A DNA stretch of 64,000 nt from Planctomycetales bacterium (GTDB taxonomy: Bacteria; Planctomycetota; Phycisphaerae; SM23-33). Below the pieces are notes generated by a model. That model was not told the origin of the DNA, searched no databases, and saw only the letters and a program-made list of their open reading frames with translations. The translations under genes were made by a program, and so were the position numbers. This document shows positions 1 to 64,000 of the stretch, in pieces (within the stretch, counting starts at the first letter, position 1; every line of letters begins with the position of its first letter). The stretch lies in the NCBI GenBank assembly GCA_030612725.1, contig JAUWNJ010000014.1:1-64000 (forward strand), written 5' to 3'.

Positions 1-368
1 GAGCGGGAAATGCACAAATCACCGCGAGGCACGCCAGGGTTCCGCAAATCCATGGGTATAAATCGCTTCTCATTTTCTAAACCTCCGGGGGCCTTGAAGC
101 CTGATTACTCCGACAGTACCTGGCTTATGGGTATATCGGCAGTAGAGGAGGGTCAGTTTGCTAACAGTTGGTACATAAAATGGGGGCAGGCCACCTTGAT
201 CGCGCTGTGTTCGCCTTTTGGCGCGCCCAACCCCCCCTAAAAAAAGCAGGGAAAAAAAAATACAAAAAAAACTTTACCTACGCCCGCCACGCACTTATGG
301 GGGCGCTATCGGTTTTGTGTGCGCGTGGGCGCGCCAAAACGCGAACACAAAAGTTAATACGGAGAGAA

Positions 369-482
369 TAGGGACTAGGGACTAGGGACTTGGGACTTGG
401 GACTTGGGACTAGGGAACAGAAAAACAGATGAACCAATCAACGGACAGATAGGGACTAGGGACTTGGGACTAGGGACTAGGA
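369..482. repeat. Heptamer STRR-like arrays (TAGGGAC/TTGGGAC)
   Basis: Two blocks, 369-418 and 450-482, of 7-bp units tagggac/ttgggac separated by 'gaaccaatcaacggacag'. Confidence 0.9.
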
Positions 483-610
483 AAAAAGAAACAGATGGCC
501 GTTTAGGCAAGATGGGCGAAATAGGCAATGGCGGATTTTTTAAAATGGGCGTAAAAATGACCTTGAAATACGCAACTGCTTGCACGCCAAGGATTTGTGG
601 ATTTTGGAAA

Positions 611-717
611 CTTTCCCAATTGTTCCCAATCGTTCCGAATTGTTCCGAATCGTTCCCATTTGTTCCGAATTGTTCCGAATCGTTCCGAATTGTTCCGTTT
701 CGTTCCGTTTCGTTCCA
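611..717. repeat. Tandem decamer array (gttccgaatt / gttccgaatc type)
   Basis: Direct reading: about 10 consecutive ~10-bp units 'aattgttccg/aatcgttccg/tttcgttccg' next to the 3' end of the DHS-like gene. Confidence 0.9.
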
Positions 718-756
718 CAACGTGGTCCTACGGACCGTTCCAGCGAGGCTACCATC

Positions 757-1728
757 CTACTTCAGACGGGCGAGGATTTGTTTGTGCAGCGCGGGCATTG
801 TGGCGCGATGCCGGCCCTGGATGTAGAAACTCTCCCCGCCGTCGGAAACCGTACGGACGAGGATCGTCTTGAAAGGGCGATAGTAATAGGCTGGCTCGGT
901 GTCCGGTGGAGTGGTGGTCAAATCCGCCGGCAAGGCCATCAGGTCGAACACCGCCGTTGTGAAATGACGAATTTCCCGTCCCTCGGACGCTGCGACGTTC
1001 CGGGCCATGGAAAGGGCTTTGAGATAAACTTCCGGCGCCATGACGGCAGAGCCGTAGCACAGCATCACGCCGCCTTCGAGTTTTTCAATCACTCGGGCGA
1101 AGATAAGGAAATCCCGCCCGCTGGCGGCCCCTGCGGCAGAGGCGTTGAAGTTGGGATGTTCGTGGATAATGTCATATCCGATACCCACGTGGACGGTAAC
1201 GGGAATGCCGAGTTCGTAACCGGCTGCGAAGATGCTGACGTCGCTGTGAGGATAATCGCCTTCGGCAATTTCCTTCCCGACGGCTTCGCCAAGTCCCAGG
1301 CCATCGTCGGCAGCGGCGGATACAACGTCGTTGAGTCGTCCCGTTTCGCGCCACAGGCCGAACTGTCCGGCACGGATGTATTTGGGGACGGATTCGCTGG
1401 TCGCTCCGATTCGCGCCAGTTCGTAATCGTGAATGATCCCAGCCCCGTTCATCGCGACGACATCGACAAGCCCTCGCCGCATCAGGTCGATGACGTATCG
1501 GCCAAGCCCGTCCTTTATGACGTGAGCGCCCATCATCAGCACAACGGCCCCACCTTTGCCGCGCGAGCGAACAATCCGCTCAGCCAGCGAGTCCAAAGAT
1601 TCATGTTCAAATGGTTCGTCGGTCTGGCCTGGTTTCAGGAGGTCCGCAATATGCACGAGGTTTTCACGCTCAGCCAGAGGTTTGAGGTTCAGGCGCGACG
1701 TATCGAATGTTTCGTATCGGCTTGCCAT
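757..1728 (-). CDS. Deoxyhypusine synthase-like family protein
   Basis: Motifs 'VVLMMGAHVIKDGLGRYVIDLMRRGLVDVVAMNGAGIIHDYELA'; start chosen at MASRYETF inside the longer ORF 757-1755. Confidence 0.7.
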   Translation of the reverse strand: MASRYETFDTSRLNLKPLAERENLVHIADLLKPGQTDEPFEHESLDSLAERIVRSRGKGGAVVLMMGAHVIKDGLGRYVIDLMRRGLVDVVAMNGAGIIHDYELARIGATSESVPKYIRAGQFGLWRETGRLNDVVSAAADDGLGLGEAVGKEIAEGDYPHSDVSIFAAGYELGIPVTVHVGIGYDIIHEHPNFNASAAGAASGRDFLIFARVIEKLEGGVMLCYGSAVMAPEVYLKALSMARNVAASEGREIRHFTTAVFDLMALPADLTTTPPDTEPAYYYRPFKTILVRTVSDGGESFYIQGRHRATMPALHKQILARLK

Positions 1729-1889
1729 AATTTCACCGGCCCCTTTATCGCCCAATATCGGCGTAAAGTCCAGACTCCGCTAACGGGAATTCCGATTGTA
1801 ACGAATATGAGGTCTTTGTTGGTCAAGTGGGTCAGTTAATTTGACGATACGAAACACGCAGCGGTATATCCGGACTATAAGGAACGAAA

Positions 1890-2699
1890 ATGTACCTGAA
1901 TCATTACAAATTGAAGGAACTTCCGTTCAGTGTAACTCCTGATCCGAAATTCCTTTACCCGACTTCCCAGCACCGCACGGCTTTGAATCACCTGCTTTTC
2001 GGTATCCGGCAACGGAAGGGGTTCGTCCTGCTGACAGGGGAGGTCGGAGCGGGAAAGACCATGCTGTGTCGAAAACTGCTGAACAGCCTGGGCGAGGATT
2101 ATCACACCGCACTGATCCTCAACCCGATGCTGACGGCTACGCAACTGCTGAAGGCAATTGCGGCGGAATTCGGTATCGGCGCTCGCTGCCGCGACCGCCT
2201 TTCCTGCATTACCCGGCTCAACCGTTTTCTGCTGGCGGTTCACGAGGCCGAACGCGACGCCGTTCTCGTTATCGACGAGGCCCAGGATATGTCGAGGGAA
2301 CTGCTGGAAACGGTTCGCCTCCTGAGCAACCTGGAGACAGATTCGCGCAAACTGCTTCAGATCGTGCTGGTAGGGCAGCCGGAACTGCGCCGGAAGATTA
2401 ACAGCCCGACACTTCGGCAGTTGTCGCAGCGGATAACGGTTCGCTATCACCTCTCTCCGATGAGTCGGAGTGAGACGGCCCAATACCTTCGCCATCGCCT
2501 TCTCGTCGCCGGCGCGGGCGAAGCGGTGAAATTCGACGAAGAAGCAATCGACGAAATATACAACTACTCCGACGGAACGCCCAGACTGATAAACGCCATC
2601 AGCGACAGGACACTACTGGCGGGGTTCCTCAACGGAGCCGAAAGCATCAACGGAAAAACAGTCCAACTCGCCATCGGCGATATGAAGGAGGCTGCCTGA
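1890..2699 (+). CDS. ExeA/GspA-like AAA ATPase
   Basis: 'MYLNHYKLKELPFSVTPDPKFLYPT..HL' plus Walker A 'GEVGAGKT' and Walker B 'VLVIDEAQ'; typical ExeA N-terminus. Confidence 0.85.
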   Translation: MYLNHYKLKELPFSVTPDPKFLYPTSQHRTALNHLLFGIRQRKGFVLLTGEVGAGKTMLCRKLLNSLGEDYHTALILNPMLTATQLLKAIAAEFGIGARCRDRLSCITRLNRFLLAVHEAERDAVLVIDEAQDMSRELLETVRLLSNLETDSRKLLQIVLVGQPELRRKINSPTLRQLSQRITVRYHLSPMSRSETAQYLRHRLLVAGAGEAVKFDEEAIDEIYNYSDGTPRLINAISDRTLLAGFLNGAESINGKTVQLAIGDMKEAA

Positions 2700-3415
2700 T
2701 GAGCCTGATAAATGAAGCACTCAAACGGGCCGAAGTACTCGGTCAAAACACGAAAACGCCCACCGCTAAACGTTCGACGCACGGTATAGAGCATCTTTAT
2801 GACGACCAGGCCACTGGCTCAGAGCACCCGCCAGCCGCGGTAACGAAAGAAGTTTCTCGTCTTTTGCGGAAAGATCAGACGAGCCTGCGAGGCGCTTCGG
2901 CATTGGGTGTCTGCGTAATCGCTTCGGTGGCGGTGATAATGCACCTGACGCTCCCACCGGAGCAGCGAAGTCCTGTCGAAGCCGAAGCCGGACTTCGGCG
3001 AGCTCAGTCGAGCCGGGGAGCCACCGCAACGCTCGAAACGCAAACGCCGACCACCGACGAAGAAACCGAGGCTGCACCCGACGAGACGCCCGAAAAATCC
3101 AACGTTGCCGCACTGCAACATGCTATCGCCGGCGTTCTGAATAGCAGCGACGCCAAAACAGCGGAAAAAACACCACCGCCGGAACCTGTCGAGACAATTC
3201 AGCCGGACACCAACGAACGGAATATCGACGACAAACCGGAGGCCGTCAAATTCACACTCAGCGGAATACTGGCGTCAGGCGACAAAGGCTATGCCATCGT
3301 CAACAACCATATGGTAACTGTCGGGGACAACATCGACGGCGCGAAAGTCGTTACCATCGGCAAGCACCATGTCGTGCTGGAAAAGGACTCGAAGCAATTC
3401 ACACTGCGAATGTAA
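2699..3415 (+). CDS. GspB-like general secretion protein
   Basis: 'MSLINEALKRAE' start, one TM segment and a C-terminal 'ILASGDKGYAIVNNHMVTVGDNIDGAKVVTIGKHHVVLE' domain; overlaps the ExeA stop codon. Confidence 0.7.
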   Translation: MSLINEALKRAEVLGQNTKTPTAKRSTHGIEHLYDDQATGSEHPPAAVTKEVSRLLRKDQTSLRGASALGVCVIASVAVIMHLTLPPEQRSPVEAEAGLRRAQSSRGATATLETQTPTTDEETEAAPDETPEKSNVAALQHAIAGVLNSSDAKTAEKTPPPEPVETIQPDTNERNIDDKPEAVKFTLSGILASGDKGYAIVNNHMVTVGDNIDGAKVVTIGKHHVVLEKDSKQFTLRM

Positions 3416-3422
3416 CGCGTGG

Positions 3423-4265
3423 TTACATGCCTAAATGTTTTCGGGCACTGGAGCAGGTACTGCATCCTTCCCATGTGCAGAGCAGCACGTCGGGCTTATC
3501 CTTGATCATCTCGCAAACCGTTTCAATGACATCCGAACCTCGCATCAACATGAGTTTGGCTCCGCCAAGTCGGCCGTCGGCTAATTGGTCTTTTCGGCGG
3601 AGAGGATAATCTATCGCACCGAAAGCGACGCTGCACGAAGGTGAAGTGTCCAGTTTATGGCTGATAATACCGCCGTCGGGAAGGCGCACTTTGATTGAGG
3701 ATATCTTGAAAAACGGCAGGACTTTCACGACTCCGGCGTGTTCTTCTCCGACGTGGACGGTGGTGTTTGTATTGTTGGCGACGTCGATCATGAGGATTTT
3801 CCCGCCCATTTTGGCGAGGCGGTCGAGGGGGCTGTCCGCCCCGACCGTACGGCAATCCAGGTGGCTACGAGTAAGCGTCTCTGCGTCGGGTCCGATGACC
3901 GCCACCGAGTGTGTCGGGTGGAGGCTTCGGACAGCGCCGGGCCATTTCATGCCCATCTCCGGGATAATGCCCGTAGAGGAAGGCGTCTTATCCGGATCGA
4001 AATACGGTTCGGTCGCCGAAGGGCCGTTGAACGTCGGGAACATCAGATTGCCTTCCGGGCCGATTACGTCGAGCAAAGCCTGTATGAGCGTTCTCGGCCC
4101 GCCATCGACCGGGCCGATACTTCGGAATGAACTGTGCACGACCAAACTGTCGCCGGTTTCCAATCCAACCTGGCGAAAGGCAGCGGCAATATCCGAACCG
4201 GCCAGCGGCGTTTTTTCAGACACAAGATTTTTCCTTATATCGGCATGGAGGGCATCAAAAACCAA
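3423..4265 (-). CDS. AAC(3)-family N-acetyltransferase
   Basis: 'GDSLVVHSSFRSIGPVDGGPRTLIQALLDVIGPEGNLMFPTFNG' and 'HPTHSVAVIGPDAE' are characteristic of AAC(3). Confidence 0.8.
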   Translation of the reverse strand: MVFDALHADIRKNLVSEKTPLAGSDIAAAFRQVGLETGDSLVVHSSFRSIGPVDGGPRTLIQALLDVIGPEGNLMFPTFNGPSATEPYFDPDKTPSSTGIIPEMGMKWPGAVRSLHPTHSVAVIGPDAETLTRSHLDCRTVGADSPLDRLAKMGGKILMIDVANNTNTTVHVGEEHAGVVKVLPFFKISSIKVRLPDGGIISHKLDTSPSCSVAFGAIDYPLRRKDQLADGRLGGAKLMLMRGSDVIETVCEMIKDKPDVLLCTWEGCSTCSSARKHLGM

Positions 4266-6162
4266 ACATGATCGCCCCCATCATCGGGTAGAGCAGTATG
4301 AACTTTGTGGAGAATGGGATTTTGCCCCGGCTTTTCAACAGCAGACCCTCGCGGTCGGGCTTGAAGACCGCGATCTCAGGTCCGAGCATTCGGACCAGTT
4401 TGTTGGTCGATGGTAGCGAAGCCAAAGGAAAGAATTCCTGTGTGTTTTCCGACTGGACGGCCTGCATCAGCATCGGCCAGAACAGTTTTGTAATTGCGGC
4501 AAGGTTCATCACGAAGATTCCCGATCCGTCGCCGGTGAGTTTCAGTAATTTTTTGCCTTTACTGTTCGGTTCGAACCCGCCGGTTTTGTCGAGAGCAGTG
4601 TCTATCGCGGATTTGAGAGCATTATCGTTGAGGGCGATTACGGCGCGATCCTTCATGACAACAATGCGAACCATCTCACCGATATTGCGGATGGGAATCT
4701 TTCGATATTGCTTAGCCAGGGCAGGGCGACCCTCGGCATCGACTTTATTCTGCCGGCCTGCTTCACCGGCAAGTTCAATCAATTCGTCGATTGCCCTGAC
4801 CGCCTTGGCGCGATCTTTGATACCAAGCACCAAACCGACCGGAGGCCCGCCGCCGCCACCCATCATCCCCACCATCGCCTGCAACTCCGTAACAAAACCG
4901 GTTACATTACCGTCCGACGCATCAATCAATGCCTCAATCTGCTTGATGATTTTCGCTGTCTTTTCATCGATCTTCTTCTCGGCCGGTTTGATTGCGGGTC
5001 CTCCGGCACCCTCCACCGTTACCTCGGTTTTCCCCCAAAACGGCACTCCCTTCGCCGCCATAACCATGGCCGTTATCGTTTTCGTCAGCGTCTTCTTATC
5101 CAATTGCCCAGCCAGGCAGAAGGTCGATTCGCTCGGCGTCATTGCAAAGGCGGCTTTGTATGATCCGCCGGCTTTGCAAATGCGGACCAGTCCGCCGTTG
5201 GCCTTGGGGGCATAGATATAGGTCAATCGGGTATAGACGTTGTCGGCGTATCCACCGACGCCACCCATGCCACGAATGCCGTACAACCCCAGGGCCTTGA
5301 AGTATAGTTGTGCGTCCTTGTTCGTGACCTTCTTCTTGAACATCTTCATCAGCATCTCGACGTCGAAATACCAGCGGAATGCCCAATCCTTCAGAGCGGT
5401 TTTTTTCATCACGACCTGAAGGTTTTGAGAGTGGATTTTATTCCTGGGTTTTCCGTCCTTCGTGAATGTTCTGCCAAGGGCGTCGGCGGCGCGGAGACTG
5501 GTGGCTACATAAAGGACGTCCTTTGCCCAGTGAACCATGAAGAGGCTGTCGTTTTTTCTGAGTTGATCGTTGGCGAGATTGAATACCATGCCGCGTTTGG
5601 CGACTCCCCGCCAGGTGATTGTCCCGCTTTTATGCGTGAACGACTGGCGGGTGCTTTCTGTGCCGGCAGGGGGTACGCCAATCTTCATCAGTAACTCAAG
5701 TGCGGACCTGGTTTCCCTGGCGTATTTACCCGTAACGCAGATAAACCCCATACCGGGTTTGGAATCATCCAAAACCACGAACATGGCGCTGGGGTTGTAC
5801 CAGAACGGCAGGAGGAACTTGTGCAGTATTTGCTGATGCTTGGCGATTGTCTCGGCTTCATCCAGATCGAACATGCCCCGAACGATCATTTTGCCGATTT
5901 GAACGCGCGAACCGTGAACGAACTGGTTGATGGCGTCGTCGGTAGCCATCTTGCCGAGGTTTGACGCGAGAAATACCTTCCTGACGGCAGTATGTCCCCG
6001 CCGTTCGACATAGAAAACAGCTTCCTTTGGTATCATCCCGACCAAGCCGGCATTTTCCGCCGGCTTCGGCGCTTGGGCCCAGGCCTGTGGAATTGTCGCG
6101 CAGAAAGCCACTGTGACAGTAATAAGGAGTAATCCATAGAGATGCTTTGTCTTGTTCATCAT
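4255..6162 (-). CDS. Secreted hypothetical protein (635 aa)
   Basis: Long ORF with N-terminal signal peptide 'HLYGLLLITVTVAFCATIPQAWAQA'. Confidence 0.75.
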   Translation of the reverse strand: MMNKTKHLYGLLLITVTVAFCATIPQAWAQAPKPAENAGLVGMIPKEAVFYVERRGHTAVRKVFLASNLGKMATDDAINQFVHGSRVQIGKMIVRGMFDLDEAETIAKHQQILHKFLLPFWYNPSAMFVVLDDSKPGMGFICVTGKYARETRSALELLMKIGVPPAGTESTRQSFTHKSGTITWRGVAKRGMVFNLANDQLRKNDSLFMVHWAKDVLYVATSLRAADALGRTFTKDGKPRNKIHSQNLQVVMKKTALKDWAFRWYFDVEMLMKMFKKKVTNKDAQLYFKALGLYGIRGMGGVGGYADNVYTRLTYIYAPKANGGLVRICKAGGSYKAAFAMTPSESTFCLAGQLDKKTLTKTITAMVMAAKGVPFWGKTEVTVEGAGGPAIKPAEKKIDEKTAKIIKQIEALIDASDGNVTGFVTELQAMVGMMGGGGGPPVGLVLGIKDRAKAVRAIDELIELAGEAGRQNKVDAEGRPALAKQYRKIPIRNIGEMVRIVVMKDRAVIALNDNALKSAIDTALDKTGGFEPNSKGKKLLKLTGDGSGIFVMNLAAITKLFWPMLMQAVQSENTQEFFPLASLPSTNKLVRMLGPEIAVFKPDREGLLLKSRGKIPFSTKFILLYPMMGAIMFGF

Positions 6163-6309
6163 GCTTTACCCTTTCTAGTGCCAGACTATCTCGTTGATAT
6201 ATCCTACGCAGCGGAACGGACTTATTCTATAAAACACCACCTTCGTAATCAATGTTCACATTTATCGGCCAGAGCGGTTCTTTGTACTATATCCCCTAAC
6301 GGCGGTTTC

Positions 6310-6401
6310 GCGCAAAAGCAAAGGCCCCCGGATTTTCACCCGGAGGCCTTTGATATAAGGCGGTGTTGACCTACTTTCCCGCTAATGCAGTATCATCGGC
6401 C
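6310..6401. repeat. 92-bp direct repeat, copy A (terminator plus 3' end of 5S rRNA)
   Basis: Matches 7117-7208 at 90 of 92 positions by eye. Confidence 0.9.
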
Positions 6402-7087
6402 GCTGCGTGGCAAGCCGGCAGGTCGCTCCTTATCTTTGCCACGTATGTTTTGGCCTGTTCTCTTAGTTCCTCAACCTCCTGCCTCTGCGTCGGAGCCTCG
6501 GCAATCGCCTCTTCTGACTCCAGCGTCTGGATCAGGTCATCTGTAGTCTTAAGCACGGCTGCGGACACCACGGGATTGTAACCCTTCTGAACCGCCAGCC
6601 TCTCAAGGTCCGTCATCCGACAACGAAGACGTACCCAAGCAGCCCATCCCCGTGGATACGGTATGCAATTATAATGTATGACATGGGACATTCCCGACGC
6701 CGTTATCTCTGCCTCGTGTTTGACGCTGATTTGACCAGCGAGTTCCTCCATGTCCGCCTTCAATAAGTTTCCCTCCGGTGCAGACAAACCGCCGTGCTCC
6801 ACAAGCATATTGACACACAGCCTGGCGATAAGAATTTCCCCAATCAGGCGACGCTTTTCTTTCGGATGAATCGGGTTCGTCCAACTGTGTTCTTTCGCAC
6901 ATGAAGCCCTTGCTTCATTCATAATCGAAATAATCAACTTCCACCGCTTATTTTCGTGAACTTGGCATGCAACTGTGTAATCGTAGGCATCATGTTCGTT
7001 TTCAAGGGAATCAATTTTAGGGTTGGTCTGGCACCCCAAGGTAATCAGAAGAACGAATACTGCCGGTATGGGTAGATATTTGCTCAT
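6371..7087 (-). CDS. Lipoprotein-like hypothetical protein whose C-terminus is encoded by a 5S rRNA fragment
   Basis: Signal plus lipobox-like 'VFVLLITLGCQTN'; final codons 'ADDTALAGK*' read through the 5S-like duplicate. Confidence 0.65.
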   Translation of the reverse strand: MSKYLPIPAVFVLLITLGCQTNPKIDSLENEHDAYDYTVACQVHENKRWKLIISIMNEARASCAKEHSWTNPIHPKEKRRLIGEILIARLCVNMLVEHGGLSAPEGNLLKADMEELAGQISVKHEAEITASGMSHVIHYNCIPYPRGWAAWVRLRCRMTDLERLAVQKGYNPVVSAAVLKTTDDLIQTLESEEAIAEAPTQRQEVEELREQAKTYVAKIRSDLPACHAAADDTALAGK

Positions 7088-7116
7088 TTTCTGTGCTGTA
7101 TTGTAAAGCGCCGGCG

Positions 7117-7208
7117 GCGCAAAAGCAAAGGCCTCCGGATTTTCACCCGGAGGCCTTTGATATAAGGCGGCGTTGACCTACTTTCCCGCTAATGCAGTAT
7201 CATCGGCC
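7117..7208. repeat. 92-bp direct repeat, copy B (3' end of the genuine 5S plus terminator)
   Basis: Matches copy A 6310-6401. Confidence 0.9.
7127..7158 (-). terminator. rrn transcription terminator hairpin
   Basis: AAAGGCCTCCGG-attttca-CCGGAGGCCTTT, perfect stem downstream of 5S on the minus strand. Confidence 0.75.
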
Positions 7209-7273
7209 ACTACGTCTTCACTACTGTGTTCGAGATGGGAACAGGTGTTTCCCGTAGTGTATAGACACCGCCA
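7164..7273 (-). rRNA. rrf: 5S ribosomal RNA
   Basis: Reverse complement '...ggaaacacctgttcccatctcgaacacagtagtgaag...gccgatgatactgcattagcgggaaagtaggtc...' is canonical 5S. Ends approximate. Confidence 0.9.
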
Positions 7274-7395
7274 TTGCCTCGTCAGACCTGTCGGTCTGAC
7301 GAAACGGCTGGTTTGCATAACATACAGGTAGCCTTGAGGTTCACCGCGCTGAGCGGCATGGGCTTTTTTTACAGGCCCATGATAAATGTGATCAA

Positions 7396-10368
<2,973 letters not shown>

Positions 10369-10700
10369 CACATTTATCACAAGCCCCGCATCACGAAATA
10401 AATTCCGAAAAACGAAAACCTGCAAATAAATATCTCAAGCCGCTTCCAGCGCTCATACGGCCCTGCGTGCAAAGCAACAGACTAGTTACCCGCTTGCCTG
10501 TCGTGCAGAGCCATTGGTGAACCTCAAAGTTTGCTACCTATATGTAATTGTCAAAGAGCCGTTCTGATGCAATACTCGGACACCAACCCTATCGGCCCGG
10601 TCAGTCCAGTCCTTATTTATATCAAACATTTTTATGCCATGCAAGGTCTTTTTGGGGTAATTGAAAAAAAACTTTTTGCCGTTGAGACCGACCGGCGCGC

Positions 10701-12890
10701 TCACCGCACAGTCATCCGCCAGCAGCGATGAATACGCTTATTGCGAAAGTCGTCGGGAACGGTCCGGCGGGAGATTTCTCGAACATCCAGACCGGTAAGC
10801 GTATCAGGATCGAACTTGAACTGGCGGAAGTTTGTGGAGAAATAAATCACGCCGCCTTCAGGCATCACCCGCGCCGCAGCAATAAGCAGATCGCCGTAGT
10901 GAAGTTGCACATCGAAGACGTCCTGGATTTGCTTACTGTTAGAAAATGTCGGAGGGTCGATTACCGCGATATCGTATTGCTCACCTTGTGGACGCCTGCG
11001 CAGAAACTCCATCGCGTCGGCCCGAACGAACTGGTGCTGAGACCCTTTGAACCCATTGGCCGACATGTTCCGTTTGGCCCAGTCGAGATACGTTTTCGAA
11101 AGGTCCACGGTCGTTGTCGATGCTGCCCCGCCGTCGGCTGCGTACACCGAAAACGCGCCGGTGTAGGCGAACAGGTTCAGCATCCGCTTGCCGGCAGATT
11201 CGGCACGAACCATCTCGCGGGTAATTCGGTGATCGAGAAACAATCCCGTGTCGAGGTAGTCGGAAAGATTTACCTCGAACTCCAGCCCGCCCTCGTGAAC
11301 CGTAAAAACATTTCCGGCCTCGGAGACCTTATTGTACTGCGCGATACCCCTCTGTCGTCGGCGACGCTTGAGATAAATATCCTCCCGCCGAATGCCGAGC
11401 GTCTCGCCGGCGGTCTTGACGAGCATATCCAGCCAATCGGCATGCTCGGCGGGTGTGCGGTCGTGAGGCCGGTCGTATTCGGCCATGTGCAGCCGACCCT
11501 CGTAAATATCCACCGCGAGGGGAATCTCAGGGATGTCCCGGTCGTAGATGCGATAGCAGGTAATCCCCTTGCCTGGCCAGCGGCGCAGATGTCTGGAAAT
11601 CTTCCGTAAGCGATTGGCAAATATCTCCGCCTGATTCGAGGCGTTGTCGGCCAAGCCGCCAAAGGCCGAAGTCGCCTTTGCTTCGGCTTCTTCGGGAGGC
11701 TCGGACTGTTGCGGTGAATGTTGCTGGTCTGAGCGTCTCTTCGGCGGCTTGGGTCCGTAAAATTGGAAGTATGTGCACTCGATTCGACCGTTGTACAGTT
11801 TCCTGCGCCGGTCGGCGGACTGGCCTAAAATCTGCTCCAGATTCAGGCTGGTGATTATGTAGAAAGACCATGATTTCAGCGTTCGGAACACCTCCGGCAT
11901 CGTCTGGTAAAGCGCCATGATATCCGGAGTTTTCTCGAACCGCCTGCCATATGGCGGGTTGCAGATTACACATCCATACTCTCGATTTGAGGTCAACTTC
12001 TCGAACGCCATTTGCTGAAAGTGGATATCGTCGGCGACGCCCGCGAGTTGGGCGTGATAGGCCGAAAGGCTGATCGCTTTCGGTTCGATGTCGGTTCCTA
12101 TGATCCGCAAAGGAAGAGCCGGTTTGATCAGGTCGCGTGCGTTTTCGCGCTGCGTTTCCCAGTGCCCGGACGGAACCCATTCCCACTCTTCAGCGACGAA
12201 GCGACGGTTCAGTCCAGGCGCGATATTCCGACCAATCAGAGCAGCCTCAATTGGAATCGTTCCGCTCCCGCAGAATGGGTCGATCAGATGACGGTCGGGC
12301 TTCCAGAAACTCATTTGCACCATGGCCGCTGCGAGGGTCTCTTTGATTGGAGCAGGCCCAGCGGCCTGGCGATATCCTCGCTTGTTCAAACCCGCACCGG
12401 TCGTGTCGATTGTGAGTTGTGCCACATTTTCGCGTATTGCGATCTCGACAGTGCAGGTCGCGCCCGTTTCGGGCAATTCGTTCACTCCGTGAGCGGACCG
12501 TAACTTTTCAACGATCGCTTTTTTGACGATCTTCTGGCAGGCGGGGACAGATGAGAGTTGGCTCTTGTAACTCCGTCCGCCAACAGGGAACTTACCATCC
12601 GCCGGAATCCACCGCTGCCATGGTAATGCATGGGTGCGGTCGAACAGTTCGTCGAAATCGCGCGCCTCGAATGAATCGACGAGAAGCAATACCCGGTCGG
12701 CCGTCCGTAGCCAAAGGTTCGCCCGAACCAATCCTTCAGGCCCGGCCCGGAACAGTATGCGTCCGGGAGAACAGACCCTCGCGTCGGAAAAACCCAGTTC
12801 AAAAAGTTCCCGCTTGACGCAGGCCTCAAGACCGGATGCCGTTGTTGCAATGAGTTGAAATTCGTCCATACCACCCACTGGAAGAAGCAT
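10701..12890 (-). CDS. rlmKL: Bifunctional 23S rRNA methyltransferase RlmK/RlmL
   Basis: 729 aa with THUMP region, 'DPFCGSGTIPIEAALIGRNIAPGLNR', 'CNPPYGRR', and C-terminal 'RMLNLFAYTGAFSVYAADGGA', 'VIDPPTFSNSKQ'. Confidence 0.9.
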   Translation of the reverse strand: MLLPVGGMDEFQLIATTASGLEACVKRELFELGFSDARVCSPGRILFRAGPEGLVRANLWLRTADRVLLLVDSFEARDFDELFDRTHALPWQRWIPADGKFPVGGRSYKSQLSSVPACQKIVKKAIVEKLRSAHGVNELPETGATCTVEIAIRENVAQLTIDTTGAGLNKRGYRQAAGPAPIKETLAAAMVQMSFWKPDRHLIDPFCGSGTIPIEAALIGRNIAPGLNRRFVAEEWEWVPSGHWETQRENARDLIKPALPLRIIGTDIEPKAISLSAYHAQLAGVADDIHFQQMAFEKLTSNREYGCVICNPPYGRRFEKTPDIMALYQTMPEVFRTLKSWSFYIITSLNLEQILGQSADRRRKLYNGRIECTYFQFYGPKPPKRRSDQQHSPQQSEPPEEAEAKATSAFGGLADNASNQAEIFANRLRKISRHLRRWPGKGITCYRIYDRDIPEIPLAVDIYEGRLHMAEYDRPHDRTPAEHADWLDMLVKTAGETLGIRREDIYLKRRRRQRGIAQYNKVSEAGNVFTVHEGGLEFEVNLSDYLDTGLFLDHRITREMVRAESAGKRMLNLFAYTGAFSVYAADGGAASTTTVDLSKTYLDWAKRNMSANGFKGSQHQFVRADAMEFLRRRPQGEQYDIAVIDPPTFSNSKQIQDVFDVQLHYGDLLIAAARVMPEGGVIYFSTNFRQFKFDPDTLTGLDVREISRRTVPDDFRNKRIHRCWRMTVR

Positions 12891-12998
12891 TCACCGCAGA
12901 GAACGCAGAGGACGCAGAGATATTAGAAGGAACAACAGAAGAATCTTTTTTGCTTTTTTTTAAACTCTCTGCGTTCTCTGCGATCTCTGCGGTGAATT
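12889..12998. repeat. Inverted-repeat element built from 9-mer 'cgcagagaa' units
   Basis: 'attcaccgcagagaacgcagaggacgcagagat' (12889-12921) opposite 'ctctctgcgttctctgcgatctctgcggtgaat' (12965-12998). Confidence 0.85.
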
Positions 12999-13006
12999 TC
13001 TTTTTG

Positions 13007-14248
13007 TTATCTGCTTTTCGTCGCCGTGCCGGCATGCCGCTGCGAGTGGCGTGAACCAGAGCGACGGTTGGTACGGTATTGACCCCGGCCCTTTTTCTCC
13101 GGCGTGGCCTTGGCGTTCTGGTCGGAATAACTTTCCAGACGCGTCGGCTTGGGCAACTTGTCGCCGATGAGTTGCCGCACATCATTGACGAACCGGCGAT
13201 CAGACGGGGTAGCGAAACTCGTCGCCAGGCCGCTGGCTTCCACGCGGGCTGTCCGACCGATGCGATGCACGTAATCTTCGGCGTTGTGCGGGAAGTCGTA
13301 GTTAATCACATGTTCGATACCGCTGACGTCCAGCCCGCGGGCGGCAATATCCGTGGCAATGAGGATAGGGCAACGCCCGCTGCGGAAGTTCGCCAGGGAC
13401 TCGTCGCGATGGTTCTGCTCGAGGTCGCCGTGAATTTTCGCAGCCTTCAACCTCCGGGCGTTGACTATGCGGGTCAGGCTATCGACGCCTCGTTTGGTTC
13501 GGGCGAACACCAGCACACGTCCGGTGCTCTTGCGCAACAGTTTCAGCAGCAGGGGGCGTTTGGCATCCTCGGACAGTTCGAAAATCTCCTGTTTTGCGCG
13601 ATGGGCCGGTGCACATATCCCGATCTGGATGCGGACGGGGTCGCGCATGTTCTTGCGGGCTATACGCTCCACGTCGTCGGCCATCGTAGCCGTGAACATC
13701 ATTGTCTGCCGATCACGGGGCAGCGACGCGATGATCCGGTGAATCTGCGGCATGAAGCCCATGTCGTGCATCCGGTCGGCCTCGTCCACCACCAAAACCT
13801 CGATTTCGTCAAGCAGAAGCCTTCCGTTTTCGATGTGGTCGTTAAGCCTTCCCGGCGTGGCGACCAGAACATTGGGCCATGACCGCAAGGCTGCGAAGTC
13901 CAGGTCCATCGGAACGCCTCCGACGATGGTCGCGACGCGCAGGCCGCTGGACTTGCCCAGTTCGTTGAACGCTGCGGTAATCTGGGCAGCCAGTTCGCGC
14001 GTGGGGGCGAGCACCAGTGCGCCTAGTTCCATCTTATTGGCCAGACGCTGGATAATCGGGAGGGCAAAAGCAGCCGTCTTGCCCGTACCCGTCTGCGCCA
14101 GACCGATAACGTCCTTGCCTTCGAGCGCGGGCGGAATGCAGGCTGCCTGGATGGGCATAGGCCGCTCGAAACCGGCCTGGTCGAGACTCTTGTGAATGGT
14201 TTCCGACAGGGGGAAATCTGCAAATTTTACATCATTCTGATTAGACAA
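13007..14248 (-). CDS. DEAD-box RNA helicase (RhlE-like)
   Basis: 'LAQTGTGKTAAFALPI', 'VVDEADRMHDMGF', 'FTATM', 'ATDIAARGLDVSGIEHVINYDFP', 'HRIGRTAR'. Confidence 0.92.
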   Translation of the reverse strand: MSNQNDVKFADFPLSETIHKSLDQAGFERPMPIQAACIPPALEGKDVIGLAQTGTGKTAAFALPIIQRLANKMELGALVLAPTRELAAQITAAFNELGKSSGLRVATIVGGVPMDLDFAALRSWPNVLVATPGRLNDHIENGRLLLDEIEVLVVDEADRMHDMGFMPQIHRIIASLPRDRQTMMFTATMADDVERIARKNMRDPVRIQIGICAPAHRAKQEIFELSEDAKRPLLLKLLRKSTGRVLVFARTKRGVDSLTRIVNARRLKAAKIHGDLEQNHRDESLANFRSGRCPILIATDIAARGLDVSGIEHVINYDFPHNAEDYVHRIGRTARVEASGLATSFATPSDRRFVNDVRQLIGDKLPKPTRLESYSDQNAKATPEKKGRGQYRTNRRSGSRHSQRHAGTATKSR

Positions 14249-14615
14249 AATAACACCTTCCTAAAGCCCACAATAATTAATCAATCGGCTCCAATCGTGG
14301 CGGGAGGTGCAGGGGTATGCGACTCCATAGTGGGTATGCCACGCCGGGCTTCTCGGGAAGCCTGAATGTCCGCTCGCGGCGGCCCATCTCTTCCCATTGT
14401 GCCCGACTTTCCCTCGGGCGTCCCAATCGCATCTACGCTGCCAGCCTTGCATCTGCCAGCTACGCAATGCATGAATCATCTACTGCCAAAAGAGTATATC
14501 GACCATCCGGGCGGAATGTCAACAAAAATAATAAACTAATACCGCGCACGAAAAGTCAATACGCTGATGGGAGATAAACGAGCCGTGACAGTCTTCGTCC
14601 CCGAAGGGCGAAGAC

Positions 14616-14660
14616 TGGAGACGAGCGGAATTGAACCGCCGACCTTCTGGTTGCAAACCA
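14616..14660. repeat. attL: 45-bp direct repeat of the tRNA-Ala 3' end
   Basis: 'tggagacgagcggaattgaaccgccgaccttctggttgcaaacca' identical to 59663-59707. Confidence 0.95.
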
Positions 14661-14797
14661 CGCCGGAAAGCACGCTCCATTGAAAGTAACGTCTGTACAA
14701 GTATTCAGTTATCAAAATCGCCGACCGTTTGCATAGGTCGGCGTAGAAACGCCTGAAACGGCGGTATTACGCTGTAACAAACCTGATGGTCTGTACC

Positions 14798-15643
14798 TCA
14801 CCGCCAGGATTTATCCTTCAAAATCAAGTCCACTCCCAAACATTCTTTTTCCCGCTTTGAAACAATAAATTTGCCTAGAATTTCGAGTTCAAAACCCTGC
14901 TCGTAAAGGGATGTTTCCAAAAATTCCCGATTGCCAACCCGACGCATCGACGCTCCTTTGAAATCCTGCTTGTCCGTGTCCACAGAAATCGAAGACATCG
15001 CTTTGATGATCGCTGGCCCGTCCCGCATGTGAGCGAAAGCGGACGCTTCGCATTCCGGGCCATTCGTCGCACCGCCGACTTTGGCGATCATCGGCGACGT
15101 AATCTTCGTGGAGAGAGCGATAACCTTGTCCTTATCATCCAATGGGCACCAAACGACAATGAAAGCCCACGAAGGATTATTGATGTCCTTCACGTACCAA
15201 AATTCCCAAAGATGACGACCTCGCAGTACGCCCGTCGTTGGTTCCGACAATGCCGGATAATAACCGTGATCTTCCAGAATTTTCCCCAATTCCACACGAG
15301 GCGGGAAAAGACCTTCGGCGGCCTTCTCCCGAACCTTCGATGGCGTCTCAAACGTTACCACCGGTCGAGGGAGCCAATCAGGAAAGAACCACGAAAGAAA
15401 ACCAGTCAACAAAATCAGATTCACGCCGACGATAACAACCAGTCTCCGGCGTCGAGAATAGAAGCCGCCGACTCGCCTTGCAATCGCGCCTGTCTTGTCA
15501 TAAACACGGGCGATCCAGACCACGCTCCGGCGCTCAGGAATGTTGCAGACGTTTCCGCAACCCGGACACTTCTCCGTTTTACCAGCCAGAGAAGACGGGC
15601 TGCTCATGGTTTCGCCACAATTGGGACATGTATAGTCAATCAT
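14798..15643 (-). CDS. Zinc-ribbon membrane protein
   Basis: 'CPNCGETMSSPSSLAGKTEKCPGCG' N-terminus plus TM 'LVVIVGVNLILLTGFLSWFF'. Confidence 0.7.
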   Translation of the reverse strand: MIDYTCPNCGETMSSPSSLAGKTEKCPGCGNVCNIPERRSVVWIARVYDKTGAIARRVGGFYSRRRRLVVIVGVNLILLTGFLSWFFPDWLPRPVVTFETPSKVREKAAEGLFPPRVELGKILEDHGYYPALSEPTTGVLRGRHLWEFWYVKDINNPSWAFIVVWCPLDDKDKVIALSTKITSPMIAKVGGATNGPECEASAFAHMRDGPAIIKAMSSISVDTDKQDFKGASMRRVGNREFLETSLYEQGFELEILGKFIVSKREKECLGVDLILKDKSWR

Positions 15644-15683
15644 TTTTCACACCTGCGAAAAGTCTGTACCAAACGACCACCGG

Positions 15684-15863
15684 CTACTCCTTGCGAGCCT
15701 TGAGAATTTTTCTTATCGCCGACAACTGATCAACCACCGCTCCAATGCCGACCAATATCCAACCACCGACAAAAACCAACCCGCCGGCAGCCCCGTCAGA
15801 AAACATCGACAACAACCCGCCGATGATGCAAAGAACGCCCATTCCCATCAAAACCCAAGTCAT
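15684..15863 (-). CDS. Small membrane protein (59 aa)
   Basis: Manual translation: MTWVLMGMGVLCIIGGLLSMFSDGAAGGLVFVGGWILVGIGAVVDQLSAIRKILKARKE*; two hydrophobic segments; not in the supplied ORF list. Confidence 0.6.
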   Translation of the reverse strand: MTWVLMGMGVLCIIGGLLSMFSDGAAGGLVFVGGWILVGIGAVVDQLSAIRKILKARKE

Positions 15864-15887
15864 GGTCTAACTCCCACGTTTGAAACC

Positions 15888-16352
15888 CTATCGCTCGCGC
15901 GCCCGCTTGTATGCTGCCTCCACCCACTTCCCTAGGTTCTCGAATCCATTATCTCGCACCCAATCGTAGGTTTTGATACCCTTGTAGCCCAACTCAATAA
16001 ACGGGTCTTTGCCTTTTACCTCTGTTTCCCCATTCATATCCTTCAAGTTGTGAATGTATATCCCCAGTAGGCCGTTGCCGTTTTCCCAACTCTGGTTTAT
16101 CTCATATTGAACATACTTGCGTTCCGACGTGTTGCTGCCAATCAATACGACGGTGACGGTGGTTCCCGTTAGATGTTTACGAATCCAACTCTTTATTGCT
16201 TCCTCTCCTTTCTTTTTTACTTCTTCCCAACCTGCAGCATCCAAAAAGCCTGCTGTTTCCCTGTCGGGCTTCGTCACCCAACTGTTCCGAACCTGCCCGG
16301 CTCTCCAACTGTCTTTCTCGAAGTGAAAACTGAAGAATACTCTACGTGCCAT
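15888..16352 (-). CDS. TIR-like (MTH538/ThsB-type) domain protein
   Basis: 'MARRVFFSFHFEKDSWRAGQVRNSWV...GTTVTVVLIGSNTSERKYVQYEINQSWENGNGLLGIYIHNLKD' resembles ThsB/PF08937 TIR-like proteins. Confidence 0.8.
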   Translation of the reverse strand: MARRVFFSFHFEKDSWRAGQVRNSWVTKPDRETAGFLDAAGWEEVKKKGEEAIKSWIRKHLTGTTVTVVLIGSNTSERKYVQYEINQSWENGNGLLGIYIHNLKDMNGETEVKGKDPFIELGYKGIKTYDWVRDNGFENLGKWVEAAYKRARER

Positions 16353-16354
16353 GT

Positions 16355-16771
16355 CTAATCTCCTCTGGTTATAGACAATGCGATCAACGTGACGGCCATA
16401 ATGGAAATGAGAATGGTTGCATGGAATATAAGAAGCGTCGTGGAGAAAATGATTTCAGACCAAGGTTTCACCTGGTGCTTTACAATGGAAGTGTTCATTG
16501 AAAAATCTATTTCGTCCTCATCCATCTTTCTGACGTGATCGTAAAGAGCGCGGAATAAACGCTCTTGCCACAAATAAAAAGCATCCAGTATCCAGAAAGC
16601 GATTGAGGGAAAATATGCAAGATAGACAAAATGGATACTGGTGTTGCTCGCCGATAAGGCAAACAGTGCAGAAACAAGGATCACGCACCATCCCTTGAGC
16701 AGAAAAGAGTTTTGGGATAATCTGTTGATTACACCCTGTATCATTTCGAGGTGTGATTGCCTTTTATCCAT
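16355..16771 (-). CDS. Multi-TM membrane protein, putative partner or effector of the TIR-like protein
   Basis: Hydrophobic segments 'WCVILVSALFALSA', 'FVYLAYFPSIAFWILDAFYL', 'IIFSTTLLIFHATILISIMAVTLIALS'; stop codon 2 nt before the TIR ATG. Confidence 0.7.
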   Translation of the reverse strand: MDKRQSHLEMIQGVINRLSQNSFLLKGWCVILVSALFALSASNTSIHFVYLAYFPSIAFWILDAFYLWQERLFRALYDHVRKMDEDEIDFSMNTSIVKHQVKPWSEIIFSTTLLIFHATILISIMAVTLIALSITRGD

Positions 16772-16807
16772 GCTTCCTTTTTCGGAATTTGGGACACTCG
16801 TAATCAA

Positions 16808-17224
16808 TCATTTGGATTTTATCTTTGACGAACCATATGGGGACGCATGGCCCATGCGGATCAGTTCGGGGCCGATCTCTTTATCGTCCACAAAGACGCG
16901 AGCGAGCAGCCTGCCGAAATTATCCCGTTTACGAGGGGCGCAGAAGACCAGCCGGACGTCGCGGTCGTCGATCAGCCGTTTCAATGCTTCAGTCGCCGCC
17001 GGTCCCGCAGAGGTATTCTTTTCCGGGGCGTCAATGCCCCAGATGCGAACGCTGGTTACATCGCCGTCGTAACGAATCTGAAAAGTATCCCCGTCGATAA
17101 CGCGGAGAACGTGAAACGTCCGAGTCGTAATCTCGTTCGTCCCCACCGCCGGAGGCGTACATCCGGCGGGAATGACAATCGCAAACAGCAACAAGGACAT
17201 TGCCAGAATTCGCATTATTCTCAC
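16808..17224 (-). CDS. SNase-like (thermonuclease) lipoprotein
   Basis: 'HVLRVIDGDTFQIRYDGDVTSVRIWGIDAPEKNTSAGPAATEALKRLI...DNFGRLLARVFVDDKEIGPELIRMGHA'; lipobox 'VIPAGC'. Confidence 0.88.
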   Translation of the reverse strand: MRIMRILAMSLLLFAIVIPAGCTPPAVGTNEITTRTFHVLRVIDGDTFQIRYDGDVTSVRIWGIDAPEKNTSAGPAATEALKRLIDDRDVRLVFCAPRKRDNFGRLLARVFVDDKEIGPELIRMGHASPYGSSKIKSK

Positions 17225-17409
17225 CTTAATCGTATGCTATTAATGGAGGATATTTATCATGATTCAGGGTCGATCAGGCCGAGTGGCTGGCGCGGCCAGG
17301 CGACACCTGGTTGTCGTTGCCGCTACGGTCGAAAGCCCCGACCACGTTCAACTGATTTCCGACATCCTGACAAAAGCAATATCGCTCTCCCGCTGGGAAC
17401 TCCTCGCAC

Positions 17410-17874
17410 TCAAGTCTTACCTGACTTTTCGTGAGCGTTATCTTCTTTGAGGGCACGCCCCAATCTGTCGGCCAGTTCCGCCGCATCGGTGCCGGCGAAA
17501 GCCAGGCCGAGCAACATCCCCTCGATCTTTTTTCTGTTGTCGCCTTCCAGCATCCTGTAAAGCCGGAGGACCTCCCGCTCCGGCGGCGTCAATTCACCGG
17601 TCAGGCCCGCACCGGTCAAGGCCTCACGAACAAGCGTCTCGGCGGATTGCTGCGGCGTCGCCGGTGGAGGCCAATCCGCTGAATCATCCGCAAGCCAATT
17701 TACAGGAACGCCAAGGGCTTCGGCGAGACGCACGCCAAGGACGAAACCCGGCTGTGATGATTCCGCTTCGATCTTCCTGATATTGCCCGGTGTGCAGCCG
17801 ACCTCGTGCGCGATCTCGACGTAAGAGCGACCGCGTCGGGCCATACGTAATTTTTCCGCCAGTTTCACAGACAT
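17410..17874 (-). CDS. XRE-family phage repressor (CI-like)
   Basis: HTH 'KLRMARRGRSYVEIAHEVGCTPGNIRKIEAESSQP'; divergent from the gene at 17993; start at MSVKLAEK. Confidence 0.75.
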   Translation of the reverse strand: MSVKLAEKLRMARRGRSYVEIAHEVGCTPGNIRKIEAESSQPGFVLGVRLAEALGVPVNWLADDSADWPPPATPQQSAETLVREALTGAGLTGELTPPEREVLRLYRMLEGDNRKKIEGMLLGLAFAGTDAAELADRLGRALKEDNAHEKSGKT

Positions 17875-17933
17875 CAAAGTAACTCCAGTAATCTTCCGTA
17901 AGAAAATAATTATCAAAAATTGTAAAATAATGT

Positions 17934-17968
17934 TTGACATCGTGCCGATAGTGAGTTTATAGTTCACT
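17934..17968 (+). promoter_or_regulatory. Rightward promoter with dyad operator
   Basis: TTGACA (17934-17939), 18-bp spacer, TATAGT (17958-17963); dyad AGTGA...TCACT overlaps the -10, between divergent HTH genes. Confidence 0.6.
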
Positions 17969-17992
17969 GTGGTGATTCGGAGAGTTACTGAA

Positions 17993-18274
17993 ATGACGGT
18001 TACGGACAACCCAGAAACAGATTTTCGCTATGACGTAGGAAAACTGAAGCACACGGCACTCGAGCGCGGTTGGACGCGATATCGAGTATCAAAAGAATCC
18101 GGAGTTACGTCTCCGACGGTTTGCAGGTTCTTTCGCGGGGAAAGCGTAACCGAAACGACTGTCAAGAAAATCGCCGACGCCCTCGGCGTTCCCATGTCCG
18201 AGATCGTGATCCCGGTCGGACCGGACGTAACCGTCCCGGCGGAGCCTGCACTGGCCGAAAGGACAACGCGATGA
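17993..18274 (+). CDS. Cro-like XRE transcriptional regulator
   Basis: 'GWTRYRVSKESGVTSPTVCRFFRGESVTETTVKKIADALGV' HTH. Confidence 0.75.
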   Translation: MTVTDNPETDFRYDVGKLKHTALERGWTRYRVSKESGVTSPTVCRFFRGESVTETTVKKIADALGVPMSEIVIPVGPDVTVPAEPALAERTTR

Positions 18275-18549
18275 CGACAGCGACACAAAGGCCCGCCAGC
18301 CGCGCCAAGGTAGCCCGGCCGATATACGACCAATGCCGGATATGCCAGGAGTACAAAGACTGCTGGGGCGTTTGCGAAGGTAAGGAGATCGACCCCTACC
18401 TCAAGGCCGGAGATCTCGCTTGCGGCCTCGGACCGCCAGCCGAACCGGAGTTGATATGTTTCCGCCTCGCCGAAACCCGACACGGCGACTTCGACCCTAT
18501 TACCTGCGAACTTGTCTCGATGGAACATACACCCATTTTACAGGGATAA
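18271..18549 (+). CDS. Hypothetical protein (92 aa, Cys-containing)
   Basis: Starts ATGACGACA at 18271, overlapping the previous stop; 'YDQCRICQEYKDCWGVCEGKE'. Confidence 0.55.
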   Translation: MTTATQRPASRAKVARPIYDQCRICQEYKDCWGVCEGKEIDPYLKAGDLACGLGPPAEPELICFRLAETRHGDFDPITCELVSMEHTPILQG

Positions 18550-18609
18550 AAAAAATGCACGGATGCGGAACCTTCACAACCGTAAGCCCGGTAAGTTGGC
18601 TGAAAAGAA

Positions 18610-18643
18610 TTTTTCACACCCGTAAGCCCACGGGTGTGAAAAA
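18610..18643. terminator. Strong symmetric hairpin (bidirectional terminator-like)
   Basis: TTTTTCACACCCGT-aagccc-ACGGGTGTGAAAAA, 14-bp perfect stem. Confidence 0.6.
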
Positions 18644-18654
18644 CGGTAAAAACG

Positions 18655-18909
18655 ATGGTAGGACAGACGCCCTGGACATCCGACGAACTCGCGGCGATGC
18701 TGAAAATCCATCGCAGCCACACAACCGCCCGGATGGATCGCTTTGCGGAGACCTTTGTTTCGATGCGTCGGGACGACAAACTCCGGTCGGATCGGCTGGC
18801 CGAGAAATTCCTGTCGTTCTTACGAGTGGGAGGGCAGTTAGCGAAGGCCGACCCGAAGGGCATGCGCCGATACTTAATAGATTTGGCCGAGACCGAAAAC
18901 CGCCGCTGA
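18655..18909 (+). CDS. Hypothetical phage protein (84 aa)
   Basis: ORF 'MVGQTPWTSDELAAMLKIHRSHTTARMDRFAETFVSM...', HTH-like helices. Confidence 0.5.
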   Translation: MVGQTPWTSDELAAMLKIHRSHTTARMDRFAETFVSMRRDDKLRSDRLAEKFLSFLRVGGQLAKADPKGMRRYLIDLAETENRR

Positions 18910-18911
18910 TT

Positions 18912-19643
18912 GTGCTCGGACCCGGAGGTGGTTTTTTCCGAAGCATTCAGGCCCAACCGTATTTCGCGTGGGATGAGAAAATCTACGCGGCAATCATCCT
19001 TACAGCGATGGGGCTGGCGGCGGTGGTAGCGATAACGAGTAATCAGCCGTCAGCAGTCAGCGAGGAACCTTCCAGCCGGTCTGAGCAGCCGGCACAACGT
19101 GGCCGAGGCGGGGGTTCTACTCCTTACCCCGCCCCGGCTTCTTTTTCTCAATCCGCAATTGAAAAAATCGCACCGGGGCCGGGAACCGGCGAAGTCTCCC
19201 CCCGCTTCGCCCGGCGGCGCCAGTCGCCCCCGGCCATCCGTACCGATTTTCAATTTTCAATTTTCAATTGCCCATTGCTGAAGGAACAAAACTTCTTCGC
19301 CGCGATCCGAACCGAAGAATCCTACGACGGGAAAGTAACCATCGGCGACGGCGGTTTATCACGCGGGGATTACCACATCACACGGGCGTTCTGGACTGAC
19401 GGCTGCGAACAAGGCAACGTGGATTGGGACTATGACACGCTCGTCTGGTCACGCCCGCACTGCGAACAAATCATGTTGTGGTACTTCCAGAGGTATTGCC
19501 CGGACGCGATGAAACGGTGCGATCTGAAAACACTCGCACGAATCCACAACGGCGGGCCGAGAGGACACCGCAAGGCCGCGACGCTGGAATACTGGCGACG
19601 AATTCAGAAACACATGGCCAAGGGGGAACCAGTCAACCAATGA
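18912..19643 (+). CDS. Membrane-anchored i-type lysozyme/destabilase-like protein (putative endolysin)
   Basis: TM 'IYAAIILTAMGLAAVVAIT' followed by 'AIRTEESYDGK...GDGGLSRGDYHITRAFWTDG...LKTLARIHNGGPRGHRKAATLEYWRRI'. Start codon (GTG 18912) uncertain. Confidence 0.55.
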   Translation: MLGPGGGFFRSIQAQPYFAWDEKIYAAIILTAMGLAAVVAITSNQPSAVSEEPSSRSEQPAQRGRGGGSTPYPAPASFSQSAIEKIAPGPGTGEVSPRFARRRQSPPAIRTDFQFSIFNCPLLKEQNFFAAIRTEESYDGKVTIGDGGLSRGDYHITRAFWTDGCEQGNVDWDYDTLVWSRPHCEQIMLWYFQRYCPDAMKRCDLKTLARIHNGGPRGHRKAATLEYWRRIQKHMAKGEPVNQ

Positions 19644-20143
19644 ACCAGTCAACCGATCAACCAATGAGCCAGGTAGCGATGGAAATCGGGTACGACCCAG
19701 ACTGCGGGATCGCAATAAAAGATGTGCCGGACAGATTGCCGAGAAGGAACGGCAAGAAAGTCAACTTCTCAACTGTCTGGCGATGGGCCACGAAGGGTTA
19801 TTCGCCGAAAAATGTAAGGATTTTTCTGGAGACCACGCTGATCGGGCGGAGTCGCTATACCAGCCGCCAGGCGCTGCGAAGATTCAACAGGCGACGAAAC
19901 GCACTCGACCAGACCAGACCGATCATCGCGGCGAATCTCCGGCGTATCCCGAAAACGAACACGGCAGCGAAACGATACCTCAAAAAAGAAGGTTTCCCAA
20001 CATCGGGAAACGGGAAACCCCCAGCACTGCTGGGGGATAATAAACAGCATCCCCCGGCATTGCCGGGGGCTTCAAGCCAACAGAAAGGACTCGGACATGG
20101 ACACGGAACGGACACCGGAAGAAATCGGGCAGCAATCGGATAA
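19640..20143 (+). CDS. DUF1580-like planctomycete DNA-binding protein
   Basis: 'VPDRLPRRNGKKVNFSTVWRWATKGYSPKNVRIFLETTLIGRSRYTSRQALRRFNRR'; C-terminus runs through a repeat hairpin. Confidence 0.65.
   Translation: MNQSTDQPMSQVAMEIGYDPDCGIAIKDVPDRLPRRNGKKVNFSTVWRWATKGYSPKNVRIFLETTLIGRSRYTSRQALRRFNRRRNALDQTRPIIAANLRRIPKTNTAAKRYLKKEGFPTSGNGKPPALLGDNKQHPPALPGASSQQKGLGHGHGTDTGRNRAAIG
20015..20073. repeat. Double-hairpin REP-like element, copy 1
   Basis: 'aaacccccagcactgctgggggataataaacagcatcccccggcattgccgggggcttcaagcc'. Confidence 0.85.
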
Positions 20144-20774
20144 GCCGGATGCTACCAATACACACTGGGACGAATGGGAAATCGGATGCCTGCTGAGCCG
20201 GTTTCGGGACGATAGATCACTCGACGAGATAGCCCACATCTTGGGACGCAGCGTCGCGGCCTGCAAAAGGATGTTGACCCGTCTGGTCTCCACCGAGACG
20301 CCCTGTCCCGAACAATACAAATCCACACTCAAAGACATCTGCCGGAAGGCCCAGGATGCGAAGGCCAAACGCCACACCCATCCCCGCGAACACGGGAAAT
20401 GCCGCGAAGAAATCCACCAGCAGTACCTGACACTGGCGAAAAACAACGAAGCGATAAAGGCGATACTCGCCGAGGTCGAAACACTACAGGTTTATTTGCT
20501 GGCCCTGGAAGTGATTGAGGGACATACCACCCTCCGCGAAATCCGAGATTATAACACCGGACGGGTCAACATTTCGGTGCAGAATGTTGTCAATAAAATC
20601 CGTGGGATTCGTCAAGAGCGCGGGGATTTATTCGACAAGTCAATGGCCGACGAGACGGGAAGAACTGTTTCGTGCCCCAATCCGCCAACCGGCGATAAGC
20701 CGACAACAGAAAATCCGCAATCAGCCGACGAGCCACCACCGGCGCCCGATAACGTGGAGAGATCGAAAGTATGA
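20097..20774 (+). CDS. Phage protein with homeodomain-like HTH
   Basis: 'WDEWEIGCLLSRFRDDRSLDEIAHILGRSVAACKRMLTRL' helices; 225 aa. Confidence 0.6.
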   Translation: MDTERTPEEIGQQSDKPDATNTHWDEWEIGCLLSRFRDDRSLDEIAHILGRSVAACKRMLTRLVSTETPCPEQYKSTLKDICRKAQDAKAKRHTHPREHGKCREEIHQQYLTLAKNNEAIKAILAEVETLQVYLLALEVIEGHTTLREIRDYNTGRVNISVQNVVNKIRGIRQERGDLFDKSMADETGRTVSCPNPPTGDKPTTENPQSADEPPPAPDNVERSKV

Positions 20775-21037
20775 GCCACCCCCGGACCACATTGCATATC
20801 TCCGACCGCGCCGACGCCGACGCACTGATCCGCGACATTCGCCGGGCCGTCCGCAACTCGGCCCGGACCGGCGGGGGATACGGCGTCTATCGACGCGACG
20901 CCGCCGGCGACTATCCCGTGGCAATCGAAGTGAACATCGTTCCACGTAGTGGTGCTACGCACAGCAATCAGCGATCAGCCAAAACCCAACCAGGAAAGGG
21001 ACTCCCATGGAACAGATTATCGTTGTTCTCATCGTAG
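20771..21037 (+). CDS. Hypothetical protein (88 aa)
   Basis: ATG overlaps the previous stop; C-terminus enters an STRR block. Confidence 0.45.
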   Translation: MSHPRTTLHISDRADADALIRDIRRAVRNSARTGGGYGVYRRDAAGDYPVAIEVNIVPRSGATHSNQRSAKTQPGKGLPWNRLSLFSS

Positions 21038-21108
21038 CGGTTTGTTTCGGACTGCCGACTTTAGCGGTCTGGCTGAAGGCGGAAAGGAAAAACCAGACAT
21101 GGAAATAA
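21007..21108 (+). CDS. Small TM protein (33 aa)
   Basis: MEQIIVVLIVAVCFGLPTLAVWLKAERKNQTWK*, manual translation. Confidence 0.4.
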   Translation: MEQIIVVLIVAVCFGLPTLAVWLKAERKNQTWK

Positions 21109-21710
21109 TAATCGCAGCAATAGCGTGCTTCGTGATAGCCGCCGTCGGCGCGTGGATTGTGTACCTGATATTCAAGAAAAACGGCCCGACCGTCGGGCCT
21201 TTTAGATTCGTAAGGGCCGTATCAGAACGAAAGGATGCAAACATGGGAAAAGACCAAATCAAAATCAGAGTGGGCCTGCCGGACAAGATCGGCGACGTGA
21301 AGGAGATGGAACTGACCGTCACGCGGGTAGAAACCGCGGATGGCAAACTGCTGGCAGCGGAAGCATTCAGAACCAAGGAAAAAGAAGTAGAGTTCTGGGC
21401 CGTCCGAGACACCGGCGTAACCCTGTCCTGCGTGGCAATCGACGACGTCGGCAACAGGTCAGAAGAACTAGCCGTCTTCACCTTTACGGTCGAAGACACG
21501 ATTTCGCTCAAGACGCCGACAGGTGGTTTCACCATCGAAGCAATCGACGAAAGACCGGGCGTCGAGGCCCCGGCTCCGTCAGAAGACGACAAAGCCGAGA
21601 CGGAAACCGACCCCGCCGACAAAGGCGACCCGGCTCCGTCAACTGAAGACTCCGCCGAGGCAAGCGAGGCGGACCCGGCAAAGACGCCTGAAACGCCGAC
21701 AGGCGATTAG
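21099..21710 (+). CDS. Membrane-anchored protein with Ig-like domain; alternative internal start at 21243
   Basis: TM 'IIIAAIACFVIAAVGAWIVYLIF'; internal RBS 'gaaagga' before ATG 21243; acidic Pro-rich tail. Confidence 0.55.
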   Translation: MEIIIAAIACFVIAAVGAWIVYLIFKKNGPTVGPFRFVRAVSERKDANMGKDQIKIRVGLPDKIGDVKEMELTVTRVETADGKLLAAEAFRTKEKEVEFWAVRDTGVTLSCVAIDDVGNRSEELAVFTFTVEDTISLKTPTGGFTIEAIDERPGVEAPAPSEDDKAETETDPADKGDPAPSTEDSAEASEADPAKTPETPTGD

Positions 21711-21723
21711 CGAAAACCCTCTC

Positions 21724-21803
21724 GGGGCTGGCGTGTCCGTGCGATAAGCCGCGTCGGGTACGAGTTCCCAAGGGACCGTGAAAATCCCGACCACGCCAGC
21801 CCC
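21724..21803 (+). ncRNA. Candidate structured RNA (stem-junction) upstream of tRNA-fMet
   Basis: 12-bp perfect P1 GGGGCTGGCGTG/CACGCCAGCCCC, inner P2 GTCGGG/CCCGAC, and inner hairpin GTTCCC-AA-GGGAC flanked by ACG/CGT. Confidence 0.5.
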
Positions 21804-21809
21804 AATTAT

Positions 21810-21882
21810 CGCGGGGTAGAGCAGTGGTATGCTCGCCGGGCTCATTACCCGGAGGTCGCAGGTTCGAACCCTGCCCCCGCTA
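21810..21882 (+). tRNA. Initiator-like tRNA-Met(CAT)
   Basis: CGCGGGG...GAGC..GCTC..CCGGG-CTCATTA-CCCGG..GCAGG-TTCGAAC-CCTGC..CCCCGCTA: C1xT72 mismatch and three G:C pairs in the anticodon stem are initiator hallmarks. Confidence 0.85.
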
Positions 21883-21974
21883 ATGGAACGAAGCCGGGCG
21901 GAACCGGCGGGATGAGGCTTGTAGCCTCCGCCCCGATAGTCGCCGACTGGGAAAACGGCTCCGCCTGGCTTCGA

Positions 21975-22033
21975 CAAACCCCCAGCACTGCTGGGGGATA
22001 ATAAACAACATCCCCCGACAATGCCGGGGGCTT
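21975..22033. repeat. Double-hairpin REP-like element, copy 2
   Basis: 'aaacccccagcactgctgggggataataaacaacatcccccgacaatgccgggggctta'. Confidence 0.85.
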
Positions 22034-22050
22034 ATATGGAGCGAAGCGAC

Positions 22051-22932
22051 ATGACCGAAACAACGCAAACTACCGACGCCGAAACCGATCACGTTCTCGC
22101 CGAACGATTAAAAATCATCCGACTCAAACAGGCGGGGATCGACGAGGCGTCAAAGATCGTCTATGACCTGAAGGAACGGCTCAAAGAGGCCAAGGATGTG
22201 CGGGAGGGCCGGGTTCTGGACCTGGGCGACTTCATCCGCGACGGCTCGCTGCCGCTGTTTCCCGACCCGGAAAATCCGAAATCCCCACGGGACCAAGGGT
22301 CCGAAATCCGAAATCCGAAATCGGACGAATCCTGGCGGACGATCCACCTGAGCGAATTGACCGATCCGATAATCAAGCCGGCGGTACTGGCGAAACTCGC
22401 CAACGCCGGCATCGAGACTATCGGCGAGATGGCCGACAAGACGGCCTCCGACAAATTCGACCTGACCGACGTTCAGGGTATCGGCGACAAGGCCGCCGAG
22501 GACATCCACGCCGCGCTGGAGGCCTTCTGGGCGCGATGGAAAGACCAACAGGCCCAACGGGCCTACAAGGCGAACATTCGGGACATCCCGGCGTCGGCGA
22601 TCAAACTGCCAAAGGGGAAAACCCTCTTCGATTACTACTGCGCGCCGGAACTGGCCGCCGCCACCGTCGAAAATCCCGCCGAGGTCAGAGCCTTCGAGTA
22701 CGGCAACGTATTTTACACCATAACCGCCAGCGACGGCACCGATAAAAGCGCCAAGACCGCCGAGGCGTACCAACTGGTGCCTGAGGGGGATTACCCAGGC
22801 CTGCCGGCGGACTTCCCGTACCGAAAATGGGAAGGGATGGTCGTTATTGTCAACGACGAACGGCGCGTAATGACCGGCGAGGTGCGGATTGTATTGGAAG
22901 ACAGGGACCAGGGACTTGGGACTAGGGAATAG
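22051..22932 (+). CDS. Phage protein with helix-hairpin-helix-type domain
   Basis: 'LANAGIETIGEMADKTASDKFDLTDVQGIGDKAAEDIHAALEAFWARW' HhH-like; contains in-frame STRR insertions. Confidence 0.6.
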   Translation: MTETTQTTDAETDHVLAERLKIIRLKQAGIDEASKIVYDLKERLKEAKDVREGRVLDLGDFIRDGSLPLFPDPENPKSPRDQGSEIRNPKSDESWRTIHLSELTDPIIKPAVLAKLANAGIETIGEMADKTASDKFDLTDVQGIGDKAAEDIHAALEAFWARWKDQQAQRAYKANIRDIPASAIKLPKGKTLFDYYCAPELAAATVENPAEVRAFEYGNVFYTITASDGTDKSAKTAEAYQLVPEGDYPGLPADFPYRKWEGMVVIVNDERRVMTGEVRIVLEDRDQGLGTRE

Positions 22933-22960
22933 GCAAAAGAAAAAGCCAAGTCCCCGAAGC
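22902..22960. repeat. STRR hairpin element (TAGGGAC..GGCAAAAGAAAAAGCC..GTCCC)
   Basis: 'cagggaccagggacttgggactagggaataggcaaaagaaaaagccaagtcccc'. Confidence 0.8.
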
Positions 22961-22981
22961 GACTGAAAGGAACGCAGCGAC

Positions 22982-23227
22982 ATGATCGCATATCGGGACA
23001 AGATCGACATCGGCGATCTCGCAATCCAGATCAGCCTCGTCGATGAAAACGACGGCGTCCATATTGAGGTCTGGCCGGAATTCGACGCCGAAGATCGGCT
23101 CCCGCCAGGAATGAAAGACACGATCACCGCCTGGTGCGCGACGGAACAGGCACAGAACTGGGCGATGAAACAAGACCCGGCTTCGTCAGAGGACTACGCC
23201 GTGGCAAGCCCCGACGCAAGGGAATGA
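22982..23227 (+). CDS. Hypothetical protein (81 aa)
   Basis: ATG 22982 with upstream 'gaaagg'. Confidence 0.5.
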   Translation: MIAYRDKIDIGDLAIQISLVDENDGVHIEVWPEFDAEDRLPPGMKDTITAWCATEQAQNWAMKQDPASSEDYAVASPDARE

Positions 23228-23478
23228 TTCACCGCAGAGATCGCAGAGAACGCAGAGGCGAAAGGATAGAAAATGACGGCTGGAAAACGACTTTACAAAA
23301 AATGCCTGGCGGCTAACCGACTTGGACGATTGATTCACTGCAAATCGAAACCGACCAGCAAAAAAGGGCGATTGAGGCGTTTGCGACAACAAGAACGCGC
23401 ATTAACCCCAGCCCCCACGCTTTGCGTGCTTAGCGCATACCTCGCGGGCAAGGACGGCAAATCGGCGTGGGGGACGAC

Positions 23479-24423
23479 ATGAACAAGGACAGAATCGACA
23501 AAGGAATGTGGTGGGACAGGGCATGGTCGCTCATCGAGGGTTGCACGCCGGTCTCTGCGGGGTGTGAACATTGCTGGTCGGCTGCGGCTACCAATATGCG
23601 GGCAAAGCAGACGAACCCGAAAATCCGTGCTCGATATGAAGGCCTCACGAATGATGACGGCTGCTTCAACGGTAAAATCAGACTGATGCACGAATCGCTT
23701 GAATTGCCCCTGCATGTCAAGAAACCGACCACGTGGGCGATATGGAACGACTTGTTTCACGAGAATGTGCCGTTTGAGTTCATCGATAAGGTTTTCGCTA
23801 TCGCTGCCATGTGTCCACAGCACACCTTCCAGATTCTCACGAAAAGGCCGGAACGGATGCTGGAGTATCTAACAACGCGGCCAAACCCAAGAGAGGTCGT
23901 AGACAGGCGCGACGCGATTGTAATCACAATGAACAGCCACTATGAGTTGTCGCATCAAAGGTATTGGGTGATAGATACTTGGCCCCTACCCAACGTCTGG
24001 CTCGGTGTTACAGCCGAAAACCAGGCCACAGCCGACGAACGAATCCCGCTACTGCTCCAATGCCCCGCCGCCGTGAGATTCGTGAGCATCGAGCCGATGC
24101 TTGGGCCGGTGGACCTATTTGACTTTGTACACAACGAACCGGCAGACAGTGATTCACCCCCTCCGCTCGATTGGGTAATCGTCGGCGGCGAGACCGGCCC
24201 CGGCGCGAGGCCGATGGACCCTGCTTGGGTACGGGAAATTCGCAACTTATGCCGGGAAAAATGTATAAACGTGCCGTTCTTCTTCAAGCATTGGGGCGAA
24301 TGGGTTTTCAATGATGACTCGTGCGTATTTTCTTTCAGTCGGCTTGGCAAGAAAGTAGCCGGGCGGCTGCTTGACGGGCGCGAATGGAGCGAGATGCCTA
24401 TACAGACAGGGACTGGGGATTAG
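23479..24423 (+). CDS. DUF5131 / phage Gp37-Gp68 family protein
   Basis: 'WNPITGC'-type region 'SLIEGCTPVSAGCEHCWSAA', 'FQILTKRPERM', 'LPNVWLGVTAENQATADERIPLLL', 'RFVSIEPMLGPVDL', 'WVIVGGETGPGARPM', 'FFFKHWGEW'. Confidence 0.88.
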   Translation: MNKDRIDKGMWWDRAWSLIEGCTPVSAGCEHCWSAAATNMRAKQTNPKIRARYEGLTNDDGCFNGKIRLMHESLELPLHVKKPTTWAIWNDLFHENVPFEFIDKVFAIAAMCPQHTFQILTKRPERMLEYLTTRPNPREVVDRRDAIVITMNSHYELSHQRYWVIDTWPLPNVWLGVTAENQATADERIPLLLQCPAAVRFVSIEPMLGPVDLFDFVHNEPADSDSPPPLDWVIVGGETGPGARPMDPAWVREIRNLCREKCINVPFFFKHWGEWVFNDDSCVFSFSRLGKKVAGRLLDGREWSEMPIQTGTGD

Positions 24424-24485
24424 GGACTTGGGAATAGGCAAAAGAAAAAGCCAAATCCCTAGAACCTAGTCCCTAGTCCCTGAAG
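24407..24485. repeat. STRR hairpin element, second full copy
   Basis: 'gggactggggattagggacttgggaataggcaaaagaaaaagccaaatccctagaacctagtccctagtccctgaagcg'. Confidence 0.85.
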
Positions 24486-24494
24486 CGAAGCGAT

Positions 24495-24713
24495 ATGAAC
24501 CCCGGCAAATCGACAAAACTGGCTAGGATTCAGGTCTCGACCGTAAGCGAGACACCGGAAGAACGGGCGGCCAAGGCCGTGAGAATGGTCTCCTACGCAC
24601 GCGACATCAACAACGGCCGACGCATACGATTCTGGCCGAGAGAGACGAACAAATTACCGCCCACGGCCTTTCGCTCGACCTTGAGGCTCTCGACAGGTGG
24701 GTTTGGAGATTGA
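24495..24713 (+). CDS. Hypothetical protein (72 aa)
   Basis: Intact ORF in the gene string; weak support. Confidence 0.4.
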   Translation: MNPGKSTKLARIQVSTVSETPEERAAKAVRMVSYARDINNGRRIRFWPRETNKLPPTAFRSTLRLSTGGFGD

Positions 24714-24723
24714 ATAGCCACGG

Positions 24724-25641
24724 ATGGCAACGAATACAGACAAACCGATCATCAAAGCGATAGCGCCCTGGTTCGGCGGCAAGCGAAACCTTGCGCCTCG
24801 CATCGTCGCCGAACTCGGCGAGCACCGCTCCTATTGGGAGCCGTTCTGCGGATCGATGGCCGTCCTGCTGGCTAAACCCAAATCGACCTTCGAGACGGCC
24901 AACGACCTGAACGGCAGCCTGATAAACCTCGCCCGCGTGATTCAGGATTCGCACCTCGGCCCGGAACTGTACAGACGTCTGCGACGGACGCTATGTCACG
25001 AAAACCTGTTCCGCCAGGCGGCCGAACAAGTCAAGCGAGGCGAATACGAACCGGACGGGACGATGCCGGACCACCTCCTGTGGGCCTACAACTATTTCGT
25101 CGCGGCGTGGCTCGGCAGAAACGGCGTTACAGGGACGCAATCCTACAATCAGGGTTACTGCGTGCGGTATTCGTCGAAGGGCGGCCACGCGGCCAAGCGG
25201 TGGGCCTCAGCGGTCGATTCTATTCCCGCGTGGCGGCGACGTATGCGCGAGGTAACGATCCTTTGCAAGGACGGCCTGGAACTCATCGGCAAAATCGCCG
25301 ACGAAGCCGGCACGGCGATCTACGTCGATCCGCCGTACCTGACCAAGGGCGCGAAGTACGTCCACGATTTCAAGGACCACGACCATATCGCACTGGCCGG
25401 ACTGCTGGGGCGATTCACGAATGCCCGCGTGGTCGTCAGTTACTACGACGATCCCCGCCTCGATGAACTTTACCCGGCGGACCGCTGGACGAAGGTCAAG
25501 TGCTACCGCCACAAGGCGCTGAGCAACCAGAGCAAACGCGACAAAACGGGGGCTGACGTAGCACCCGAAGTCCTTCTGATCAACGGGCCGAGTTACACAG
25601 ACAAGAAACCAGAACCCGGATTATTCACAGGAAAGAAATAA
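24724..25641 (+). CDS. dam: D12-class DNA adenine N6-methyltransferase
   Basis: 'APWFGGKRNLAPRIVAELGEHRSYWEPFCGSMAVLLAKP', 'AIYVDPPYLTKGAKYVHDF'. Confidence 0.88.
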   Translation: MATNTDKPIIKAIAPWFGGKRNLAPRIVAELGEHRSYWEPFCGSMAVLLAKPKSTFETANDLNGSLINLARVIQDSHLGPELYRRLRRTLCHENLFRQAAEQVKRGEYEPDGTMPDHLLWAYNYFVAAWLGRNGVTGTQSYNQGYCVRYSSKGGHAAKRWASAVDSIPAWRRRMREVTILCKDGLELIGKIADEAGTAIYVDPPYLTKGAKYVHDFKDHDHIALAGLLGRFTNARVVVSYYDDPRLDELYPADRWTKVKCYRHKALSNQSKRDKTGADVAPEVLLINGPSYTDKKPEPGLFTGKK

Positions 25642-26781
25642 ATGTGGCTTTATGTACCTTGTCAATCTGCACCGGCGAAGCCGGACTCGAACTCGGAATC
25701 GAACTGTCCGGCGTCGAAATTGAGCCGGTCTGTTACGTGGAGAGGGAAATCTACGCCGTCGCAAATCTTGCGAGGCTTATCAAGGAAGGAGTCCTGGCGG
25801 ACGCTCCTGCCTGGTCTGACGTGCGAACAATCTGCGATGCAGAGTTCCGCGCTTTCATGGCCGGGCGGCAAATCGACCTTATCTGCGGAGGATACCCCTG
25901 CCAGCCGTTCAGCAGTGCGGGTAAGCGACGCGGTACGGACGATCCTCGACACCTTTGGCCTGCAATCGCTGACGCGATTGGCCTCTACCAGCCCGCACTC
26001 TGTTTTTTCGAGAACGTGCCGGGCCATCTCACCCTTGGGTTTGAAACCGTCCTCGATGATTTACGGCGAATGGGTTACGAAGTTGCGGCTGGACTCTTTA
26101 GCGCGTCGGAAGTCGGCGCAAGCCACAAGCGAGAGCGGCTGTTCATCCTGGCCCACAGCAAAGAATGCACGCGGAACATACACGCGGGACAACGGCGACC
26201 CCGACAAGCAGAGGCCGACGCTGCGGGGGCTGGCGGAAAAGAATTGGCACACGCCGACAACGCCGGACAGAGGGCCGGAGACAGCCGAATCGAAAGCGAC
26301 CCGAACGAACGGCGGGATAGACTTACAGACGCAGGCGAAGTTGTGGCCGACGCCAGCAGCGGAGGAAGCGAAAAAATCCGATGTCAACATCAGGGGGAAC
26401 CCGACCCTGAAAGGATCGGCAACTCAATGGCCGACGCCGGCGGGACGGGACCACAAGGGGGCGAACGCCGAGAAGCACCTGGCGGTCGGGACGGGACGGA
26501 AGCACCTCGATCAACTGCCGAACTTCGTATCCCATTGTTTCCGCCGGGACCAGACGACCGGACCGGATGGAGCGAAATCGCCGGAGGCAGCCCCCACCTT
26601 GCCCCGGCGACTGAATCCGACCTTCGTATCGTGGTTGATGGGCTTTCCTTTGGGGTGGGCGAACATCGCAATCACCGGCTCCGGCTTCATGGCAACGCAG
26701 TTGTCCCGCTTCAGGCGGCGTATGCGTTCACGACTCTTATGGCTTGTCTGCACGACACAGAAAGGCGGGCTGATTGAATGA
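25642..26781 (+). CDS. Overlapping alternate-frame ORF, WPTP-repeat protein candidate
   Basis: 379 codons without a stop in a second frame; recurrent 'SSWPTAKNARG', 'KLWPTPAAEEAKKSD', 'TQWPTPAGRDHKGAN', then 'LNPTFVSWLMGFPLGWANI'. Confidence 0.4.
   Translation: MWLYVPCQSAPAKPDSNSESNCPASKLSRSVTWRGKSTPSQILRGLSRKESWRTLLPGLTCEQSAMQSSALSWPGGKSTLSAEDTPASRSAVRVSDAVRTILDTFGLQSLTRLASTSPHSVFSRTCRAISPLGLKPSSMIYGEWVTKLRLDSLARRKSAQATSESGCSSWPTAKNARGTYTRDNGDPDKQRPTLRGLAEKNWHTPTTPDRGPETAESKATRTNGGIDLQTQAKLWPTPAAEEAKKSDVNIRGNPTLKGSATQWPTPAGRDHKGANAEKHLAVGTGRKHLDQLPNFVSHCFRRDQTTGPDGAKSPEAAPTLPRRLNPTFVSWLMGFPLGWANIAITGSGFMATQLSRFRRRMRSRLLWLVCTTQKGGLIE
25644..26777 (+). CDS. DNA (cytosine-5) methyltransferase
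   Basis: 'LSICTGEAGLELG', 'DLICGGYPCQPFSSAGKRRGTDDPRHLWP', 'CFFENVPGH', 'ASHKRERLFILA', 'RLRLHGNAVVPLQAAYAF'. Confidence 0.9.
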   Translation: MALCTLSICTGEAGLELGIELSGVEIEPVCYVEREIYAVANLARLIKEGVLADAPAWSDVRTICDAEFRAFMAGRQIDLICGGYPCQPFSSAGKRRGTDDPRHLWPAIADAIGLYQPALCFFENVPGHLTLGFETVLDDLRRMGYEVAAGLFSASEVGASHKRERLFILAHSKECTRNIHAGQRRPRQAEADAAGAGGKELAHADNAGQRAGDSRIESDPNERRDRLTDAGEVVADASSGGSEKIRCQHQGEPDPERIGNSMADAGGTGPQGGERREAPGGRDGTEAPRSTAELRIPLFPPGPDDRTGWSEIAGGSPHLAPATESDLRIVVDGLSFGVGEHRNHRLRLHGNAVVPLQAAYAFTTLMACLHDTERRAD

Positions 26782-26978
26782 GCAATGAATATATAGGCAC
26801 ACGGCGGATTTGTTATGACGGCGGGATGCAATTCGTCCCGGTCTGCTCAACCTGCGGGCGATTCGTCAAAGCCGACGAGTCTGTCAGTTTTGACCCGAAA
26901 GGCCAACCCAATCTCCCTAACGCGACATGCAGCAAATGCGGCCGAACCATGATGATCTTTGAAGGATATTTTGAATGA
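26778..26978 (+). CDS. Zinc-ribbon protein (66 aa)
   Basis: 'VPVCSTCGRFVKADES...NATCSKCGRTM'. Confidence 0.6.
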   Translation: MSNEYIGTRRICYDGGMQFVPVCSTCGRFVKADESVSFDPKGQPNLPNATCSKCGRTMMIFEGYFE

Positions 26979-27397
26979 CTGACTACGGACTACTGGCTAC
27001 CGACTACCAACTCGCCGAGGCAATCGGCTGGACCGTAACGGTGATCGCCGTAACCGGCGTGATCCTCAACAACCACCGCCTACGGGCGTGCTTCGTCCTG
27101 TGGCTGGTTTCAAACTCGCTGTCGGCGGGCCTGCACATTCACGCCGGGATGACGGCGCTGGCCGTGCGCGACGCGATTTTCTTCATACTGGCGATCCACG
27201 GACTGATCTGCTGGAGCAAAAAGAAGTCCACAGATTACACGGATTATAAAAAATTCACAGAAGGGAAGCCCATAAGCCGTTGCCTAAAACCGGACCCGCT
27301 GCACACAACGCTCGCCGAGGGGAAGGTCAGACGCGGCGGCATAAAACCGCCCCCGACACACCCAAAGCCCAAGATACGACCGAAGCCACAAAAATAG
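26975..27397 (+). CDS. Small multi-TM membrane protein
   Basis: Hydrophobic 'IGWTVTVIAVTGVILNN..ACFVLWLVSNSLSAGLHI..AIFFILAIHGLICW'; both termini in repeat sequence. Confidence 0.6.
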   Translation: MTDYGLLATDYQLAEAIGWTVTVIAVTGVILNNHRLRACFVLWLVSNSLSAGLHIHAGMTALAVRDAIFFILAIHGLICWSKKKSTDYTDYKKFTEGKPISRCLKPDPLHTTLAEGKVRRGGIKPPPTHPKPKIRPKPQK

Positions 27398-27425
27398 GGA
27401 CTGGTAAAAACGCAGGGACGCGAAA

Positions 27426-28478
27426 ATGATGAACAGAAATGAACTATTTGAGCCGGGACGATATTCGTCGCTACCCGATGTAATCCTCCGCGACCCGTCG
27501 CTGTCGGCGTCGGCCAAACTCGTATGGATGGCGCTCGCCGGACACCTCGGACCGAGCGGTACGGAAGTATGGCCGTCAATGACCCGCCTGTCCCGAATGA
27601 CGGGACTGGGGAAAAATACCGTCCTGCGAGCCGTCGCCGCCCTGGAAGATGCGAACCTCATCGTCGTAAAGCGACAGCCGAGCGGCAAGGCAAACCTCTA
27701 CCGGATATTACAACCCCAGGTAGGCTTGTTCGACGAAAAATCCGCCGCGAACCAGTCGGAAAAACTCACCGGCCGGGAAAACCCACCGGTCGAAAAACCC
27801 GACCCAAAGCAGTCCCAAAATGGGACCGGTGCCGAAATGGGACCGGTCCCAAAATGCGACCCGACCAGTCCCAAAATGGGACCGGAAGCGGTCCCAAAAT
27901 GGGACTCTAAGTACTGTAGTAGTACTGAAAGAAGTACACCCCCTACCCCCAAGGGGGAAAAAGAGAAAAGTGAGGGTAACGGATTTTCTCCGAAGCCAAA
28001 AACGAAAAAGCAGATCGTCCAGCAATGCGAAACGGCCCATCAAAAAGCCTTCGGAAAACCGCTGCCGGCGAAATGGAAACGGGACATCCGGCTCGAATAC
28101 GACGACGGCGACTTCGCCGCGCTGGAGCGAATCGACGAGGCGGTCATGGCCGAAGCCGAAAAGTACCGCGCCGCGAAGCGATGGAGTTGCCTCGGACACG
28201 GGACGGTGATGCAATACCTCGCCCACCTCGACCGCAAGGCGACAGCCAAGCATAAAAAATCAGCCGATACCCAGGCCCAGGCCGCCGAGCAGGCCGAAAA
28301 AGACGAACTCGAACAATGCCGCTTGGAACATTTCCGAGGGTTGGGCCAAGCCCAACAAGAGCAACATGTCGCCGAAGTCCGTCGCCGGTTTCCGCACATG
28401 AAAGACCTCGACATGATCGGACGCCAAGCCGCCAACGCGGCCTGGCTGGAATATGAACGGACCCCCGTAGAGGTTTAG
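27426..28478 (+). CDS. Replication initiator-like HTH protein
   Basis: 'DVILRDPSLSASAKLVWMALAGHLGPSGTEVWPSMTRLSRMTGLGKNTVLRAVAALEDANLIVVKR' winged-HTH typical of phage replication initiators. Confidence 0.65.
   Translation: MMNRNELFEPGRYSSLPDVILRDPSLSASAKLVWMALAGHLGPSGTEVWPSMTRLSRMTGLGKNTVLRAVAALEDANLIVVKRQPSGKANLYRILQPQVGLFDEKSAANQSEKLTGRENPPVEKPDPKQSQNGTGAEMGPVPKCDPTSPKMGPEAVPKWDSKYCSSTERSTPPTPKGEKEKSEGNGFSPKPKTKKQIVQQCETAHQKAFGKPLPAKWKRDIRLEYDDGDFAALERIDEAVMAEAEKYRAAKRWSCLGHGTVMQYLAHLDRKATAKHKKSADTQAQAAEQAEKDELEQCRLEHFRGLGQAQQEQHVAEVRRRFPHMKDLDMIGRQAANAAWLEYERTPVEV
27812..27905. repeat. Iteron cluster (GTCCCAAAATGGGAC palindromes)
   Basis: Copies at 27812-27826, 27846-27860 (1 mismatch), 27868-27882, 27891-27905 plus a half copy near 27831-27843. 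Confidence 0.8.
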
Positions 28479-28524
28479 GGATTTTTTAACCACAGAGATC
28501 ATAGAGAACGCAGAGGTAGAAAAA

Positions 28525-29256
28525 ATGAAAGAGCACCCAATACTTTTCAAAGGCGAGATGGTCCGGGCGATTCTGGACACACGAAAAACGCAGACGCGGC
28601 GGGTAATAAAGCCGCAACCCAAGGTGGTTCATGCCATTTACTCCGATGCGAGCATTGAAACAAATTGTATTTTCAGGAGAGGCGACCAAAGAATCCACTG
28701 CCCCTACGGTCAAGTCGGCGACCGTCTTTGGGTACGGGAAACGTGGCGGGTTGGCGCATGGGACGAAAACGGTGGCCGCATCTGCGTAGATTATAAAGCG
28801 GATAATTATGCCCGCCAAGAATGGCTCACTGTCCCCGATAACGAGATGTTTCAACGGCTTTGGATTCAAACTTCCGAAGATGCGGAAAAGGCGGGCGTGA
28901 AATACGATAGCGACGGCAAATATCATTGGAAGCCCGACGACAGCCCCGCTCGCTGGCGTTCCCCTATCCACATGCCTCGTTGGGCTTGCCGCCTCACTCT
29001 GAAGGTTACGTCTGTCCGCGTGGAGCGACTACAGGATATATCGGAGGCCGATGCCAGGGCGGAAGGTGTACAGGCGGGCTGCGGCAACACCGTAGAAGAT
29101 TGCGCAAGGGATAACTGCCGTTGTGATGTCGAATGTCCCGTAAAACTTACTTACAGGGAGGGGTTACACGAATTGTTGGATTCCATTAATGCCAAGCGGG
29201 GCTTTTCGTGGGACTCGAATCCGTGGGTGTGGGCGATCACTTTCATCGTAAATTGA
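28525..29256 (+). CDS. ASCH/PUA-like phage protein
   Basis: 'HPILFKGEMVRAILDTRKTQTRRVIKPQP', 'GDRLWVRETWRV', 'LQDISEADARAEGV', 'WDSNPWVWAITF'. Confidence 0.8.
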   Translation: MKEHPILFKGEMVRAILDTRKTQTRRVIKPQPKVVHAIYSDASIETNCIFRRGDQRIHCPYGQVGDRLWVRETWRVGAWDENGGRICVDYKADNYARQEWLTVPDNEMFQRLWIQTSEDAEKAGVKYDSDGKYHWKPDDSPARWRSPIHMPRWACRLTLKVTSVRVERLQDISEADARAEGVQAGCGNTVEDCARDNCRCDVECPVKLTYREGLHELLDSINAKRGFSWDSNPWVWAITFIVN

Positions 29257-29258
29257 AG

Positions 29259-30182
29259 ATGGCAAAGCGAAAAAGAAAACGAAAAGCATCGACCGCCGAC
29301 GCGAAGCGACTGCTGAAAATCTTCCTGACCGGAAAAGGACGGCTCACCGCACAGGCCTACGAGACAGACCTTCGGCGATTCGCGGATTTCCTCGGCGCCA
29401 AAACGATGGACGATGCGGTGGCCGAACTCATCGGCGGAGGGAACGGCCAGGCCTACGAACTGGCCAGCCTCTACCGCGCCCACCTGCGGGAACGCTCCGC
29501 CGCCGCCACAATCAATCGACGACTGGCGACGCTCCGATCACTGACCTCCACAGCCAGGAACATCGGCATAATCGCATGGTCGCTTACGATCAAACCGCTG
29601 CCGACACAACCGCTGAGGGATTCGACCGGGCCGGGCCGGTCGAACGTTCGAAAAATGCTCGAATTCGCCAAGGCTCAAGGCGGGCTGAAGGGCTACCGCG
29701 ATACGGCGATCCTGTACCTGCTCTACGGGCTGGCGCTGCGACGGGGCGAGGTGGTCGAACTGGACGCCGAAAATGTGAACCTGAAACGACCGGCGATAAG
29801 CGTTATCGGCAAGGGCCGGGTCGAAAGGGAATGGATCGACATGCCCCTGCTGGTAGCCGAGGCCGTCGCGGCGTGGATGTCACAGCGGAGTTGGGAAGAT
29901 GGGCCTCTATTCTACACGCTCAGCCGGGCTTACGGACGCCAACGACTAAGCGCAACCGGATTGTATTCTATTGTGGTGGCGATAAGTACGTACATCGGCT
30001 GCAAGACCACACCACACGGCCTGAGGCACACGGCGATCACCGATGCGATCCTGCTGGGACACAGCCTCGCAGACGTTCAAAAGTTCAGCCGACACGCGAA
30101 CTTGAACACCCTGCAAATCTACTTTGACCGGGTGCGAGGCGTGGCCGTGGACATCGCCAGCAGCGTCGTAAATGGACTGTAA
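29259..30182 (+). CDS. Tyrosine recombinase (XerC/D-like), second in element
   Basis: 'YGLALRRGEVVELD', 'TPHGLRHTAITDAILLGHSLADVQKFSRHANLNTLQIYFDRV'. Confidence 0.85.
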   Translation: MAKRKRKRKASTADAKRLLKIFLTGKGRLTAQAYETDLRRFADFLGAKTMDDAVAELIGGGNGQAYELASLYRAHLRERSAAATINRRLATLRSLTSTARNIGIIAWSLTIKPLPTQPLRDSTGPGRSNVRKMLEFAKAQGGLKGYRDTAILYLLYGLALRRGEVVELDAENVNLKRPAISVIGKGRVEREWIDMPLLVAEAVAAWMSQRSWEDGPLFYTLSRAYGRQRLSATGLYSIVVAISTYIGCKTTPHGLRHTAITDAILLGHSLADVQKFSRHANLNTLQIYFDRVRGVAVDIASSVVNGL

Positions 30183-30465
30183 AACGCTATGGAGAGCGAA
30201 GGTAACGAGAATGGGATTTATGTTAAGTATATTTCAAGTTTTCGGGTGTTTGGCCTTAAATACTAACACCTGCCACAAACGGGACTTATGGAAATTCCCA
30301 TCATTCGGGGTTTTGTGCGCGCATCCTGTTAGTTTCCCCAAAAAATACGACAACTATCGTGCGCTATTTTGGGCCACTACTGTTAAGATAGGCAAGGGGA
30401 CGAACACCCTGCCATTTACCCCAAAAGGGTTAAAGGTACTACCGACTGCCATTATGACCGATTGA

Positions 30466-30487
30466 GGGCGCGATTCCGCGCTTTTTT
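30466..30487 (+). terminator. Rho-independent terminator
   Basis: GCGCG-attc-CGCGC followed by TTTTTT. Confidence 0.75.
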
Positions 30488-30504
30488 GACTCTGTTAGTT
30501 AGTT

Positions 30505-32640
30505 ATGGGTAAAGACTTACGAAAACGAGCCGCCCAAAGCCATGCCGCCGTGGCCTCTCTGGACCGCGAGCGAGCCAGTCAACGCGCGCTGATGTCTCGC
30601 AAACGAGCGGCGGGCCGGGACCTCGTTATCCCTCCCGTTTGCAACCCCCGTCGCCGCCGGCGATGCGAAAAAGACCCGGCCCTGTTTCTGAAGACCTACT
30701 TCCCTATAATTTTTTTCAACGCCTTCACGTCGAATCAGCGAAGCATCATCAAGGAGTTCATAGATCGCCTGCAATTCGGCGGATGGAAAGCGGAGACCGC
30801 GCCGCGCAAGGAGGGCAAAACCTCCCTCCTCCGGTGCCTGACTATCTACGCGATTGCCTATGGCTTCCGGCGTTTCGTTGTAATCATCGGCGCCAACGCC
30901 CGCGAGGCGGACGACAACCTCGAAAACATCCGCGCCGAATTTGAACGAAACGACCAGCTCGCCGAGGACTTCCCTGAAATTTGCATACCGATCCACGCCC
31001 TGGCCGGAGCCAGCCAGCGGGCGAACGCCCAGACGGTCGCCGGTCGGCGGACTTACCTCAAGTGGACCGGTGATATGATTCGCTTGCCAGTCGTGGTCGG
31101 GTCGCCCGCCTCTGGCGCCATGATCACGTCGCGCGGCATTGAGGGGACGATACGCGGGATGAATTACCGGGGCCAGCGGCCCGATCTTGTGCTCATCGAC
31201 GACCCGGAAACCGACGAAACGGCCCACAGCCCCGTCGAGATCGAGAAGCGGGAGAGGATTATCGAATCGGACATCGTCGGTCTTGGCGGCGAAAAGAGTA
31301 TCGCCATTCTCTACACCTGCACGATCATCGCGGCCAACTGTCTGGCCGACAAGTTCACCGACCCGAAGGTCAAGTCTGCGTGGGACGGTACGCGACGGAA
31401 ACTACTGGTACAGAAACCCGACCACGAAGATATGTGGGCCAAGTATATGGAACTCCGGCAGGACGGTGTTCTGCACGCCGACAAGTCCGGCCGGAAGGCC
31501 CACAAATTCTATCTGAAAAATCGACGGGCGATGGATGCCGGGGCTGTTGTTTCCAATCCCTACCGATTCGACCCGACCGAAATGCCCGACGGCAGCGCCA
31601 AGCAGGTCTCGGCCCTTCAATTTTGTTATGACTTCATCGCCGACACCGACTGGACGCATTTCAACAGTGAATATCAGAACATCCCGCCGCTCGGCCACGT
31701 CGCCGAACTGATCGACATCAACGCCCAAACGGTGATGAAGCGATGCAGCGGGCGTGATCGCGGGACGGTAACGCCGGAGGCCGACTACCTGACGGCCGGG
31801 CTGGACGTCGGCGGGCGGGCGATCCACTTCACCGTGATGGCGTGGAAGCATTCAGCCAGTCTGATTATCGATTACGGCGTGATCCCGGTCCATTCGCCTT
31901 TGGTCGGCAACCTGGAGGATGCGGAAAATCTATCAGCCGTCCAGGACGCGATCCTCACGGCGTTGTGCGAGTTCCGCGACATGGCCGCCGGCGGCTGGCC
32001 CGACGCCGACACCGGTGAGATGCGGTATCTTGACGTGGCGCTGGTCGATGCGGGCTACGCCCGGTCTTCGATGGACACGCCGGTCTATGAATTTGTCCGG
32101 TCCAGTCCCGGCAAAATCTATCGTGCGAGCAAAGGCTTCGGCTCCGGCGGCCAGGGCCGTTACCGCCACCCCGCCAAACGGGGGCATGGTCGTCTGCTCG
32201 GCAATCACTGGTTCGCCACTTTCCAACCGGGCCACAAGGCGTGGCTGTACAACATGGACTCGGATTACTGGAAAAACTTCGTCCACACCGGACTGCTGGC
32301 CGATCCCGGTCGTCCCGGTTCGCTGCTCTTGTTTGGTGCGCCCGAAAACGCGGTCGAGCATCGCAACTACGCCAGGCAGATCACCGCCGAGATATGGACG
32401 CACGAATACAAGCCCGGCAAGGGCGACGTTTGGCTGTGGAAGCGTATCCGCAGAGAGAATCACTGGTTTGATACGACTTACGCCTGTTGTGTCGCCGCGT
32501 CGATCTGCGGCATGAAGACCGTCGCCGTCCCGGCGGCCGCCCCGACCGCCGACGGCAAACCGGCCAAGCGTCAACGCCCCGCCGTAAAAAAGAGAATGCG
32601 ACTCTCCGACTTGCAGCGGCAAAAGCGAATGAAAGGATGA
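30505..32640 (+). CDS. terL: Terminase large subunit (lambda gpA-like)
   Basis: 'APRKEGKTSLLR' (Walker A-like), 'RPDLVLIDDPETDE' (Walker B), 'AGLDVGGRAIHFTVMAW' nuclease-like region; 711 aa. Confidence 0.85.
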   Translation: MGKDLRKRAAQSHAAVASLDRERASQRALMSRKRAAGRDLVIPPVCNPRRRRRCEKDPALFLKTYFPIIFFNAFTSNQRSIIKEFIDRLQFGGWKAETAPRKEGKTSLLRCLTIYAIAYGFRRFVVIIGANAREADDNLENIRAEFERNDQLAEDFPEICIPIHALAGASQRANAQTVAGRRTYLKWTGDMIRLPVVVGSPASGAMITSRGIEGTIRGMNYRGQRPDLVLIDDPETDETAHSPVEIEKRERIIESDIVGLGGEKSIAILYTCTIIAANCLADKFTDPKVKSAWDGTRRKLLVQKPDHEDMWAKYMELRQDGVLHADKSGRKAHKFYLKNRRAMDAGAVVSNPYRFDPTEMPDGSAKQVSALQFCYDFIADTDWTHFNSEYQNIPPLGHVAELIDINAQTVMKRCSGRDRGTVTPEADYLTAGLDVGGRAIHFTVMAWKHSASLIIDYGVIPVHSPLVGNLEDAENLSAVQDAILTALCEFRDMAAGGWPDADTGEMRYLDVALVDAGYARSSMDTPVYEFVRSSPGKIYRASKGFGSGGQGRYRHPAKRGHGRLLGNHWFATFQPGHKAWLYNMDSDYWKNFVHTGLLADPGRPGSLLLFGAPENAVEHRNYARQITAEIWTHEYKPGKGDVWLWKRIRRENHWFDTTYACCVAASICGMKTVAVPAAAPTADGKPAKRQRPAVKKRMRLSDLQRQKRMKG

Positions 32641-32644
32641 ACGC

Positions 32645-34063
32645 TTGACAAAAAAGAAAACAACAACCAACAAACTGGCGATACATCTGACCCCCCTGCG
32701 CGCGATCCATCCGGACCCGGACAACGTCCGCACGCACGACGAGCGGAACGTCGAGGCTATAGCGGCCAGTCTAAAGAAGTTCGGCCAGGTCAAACCCATC
32801 GTCGCAGACCTCGACGGGACGATTATTGCCGGGAACGCAATGTACCTTGCCGCAAAACGGCTCGGCTGGGGGGCGGTCTTGACGGTGGTGACGGATTTGT
32901 CCCGTTCAAAACTGAAGGCCTACGCCGTTGCCGACAACCGCACTGCTGAACTGGCCGCGTGGAATGAAGTGGCTTTGCTGTCATTGTTACGGGAACTGGA
33001 GGCCGAGGACCACCCGCTTTTCATGGCCACGGGTTTTAATGACGACGATGTGAAGCGACTGCTGGATGAAACCCTGCCTGACGAAATGCCGCTGGGTATC
33101 GACGACGTACCCGCCGCCCCCGACGAGGCGATCACGAAGCCGGGCGATCTTTGGATTCTCGGCGAGCACCGCCTGCTGTGCGGAGACAGCGCCTCCGTCG
33201 CCGAAGTGGACCGTCTGCTGGACGGTGAGAAGATTCAACTGGTCAATACCGATCCGCCCTACAACGTGGATGTCCAGTCGCGGAGCAAAGGCCCATCAAT
33301 GCGCGCGAAGGATCGCCCCATCATCAACGATTCGGTTTCCGCCGCTGATTATTATCGCCTGTTGCGGGCATGGTTCGGGAACATCGCTCGCGTCCTGGAG
33401 CCGGGCCGGTCCTTCTACATCTGGGGCGGCTACGCCAACGTCGCCAACTATCCATCGGCCCTCGTCGAGTACGAACTTCGATTCAGCCAGGCGATTATCT
33501 GGGTCAAGGGCCACCCAGTACTGACGCGCAAAGATTTCATGGGCGATCACGAATGGTGTTTCTACGGCTGGCGGGCCGGAGCGGCCCACTGGTTCAATCC
33601 GCGATTCATGAACGCCCGCGACGTCTGGCGCGTCGATCCGGCCTCCACGGCGGAACCCGTTCCATTGCCGAATACCGCGATTGAATTACCTTCGAAGTGC
33701 ATGGCCGCGACCTGGAACGAAAACGAAACCGTCCTGGACATTCTCATTGACCGGATCGGTGATTTCCGCCTGGTCGGTCGCCCCGGGCGCAGGCCTGCCG
33801 ACGTCTGGGAGGTCAAGAAAGTTGCCTCACAGAAGATGGTCCACCTGACAGAAAAGCCCGTCGAACTGGCGGTCCGCGCGATGCGGTATTCGTCGAGGCC
33901 GGGTGAGAATGTCCTGGACCTTTTCGGCGGTAGCGGCTCGACGCTTATCGCCGCCGAACACGCCAAGCGGCGGGCGTTCTGCATGGAGATCGACCAGCTC
34001 TATTGCGATGTGATCGTCGAGCGTTGGGAAAAGATGACAGGGAAAAAGGCCCAACGAAAATGA
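32645..34063 (+). CDS. ParB-like domain plus DNA methyltransferase fusion
   Basis: 'LRAIHPDPDNVRTHDERNVEAIAASLKKFGQVKPIVAD' ParB-like; 'NTDPPYNV' and 'GENVLDLFGGSGSTLIAAEHAKRRAFCMEID' methyltransferase motifs. Confidence 0.9.
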   Translation: MTKKKTTTNKLAIHLTPLRAIHPDPDNVRTHDERNVEAIAASLKKFGQVKPIVADLDGTIIAGNAMYLAAKRLGWGAVLTVVTDLSRSKLKAYAVADNRTAELAAWNEVALLSLLRELEAEDHPLFMATGFNDDDVKRLLDETLPDEMPLGIDDVPAAPDEAITKPGDLWILGEHRLLCGDSASVAEVDRLLDGEKIQLVNTDPPYNVDVQSRSKGPSMRAKDRPIINDSVSAADYYRLLRAWFGNIARVLEPGRSFYIWGGYANVANYPSALVEYELRFSQAIIWVKGHPVLTRKDFMGDHEWCFYGWRAGAAHWFNPRFMNARDVWRVDPASTAEPVPLPNTAIELPSKCMAATWNENETVLDILIDRIGDFRLVGRPGRRPADVWEVKKVASQKMVHLTEKPVELAVRAMRYSSRPGENVLDLFGGSGSTLIAAEHAKRRAFCMEIDQLYCDVIVERWEKMTGKKAQRK

Positions 34064-34692
34064 CAAACACCGAAGATCAATTCCTGATAGACGATCTGCT
34101 CGGCGACGGAGCACCTGCCGACCCGCTGGAGACCGAGTACATGCCGGCGGACCGGACACTTCGAAAGGTTTCGGCCCGGCGGCGCTTCGAGCGCATCAGC
34201 CAGAAACAACATCTCGCCGACGTGATCGGCCAGCCACCCGTCCCCGGCGAGTCGATCCACGTGGTGAGCACGGCGAAATACGACTTCTGGACGTTCGTAC
34301 CGCAGATCATCGACTGGATAGGCCGGACGGAGATTCTTTATTGCTCGACCTGGACGCTCTCACGCCCCAACGCCGTGGAATTATTCGCACTCGCCGACGC
34401 CGGGAAGATCTCCGAGATAGCGTTCCTGACGGGTCTGTACTTCAAGAGGCGAGAAACGGCCGTCTATGCGATGCTGCTCGACGGCATCCGCGCCCGTGGT
34501 GGCCGATACAGGGCATTCAGGAACCACGCCAAGGTCCTGCTGGCCTCCAACCGGACCCAAAACGCATGGCTGACAGTCGAAGGTTCGGCGAACCTGACGG
34601 CCAACCCCCGCCTCGAACAGTACGTCTTCACAAACGACCGCGAACTCTACGAATTCCACAAGGGATGGATGGAAGAATGTCTGAAGAAATGA
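34060..34692 (+). CDS. PLD-like (HKD) domain phage protein
   Basis: 'RNHAKVLLASNRTQNAWLTVEGSANLTANPRLEQYVFTND' HxK..GSxNLT-type motif. Confidence 0.65.
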   Translation: MTNTEDQFLIDDLLGDGAPADPLETEYMPADRTLRKVSARRRFERISQKQHLADVIGQPPVPGESIHVVSTAKYDFWTFVPQIIDWIGRTEILYCSTWTLSRPNAVELFALADAGKISEIAFLTGLYFKRRETAVYAMLLDGIRARGGRYRAFRNHAKVLLASNRTQNAWLTVEGSANLTANPRLEQYVFTNDRELYEFHKGWMEECLKK

Positions 34693-35372
34693 GCCGTCAG
34701 CCGTCAGCGGTCAGCGATCAGCCTCCGGCGGATCCGCCCGTAGCAAGCCCCGAGATTATCGACAAGATAGTCCGGCTGCTGTGCAACATTCAGGACCGGG
34801 CGTCCATTGTCGGGGCCTGCCTGAACAAACTGAACATCGCCCCCGCCGACGTGGACGCGGCAATCAACGCGGCCAAGACCCGCCTGACCCGCGCCGCCGA
34901 TTACCACCGCGACCACGAACTGGGCAAAGCCCTGACGCGGCTGAACGAATGTTACCAGCGGGCCGTTGCCGTCCAGGACACCAAGACCGCAATCATCGCA
35001 CAACGCGAGATCAATAAACTGCTCGATCTGTACCCGACCTATCCGGCTTCGTCGGAAGATGACTCCGCCGCGACAGGCCCGGACGGTGACGGCCCAAGCC
35101 CCGACGAACGACGGGAAATTGAGATTCAGGAACTCTCGGACCTTGTCGGCGCTATCGAGGCGCACATCGAGCCGCTGAAACTTTCCGAAGATGTGAACGA
35201 TACCGACAGCGACTTGATCCGCCTGGCCGCCGAGGAGATCAAACGACTGCGAAGGCAACGGAAACGGAAGAAGAAAGCCGCGAACACCACGAACAAAACA
35301 ACAAAAAAGAAAGTTCGCGTAGTTCGCGGCAAAAAGGAAGCCAAGGATGGCAAGAAAAACAAAGCCCGTTGA
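34677..35372 (+). CDS. Phage protein, possible terminase small subunit
   Basis: Position before portal; Lys-rich C-terminus; N-terminus made of STRR heptamers. Confidence 0.45.
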   Translation: MSEEMSRQPSAVSDQPPADPPVASPEIIDKIVRLLCNIQDRASIVGACLNKLNIAPADVDAAINAAKTRLTRAADYHRDHELGKALTRLNECYQRAVAVQDTKTAIIAQREINKLLDLYPTYPASSEDDSAATGPDGDGPSPDERREIEIQELSDLVGAIEAHIEPLKLSEDVNDTDSDLIRLAAEEIKRLRRQRKRKKKAANTTNKTTKKKVRVVRGKKEAKDGKKNKAR

Positions 35373-35688
35373 CGGGAAGACCGCAACCCGGAAGAAAAAA
35401 AAGAAAACGACTCGTAAGAAAACTGCGAGAATCAAAACCGCCGCGCAGATCGCACAGACCGACCAGGCAGGTGATGATGAATCCGCAATCCGCAATCCGC
35501 AATCCGCAATTGAAACCCCACCGGGGATTGTCTGTCCGCGATGCGGCTGCCGTGACCTGCGCGCGCCCGACGGTCGGCCCTGGGAGATCACCCACACGGA
35601 GCGAAAATTCGGATTCATCCGCCGCCGTCGCGTCTGCCGTTACTGTGGAAAGGTCGTGATCACGCGAGAAAAAAAAGAAACAGAGTAG
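35347..35688 (+). CDS. Zinc-ribbon protein
   Basis: 'CPRCGCRDLRAPDGRPWEITHTERKFGFIRRRRVCRYCGKV'. Confidence 0.6.
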   Translation: MARKTKPVDGKTATRKKKKKTTRKKTARIKTAAQIAQTDQAGDDESAIRNPQSAIETPPGIVCPRCGCRDLRAPDGRPWEITHTERKFGFIRRRRVCRYCGKVVITREKKETE

Positions 35689-35778
35689 TCCGCGAATTAC
35701 ACGAATTACAGAAATGCCCCCGCGCTGGTGAGACAGCCGGGGGCGTGGCCCGAACAACCTACAAAGGAGATTCGAGCG

Positions 35779-36090
35779 ATGGTTAAATCGGACATTCAGA
35801 TGCCCGCGCCCAGTAAGGCCGAGGAAATTTACGAGGCCTCGCATGAATATCGAGGCTTCCCGATCTGCGAACTCCGCGAGGTATTCGCCGGAGTTGCCGA
35901 TCCGAAAGATTTTACAGCCGCCTGGCGACATGAAGTCCCCACCGCCGACGTGGATCGCGTCAAGGCCGCCGTCCATTATTTTCACGCCGACGAAGCCTAC
36001 GTCGTAGCCGATCACCCCCAAGGGTCAGGCGGCGAAACGGTCGAGATGGCCGGAAACGGCCTCCGGAGGTGGCGGGAAAAATCCGTGTAA
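35779..36090 (+). CDS. Hypothetical phage protein
   Basis: ORF with RBS 'aaaggagatt' upstream of ATG 35779. Confidence 0.55.
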   Translation: MVKSDIQMPAPSKAEEIYEASHEYRGFPICELREVFAGVADPKDFTAAWRHEVPTADVDRVKAAVHYFHADEAYVVADHPQGSGGETVEMAGNGLRRWREKSV

Positions 36091-36245
36091 TCCGTGGACT
36101 ATTTGGGGCCAAAATGAAAATAATCCGCTACCGGTAGCAGATTTTCACGAAATCGGGATTTTTTTGTTGCCATAAATCCCCGGCGGGACGAAATACATGG
36201 TATCACTACGTGAAACAAGTTGTGGTAAGAAAAACTGAATAGCCC

Positions 36246-36338
36246 CCAGGGAACGCGGTTGGCCGACCGCGAACTTTGCGAAGTTCAAGCCTCCTCTGAC
36301 TGCTAGCAGAGTCGGGGGAGGCTTTTTCTTTGGGGACG
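36246..36338 (+). promoter_or_regulatory. Triple-hairpin leader/terminator upstream of the head module
   Basis: CGCGGT..ACCGCG; AACTTtgcgAAGTT; AAGCCTCC[TCTG..CAGA]..GGAGGCTTTTT, ending 14 nt before gpW-like ATG. Confidence 0.65.
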
Positions 36339-36348
36339 GGATGCGAAC

Positions 36349-36552
36349 ATGAGCGTTTCATCACAGATCGCCGCGTTGGAAGCCGCCATCGAAGCGGGCG
36401 TCAAGTCCATCACCGAAAACGGTCGGACGGTCACGTATCACTCGCTTGATGAGATGCTTAAGGCCGTCGGAAACCTCAAAGCGCAGCAGGCCGCAAGTTC
36501 CGGCGGACAGGGATTCCGATTTGTCCCACTCGCACATGGAGACGCCAAGTGA
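36349..36552 (+). CDS. gpW-like head-tail joining protein
   Basis: 67 aa 'IAALEAAIEAGVKSITENGRTVTYHSLDEMLKAVGNLKAQQ' immediately before portal. Confidence 0.65.
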   Translation: MSVSSQIAALEAAIEAGVKSITENGRTVTYHSLDEMLKAVGNLKAQQAASSGGQGFRFVPLAHGDAK

Positions 36553-38165
36553 ACGAAGTCATGCCGATAGTTAGACGTTCACCGATACTCGGCGCGTCCG
36601 GTCGGCCCATGCACGTCGAAGTCCGCCGATCCCCACGATTGAGCGAACTGGAGCGTACCGGCATCGACGCCGCCGCGACCGGCAGGCTTACCGACAAACA
36701 TTTCAACGACGCCAACGGACGACCGCTCAGCGCGGTATTGAGCGAAGACCTGCCGATAGTCCGCGACCGCCTGCGATACGAGACCCGCAACAATGGCAAC
36801 GCCAAGGGGATGATCGACACGCTCGTCACCGCCGTCGTCGGCATCGGACCGACCCTCCAGGTCCACACGGGCAATCCGGAACTCGATAAGATCATCGAGG
36901 CCGAATTCGCCGACTTCGCCGAGGACTGCGACTTCGCCGATCGGGACGTCAGTATCGGCGATATGATGTCGCTGGGCGTGCGCGAGCAGTGCGTAGCCGG
37001 CGAGGATTTTTTGACCTGGACGACCGACCATGATTACCCGGGGCAAGTCAAACTCCGCTTGCAGACAATCGCCCCCGAACGGCTCGCCACGCCGTGGAAC
37101 CGGATCACCGACCCGAATATCAAGGACGGCATCGAATTCGACGACCGGAACCGCAAGGTCCGTTACCACGTATCCAAAGGCCACCCCAAAGACACGTCGG
37201 CGAAATCATGGAAGATGTACGGCAAATCCGAAACCGTCGAAGTCGCCGACATGATCCACAGTTTCGTTTCCACCGAGTCGGGACAGCATCGCGGCTATCC
37301 GTGGTTCACGCCAGCACTGCCGGAGATGGCCGGACTCCGCCGGTACGCACTGGCCGTCCTGAGCGCAGCCGAGACCGCCGCCGATATTTCGTTCGTTATC
37401 CAGACCAACAGCGCATTCAACGGCGAGATGGATATAGACGAACAGAAGAACTGGGAGGCGATGGACGAAATCCAACTCGCCAGGCACGCCGGAATGGTAA
37501 TGCCCGCCGGTTACGGCGCGTTTCAATTCGATCCCAAACAGCCCTCGGTTTCCTATGCCGAGTACATGCGCGAGCGGAAAAGCTCGATGGGCCGCCCCCT
37601 GGGTATGCCTTACAACATCGCCGCCGCCGACAGCAAAGGTCAGAACTTCGCTTCGGGACGACTGGATCACCAGATGTTTCTGCTGTTCGTACTGACGATT
37701 CGGAATCGGGATTCCCGCCGAAAACTCAAGCCCATCTTTGGGCGTTGGCTTAATGAAGCCCGCCGGGTCAACCGGTGGCTTTTCCCTCTCAACAGCCTCG
37801 ACGTCAGGAAGATCATCCGCACATCCGAGTGGTACTTCCGTATGCCGACAGTCCACGGCGACCCGGTCAAGGAACAAAAGGCCATCACAGAGAGCCTGCA
37901 CAACGGATCGGCGACCTTCATCGACGTATGCGCAGAGCGGGGCATGGACTGGGAAGTACAACTGGAAAAAGAGAACAAAGTGGCACTGAAAAGACTCGAA
38001 CTGGCCGCCGAGCGAAAGAAACAAGCCGCCAAACTCGGACTGACGCCGGACGAAGCGTCGGCGGCGCTGTCGAAAAAACCAGCCATCCACACGAACGAAG
38101 ACAGGGACGAGGAAAACGAAGATGAAGTCAAAGACGACAAAAAAAAGCAAACCATTGCGGCGTAG
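36549..38165 (+). CDS. Portal protein (lambda gpB-like)
   Basis: 'IAPERLATPWN', 'SGQHRGYPWFTPALPEMAGLRRYALAVLSAAETAADISFVI', 'PLGMPYNIAAADSKGQNFASGRLDHQMF'. Confidence 0.88.
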   Translation: MNEVMPIVRRSPILGASGRPMHVEVRRSPRLSELERTGIDAAATGRLTDKHFNDANGRPLSAVLSEDLPIVRDRLRYETRNNGNAKGMIDTLVTAVVGIGPTLQVHTGNPELDKIIEAEFADFAEDCDFADRDVSIGDMMSLGVREQCVAGEDFLTWTTDHDYPGQVKLRLQTIAPERLATPWNRITDPNIKDGIEFDDRNRKVRYHVSKGHPKDTSAKSWKMYGKSETVEVADMIHSFVSTESGQHRGYPWFTPALPEMAGLRRYALAVLSAAETAADISFVIQTNSAFNGEMDIDEQKNWEAMDEIQLARHAGMVMPAGYGAFQFDPKQPSVSYAEYMRERKSSMGRPLGMPYNIAAADSKGQNFASGRLDHQMFLLFVLTIRNRDSRRKLKPIFGRWLNEARRVNRWLFPLNSLDVRKIIRTSEWYFRMPTVHGDPVKEQKAITESLHNGSATFIDVCAERGMDWEVQLEKENKVALKRLELAAERKKQAAKLGLTPDEASAALSKKPAIHTNEDRDEENEDEVKDDKKKQTIAA

Positions 38166-40368
38166 AGTCCGCGATTTCGTCGGCGACGTAATCCAGCGGG
38201 CCGAATTACCCGACAAGACCGATTGTCTTCTGCGCGCAAACGTAACGCTGAAGCCCAGCACGCTCGACCGGGACGCCCGCACTGTCGAGGCGATAATCGC
38301 CACGGAAAATCCACAGATAGACCTGGACCGTCGGACGTACAGAACAGTCGTCGGCGTACTCCTGGCGAGCGGGATGGTTCCGACCAAACAGGTGCCGCTG
38401 CTCGACACGCATGAACGCTTCAGCCAAAAGAGCGTCCTCGGCTCGGCCCGTGGACTTATGCGATCCGGCAAGAAAATTGCCGCTACGGTCCACTATTCCA
38501 CCGTGCTCGACGCCGAAGAGGCCTTCACGAAAGTCGAAGAAGGACACCTCACCGATTACAGCATCGGCGCACAGATTCTGCGATCCGTCGATATACAGCC
38601 CGGCAAAACCAAAACAATCCAGGGCCAGACATACACCGCCCCCGAAGACATGGCCATGCGAGTGATCACCAGGTGGCGGCCGAGAGAAGTAAGCATTTGC
38701 GCGATCGGAAACGATCCCGACGCGATTAACAGACACCGGAACGATGGGGCCAATGGAACGCCTCGAACAAAAGGAAAGGAATCCGACATGACATTCGAAA
38801 AATGGTTGATGGAACGGGGCCTCGGTAAGGCCGAAGACCTCGACGAGGTGCAGCGAACGGCGCTGCAAAAAGATTACGATGACGAGATCGCACGCAGTAA
38901 GGTCGATGCCACGCCGCCCGCCAAACCGGACAAGACCCCCGCCGACAAATCCCCTGCCGACGATGTCCAGCGGAGCAACACCGGTGATGCGCAAGTGATC
39001 AACTTCGAGGACGCCAAGGAAACGCTGAAGCGGGCCGGTCGTGAGGCCAACGCCGAACTCCTCGCTGAAGATGTGGTGAGACGCGATGCTATCCGCGAAC
39101 TCGCCGGACCCGACGTGTCCGACGACGTGATCACCCGCTGCATCACTGACGGCCTTACGGTCGATCTGGCCCGTGCCGAAATCCTCAAGCACGTCCGAGA
39201 GCATCGTCCGAGCATCTCTGGCCCGGCGATCCACACCGGCGGCGGCGAACTGACCCGCCAGATGGTCGAGGCTGGTCTCTGCATGAGGGAAGGCCTCGAA
39301 GACGACGCCATCCTTCGGGCCTACGGCGAGGAGACCACCAACCGCGCCGACGGGGCCTGCCGTGACCTTTCAATGGTCGATCTGGCCCGCACGTCCCTTA
39401 TGCTGGCACACCGGGATATTCCCTCCGACCGGGAAGAACTCCTGCGCGCGGCCTTCACCACGAACGATCTGTCGCTGATTTTCTCCAATACCGGCCACCT
39501 GTTCGTCATGGCCGGATTCGAGAATGCCGCGCAGACCTGGCGGGACTGGTGCCGTATCATGCCCGCCAGCGATTTTAAGCAACACACCGGCGTGAGGCTG
39601 GCGCATAACGGACGACTCAAAGAGGTAAGCGGCGCCACCGGCGAGATCAAGCACGGTAAAATGGTCGAGGAAGGCGAGTACTACTCAATCGGTACTTACG
39701 CCGAACTGCTGGCGATCACCCGCAAGCACTTCATCGACGATGCGCTCGGCCTGCTGAACGACACCGCCAGGTTGATGGGTGAGGAAGCGATGGAACTGCT
39801 CGGCGACCTGGGCTATACGGTTCTGCTCGCCAATCCGACCATGCGGGACGGTAAGGCCCTGTTCCACGCCGCCGGCCACCTCAACCTCAACACTTCCAAC
39901 GCTCTGGACGACGCGAATCTCTCGACGGCCAAGCAGAAGTACCGCCAGCAGAAAAACGCGGGTAAACGCCGTATCAACCGGCCCGCGAAGATTCTGTTGA
40001 TCCCCGATGAACTGGAGCGGACCGCACTGAAACTGCTCAACAGTTCACAACTGATCGGCTACGGCGGCGGTACCAACACCACCGAAGGCGAGACCAACAT
40101 CCATTACAAGACGCTCGCCCCGGTGGTCGAAGGCCGCCTCAGCGATACGGGCTTCCACGCCGGCGCCAGCGCGACGAGCTGGTATCTGACGGGTGGACCG
40201 AGCCAGGGCGCAATCGGCATGGCGTTCCTGAACAACAAACAGACGCCGACGGTTACGCGGTTCAACCCCGGCCCGGACTACGTCGCAGGCGGAGTAATAC
40301 TGCAAATCTTCCTCGACGCCGGAGCCGCCGCGCTGGAATACCGCTCGGCACAGAAAAACACAGCGTGA
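38122..40368 (+). CDS. Prohead protease-major capsid protein fusion
   Basis: N-terminal 'VPLLDTHERFSQKSVLGSARGL', 'RVITRWRPREVSICAIGNDPDA' protease; C-terminal capsid region 'LMGEEAMELLGDLGYTVLLANPTMRDGKALFHAAGHLNL'. Confidence 0.82.
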   Translation: MKSKTTKKSKPLRRRVRDFVGDVIQRAELPDKTDCLLRANVTLKPSTLDRDARTVEAIIATENPQIDLDRRTYRTVVGVLLASGMVPTKQVPLLDTHERFSQKSVLGSARGLMRSGKKIAATVHYSTVLDAEEAFTKVEEGHLTDYSIGAQILRSVDIQPGKTKTIQGQTYTAPEDMAMRVITRWRPREVSICAIGNDPDAINRHRNDGANGTPRTKGKESDMTFEKWLMERGLGKAEDLDEVQRTALQKDYDDEIARSKVDATPPAKPDKTPADKSPADDVQRSNTGDAQVINFEDAKETLKRAGREANAELLAEDVVRRDAIRELAGPDVSDDVITRCITDGLTVDLARAEILKHVREHRPSISGPAIHTGGGELTRQMVEAGLCMREGLEDDAILRAYGEETTNRADGACRDLSMVDLARTSLMLAHRDIPSDREELLRAAFTTNDLSLIFSNTGHLFVMAGFENAAQTWRDWCRIMPASDFKQHTGVRLAHNGRLKEVSGATGEIKHGKMVEEGEYYSIGTYAELLAITRKHFIDDALGLLNDTARLMGEEAMELLGDLGYTVLLANPTMRDGKALFHAAGHLNLNTSNALDDANLSTAKQKYRQQKNAGKRRINRPAKILLIPDELERTALKLLNSSQLIGYGGGTNTTEGETNIHYKTLAPVVEGRLSDTGFHAGASATSWYLTGGPSQGAIGMAFLNNKQTPTVTRFNPGPDYVAGGVILQIFLDAGAAALEYRSAQKNTA

Positions 40369-40373
40369 TAAGA

Positions 40374-40430
40374 GGGACCAGGGATTAGGGACTTGGGATT
40401 AGGCAAAAACTTCCCAAGTCCCTGCCCCCG
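40374..40430. repeat. STRR hairpin element
   Basis: 'agggaccagggattagggacttgggattaggcaaaaacttcccaagtccctgcccc'. Confidence 0.8.
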
Positions 40431-40490
40431 TCTTTTCTTGCGAAACGAATTGACTGAAAACGAAAACCTTTTTCGGAAAGGAACAAGATC

Positions 40491-41222
40491 ATGAAAGCGG
40501 AATTGGATTCACAGGGCGTTTATATCGACATGACCAATGAGACCGGGGCCATTATCGCTGGCGGAACGCTGGTCAGGATCGGCGGTCGAGTCGGCATAGT
40601 CGCCGAGAGCGTAGGGATCGCGGCAAAGCACGCGCCGCTGTTCGCGGGTAACTGTCGTGGCCGCAACGCAGCCGTAATCGGCAACGCCGGCGACAACCTC
40701 TACTGGGACGACAACGGCGATCCGGTCGATGGCGATGCGGGTACCGGGGCGTTCACGACCGATGCGACAGCCGCCGACTACTGGGTCGGCACGCTGAACC
40801 AGGCACTGGCCGCGACCGACACGGACTGCTACTTCAGTCTGAACGTGCCCAACCCGGACCTTCCGGCCTGGTCCAACAGGGCGCACGTCAAGACCGCCGT
40901 CGATCTGACCTACGTCGCCGCTACTCACAGCGGCAAGGTCATTCACGTTACCGCCGACGCCAAGACTCTCACGCTTCCTGTCGGCGTCGTCGGCATGGAA
41001 GTTATTGTCGTCAATGACGTGGCCGACGCCGGTGCGCTGGTTACGGTCGATCTGAACGGTAACGAGACGATCCAGGGCAACCTGACGATCGCGGCGACCA
41101 AAACGGCGCTCCTGACCAAGACTACGTCCAAGCGCGGCGACTTCCTGCATCTGGTGTGCACGACCGCCGCCGGCATCTGGCGATGCGTCGAGAAACGCGG
41201 CACCTGGGTAACCTCGACATAG
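40491..41222 (+). CDS. DUF2190-like capsid decoration protein
   Basis: 'VYIDMTNETGAIIAGGTLVRIGGRVGIVAESVGIAA..APLFAGNCRG'. Confidence 0.65.
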   Translation: MKAELDSQGVYIDMTNETGAIIAGGTLVRIGGRVGIVAESVGIAAKHAPLFAGNCRGRNAAVIGNAGDNLYWDDNGDPVDGDAGTGAFTTDATAADYWVGTLNQALAATDTDCYFSLNVPNPDLPAWSNRAHVKTAVDLTYVAATHSGKVIHVTADAKTLTLPVGVVGMEVIVVNDVADAGALVTVDLNGNETIQGNLTIAATKTALLTKTTSKRGDFLHLVCTTAAGIWRCVEKRGTWVTST

Positions 41223-41227
41223 TCAAG

Positions 41228-41470
41228 CGGTAGCCGGGAGCCAGTAGTCGGTAGTCAGTTATTCACCGGCTACGGACTACCGGATACCGGCTACTAATCG
41301 TGTCCGTGGCTTCTTTTCGTGTCCGAGGAGCCTTACCGGGCCGGGCCGGTGGAATGGACGCCGCCGGTCCGGTTCCGGGCTTATGAAGATAGGGACTTGG
41401 GACTAGGAACTTGGGATTAGGCAAAAGAGAAAAACAGCCAAGTCCCTAGTCCCGAAACCCTAGTCCCCGC
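41228..41470. repeat. Composite STRR region (ggtagtc/ggctacg heptamers and TAGGGAC hairpin)
   Basis: 'tagccgggagccagtagtcggtagtcag...ggctacggactaccggataccggctact' and 'tagggacttgggactagg...aagtccctagtccc'. Confidence 0.8.
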
Positions 41471-41493
41471 GCAGCGAATGAAACGAGCGACCA

Positions 41494-41787
41494 ATGGCTA
41501 ATGTAACCGTCGAACAATGTGACCAGCGGCGTGCGAACTGTCCGGGCACCCGCGTGATTCCGCTTAAAACGTTGGTAGTAATTCTGCTGGCGATGTTCGC
41601 CGCGCTTATCGCCAGCCACCTGATGCTTTCGACCAGCATCGCTGCCAACAGCACATCCGCCACCGGCACAAAAACGGAAGTGAAGATACGAGCCGAGCAA
41701 CAGAAAACCATCGAGACAAAATTAGATGCGGTACTCAAAAGCGTCAACGAAATCAAAGGGCAAATTTCAGGAAAGGACACAAAATGA
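41494..41787 (+). CDS. Single-TM protein (97 aa), possible holin/spanin component
   Basis: TM 'LKTLVVILLAMFAALIASHLML' plus coiled C-terminus. Confidence 0.5.
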   Translation: MANVTVEQCDQRRANCPGTRVIPLKTLVVILLAMFAALIASHLMLSTSIAANSTSATGTKTEVKIRAEQQKTIETKLDAVLKSVNEIKGQISGKDTK

Positions 41788-42680
41788 AACCCACGATTAT
41801 CTTTATCGCACTGCTGGCCGTCGGCTGTAATGGACCGTTTCCGGGGATGCGTTTCGCCCCAGGCGAGGATCAACGGCGATCCGCGCAAACCGCCGACGAT
41901 CTGGCCAGCGGAGCCGATAGTGTCGGCTTCCGACCGGGATCACAGGCCGCCGCAGCACTGGCGAAATCGACAGGTCCGGCACGAACGCACGCGGGCGAGC
42001 CGAAAAACCCCGTCGATGTAAGCCCGCTGATCGACGCCGAACGCGGGGCGTGGGAAACCAGACAGGCCCAGGCCGACGCATGGAAACTCAAGGAACGCCT
42101 CTACGCCCGTTCAGGGCGGATCACGTCGGACGCCCTGGCGGACCTGGCCGAACTGGTCCAGACCAGGGGCAAAATCGCCACTTCGGAGATAATTCACCGC
42201 GCCGGTGCAATCTGTGATTTTCAGAAGATGACGGCGGACTTTACGAAACGAATTCCCATCCCCAAAGACAGGAAGGTTTCCGCCGAAGAGCAGGCCCGCC
42301 TCGACGCGCTGACAACCGCCACCGACCGGATCGTCGCCGCCGCCAGCGAACAGGCCGCCCGACGCCCGACCGGCAAGGAGGTGCTCGAAAAAACGGCCGC
42401 CGAGGCCGACGACTGGATAGATACGGTCGGCGGCCTGCTGGAATCTTACGGTCTGCTGGGGCTGATTCCGGCCGCAGGCGGAATCTACTACGGGGCGAAA
42501 AAACGCAAACAATCCCGGCGGGACAAGACCGAAGCCGAAACCGCCCGCCACGACGAAGCGAACGCCCGACACGCCGCAGAGATGATCAAGGCCGACGCCG
42601 CCGAAGTGGTGACCAAGGCGATGGACCGTTTGGCAGCGGCCCCGCCACCGGTCGAAACTCCAAAGCCCACGGAGACGTGA
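41784..42680 (+). CDS. Phage lipoprotein with C-terminal TM
   Basis: 'MKPTIIFIALLAVGCNG' lipobox; 'YGLLGLIPAAGGIYYGAKKRK'. Confidence 0.55.
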   Translation: MKPTIIFIALLAVGCNGPFPGMRFAPGEDQRRSAQTADDLASGADSVGFRPGSQAAAALAKSTGPARTHAGEPKNPVDVSPLIDAERGAWETRQAQADAWKLKERLYARSGRITSDALADLAELVQTRGKIATSEIIHRAGAICDFQKMTADFTKRIPIPKDRKVSAEEQARLDALTTATDRIVAAASEQAARRPTGKEVLEKTAAEADDWIDTVGGLLESYGLLGLIPAAGGIYYGAKKRKQSRRDKTEAETARHDEANARHAAEMIKADAAEVVTKAMDRLAAAPPPVETPKPTET

Positions 42681-43054
42681 TGTCCAATTTTGACACCATG
42701 ATGGCCGCCGGAGAAACGAAGATCGCCGACTTGTACGGCGTCGAGGTGACCTATACGCCCCTCGGCGGCTCTCCGGTGACGGTTACAGCCACGAAGCCGC
42801 CGGAGAGGGCCGAAGTGAAGGACGGCGAATTTCGCCGAAGTACCGAACTTCAGTGCGAGTTCACCATCTACGCCGACATCGCCCGTCCGAGCCGGGGCGA
42901 TACCATCGAGACCGCCGGCGGCGAGATATGGACAGTTACAAAGGCCGGCGTTCTGGAATATGTGCCTGGACGCCTGGCTCGCGTCCTCTGCGAACAGGAA
43001 TTCCAGACCCGAACCGGCGGCAACCGGTTCCGATCCGGATTGGAGAGTGATTAA
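42680..43054 (+). CDS. Head-tail connector-like protein
   Basis: Position and size; beta-rich sequence. Confidence 0.5.
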   Translation: MSNFDTMMAAGETKIADLYGVEVTYTPLGGSPVTVTATKPPERAEVKDGEFRRSTELQCEFTIYADIARPSRGDTIETAGGEIWTVTKAGVLEYVPGRLARVLCEQEFQTRTGGNRFRSGLESD

Positions 43055-43056
43055 AA

Positions 43057-43581
43057 ATGCCGGTAACGGGGACAGGCGTATTCAGCGGACCGATTGGCGC
43101 GATGGCCGACAATCTCGCGGCCTGCGAAGCCTTCCAGGCGTGGGTCGGCGTTGACCCCGCCGACGTCGGCACACCCACAGGCGTCGCCGAAGCCGCCGCG
43201 CACGTCCACCTCTACGAATTTACCGAAAACCCGAAGACCGATTCGAAGTCCGCACGCGAGGCCAAACGGCCTTACGCCGTAGTGGATTTCGGCAGACGAT
43301 TCGAGTGCCGGCGAACATCGAGCCACCACATCGGAACTCACAACTCCGGCAGCGTCTATGTCCGGTTCGAGAAATTGCCCGATCCGGCAAACGACGCGAA
43401 GGATGAATTTACTCAATTCGGAAACGACCTCGACACCATCCGCCTCGGCCTGTTCGCCAACGCGGGCAGCCCGACCGATTGCGTAATGGTTCACTCGCCG
43501 ATGCGGTTGCAGGAAAACCTCAAGGACGGCCTGACCTTCTTCGAGGCCGGTCTCGATTTCGGATGGATGGGATACGGATGA
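43057..43581 (+). CDS. Tail completion-like protein
   Basis: Conserved position between connector and gp10-like gene. Confidence 0.45.
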   Translation: MPVTGTGVFSGPIGAMADNLAACEAFQAWVGVDPADVGTPTGVAEAAAHVHLYEFTENPKTDSKSAREAKRPYAVVDFGRRFECRRTSSHHIGTHNSGSVYVRFEKLPDPANDAKDEFTQFGNDLDTIRLGLFANAGSPTDCVMVHSPMRLQENLKDGLTFFEAGLDFGWMGYG

Positions 43582-44057
43582 TTTCGTACATCAAAATCAC
43601 GCATACCAACGATTTCCGCCTGGCCGCCGGTCAGGTGGCGGGCCTGTTGTCTCTGTCCCTGAAGGAGGCCATTGCGTTCTGGCACAAGCAATTTTTACCC
43701 ATGCACTTCACCGAGGCCGCGTCGCAAAGATACCACTACGCCGACCGGACCCGGAAATACGAAGAGCGAAAGGCGAGAGTCAAGGGCCATTCCCGCCCGC
43801 TGGTCTGGTCGGGAGATGCCGAACGCCAGGTCCGCCGCGCTATAGCGTTGACTTCGACGGCTACCCGCGCCAGTGCGAAGGGCAGACTCTACGGCCCGCG
43901 ACATTTGTTTATCCGCAATCCCATTGAAGTGGACAAGACCGACGAAATCACACAGAGGATAGACGCCGAAGAACACGCGATGACCGAAGAGGCCAATCGC
44001 GATTTTATGAGTCGGTTCGGCGGAATGACCAATCCGACAACAAGAACTATTAGATAA
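43578..44057 (+). CDS. Minor head/tail protein (gp10-like)
   Basis: 'HADRTRKYEERKARVKGHSRPLVWSGDAERQVRRAIALTST' with 'GPRHLF'-like C-terminus. Confidence 0.5.
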   Translation: MISYIKITHTNDFRLAAGQVAGLLSLSLKEAIAFWHKQFLPMHFTEAASQRYHYADRTRKYEERKARVKGHSRPLVWSGDAERQVRRAIALTSTATRASAKGRLYGPRHLFIRNPIEVDKTDEITQRIDAEEHAMTEEANRDFMSRFGGMTNPTTRTIR

Positions 44058-44073
44058 ACGATAGGAGATAATC

Positions 44074-44964
44074 ATGTCAAGGATGACTGCAGGAATGGTG
44101 GACATCGCCACCCCTAATCTGACGCTTGGGGGCATTACCAATCACGAGATAGACCCCGACGTACTCGAATGGCTCGGCGGTTCGGCGAGCGTGGACAATC
44201 AGCACGCCGCCACAATGAACGTCAAGCCGAGACTGGGCTTCACCAGTTACGACCTGGCAGCCGCCTTGGCGGTCTGCGGGGTCGCCGGATGCGTGTTCGA
44301 GGATTTAGACCTCTACGAACTGCTCTACGACGACCACGGCGAGATAAAATCGGGAGCGGTCCATACCAAGACCTCGCTGGCCGACGGGATCATGGTTCCG
44401 CGACAGATCAGTTTCGCAGGCGGCGACGATCCGGTAACGGTCGCATTCGAGGCCTTCGGCACCGCCAGCGACGGCGAGACCGTCCCGATCAGCCAGGCGG
44501 CTGCGGCCAAGCCGGCCGGCGGCGACGTGGCCCAGGCCTTCACGCTGGCCAAAATAACCTTCGACGGTAGCGCCATCAATGAGATTAACAACCTGACGTT
44601 TGACTTTGGTCTGGGCGTTGATCACAGGGTGCTCGGCGGCGATCTGTGTCCCCGCATCGCGCCGATAAACGCACGCGACCCGCTGATAAGCCTTACCAGC
44701 GAAGACCACGCCGTAGCCTCCACGTTCGGTTTCACCGCCAGCCAGGGGGCGGTAACGCTGTATTTTCAGAAACTCGCCCCCGGCGGACGGGTAGCAACCG
44801 CGACGCTCGCGCATATAGGCCTGACCATAACCAACGCGACCGCCAAGGCAATGGCCAGGTCCGGCGCGCACCGGCAGACCACGGGCCTCCCGGTCGAAAT
44901 CCGGCCGATTATCTCCGGAGCGAACCCGATCCTGGCCGTGGCGACGGGAATAGCGATTCCGTAA
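44074..44964 (+). CDS. Major tail (tube) protein
   Basis: Position upstream of chaperone and tape measure; beta-rich 296 aa. Confidence 0.6.
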   Translation: MSRMTAGMVDIATPNLTLGGITNHEIDPDVLEWLGGSASVDNQHAATMNVKPRLGFTSYDLAAALAVCGVAGCVFEDLDLYELLYDDHGEIKSGAVHTKTSLADGIMVPRQISFAGGDDPVTVAFEAFGTASDGETVPISQAAAAKPAGGDVAQAFTLAKITFDGSAINEINNLTFDFGLGVDHRVLGGDLCPRIAPINARDPLISLTSEDHAVASTFGFTASQGAVTLYFQKLAPGGRVATATLAHIGLTITNATAKAMARSGAHRQTTGLPVEIRPIISGANPILAVATGIAIP

Positions 44965-45022
44965 CAAATAGGGCGTAGGGCGTAGGGCGTAGGGAATAGG
45001 GAAAAACAAAAGGGACAAAAAC

Positions 45023-45298
45023 ATGAAAGCGGAAAAGAGACTGATCACACAACTTGACGGAATTTGTCAATCCGTAGCGACTCTGGCGGCGGCGACGAAT
45101 CACGCCAAAGAACTGTCGGCCAAGGCCGGCCTTGACTTGAAGTGCCTGGATGATAAGGAGCGAAGGCACATCGCGTCGCGGCTCGAAATAGTCGTCGAAT
45201 CTATGGGGCCGATTGCTGACGACCTGGGCGAATTGCAAACGCTCATAGCGAAGGGGCTGCCTAAAGAGCCGTCGGTAAAAGAAAAGGCTGTAGGCTGA
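45023..45298 (+). CDS. Hypothetical tail-region protein (91 aa)
   Basis: ORF flanked by STRR blocks. Confidence 0.5.
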   Translation: MKAEKRLITQLDGICQSVATLAAATNHAKELSAKAGLDLKCLDDKERRHIASRLEIVVESMGPIADDLGELQTLIAKGLPKEPSVKEKAVG

Positions 45299-45380
45299 AG
45301 GCTGTAGGTCGCCGCAGCGAGTCGCCGTGGCGACCTGACCGCTGAATGCTGACCGCTGATCGCTTCCTGAAAGGAACACG

Positions 45381-46250
45381 ATGCAGTTTATCTATTTTTT
45401 CCCGGACGAAATGGTCGTTACACCGGCCTCGTTGACCGAGGCGGGCCTGCTGTCGATTATCTCCACGCCACGATCCGGTGAGATCACGGGTAGTTTTCTC
45501 TCAGGCCAGGTTACGAAAGGGCCTTCCGGGCGGCGTGGCGTTCTCGTGGCCTCCACAGAAGGCTCCGACCAGGTTGATCTGCGGTACGAAGCGGATAAAC
45601 AGACCTGGTACCCGCCTCCGACCCCTGACGAGGACTACGGCCATCCGTGCGGGTACTGGATCGGCTTCTGGACGGACGATCCGCCCACGCCCGCCGACCT
45701 GGCCCGACCCGACCGCATTGAGGGCCTCGAAGTAACAATGGCCGACAAGCGCCAATGGCTGGTGCCGATTGCCCGGCGATTCGGCGTCGGGCCGGAAAAG
45801 TACAAATGCGAACTACCGAACCACTACAAACGGGACGCCGAAACCGGACGGATTGTCTGGCCAGTGCTGGCGAGATACGCCGAACTGTGGGATTTATCGG
45901 GAGACCTGGCCGAGGTCTTTATCGAGCCGTACCTCGAAGACGAACCGCCCGACGAAACGGTCGGGAAGAAATTCACCGTCGGTGAAGGATGGGAGACTGT
46001 CGCTGTCGCGCTGGGCGTGAATTATCGCGTGGGATTCTGGGAGATTTTCAGCCTTGGCCTTCTCGATGACCTCTGCCTCCGGGATGTATGCTTCGCTGTA
46101 ATCGACTTTGCGGCGATCCGCACACTCGGCGAATCGCTGCTGTCAAAAAAAAACGAAACCGAAGATTCGTCAGATGGGACATCTGGCGGCGAGGACTCGA
46201 CCGTGACTACCGACCCAGCCGGGCCGACGAATACGCCGTCGGGCTCTTGA
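45381..46250 (+). CDS. Tail protein, 0-frame product of candidate -1 frameshift
   Basis: 289-aa ORF directly before the tape measure gene; A_AAA_AAC at 46148-46154. Confidence 0.65.
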   Translation: MQFIYFFPDEMVVTPASLTEAGLLSIISTPRSGEITGSFLSGQVTKGPSGRRGVLVASTEGSDQVDLRYEADKQTWYPPPTPDEDYGHPCGYWIGFWTDDPPTPADLARPDRIEGLEVTMADKRQWLVPIARRFGVGPEKYKCELPNHYKRDAETGRIVWPVLARYAELWDLSGDLAEVFIEPYLEDEPPDETVGKKFTVGEGWETVAVALGVNYRVGFWEIFSLGLLDDLCLRDVCFAVIDFAAIRTLGESLLSKKNETEDSSDGTSGGEDSTVTTDPAGPTNTPSGS

Positions 46251-46345
46251 CGGACCACGAAGCCAATGTCGATGCGTGGCGGGGTAACGTGGCGGACCTG
46301 CTGACGGCGATCCTGAAAAAACCGACGATTGTCCTGCAAAAATAA
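46148..46345 (+). CDS. -1 frame extension of the tail protein (63 aa beyond the slip)
   Basis: Stop-free -1 frame '...RNRRFVRWDIWRRGLDRDYRPSRADEYAVGLLTDHEANVDAWRGNVADLLTAILKKPTIVLQK*'. Confidence 0.5.
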   Translation, partial: KKRNRRFVRWDIWRRGLDRDYRPSRADEYAVGLLTDHEANVDAWRGNVADLLTAILKKPTIVLQK

Positions 46346-46350
46346 CAAAC

Positions 46351-46378
46351 AAACCCCCTGCACCGCGGGGGGATAGAG
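46351..46378. repeat. REP-like hairpin, single-stem copy
   Basis: 'aaaccccctgcaccgcggggggatagag'. Confidence 0.65.
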
Positions 46379-46385
46379 TAAAGCG

Positions 46386-48344
46386 ATGGGTACAGCAAAC
46401 ATAATGGATGTGCGGGTTGCCGGAGACACCAAGAGTCTCGTCGCTGAAATGCGCGCGGTGGAGAAGGAAAACGACCGTCTCACAACGAAGATGACCAAAC
46501 TCGCCAAGCGAGGCAAAAAGACGGGCAAGACGCTCTCGTTCAGTTACGACACCGCCAAGAAAAAAGCCGCCCAGTTTGCCCGCGAGCTTCAGAACCTCGA
46601 AGCCAAAATCAACAAACAGGGCCGGGCCACCGCAGCCGACACCAAGCGATTGAAGCAACTAAACAAAGCCCTCGGCATGACGCGCCAGAGAATGCGAGGA
46701 CTGGACAGTGCTACCAGAGGAGCTGGCAGGTCGCTTGCCACGGGAACGGGCAACGCACTGAAATTCGTCGGCGCACTCGCGGGGATAGGCGGTGCAGCCG
46801 GAGCGATAATGCTGATTGCTTCGAGACTCAAACAGGAGTATCAACACCTCGTCGATCAGCAACAACGGGCGAAAATTGCACAGATGACCGTCGGCGAGGC
46901 GCGCGCCTTTGCACTTGTGAACAGACCACAGGGTATGTCGCCGAAGGATCTGGATAAACTTGTCAAAGACGTCTCCACGCGAAAAGGTTACGAGATGCCG
47001 GCGGCGAGGGTGTGGCAACTGTCGGCCGGTATGCTTTCGGGTAAGGGCGGTTTAGATAAAAAACAATACGAAGCGGCATTCCGTGAGGGTGCTCGTCTGG
47101 GTTCGATTGCCGGAGAAGGGCTCGATATTACGGCGTACGGCGGGGCGATCGCAGACGTGATGAAACAGACCGGGGGCAAGGACGCCAGGGCCGCCGGCGG
47201 ATTATTGATGCAGTTCGGAACGGCGTCCAGGGTGGTCGATCCGGCCAAACAGGCCGCCGCACTAATCAAGACAATGTCGGCGGGACCTGCATTCGGTTTC
47301 AAACAGGAGGAGGCCGCCGAATTGACGGCGGCGATTTCACAACTGTCCGGGGATGTAGAAGGTGCAACATCTGCGACTAGCGTCAATCGCCTTATGCAGA
47401 CCGTGACGAAGATGAGGAGTACGGGTGTCAGTACGGGCAAAAGGAAGATCAAACTCACAAAACGAGGAATGGCTGGTTTTACAGAACTCCAAGACATCTT
47501 CCAAACCTTGAGCCAGGACGAACAGGATGCCTTGTTGTCGAATATGCAGTTAGGCAAGGCAGGTTCTCGCGGTGCGATAATGCAACTAATCCGACGCACC
47601 CAACCGGCGAAGAAGGCAATGTCTGCCGCGCAGAAGGAAATCACCGCTTATGGCCCCGGGACGGCGAAAACTTGGGAGGGGTATTTTGATGCGGTGAAAA
47701 CAGGACCACATGAAGTGGTGAGGGGAATGCACCGGAAGCGAAAATCAACTGTTGAGACTCTTAAACTGAAAAACATCAAGGGGGCCATCGCTTCAGAGTT
47801 ACGCGAAGGAATGGCCGAAATTTTTGAAAACGTGGAGGGTTTGTCTAAAACCAAAATCGCTTTTGACAAGATAAACCAAGAAATCAGATCAGGCATAGGC
47901 ACGAAAGATACAGACGCCATATTTGACGCAGCAATAAAAAGAGTTGACCAGCTACGGAAAGATAAAGCCTTTGGGCACAAATACATCAGCGGCGGTCGCC
48001 CAGGAAGTTGGACACGCGCTGCCGAACCCGGTGGGTACGGCGTGGAAAAATTACCCGAGGGCGCATGGGAAAGGCCGGAAAAATCGAAGGGAAGGAAGGT
48101 TTGGCAAACCGGGAGCAAGTATAAACCGACAGAGGTTTTCCTTGAAAACACTAATTACGATCCCGTTCACAAAGAAACGTTCGATGAATATCGTGAACTA
48201 CTCAAAGAACAGAAAGAACTTGTAAAACAGCAGTTGGAATTACTCAAAGCACAACAAGCCGCCGATAATCCTCAATCCGTAAAGATAGTCAGCGATGAAA
48301 GAACACCTGTTATTAACCCCAACGCGCAGATCGAGAGCGATTAG
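46386..48344 (+). CDS. Tail tape measure protein
   Basis: 652 aa, helical N-terminus, 'GNALKFVGALAGIGGAAGAIMLIASRLKQEY', 'GGKDARAAGGLLMQFGTASRV'; position. Confidence 0.75.
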   Translation: MGTANIMDVRVAGDTKSLVAEMRAVEKENDRLTTKMTKLAKRGKKTGKTLSFSYDTAKKKAAQFARELQNLEAKINKQGRATAADTKRLKQLNKALGMTRQRMRGLDSATRGAGRSLATGTGNALKFVGALAGIGGAAGAIMLIASRLKQEYQHLVDQQQRAKIAQMTVGEARAFALVNRPQGMSPKDLDKLVKDVSTRKGYEMPAARVWQLSAGMLSGKGGLDKKQYEAAFREGARLGSIAGEGLDITAYGGAIADVMKQTGGKDARAAGGLLMQFGTASRVVDPAKQAAALIKTMSAGPAFGFKQEEAAELTAAISQLSGDVEGATSATSVNRLMQTVTKMRSTGVSTGKRKIKLTKRGMAGFTELQDIFQTLSQDEQDALLSNMQLGKAGSRGAIMQLIRRTQPAKKAMSAAQKEITAYGPGTAKTWEGYFDAVKTGPHEVVRGMHRKRKSTVETLKLKNIKGAIASELREGMAEIFENVEGLSKTKIAFDKINQEIRSGIGTKDTDAIFDAAIKRVDQLRKDKAFGHKYISGGRPGSWTRAAEPGGYGVEKLPEGAWERPEKSKGRKVWQTGSKYKPTEVFLENTNYDPVHKETFDEYRELLKEQKELVKQQLELLKAQQAADNPQSVKIVSDERTPVINPNAQIESD

Positions 48345-48725
48345 ATGGCCATCAGCATCTTCGACATAACGTTTGACACGATGGAAGGCCGACCCGCCGA
48401 GGCCGGATCAACGCCCGAAGTCAAAGAGCGCGTCGGAGAAGACGGCTCCGAGGCCCGCGATCTCGGTCAGCGTGAAACCGACAGCGAACTGACAACGACT
48501 GTAACGGCCCTGGACTCCGAAGCCGCCCAGACGGCGTTGGAGGCACAGAAGGCACTCCAGGGCAGCATCGTCGCTGTCATAGACGCCCACGGAATCACAC
48601 ACGCCTCGGTGCTGATCCGGAACGTCGCGGCCCAAATGCAGGCCGTCCTGACCCCAACGGGCAATCCGACCCATACGCGGATGATTACAACCCACTGGAC
48701 GGTTCGCAAACGATATGAAGCATAA
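48345..48725 (+). CDS. Tail-region protein (126 aa)
   Basis: Intact ORF abutting the tape measure gene. Confidence 0.5.
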   Translation: MAISIFDITFDTMEGRPAEAGSTPEVKERVGEDGSEARDLGQRETDSELTTTVTALDSEAAQTALEAQKALQGSIVAVIDAHGITHASVLIRNVAAQMQAVLTPTGNPTHTRMITTHWTVRKRYEA

Positions 48726-48826
48726 AAATATAACCGCGGAGAACGCAGAGAACGCAAAGGTTTGAAAAAGAAAAAAAACAAAGTTTATCTCTGCGGCCTC
48801 TGCGATCTCTGCGGTGAAAAAAGAAA

Positions 48827-49318
48827 ATGAGAATTATAGCGAAATCACGAGCATTGATCCGCTGGCCGGCGCAGCAGACCGTTCCGTTGGACGGTGGTTT
48901 TAATATTTACCTCGACGAGAGTTTCGCCTCACCGATTAATCCGTCGCCGATCCCCGCCTGGCCGGACGAAGTCGCCGGAGGAAAAATCGGCTTCGGACTC
49001 GGCGGATTCGGCGACGGCGCCTTCGGCTACGGAGACGGCGGCTTCGGTTTCGGTGAGGGTCCGTTCGGAATGGGTCCGTTCGGATTCGGGGCCGCATGGC
49101 TGGAATACGTAACCGGTCTGCTGGCCGACGGAGACCACAAGTTCGACGTGATAGGACTCGACGCCGCCGGTAATCCGGTCACGCCCGCCAGCGGAACGCA
49201 GACTGAAATAACGCTCGCCGGAAGCCCGGAACCGCCGGCCCGTCCGACGGCTGACAGTTACGTACAGGGAACGGACACGCTGAATCTTTTGTGGGCGTTG
49301 TCGGCGGATGATGGATAA
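48827..49318 (+). CDS. Glycine-rich tail/adhesin protein
   Basis: 'GFGLGGFGDGAFGYGDGGFGFGEGPFGMGPFGFG' tandem G-F-G motif. Confidence 0.6.
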   Translation: MRIIAKSRALIRWPAQQTVPLDGGFNIYLDESFASPINPSPIPAWPDEVAGGKIGFGLGGFGDGAFGYGDGGFGFGEGPFGMGPFGFGAAWLEYVTGLLADGDHKFDVIGLDAAGNPVTPASGTQTEITLAGSPEPPARPTADSYVQGTDTLNLLWALSADDG

Positions 49319-49320
49319 AC

Positions 49321-49379
49321 AAACCCCCAGCACTGCTGGGGGATAAAAGAAGAATCCCCCCGCAATGCGGAGGGCTTAC
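49321..49379. repeat. Double-hairpin REP-like element
   Basis: 'aaacccccagcactgctgggggataaaagaagaatccccccgcaatgcggagggcttacg'. Confidence 0.85.
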
Positions 49380-49389
49380 GGAGAACGAA

Positions 49390-50385
49390 ATGTCTAACGA
49401 ACTATACCCATCCGCCGCGGAACTGAATGCGATGTCGAACGCCGGCGACGCCGAGCAGGAAGTCCTGTTCGTCCAGACCGGCCTGACTCCGCACTACACC
49501 GATTTTTACAAAATGCTCCAGCGTCTGCTGAAGGTGTCGCGGCGAGGCGGCGATCTGCGAGTATTCAAGGACGCCGACCTGACATTCGGCGTCCGGGCGG
49601 GACGATATTACAACGGCGACACCGCCGTCAATTATGCCGAAGTGCTGGCCCAAGCGTTGACCAACAATCAGACGAATTACATCTACCTGACCGCCGCAGG
49701 CGTCCTGACGGTCAATACGACGGGCTTTCCCACGCCGTCGGTTACGCCGCATATCCCGCTGGCGACGATCCTAACCGCCGCAGGCGTCTATGACGGGCGC
49801 GACCTCTCCGAAGGAGGCGACGTAACCGACTATCGAGGCGGAATGTTCATCAACGTCTGCGGGTCGAGTAACACCATCGGCATCCCTGCAACCGGCCTTG
49901 TCAAGCATGACGCGATGAAAGACGCCCTGCCCGACGCCGGCGACGGTACGTACCTCGGCCTCGCAGACGCCGCCGGAAGCGTGATTGTCGGCTCGACCAC
50001 AAACAATACGCAGGTCAACGAGAAGGCCGCGTTCTACCTTGTGCTACCCAGAGAGTACATCGCACAGGCCGACGTCACTATCCGCCTGAACGCGAAGGTG
50101 GACGTTGCCCGCAACGCCGAGTCGCTGCTCGACGTGGTTGTCAAGCGTGTAACCAACGCCGGGCTGGACGCCACCGACTTGTGCCTGACGGCTGCGAAAG
50201 ACATGAAGGCGGTAACGGCGTTCGCCGATCAGGATTTCACAATCGACGGCGACGCTACCGGCGACGAACTCGCGCCGGGCGACATACTTTACGTCGAGGT
50301 GGCCTTCGAGACCGACGATACAGGCGGTTCGTCGAACGGACACGCCGAAATCGGAAAGGCGCAGGCGATTATTCCATGCCGTTAA
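49390..50385 (+). CDS. Tail fiber/baseplate-like protein
   Basis: 331 aa in the tail module; structural-type repeats. Confidence 0.5.
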   Translation: MSNELYPSAAELNAMSNAGDAEQEVLFVQTGLTPHYTDFYKMLQRLLKVSRRGGDLRVFKDADLTFGVRAGRYYNGDTAVNYAEVLAQALTNNQTNYIYLTAAGVLTVNTTGFPTPSVTPHIPLATILTAAGVYDGRDLSEGGDVTDYRGGMFINVCGSSNTIGIPATGLVKHDAMKDALPDAGDGTYLGLADAAGSVIVGSTTNNTQVNEKAAFYLVLPREYIAQADVTIRLNAKVDVARNAESLLDVVVKRVTNAGLDATDLCLTAAKDMKAVTAFADQDFTIDGDATGDELAPGDILYVEVAFETDDTGGSSNGHAEIGKAQAIIPCR

Positions 50386-50753
50386 CGTCCCCAATATCAA
50401 AACTGCCCTTCATGCCGACCGAAAAGCGAACGTTGACAATCCGCGCAGAGCGGATCGACCCGAAGTATCTGACCGACGGCGAACCGCCGAGCGTCGAGGC
50501 CGAGTACGGACGGACGGAAAGGCATCCGACGCACGAAGCGCGTTTCTACGAGATTCAGGGACTAGGGACTGGGAACCAGGGACCAGGCGAAAACAACCTA
50601 CACCCCACGCCCCACGCCCCACGCCCTGTCTTTGTACAATTGAATCATGGCGACCCCGCCGCCGATGAAGCCCGCCTGGCGGTTATCGCCGAAGATTTTC
50701 TTTCCCCACAGCCTACAGCCCACAGCCTACAGCCTGAAGGAGACAAAGCATGA
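50376..50753 (+). CDS. Tail-region hypothetical protein with STRR insertions
   Basis: ATG overlaps the upstream stop; in-frame 'QGLGTGNQGPGENNLHPTPHAPRP' and 'SPQPTAHSLQPEGDKA'. Confidence 0.5.
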   Translation: MPLTSPISKLPFMPTEKRTLTIRAERIDPKYLTDGEPPSVEAEYGRTERHPTHEARFYEIQGLGTGNQGPGENNLHPTPHAPRPVFVQLNHGDPAADEARLAVIAEDFLSPQPTAHSLQPEGDKA

Positions 50754-52909
50754 GCCTCCTTCATTATCTCGATAACGAAGTCCCCGAATTCGGTGAATGG
50801 GACGCTAAAGTCGAGGCCGGTTCATCGACCATCGTTCCAGTTGCCGGAGATGCCTGCGGTCGCGGCGATGCAGTGCTGCGAACGACTATCGTCGGAGCCA
50901 ATGTTGCTTACGTGCAGAAAAACCTCAATGTTTCAATCGACCCCGGCGGCTGGATTTATTTCGGCTTCTGGATGAGGCCCGGCAGTTACCCGTCGAACTA
51001 TACGTATCCATTAATGGTGAAGGACGCCCTTGGTTCAACGACCGGCCTGTACTCGCTGCTTTTGACCGACCTGCAAATAAAGGTAAGCACAAAGGACGAC
51101 GGGGGCGCTGCTCACACCGCCGGTTATGTAACCGGTCTTGTCCTTGGCCGTTTTTCTTATCTCGTTTTCGCGCTGCGACGGTCAAGCGGCGTCGCCGCCA
51201 ACGACGGCGTTCTGCGTTTCTATTTCGACGGTCAACTACTAGACGAGGCTACTGGCATAGACAATTACGACCGCTTCGCGTCCGTGGACTTACTGCTAAT
51301 GGGCTGCCCGGCGGGGCCACGCGACGGTTACTGGTACGATTTCGACGAGGTAAAAATCGCACTCGATGAATACCCCGAACCATTCACGCCGACGCCGCTG
51401 ACCGATTATCCCGAAGCGGCCCGGACTGTCGTTTTGTTCAGGCGGGACGATTCGGAATCAAGGGAGTTTGCCGATTACTGCGTAAGCGAACTGGAAATCC
51501 CCCGTGCGAATCTATGCCCGCTACCGAACGCCACGGCGAACGAATCTCTCGCAGACTACGCGACGTTTCAGACCGAGGTCGAGACCGATCTTGCCGCATG
51601 GCTGACGACGAATCCGACGGTCGCGGCCAACTGTTCGTGCTTCCTTATCGGCTACGGCGTGCCTGGATATTTCACTTCCGGCGGCATGAAGCATTCGGCC
51701 ACAAGCCGACTGATGAACTATGGAACGGCGTTTTCGTCGCAGACTGACAACCCGCTCTACAACCCCGCCACGGTCGCCAGGCTGACGAAAGCGGCGATGG
51801 GCGGAAAATACCTCTGCACGCGGATCGACGCCGACACGTTGCAGCACTCTAAAGACGTGCTGGATTGCGGATTGCGGATTGCGGATTGCGAATTTCTTCC
51901 TGCGACGGACAAACTCTACAGTAACGATTCCGATTACACCGCGTCGCTCGCTTGTGGTCACCTTCGGATAATCACGGCGGGTCTGGGCGAGTTCGCCGAC
52001 GACGCTTTTGTCTGGGGCAATACCATGCCCGACTGGGGTTCCGCCGGCAGCAGGGCGGTCTTTGTGGACCCTTCTGTAGCCAGCCTGCCGACAATGCGGG
52101 CCGCTACGTGTGAATGCAGCGAAGCCGTGCTGACGGCGCTTTACGCCGCCGCGATGGGTAGCGCCGGTAACGACGGGATAAACGTCGATGCCGAAAGTTT
52201 CTTCGAGATGCTCCGCATCGGCGGCTCGCTGGCTGAAGCGTTCGCCGTGGCGGTCGAGCACCTCGATTACCTCGCCGCAGCCGTCGGCTCGCCGCTTATG
52301 ACCGTGGCGTTCGGCTTGGGCGGCTACAACGTCTATCGCCACGCAGGGGGCATCGACTGGGACGATGCGACTATTGTAGCGTACATCCGTGCAGGCGTCG
52401 CACAGGCCGCCCTCGTGGGCCTGGGCCACGTCGCCGACGCCGAGTACTACTACGGCGTCCGCGCCGTCAGCGATGCGGCTGTCGAGGAAACCAATACCGA
52501 TAAGATTGTCCGCGTGGTGGTCGATGCGGGCGGTAATCTTCTCGGTCCGCCGCCCAACGCGATTAACTCGGCCAGAGGCTACGCAGTCGGCGGCGGCAAA
52601 ATCGAAATCGAGATTACCTACGTCGCGCGGGGGCAACGTGGCGTCGCTTCGTCCGTCCAGATCGCTGAGATTACCGGCGGCGTGCCTGACTGGGCCGTAC
52701 CGCTGGCCGAAGTGTCGGTGGGAACGAAGACCTCGCACAAAACCGCAAAACCCGCGAAGGTGTTTGGACACAATACGACAATCCGCTTGGCCGTGCGTGC
52801 GATCACCGCCGCCGGAGCCAGCGGACCGGCGAAACGCCTTTCGCCGGTAGTCGCCGACGCCGAGGCCCCCGCCGCCGTCGATTACGTGGAAGCCGAGCAA
52901 TATGACTGA
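50750..52909 (+). CDS. Tail protein with LamG-like N-terminus and TIGR03790-like central domain
   Basis: N-terminal 'GWIYFGFWMRPGSYP..DGVLRFYFDGQLLDEA' lectin-like; 'ARTVVLFRRDDSESREFADYCVSELEIPRANLCPLP...FLIGYGVPGYF'. Confidence 0.6.
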   Translation: MSLLHYLDNEVPEFGEWDAKVEAGSSTIVPVAGDACGRGDAVLRTTIVGANVAYVQKNLNVSIDPGGWIYFGFWMRPGSYPSNYTYPLMVKDALGSTTGLYSLLLTDLQIKVSTKDDGGAAHTAGYVTGLVLGRFSYLVFALRRSSGVAANDGVLRFYFDGQLLDEATGIDNYDRFASVDLLLMGCPAGPRDGYWYDFDEVKIALDEYPEPFTPTPLTDYPEAARTVVLFRRDDSESREFADYCVSELEIPRANLCPLPNATANESLADYATFQTEVETDLAAWLTTNPTVAANCSCFLIGYGVPGYFTSGGMKHSATSRLMNYGTAFSSQTDNPLYNPATVARLTKAAMGGKYLCTRIDADTLQHSKDVLDCGLRIADCEFLPATDKLYSNDSDYTASLACGHLRIITAGLGEFADDAFVWGNTMPDWGSAGSRAVFVDPSVASLPTMRAATCECSEAVLTALYAAAMGSAGNDGINVDAESFFEMLRIGGSLAEAFAVAVEHLDYLAAAVGSPLMTVAFGLGGYNVYRHAGGIDWDDATIVAYIRAGVAQAALVGLGHVADAEYYYGVRAVSDAAVEETNTDKIVRVVVDAGGNLLGPPPNAINSARGYAVGGGKIEIEITYVARGQRGVASSVQIAEITGGVPDWAVPLAEVSVGTKTSHKTAKPAKVFGHNTTIRLAVRAITAAGASGPAKRLSPVVADAEAPAAVDYVEAEQYD

Positions 52910-55304
52910 TCAAATTGACGAAACATGGGAACCGATTGTCCAGGTCCGACAGCGATGGGATGAAGAATGGGTCCCCCAGCCCTGGCTTCGCCCCATGCAG
53001 ACGACGCTGGGGTTGATGCCGACGATCAGTTCCACGACGTTCCTCTGGCGATACGGAAGTATCGCCAGACCCGGCGAGGGTGATTTTTTCGGCGTTTATC
53101 CGAACCTGCAGGGTCTCGACGGGTATTACGTGCGTATCGTGGAGCCGCCGGAAGACCCCATGACCGACGACGTCTGGCCGGTCCTGTGGACAGGCCGATT
53201 CAGCGACGATTCTTTCGTCCCCGGCGGCAACGACCCCGCCGGAACGGGGACGGGCGATCAAATTTTTACAGCCTTCGGCATGGAGAGGATACTGAAGCAA
53301 TCAGCCGTGGACGGCTCGTACTTTTTCAAATCCCCTTTGGTGGTCAAAGTTGATACTCGCCTGTCGTTCAATCTCCGCCACCGAACCGGAGCGTCCATGT
53401 CGGGCAACCGCTCGGCTCAAAAACACGACGGCTGTTATGTTTTTTCCGACGAAGGCGAGTTGTGGACCGCCCGCGACGTGGCCGAGTACCTGCTGGTAAA
53501 ATTCGGACCGGCCAGCCCAGCCTTCAGCCTGACTGACGGCGATGAAACGAATAATCTCGATCTGTACGTCGATACCTGGCCGGCTCCGAAGAACGTCGCC
53601 GACGGTCTGAACATGCTGATTCGCCGGCAGCGAGGATGCGCATGGCGGGTGGTCGTCTATGGCGAGGAGCCGAAAGTTGAGCCCCGGAGCGTCTTTGCCG
53701 CCGACGTCACAGCCGGCGGTGTCACGATCAAACCGAACAGCGTACAGGTGAATCTTGATTTTGACGCAAAGGAACAGCAACTCGATAAGGTAACTATTCG
53801 CAAGAGTCAGGATCACCGATACGACGAGATACACGTCCTCGGCAACCATGCATGGATTTGTGGAGCGGTGGGTCTGTCGGCCGCATGGTCGAGCGGCGAG
53901 GAGACGGCATACAAGGCCGCCGACGACAAAGCCCGCCGACAGGACAGGTACGGACATGTTTATACCGCCTTTCGTGTGCAGATCGCCGGTTTCGGGCCGT
54001 TCATAGACGCCGCCGGCGACCCGCTCGGAATTCCGGTGATTACAGACGATGGGCAAGTGGAATTCAGCGACGACTCACCACTGTTCACTCTGGGCCGACC
54101 CCTGACGCGACAGACGCCTCTGCGAGTCGGCTACGCCTACGACACCGGCTACGAGGTACAAAGGGACGCCTCGGCCCCTGGGGGATTCCTGCCGCCTGCG
54201 GTCTTCATTAAATTCACAGCGAGCGGATCGGACGCTTACTGCCAGGTTGACGCCCTCTCGGAGACCTTTGAAGGCGCGCCGCCTGTTCGCGTGGGGGTCC
54301 TCGACGGTGAGATGGGCTTGCAGTTGCGACCGTCGTACAATCATCTATTCGCCAAAAATCACTGGGGCGCTTCGGTATCCGCCAGACCTCCGATATTTGA
54401 TTGGGAAAACCTCTACGCGACGGCGGCTTTGCGAGCCGATGTGCGGCTGAGGGTGGTGGTAAAAATCACCGACCCGTTACGGGTCGACAATCCGCGACGG
54501 CTTATTATTGAGGTCCCGGACGCCGAGTGCTGGATCGTTCGCAAGGGCGCGATTGTCGGCATCGACGGGTCGAGTCTTCAGCGCGTGCCAAAAGACATCG
54601 AATTGCGGAACGACCGCGACCGCCTCCTGGCCGTCGCGGCGATGGCAAAGGCCTGGTATGGCCGAACACGAAGGGCAATCAGCGTAAAGTATAAACAAAT
54701 CGCATGGCGGACGACTCAGGACCATACATTGCTTCCCGGTAATTTGCTTCAAAAGGTTTTTATCCACGGCCAGACGCTTTCGGTCGGCACGATCATCAGC
54801 CGCCTGACGTGGGACTGGGCCAATAAGACGACCACTCTCCAGACGGATTTTGACGAACTGGATTTCATCGGCTTGGCAGGCCGATCCCGCTCCGGCTCCG
54901 GCGGGAATCGGCTGAATATCAATTCGCCTGTCTCACCACCCCGCGAACCGAACCTCCCGGTCAGGCACGCCGGAGGCGGCAACGCCGCCGGAGCGGGCTT
55001 CGACGTGCTGGTGACCAAAGACGCAGGCGACGCCGGGAGCGACTCGGCGGAATGCACCTACACCTACACAGTCAAGGCACTCGACGATTCGACCACACTC
55101 CGCAAAAACACCGCTGGCGACCTGGCGACGGGAATGACGCCTGAACGCCCTCGATACCACTACGTTGAGTATTGGTACGCCGGAGAGACCCGGACGGCCC
55201 CGGCGGTCGCTACGAGCCGTTACGGGCTTGCGGCCTACGACGCCGACGGAGATCTGCACCTGCTGGTCGCCTACGGCGAGATCGACAAGGACACGGCGTG
55301 TTAG
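52902..55304 (+). CDS. Tail tip/attachment-like protein
   Basis: 800 aa in tail module; 'DHRYDEIHVLGNHAWICGAVGLSAAW', 'IAWRTTQDHTLLPGNLLQKVFIHGQTLSVGTIISRLTWDW'. Confidence 0.55.
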   Translation: MTDQIDETWEPIVQVRQRWDEEWVPQPWLRPMQTTLGLMPTISSTTFLWRYGSIARPGEGDFFGVYPNLQGLDGYYVRIVEPPEDPMTDDVWPVLWTGRFSDDSFVPGGNDPAGTGTGDQIFTAFGMERILKQSAVDGSYFFKSPLVVKVDTRLSFNLRHRTGASMSGNRSAQKHDGCYVFSDEGELWTARDVAEYLLVKFGPASPAFSLTDGDETNNLDLYVDTWPAPKNVADGLNMLIRRQRGCAWRVVVYGEEPKVEPRSVFAADVTAGGVTIKPNSVQVNLDFDAKEQQLDKVTIRKSQDHRYDEIHVLGNHAWICGAVGLSAAWSSGEETAYKAADDKARRQDRYGHVYTAFRVQIAGFGPFIDAAGDPLGIPVITDDGQVEFSDDSPLFTLGRPLTRQTPLRVGYAYDTGYEVQRDASAPGGFLPPAVFIKFTASGSDAYCQVDALSETFEGAPPVRVGVLDGEMGLQLRPSYNHLFAKNHWGASVSARPPIFDWENLYATAALRADVRLRVVVKITDPLRVDNPRRLIIEVPDAECWIVRKGAIVGIDGSSLQRVPKDIELRNDRDRLLAVAAMAKAWYGRTRRAISVKYKQIAWRTTQDHTLLPGNLLQKVFIHGQTLSVGTIISRLTWDWANKTTTLQTDFDELDFIGLAGRSRSGSGGNRLNINSPVSPPREPNLPVRHAGGGNAAGAGFDVLVTKDAGDAGSDSAECTYTYTVKALDDSTTLRKNTAGDLATGMTPERPRYHYVEYWYAGETRTAPAVATSRYGLAAYDADGDLHLLVAYGEIDKDTAC

Positions 55305-55877
55305 ATGGCTGACGGACGAACACATTTTTACGACGGCAAACGGCTCATTGTTGACGGCAAAACCGCCACGGCGGATGATTGCTGCTGTAGTTCAGCGGCT
55401 CCTCTAACATGTCCGTGCGATATAACGGAGTGGACGGCGTTGGTTGCATCCGGCACTCCCTGCCATAATTTAGTAGCGTCTTACCAGATTGCGAATTACA
55501 CAGACGGGGATTTACAGGCGAGTCTTTGTACCTCTTGCATCAACAGCGGAGCCACAGCATGGGCGGGTGTGTTCGGATACATTCGTGAAACAGGTTCTTC
55601 TGGGTACCGTTGCCGGTGGGACGGTTCGCCTATTCAACCTCCAAATTTAAGCATAGACGGCAAGGCATTTGATAACTTTGCTCACCATCCCGACGAAAAC
55701 ACCCGTTTGCGATTGTACGGCGGCAAATGGCTGCTGAAAGTTGTTTGTGATATTTATCCAGGTACGCATTCTCGCGTGTGGGAAGGAGAAAAAACTACCG
55801 GCGATACACCAGTTGGAGTTTATACAAGAACGTCCGGCTGCGATACAACCCCAACGCTGACGATTGAGGAAACATGA
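55305..55877 (+). CDS. Cys-rich tail-associated protein
   Basis: 'ADDCCCSSAAPLTCPCDITEW'; intact ORF. Confidence 0.5.
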   Translation: MADGRTHFYDGKRLIVDGKTATADDCCCSSAAPLTCPCDITEWTALVASGTPCHNLVASYQIANYTDGDLQASLCTSCINSGATAWAGVFGYIRETGSSGYRCRWDGSPIQPPNLSIDGKAFDNFAHHPDENTRLRLYGGKWLLKVVCDIYPGTHSRVWEGEKTTGDTPVGVYTRTSGCDTTPTLTIEET

Positions 55878-56206
55878 GCCATCCACGAGTAAATTGTGTT
55901 CACGCTTTGCCGGGCAGGCGGGATTCGCAGGTCGTTTGTCTTCGCGGGTATTGCGTTCCTAATTCGCACGTTGGAATTTGTTCTTTATGCAGGGGCAAAG
56001 GTTTCGGCGGCGACAATCCGCAATCCACAATCCGCAATCCGCAATCGGACATCTGCCCCCACCTCCGGCGTACCTGTTGCGGGCAGGCGGACCTCTGCGG
56101 CCTGACCGGAGCCGACACAGATCCGTCCGCCTGTGCCCGCTGCACGCTCCGCCCTGATAGCCTCCGAAAAAAAAAAGATGTAATTTTTATGCGTAATCGG
56201 GTATAA
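55874..56206 (+). CDS. Cys-rich small protein
   Basis: Multiple CxxC; ends with 'TDPSACARCTLRP' repeated at 56957. Confidence 0.5.
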   Translation: MSHPRVNCVHALPGRRDSQVVCLRGYCVPNSHVGICSLCRGKGFGGDNPQSTIRNPQSDICPHLRRTCCGQADLCGLTGADTDPSACARCTLRPDSLRKKKDVIFMRNRV

Positions 56207-56240
56207 TGATAATGATCCACAAACCAGAGAGGAGACTGCA

Positions 56241-56960
56241 ATGAAGACCATCGCCACCATCGCCACCATCCTGTTGTTCGCCGTAGCCGTTACCGCAGCC
56301 GACGTCGTCATGGACGCCGCTATCGTGGACAGGGACGGCGCTGCCCTGAACGATCCGCACGTCAGGCTTACCGCCGACAACTCGACCGGCCTACAGGACT
56401 TGACCAACGTGAGATTCAAGATCGAGATTCACTCTGGCGTATTGGGCAACGCCTACCTCGTAACGTGGGACGACCCGGCTAACCCGTGGTACGGAGCCAG
56501 GGCGAAACAACAATGGGCAGTCACGCAGGATTACATCGAGTATCGCATAGGTCGGGTGTATTATCCCGACAACGTTTACAACAGGGATTTGGATCGCGCC
56601 GGTTGCTGGGCACCGGCGTTTTCGTGCGAATACCTGCCGGAAAACCCCAATTACCAAACACCACCGGACGGACTGTCCGAAATGGACCTCGAAATGTGGC
56701 ACTGGGAGCACAACCACTTTGAATTATTCGACACGGTTCCCGTTGGCCTGAATTGGGATATGGTGCTTCGCTTGGAGGGTTGGCTGGGTCAGGACATTGA
56801 AATCTTTTCTGTCGCCGAAGGCGAGATGAAAACTGACCAGCAGAACTGGACGCTCACCGATCCGGATACATCTCCACAGACCGTTCCTGAACCGGCGACG
56901 GTGGCGATGCTGATCGTCGGCGGAGCCGGTATAATCCTGAAGCGTCGGTCTGCCGGATGA
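56241..56960 (+). CDS. PEP-CTERM sorting-signal protein
   Basis: N-terminal signal; C-terminal 'VPEPATVAMLIVGGAGIILKRRSAG'. Confidence 0.85.
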   Translation: MKTIATIATILLFAVAVTAADVVMDAAIVDRDGAALNDPHVRLTADNSTGLQDLTNVRFKIEIHSGVLGNAYLVTWDDPANPWYGARAKQQWAVTQDYIEYRIGRVYYPDNVYNRDLDRAGCWAPAFSCEYLPENPNYQTPPDGLSEMDLEMWHWEHNHFELFDTVPVGLNWDMVLRLEGWLGQDIEIFSVAEGEMKTDQQNWTLTDPDTSPQTVPEPATVAMLIVGGAGIILKRRSAG

Positions 56961-57076
56961 CCGACACCGACCCATCCGCCTGCGCTCGATGCGCGCTCCG
57001 CCCTACCAAATAATTCACCGCAGAACACGCAGATCCCCCTGAAAAATTATTGAAAAAAACCTGATTTTATGCTTGA

Positions 57077-57102
57077 CTATTGTCGTCAATTGACGACAAT
57101 AG
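57077..57102. promoter_or_regulatory. 26-bp perfect palindrome operator overlapping a promoter
   Basis: CTATTGTCGTCAATTGACGACAATAG equals its reverse complement; TTGACT at 57073-57078 as candidate -35. Confidence 0.75.
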
Positions 57103-57130
57103 AGTAAAAGGATTAGGAAAGGAAAACAGA

Positions 57131-57355
57131 ATGAAAAACAAAACGACGAAACCGGAAACCTACGAATGGCTGATGGCCAGTACCCGCCTCGGACGCCGTA
57201 TCGAACGGCTCGGCTGGAAGCGGTTGGCAAAGATTTATTACACCAACCATCCCGGCAGTCCCATCCGCAAGGCCATCAACATTGAGGCCCGCCGATGCGG
57301 GTACACCCCCAGCACCATCCTGTCACTGAACGCCGACTGGAACGAAATCAACTAG
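57131..57355 (+). CDS. Hypothetical protein (74 aa)
   Basis: 'MKNKTTKPETYEWLMASTRLGRRIERLGWKRLAKIYYTN'; downstream of the palindrome. Confidence 0.55.
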   Translation: MKNKTTKPETYEWLMASTRLGRRIERLGWKRLAKIYYTNHPGSPIRKAINIEARRCGYTPSTILSLNADWNEIN

Positions 57356-57370
57356 GAAAGGAGCACGACC

Positions 57371-57655
57371 ATGAGAATCACAAGCATCGAACTCGCCGGA
57401 ACCATCGAAGAAGGAAAACACCTGCCACGGGCTTTCGCCCGCATCGGACGCAAACTTGGCGACGACCATATCACCATCAAAATCCTTACCACCGCCGGGG
57501 GCGACGCCGGAGACCGGAAGTATAAAGTCCAGGCCAACGACAGCGACGACCAATGGTCGATGGCGGAAATCCTTCAGCGTGCACTCGATGGTTATATTGG
57601 CACCGGGAACGACATCCGGACATACATGAACGCCATCGAAATGCTCGCCGACTGA
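57371..57655 (+). CDS. Hypothetical protein (94 aa)
   Basis: RBS 'aaaggagc' upstream. Confidence 0.55.
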   Translation: MRITSIELAGTIEEGKHLPRAFARIGRKLGDDHITIKILTTAGGDAGDRKYKVQANDSDDQWSMAEILQRALDGYIGTGNDIRTYMNAIEMLAD

Positions 57656-57739
57656 ACCGGACCTGCACGCGACCGCCCCATGGGGCGGAAGCGCCCGGGC
57701 CTGGACGGGCCAAGCCGGAGAATGAAAGGACAACGAATC

Positions 57740-57919
57740 ATGACGCCAGCAAAAGAAAAACAAGCAAGGAAAGCCCTCAACGACGTTGCCGACTTTCTGA
57801 ACGACCTGGTCGCGGCGCTCCGCGAGCGGAACATCGAAAATGACCCCGAACTGGCCGCTCTGATAGACGAAGCCCACGCCCACCGCGACGACTGCCTCCG
57901 CGCCGCCACGAACAACTAG
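57740..57919 (+). CDS. Hypothetical small helical protein
   Basis: 'MTPAKEKQARKALNDVADFLNDLVAALRERNIEND'. Confidence 0.5.
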   Translation: MTPAKEKQARKALNDVADFLNDLVAALRERNIENDPELAALIDEAHAHRDDCLRAATNN

Positions 57920-57934
57920 CCAAGGAGAACCATC

Positions 57935-58108
57935 ATGAAAAAACTGTGTAGCGAGAAAACCGTCCACGTTTCTGCTATGATGTCGCCTGAACTCAAGACC
58001 AGGCTGATCCTTCGGGCCGCTGCCGAAACTGCGGATCAGGCCCGGCGGATTACGCCGAGCGACATTGTCCGCCAGGCGTTAGAAAAATACCTTGGAAAGC
58101 AACATTGA
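57935..58108 (+). CDS. RHH-like small regulator (57 aa)
   Basis: Manual translation MKKLCSEKTVHVSAMMSPELKTRLILRAAAETADQARRITPSDIVRQALEKYLGKQH*; RBS 'aaggagaa'. Confidence 0.6.
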   Translation: MKKLCSEKTVHVSAMMSPELKTRLILRAAAETADQARRITPSDIVRQALEKYLGKQH

Positions 58109-58293
58109 AAATAGGCGATAAAATCCGCGAACGGCGGAAGGCCCTGGGGTTGACGCAGGCCCAGGCCGCCGAGAAGTACGGCTGCCGGCGATCCGTATGG
58201 GCCGACATCGAGATCGACCGCCGAAGTCCGTCGCTGAACAGACTGGAGCGGATCGCCCGTGTGCTTAAATGCCATGTCCGCGATCTGCTTTAA
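58105..58293 (+). CDS. XRE-family regulator (TTG start)
   Basis: 'IRERRKALGLTQAQAAEKYGCRRSVWADIEIDRRSPSLNRLERIARVL'. Confidence 0.75.
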   Translation: MKIGDKIRERRKALGLTQAQAAEKYGCRRSVWADIEIDRRSPSLNRLERIARVLKCHVRDLL

Positions 58294-58388
58294 TGTAGTT
58301 GTCGCCTAGTCCCTAACCCCTAGTACCTCTTCGAGCCTGAGCCTCTCTTCGAGCCTGAGCCTCAGAGCCGAAGGCAAGTCCCTATCCA

Positions 58389-59555
58389 TTACCCCACCGC
58401 CCGCGCCACGCGTTGGGCGAGGCCCCGGTCCCGCTCGGCGTAGTGGTCGGCCATTTTCAGCGACGCGTGTCCCAGGACGACGCGGACGGCCTCGATCCCG
58501 TAGCCTGCGTTAATCTTCGTAGCGGCGTTATGCCGGAGTTGATGCGGATGCCAGTGCGGAACGCCGACGGCCAGGCACGCCCGTGAGATCGCCCTGCGAT
58601 AGGTCCCCGGCGTGAAGGCCTCTCCGATCACGCGGCGACGTTTTCGCTGATAGTTGGATCGACCGGGCCGGTTACCGTAGTTCAACGGCGTTTTTCTCGC
58701 CGCACGGCGAGCCGCTGCGTGCCAGTCGTAGGAATCTGCGGGCCGGAAGATGTATTCATCTTCGCCCGACGCGTCGATCAACGGCCGTAGTATCCTCTGC
58801 GCCCGCGGCCCGATGCTGACGAGTCGGTCGTAGCCGTGGTGTTCGGTCTTGGATGGCGCGTCGTAACGCCACACGTCGCCGGTCCGGTCGATCAGACGTG
58901 GTTTCATGGCCACCAATTCGCTTGACCTCATGCCGGTGAGTTTCTGGACGTAGATCATCGCCCTGACGACGGGTGGCAGGGCGCGCATTATCCTGCGGAC
59001 GTGGCCGGCGGGGACGGGGCGGACCGGTTCGGATTCGTGGACGCCTGGTCGCCCTTTCCGCAGGCCGCTGACGGCCTTGAGCGATTCGAATCGACCCGCC
59101 GGGACGATTTCTTCGGCGACGCCCCATTTAAAAATCGTCCGGATTCGTCCGACCTGGTTATTGATGGACTTTCGGCGCCAGCCCAGGCCGATCATCACTT
59201 CCCGGCAGGCTTTCAGTTGTCGCGGTCCGAAATCGGCAACCGGCAGATCGTCGTAGAGGTCCAAGAGTATGCGCCCGACGGCCTTGTAGTTGGATAGTTC
59301 GCTGGTGGATTGTCCGCCCTTGGTGTAGTGGATTTTCGCGTGCGACCAGAAACCGGCGAACAAGTCGGCGACGGTCACACCGTCGGGGCTGGGTGGGCGG
59401 CCGTCGCCGGCGACCCATTCGCTGATCATGCGGGCGTATTTTTTCCGGCTTTCTGGCGAGCCGTATTTTCCGAGGTAGAGGATTCGACCGGCGAAATTGA
59501 CGTAGGCCAGGTTTTTTGATTTATGACGAAGGTAGGCAGGCACTCTTGAAGGCAT
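58389..59555 (-). CDS. int: Tyrosine integrase
   Basis: 'KLTGMRSSELVAMKPR', 'HPHQLRHNAATKINAGYGIEAVRVVLGHASLKMADHYAERD'; adjacent to attR. Confidence 0.92.
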   Translation of the reverse strand: MPSRVPAYLRHKSKNLAYVNFAGRILYLGKYGSPESRKKYARMISEWVAGDGRPPSPDGVTVADLFAGFWSHAKIHYTKGGQSTSELSNYKAVGRILLDLYDDLPVADFGPRQLKACREVMIGLGWRRKSINNQVGRIRTIFKWGVAEEIVPAGRFESLKAVSGLRKGRPGVHESEPVRPVPAGHVRRIMRALPPVVRAMIYVQKLTGMRSSELVAMKPRLIDRTGDVWRYDAPSKTEHHGYDRLVSIGPRAQRILRPLIDASGEDEYIFRPADSYDWHAAARRAARKTPLNYGNRPGRSNYQRKRRRVIGEAFTPGTYRRAISRACLAVGVPHWHPHQLRHNAATKINAGYGIEAVRVVLGHASLKMADHYAERDRGLAQRVARAVG

Positions 59556-59662
59556 AGCGATCTCCCGTTCTGTACAGGTACAGACTTGCACAGACGTTCA
59601 AGGCCGCCATGCCGGGCGTTGGCAGGTGAGCTAACTTATGCCCTCGGCAGTTATTACATCAA

Positions 59663-59707
59663 TGGAGACGAGCGGAATTGAACCGCCGACCTTCTGGTTG
59701 CAAACCA
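59663..59707. repeat. attR: 45-bp direct repeat
   Basis: Identical to 14616-14660. Confidence 0.95.
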
Positions 59708-59735
59708 GACGCTCTCCCAACTGAGCTACGTCCCC
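59663..59735 (-). tRNA. tRNA-Ala(TGC)
   Basis: GGGGACGTAGCTCAGTTGGGAGAGCGTCTGGTTTGCAACCAGAAGGTCGGCGGTTCAATTCCGCTCGTCTCCA, full cloverleaf. Confidence 0.95.
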
Positions 59736-59741
59736 GGCTCC

Positions 59742-59845
59742 ATTGCGGATTGCAGATTTCAGATTGCGGATTGTAAAAAAACAAGAGACGCTCGCAGGCG
59801 TTTTTCTTTTCAATCCGCAATCTGAAATCCACAATCCGCAATCAA
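59742..59845. repeat. Inverted-repeat STRR element (attgcgg/ccgcaat) between tRNAs
   Basis: 'attgcggattgcagatttcagattgcggattg' opposite 'caatccgcaatctgaaatccacaatccgcaat'. Confidence 0.85.
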
Positions 59846-59846
59846 A

Positions 59847-59920
59847 TGGGCCCGGTTGGATTCGAACCAACGACCTCGCCCTTATCAGGGGCGCGCTCTA
59901 GCCAACTGAGCTACGAGCCC
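59847..59920 (-). tRNA. tRNA-Ile(GAT)
   Basis: GGGCTCGTAGCTCAGTTGGCTAGAGCGCGCCCCTGATAAGGGCGAGGTCGTTGGTTCGAATCCAACCGGGCCCA. Confidence 0.95.
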
Positions 59921-60108
59921 GGTTTCATTGCGAATTTCGGATTACAGATTGCGGATTGAAAAAAAACAGAGGACGCTCACCGACTTTCTTCTTAATCCGC
60001 AATCCGCAATCATAATAATAACATACCTGAATCCGCAGTCAATATCTCTTTGTCGGCAGGTTCAGGAAACTATCTAAACACCAAATCGTTGCCCTGCCAA
60101 CAGGTTTC

Positions 60109-61473
60109 TTATTTCACGTTCGGCAGGTATGCACCAATCCGGACCAGCCTGGTCTGTAATTCCGCTATGTTGATGCTGCGCGTGTCGGTGTCTTTTTTGA
60201 CCGCTAATGCGGCTGCGACTCCGGCGGCTTGGCCTGTGATGTAACAGCCCGGCATCACGCGGACGGAACTCTGCATATATCGGTCAGTGCTGATACATCG
60301 CCCGGCCATAAGAACATTTGTGAGTTTTTTCGGGACCAGGCAGCGGTACGGAATACCGTAATTTTCGCCCCGGCCCAGACGCATATTTTCCCATTCGTCT
60401 TTGAACTTTTCAAAGTCGGCTTCGTCCGTCCCGGCAGGATGTATATCGACCGGGTAGGAATACCGGCCTATCTCGTCATCGAAGACTGCCCTACTCTTAA
60501 AGTCGTCCAGGCACAGGACGTAATCGCCCATTATCCGCCGCGTCTCCCGCAGCCCCAGCAGCGAACCGGTAGCGACCAACTCCATCCTCTCGAAACCTTT
60601 GAGATACTCCTTGTAGTACCGTTCGTATTCGAGCATCGACTTTCGACCCCAGACGAGAGCGTCGGTCAGCGACTTCTCGTCTGTGCCGTCAACACCGAAT
60701 GTGTGGCCTATATTCCCGCCGCCGATGTTATCGCTCACAGGCCACATGCCAGGCAGGTGGCGGTCGTGGTGGGTAAAAATATTGTCCTTGAAGGCTTCTT
60801 CCAAACGGACGTTCTCATTAGACAGACCGGATTTTTTCCACGCCTTGAAATCGACGTTGGCCCACAGGCTGCAAAGCGTTCCGGGCATGAGGTTGCCCTG
60901 CTCGTCGCCTTTCTCGAACGGTGCGCCTGCCAGGTAGGCCAAGTCGCCGTCGCCGGTGCAGTCGATGTAAATCTTTGCCTTGACGGCAAATATGCCGCTT
61001 TTCGCGGCGCAGACAGCGGCTGTTACACGCCCGGCGTCGGTTTCGACCCCGATCAACTGCGTCTGGAAGGTGAAATCCACGCCGGCATCGGCTGCCAGTT
61101 CATCATAGACTCGCTTGAGGACTTCGACCTTTATTCCGACGGTGGCGTCGTTGCTGTTTTCGGTCTTGTCATCCGGTCCTGTGCCGTCGGCAGAGCGAAG
61201 GCGAGTGAGGACTTCCTCTCCGATACCGCCGGCGAGGAAATTTACGCCATCGCCGAATTGCATGAAGGCAGGAACCAGTGCGGCTGTTCCCATCCCGCCG
61301 AAGCAAGTATGCCCTTCTGCCAGAAAGACTCGTGCTCCCTGTCGGCCCGCCGCCACCGCCGCCGATATGCCCGCCGGACCGCCGCCGGCGATGAAAACGT
61401 CCACATCATGGCGGATGGGTATCTCACGTTGGAAAACGATACCATCGGTTTGAGAACGCTTTGTCATAACCAA
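60109..61473 (-). CDS. FAD-dependent oxidoreductase
   Basis: 'HDVDVFIAGGGPAGISAAVAAGRQGARVFLAEGHTCFGGMGTAALVP', 'KIYIDCTGDGDLAYLAGAPFE', 'LMAGRCISTDRYMQSSVRVMPGCYITGQAAGVAAAL'. Confidence 0.88.
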   Translation of the reverse strand: MVMTKRSQTDGIVFQREIPIRHDVDVFIAGGGPAGISAAVAAGRQGARVFLAEGHTCFGGMGTAALVPAFMQFGDGVNFLAGGIGEEVLTRLRSADGTGPDDKTENSNDATVGIKVEVLKRVYDELAADAGVDFTFQTQLIGVETDAGRVTAAVCAAKSGIFAVKAKIYIDCTGDGDLAYLAGAPFEKGDEQGNLMPGTLCSLWANVDFKAWKKSGLSNENVRLEEAFKDNIFTHHDRHLPGMWPVSDNIGGGNIGHTFGVDGTDEKSLTDALVWGRKSMLEYERYYKEYLKGFERMELVATGSLLGLRETRRIMGDYVLCLDDFKSRAVFDDEIGRYSYPVDIHPAGTDEADFEKFKDEWENMRLGRGENYGIPYRCLVPKKLTNVLMAGRCISTDRYMQSSVRVMPGCYITGQAAGVAAALAVKKDTDTRSINIAELQTRLVRIGAYLPNVK

Positions 61474-61536
61474 TTTACTCCTCTAAATGCCGAGACTCCG
61501 CGGAGTTTATCCGCCTTTGGCGGGATTCATTCCAGC

Positions 61537-62520
61537 CTACGATTTCGTCGCGCAGATTACTATGGTGAGGTATTCCATTTGATTATCTTTGGCGCCGAAT
61601 CGTTCGTTCAGGTGAGGCTGAACTTTTCGGAGGTAATCCGGATTCAGCACGGACAGCGGTTTGATCTCGACATTTCCCCACCCGTTATCGGCGAGGATTT
61701 CGCGGTATTCGTCCGGCCTGAGGCGATTCGGCTGGCTTATATATCTGCAAAGGCGATAGTAGGAATCCGAGTAGCGATAGATGTTCAACGGGTCCAGGTC
61801 GCGGAGCCAGCGGGTATGAGTCTGAAGGTCAATCACAGCCAGGAAAACCGCTCCGGGATTAACTACGTGATTGAGTTGCTTGATTGTCCGATCCACTTCG
61901 TCGAAATGCTCAAACGCTGCCTGGCTTAAGACGAAATCCACACCTTCGCCGTCCAATACGGAAAGGTCGAAATCCTCCCGCCAGAGGTAATTCAACCGGT
62001 CAGGCCTGCCCGATTGGAGACGCTCCAACTGTTGGTGCAATTTTGCGATGGTTGCCTTTTCGCAGCCGTTTTTTTCGAGGTGATGGAATAAGGTTTTGTA
62101 GAATTTTTCGCTACTTTGGGACAGGAGGTCGTGCGCATCAACAGCGTTGTATTTTAGTGCGCCCTTGGCCAAGAGGATTAAACCTATACCCAGGTCCTGG
62201 CCCGGACCTAATTCAAGGATGTTTTTCCCGTTTATCTCCGCCGGCTTGCCGAGATATGCGTTGAGATACGCCAGCCAGTTATCGACGACTTCGAAATCGT
62301 ACTGAACGCACCGGTCGATTTGGGCAGGTAAAAAGTCCCTCGGCCTGCGGTATCCAAGCAAGGCATATCGGAGTTTATTGGCTGCCAGGGCCAAAGCACC
62401 CAGGACGTGATACGTCCTGTTCCGCGCACGAGGCGGGCTTAATGTCTGGACCTCAGCCATCGCCTGATGATTTTCCACCCTGCCCCTTCGCCAGCCTGCG
62501 GAGTTCTTCCTGCCAAGCAA
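61537..62520 (-). CDS. SAM-dependent methyltransferase-like protein
   Basis: 'INGKNILELGPGQDLGIGLILLAKGA', 'DFVLSQAAFEHFDEVDRTIKQL'. Confidence 0.7.
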   Translation of the reverse strand: MLGRKNSAGWRRGRVENHQAMAEVQTLSPPRARNRTYHVLGALALAANKLRYALLGYRRPRDFLPAQIDRCVQYDFEVVDNWLAYLNAYLGKPAEINGKNILELGPGQDLGIGLILLAKGALKYNAVDAHDLLSQSSEKFYKTLFHHLEKNGCEKATIAKLHQQLERLQSGRPDRLNYLWREDFDLSVLDGEGVDFVLSQAAFEHFDEVDRTIKQLNHVVNPGAVFLAVIDLQTHTRWLRDLDPLNIYRYSDSYYRLCRYISQPNRLRPDEYREILADNGWGNVEIKPLSVLNPDYLRKVQPHLNERFGAKDNQMEYLTIVICATKS

Positions 62521-62785
62521 CAGTCAGAGTAATCTTTGGGCCTTCCTGCATTATGCAGTATTGGGTTACGTCTTCGTTTCGGTATCTTCGCTTGACTTCT
62601 TCCTGAACGGCAGACTCATCCCAGTCGGGATATTGAGAAGCGACGATTGCATTGACATGCTTACGCGTGAATCTATTCGCTTCAAACATAAGACCTACAC
62701 GCTCTGCCGGCGTTTTACGACGCAGAAAATCGACTACTTCGTCGTCCATCATCTCAATTTGTCCATCATCAAGACGATACTTCAC
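62453..62785 (-). CDS. Hypothetical protein (110 aa)
   Basis: 'DEVVDFLRRKTPAERVGLMFEANRFTRKHVNAIVASQYPDWDESAVQEEVKRR'. Confidence 0.65.
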   Translation of the reverse strand: MKYRLDDGQIEMMDDEVVDFLRRKTPAERVGLMFEANRFTRKHVNAIVASQYPDWDESAVQEEVKRRYRNEDVTQYCIMQEGPKITLTVAWQEELRRLAKGQGGKSSGDG

Positions 62786-62798
62786 GATTTTTCCCTTA

Positions 62799-64000
62799 TC
62801 ACCGCCGCTTTTTTTTGCGTTTATTTCGTTCTTTTTTGGTCAGACGTTTGGAGCGTTGTTTGACCTTGAATCCGCCGGCTCCGAACATGTCCATATTGCC
62901 CATCTGCTTGGCGAACTGCATCCGGTCGCGCATGCCCATCCCGGCCATTTGCTTCATCATTCCGGCGGCGGCGGTGAAAGACTTGACCAGGCCGGAGACG
63001 TCCTGCGTCTCGCATCCGCTGCCACGGGCGATCCGACGGCGGCGCGAAGAGTCGATATCCGACGGATTAGACCGCTCGGTCTTGGTCATGGAGTTAATAA
63101 TCGCCTCCATGTGGTCAATCTCGCCGCCGTCGAAGTCCATGTGCTTGAGTTGGCTTCCGACGCCGGGCATGAGTTTAAGGATGTCCTTCATCGGACCCAT
63201 TTTTTTCATCTGCTTCATCTGTCCGAGGAAGTCGTCGAGCGTCAGCGAGCCCTTTGCCATCTTGGTCTGGAGCGCCTCGGCCTGATCGGCGTCAAATGAA
63301 GCCTGGGCTTTTTCGACAAGGGTTACAACGTCGCCCATTCCGAGGATTCGCCCGGCCATGCGGTCGGGATGGAACTCCTCGATGGCGTCGAGTTTTTCCC
63401 CGACTCCGATGAACTTGATGGGTTTTCCGGTAACGGCTTTGATCGACAATGCCGCTCCGCCGCGAGCGTCGGAGTCGAACTTTGTCAGTATCACGCCGTC
63501 GAGTTCCAGGCGATCATTGAACTCCTTTGCCGAGTTGACGGCGTCCTGACCGGTCATGGCGTCGCAGACGAGGTAAATCTGGTGTGGGCTGACGGCGCGG
63601 GCGATGTCGGCGGCCTCTTTCATCATCTCTTCGTCGATGTGAAGCCGTCCTGCGGTGTCGATGATGACCACGTCGCATTCGTTTTTACTCGCCCATGAGA
63701 GGCTCTTTCGCGCGACGCGGACGGGGTTCTTCTCGCCTTCGATCCTGAAGCACGGAACGGAGACCTGCTCTGCCACCACGGACAACTGCTCAATGGCGGC
63801 AGGTCGCTGGAGGTCGCAGGCCACCAGCATCGGATGCTTGCCCTGTGCCTGCATGAACTTCGCCAGTTTCCCGCAGGTGGTCGTCTTACCGGAACCCTGC
63901 AGGCCCGCCATCATCACAATCGTCGGTGGGGGGGAGACGTAGTAAATCCGCGTATCGACCGGGCCCATCAAATCGACCAGTTCGTCGTGGACGACCTTGA
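62799..64000 (-). CDS. ffh: Signal recognition particle protein Ffh, N-terminus beyond window
   Basis: '[17 protein letters not shown]', '[14 protein letters not shown]', '[15 protein letters not shown]', '[14 protein letters not shown]', M-domain 'GSGCETQDV'. Confidence 0.93.

Follow-up and report, generated by a model that had tools for sequence, protein, structure and literature searches.

Thoeris systems are defined by ThsA, which is either a SIR2-SLOG or a TM-macro protein. A prophage in the 64,000-nucleotide stretch of planctomycete DNA analyzed here (the window) encodes a ThsB-type TIR protein, and no such ThsA is encoded in its operon. The adjacent gene instead encodes a small membrane protein. 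This locus raises the question of whether the membrane protein acts in place of ThsA, as an earlier note on this DNA had proposed in describing the pair as a two-gene defense module. Our analysis supports this proposal, which accounts for the genomic evidence better than the alternatives do. The pair is probably a Thoeris-like, prophage-borne anti-phage module in which a protein of the PADLOC family PDC-M50A takes the place of ThsA.

Both open reading frames are intact (Table 1), and the membrane protein gene lies upstream of the TIR gene. The 2-nt gap previously read between them is present at positions 16353-16354. The 154-aa product had been called ThsB-like, and this assignment is borne out by matches to Pfam family PF08937 (ThsB_TIR, E = 5.6e-27), to the PADLOC ThsB model PDLC00431 (3.5e-65), and to the PADLOC PDC-M50B model PDLC04688 (2.5e-60). 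Its top PDB matches are the ThsB structures 9b7d and 6lhy (E ~1e-32). The membrane protein matches the PDC-M50A model PDLC04686 (E = 4.5e-51) over residues 1-130 of 138 and phrog_19896 in PHROG (8e-39), and it matches no Pfam family above the cut-off. Its description as a multi-TM protein holds, because hydropathy analysis reveals three hydrophobic segments centered near residues 31, 56, and 124. Its length is 138 aa; the 139 given before included the stop codon.

The neighboring genes match PDC-M50A and PDC-M50B, so PADLOC (2023) already lists the pair as a phage-defense candidate. Both genes of the window match these models at full length and are adjacent, and we find no essential difference from the PADLOC entry. 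That entry supplies a name only, to which the window locus adds a planctomycete prophage member. The earlier note was aware of no characterization of this exact pairing, and this stands in part: the pairing is catalogued (PDC-M50A/B), and a literature search for the name PDC-M50 found no functional study. Since PDC-M50 is catalogued and a "Thoeris type III" is present in the literature, the novelty of the locus is lower than that note held.

The prophage spans 45 kb. The gene pair is on its lysogeny side, 1.2 kb inward of attL. The repeat that defines attL and attR is exact and lies in the 3' part of tRNA-Ala, and terminase, portal, and capsid genes as well as an integrase gene are found between its two copies. 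Therefore, attL is real and the pair resides inside the prophage. The location noted previously, between the repressor gene and attL and on the same strand as the CI-like repressor, is confirmed, with the repressor gene upstream. Promoter and terminator scans around the segment with the pair performed no better than scans of shuffled sequences, except in the divergent lysogeny promoter region. The prophage also carries a second integrase-like gene near its middle (29208-30182; phrog_1, 1.3e-21) and a tRNA-Met gene (21809-21883).

Table 1. Features of the prophage and of the segment that carries the gene pair (window coordinates).
Feature	Position	Strand	Description
attL	14616-14660		45-bp direct repeat, exact match to 59663-59707
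Zinc-ribbon membrane protein gene, downstream flank (backbone)	14798..15643	-	281 aa; 78% DNA identity to sister prophage
Downstream flanking repeat	15615..15645	-	Intact zinc-ribbon gene start
Hydrophobic ORF inside cassette	15684..15863	-	59 aa; possibly not a component
ThsB-type TIR gene (PADLOC PDC-M50B / ThsB)	15888..16352	-	154 aa, ATG start; predicted signal-producing NADase and infection sensor
Membrane protein gene (PADLOC PDC-M50A family)	16355..16771	-	138 aa, ATG start, three helices; predicted effector
Upstream flanking repeat	16783..16813	-	Truncated copy of zinc-ribbon gene start; overlaps SNase stop codon
SNase-like lipoprotein gene, upstream flank (prophage backbone)	16808..17224	-	PF00565, 3.3e-9
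CI-like HTH repressor	17410-17874	-	HTH_3, 3.5e-7; PHROG transcriptional repressors
Tyrosine integrase, next to attR	58389-59591	-	phrog_1, 5.2e-35
attR	59663-59707		Inside tRNA-Ala (59663-59735); repeat lies in its 3' part

A sister prophage with a 92% identical portal protein is present in a genome of the same genus (G294:C124). In that prophage the SNase gene directly adjoins the zinc-ribbon gene, and the segment with the membrane protein gene, the TIR gene, and a 59-aa ORF is absent. Because the sister prophage lacks exactly that segment, the pair moves as one cassette. The segment has a GC content of 46%, versus 54% for its flanks, and is bordered by imperfect 31-bp direct repeats. The upstream repeat corresponds to the beginning of the zinc-ribbon gene in truncated form, a remnant duplicate of its first codons left at the junction, and this favors insertion rather than deletion as the likely explanation for the presence of the cassette. 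The 59-aa ORF has no Pfam match above the cut-off. None of the other loci retrieved contains a relative of it; thus, the conserved core consists of the two genes.

When only the membrane protein was used as bait, searches yielded 254 relatives on genome contigs, of which the best 80 were kept. Together with other searches, these gave 92 loci for examination, 90 of which are distinct (L004 and L084, and L005 and L039, are the same places). A ThsB-like gene lies within 72 nt of the membrane protein gene at 64 of these 92 loci (~70%; best 80 of 254 plus other searches). The co-occurrence of both families in other genomes, on which the earlier note had made its reading depend, is thereby found. 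All 64 of these ThsB-like genes are on the same strand as the membrane protein gene, 61 are downstream of it, and the median gap is 2.5 nt. There are about 115 matches to PF08937 across 294 genomes of the phylum, and we estimate that any one gene would be adjacent by chance with a probability of roughly 1 in several thousand. Since the ThsB_TIR domain is this rare in the phylum yet adjoins the membrane protein gene at 64 of 92 loci, the pairing is far beyond chance.

At least 23 phyla are represented among the best 80 of the 254 relatives, in addition to unassigned records, and one of the loci is archaeal. The membrane protein of a Blastocatellia pair (L015 415-1310) is 71% identical to that of the window, and the E. 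coli plasmid pair occupies L127 3959-5297. The same arrangement occurs on plasmids of E. coli, Klebsiella, Campylobacter, Priestia, Streptomyces, Mycolicibacterium, Desulforapulum, and the haloarchaeon Halorussus, and also in tailless Vibrio phages. In one of these, the 14-kb Vibrio phage 10N.286.55.A5_PE002 (Tectiliviricetes, Vinavirales), the TIR and PDC-M50A genes reside beside the integrase gene (L129 1347-2635), and the annotation of the depositors reads "Thoeris ThsB." A search of viral contigs with the window TIR as bait returned no close relatives, the peptide patterns being too specific. The genome of the window contains a second PDC-M50A gene outside this prophage (G000:C24 22669-23487; L003 4670-5488), positioned 9 nt after a gene for a 124-aa TIR protein of another ThsB subfamily (PF08937, 2.2e-7).

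At most loci without a ThsB-like gene, another TIR gene or a STAND gene adjoins the membrane protein gene. The partner is a TIR_2 protein at L020, L038, and L086, a TIR protein at L077, and a CAP12-PCTIR_TIR protein at L066 and L087. Genes visibly similar to these non-ThsB TIR partners are found at L079, L081, L091, and L094, and the neighboring genes at L065 and L030 are weakly TIR-like. The neighbor encodes a DUF4062-STAND protein at L045 and an AAA/STAND protein at L093. At L062 (898-5420), the PDC-M50A gene directly follows the gene for a 1355-aa nSTAND1-WD40 protein, which has no TIR domain among its best Pfam matches; possibly a STAND sensor uses the same membrane effector there. Three loci are truncated or masked (L006, L016, and L031), and at seven untruncated loci (L029, L033, L044, L051, L063, L088, and L092) no TIR or STAND gene was found nearby.

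On a tree of the membrane proteins, the partner class has changed at least four times if only well-supported branches are counted, and 14-18 times by parsimony. For example, L020, with a TIR_2 partner, and L021, with a ThsB partner, are sisters (SH-aLRT 98). The TIR partners cover several PADLOC ThsB families (PDLC00431, 00430, and 00419). At eight loci, seven of them distinct, a single membrane protein gene is accompanied by two or three ThsB genes; the window has one ThsB gene. At L004 (1085-2401; the same place as L084), the PDC-M50A gene lies between two different ThsB-type TIR genes, overlapping them or nearly so. Co-divergence of PDC-M50A and ThsB is weak (Mantel r 0.11, with 46 of 2000 permutations as high). 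The TIR exchanges, the presence of several TIRs per effector, and this weak co-divergence lead us to infer that an effector reading a diffusible signal fits better than a fixed complex.

A plasmid of Mycolicibacterium vanbaalenii encodes a HIT-M50A fusion protein directly downstream of ThsB (L126 2045-3067). The HIT domain of the fusion matches the PADLOC ThsC model (PDLC00441, 3.4e-18), and the PDC-M50A domain is C-terminal to it. A Streptomyces plasmid carries PDC-M50A, HIT, and TIR genes as neighbors. ThsC might process the Thoeris signal, as was proposed by the authors of PADLOC (PMC8565338). The fusion of a nucleotide-handling domain to PDC-M50A supports nucleotide signaling in these systems.

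These observations also bear on a distinctly less probable explanation, in which killing is done by the TIR protein. This protein would drain NAD+ as an NADase, and the membrane protein would be a sensor, anchor, or inhibitor that keeps the TIR at the membrane until a phage disturbs the membrane, and then releases it. Many bacterial TIR proteins, including SpbK and others, kill by depleting NAD+ (PMC12847820), the two genes are tightly coupled, and the conserved charged cytosolic parts of the membrane protein could bind a TIR domain. However, the partners come from TIR classes that are unrelated and differ in their accessory domains, so a shared small signal fits better than a single binding surface. 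One membrane protein is common to several TIRs, STAND-type sensors appear on the partner side (L045 and L062), and the membrane protein occurs as a fusion with a HIT/ThsC domain. The weak co-divergence of the two families likewise argues against such a complex.

The active site of the TIR protein is informative with regard to its likely product. Loss of the predicted active-site residues, named beforehand as an observation that would speak against a defense role, is not seen: Glu84, which corresponds to the catalytic Glu, is present in all 75 aligned relatives, and Phe6 and Ser8 are conserved alongside it. Phe occupies position 6 in the window TIR and in 73 of 74 relatives, and the remaining relative has Tyr. 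Alignment to the ThsB structures in the PDB, together with a previous report (PMC7272460), places Phe6 at the active-site position where Tyr has been reported only for ThsB proteins partnered with TM-macro ThsA (PMC11204291). The active site thus has Phe6 and not the Tyr that characterizes the His-ADPR class, and the predicted product is more likely to be a cyclic ADPR isomer than His-ADPR.

The invariant Glu also implies that catalysis is under selection, and this weighs against the reading of the pair as a cassette for addiction (toxin-antitoxin) or superinfection exclusion that operates with no nucleotide signal. Such a cassette would account for the occurrence of the pair on prophages, plasmids, and small phages, for its location on the lysogeny side beside the repressor gene, and for its mobility. 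However, the pair is also found on chromosomes and in many phyla, and PADLOC scores the TIR protein as ThsB. We regard this reading as improbable. Least probable is that the membrane protein has a passenger or accessory role and that the TIR protein partners a ThsA encoded at another, unlinked site in the genome: Thoeris loci can have several TIR genes (PMC12578639), so that extra TIRs do exist, and seven loci have the membrane protein without a TIR, but a TIR gene adjoins at most loci even though the membrane protein was the bait, the cassette has only two conserved genes, and a search run without a positive control gave no STALD (SIR2-associated SLOG) match in the genome of the window or in 29 other carriers.

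If the membrane protein is the effector, its conserved residues may indicate how it works. The AlphaFold2 model has a mean pLDDT of 92.7, with helices at residues 3-41, 46-81, and 111-137. W28, D63, and E70 are invariant in all 92 relatives examined, and H7, Q12, R17, K26, R74, and Y77 are conserved at 90% or more. In the model, the two long helices extend past the bilayer, and the conserved charged residues are therefore likely to form the lining of a groove on the cytosolic side of the membrane. A fold search of PDB and BFVD found nothing similar at E < 0.001, and a sequence search of PDB found nothing at the same threshold. The Pfam matches listed for 87 relatives include no known nucleotide-binding domain such as SLOG, macro, or SAVED.

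Several known families were considered for the membrane protein and rejected. No SLATT profile match at E ≤ 10 was obtained for the 87 relatives among the 25 Pfam families listed, of 51, and profile comparison by hhalign with a four-sequence SLATT set from the same phylum gave an E value of 0.92. SLATT proteins have two TM helices, whereas PDC-M50A has three long helices and, by hydropathy, three membrane segments. DUF2270, a weak match in Pfam for a single protein, showed no similarity to PDC-M50A in profile comparison, and 8xMP is a weak Pfam match for only one member of the family. By all tests run, the membrane protein is neither SLATT nor a known Thoeris effector.

The mechanism that we favor for the Thoeris-like module has four steps. 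The ThsB-type TIR protein would sense a product of the infecting phage and, judging from its sequence, would turn NAD+ into an ADP-ribose-derived signal. This signal would bind PDC-M50A, perhaps in the polar groove along the long helical hairpin (H7, R17, K26, W28, D63, E70, R74, and Y77), and cause the protein to oligomerize. The oligomer would then permeabilize or depolarize the inner membrane, and growth arrest or cell death would end the infection. The computed basis for the module comprises the gene identities, the intact catalytic Glu (75 of 75), the tight and recurrent pairing, the exchange of TIRs, the multiple ThsB genes, the HIT(ThsC) fusion, the membrane topology with its confident helical model, and the mobility of the cassette with its presence in one prophage and absence from its sister. 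Counting against it are the lack of a nucleotide-binding domain or of a PDB fold match, the seven loci without a TIR or STAND gene, and the weak Mantel correlation; with these included, we still judge it the probable explanation.

A more specific proposal is offered tentatively, as a possibility that we consider somewhat doubtful. PDC-M50A may be an undescribed receptor for TIR-made ADP-ribose signals, in which sensor and pore are combined in one 138-aa domain, with no SLOG, macro, or SAVED domain. It would bind the signal in the polar groove of its hairpin, open as an oligomer, and serve many TIR and some STAND sensors of bacteria and archaea, and in actinobacteria it would carry its own HIT/ThsC signal hydrolase. 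If the favored Thoeris-like reading is right, PDC-M50A would constitute another effector class for prokaryotic TIR signaling, one that is very small, tied to ThsB, and distributed from archaea to plasmids of E. coli and Klebsiella. The exchange of TIRs around one effector implies that different TIR families should make signals that PDC-M50A can read. Such modules would also present a new target system for anti-Thoeris phage proteins (signal sponges). Temperate phages appear to trade them as small cassettes.

Comparison with Thoeris and related systems helps to place the pair. Its TIR protein is a ThsB with the catalytic Glu, and relatives of the pair combine one effector with one or several ThsB proteins, as in Thoeris generally. 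The pair would thus be Thoeris-like in its working, with no ThsA. Type I Thoeris shares the BcThsB-family TIR with Phe6 and the catalytic Glu, as well as the several ThsB proteins per effector seen in relatives. However, the neighbor in the window is not a SIR2-SLOG ThsA but the 138-aa membrane protein, which matches no known domain. Type II Thoeris (TM-macro ThsA, His-ADPR) also combines a TIR protein with a membrane effector, but the window pair has no macro domain and its TIR protein has no active-site Tyr. A previous report (PMC12390725) names a "Thoeris type III" of P. aeruginosa that is inhibited by TadIII, and this could be the same pair as that of the window or another one.

Outside Thoeris, the AC1 system of a P2-like coliphage (ENA SAMEA9990737) protects E. 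coli C against lambda, LF82_P8, and P2 (Rousset 2022, PMC9122126). It is of the same general kind, with prophage-encoded TIR and membrane proteins, and it has three genes rather than the two of the window pair. PDC-M50A has no match in E. coli phage records. TIR-SLATT pairs have been described in phages, and a role in membrane permeability has been proposed for SLATT. There, too, the prediction is that an ADPR-type signal made by the neighboring TIR opens a small membrane protein (PMC9503650). PDC-M50A differs in having no SLATT match, among the matches listed, and three TM segments rather than two. A ThsB-like TIR gene beside a SLATT gene is an arrangement parallel to that of TIR and PDC-M50A, and within this phylum SLATT proteins adjoin a ThsB-like or TIR gene in two genomes (L104 1489-2379 and L131 1471-2771).
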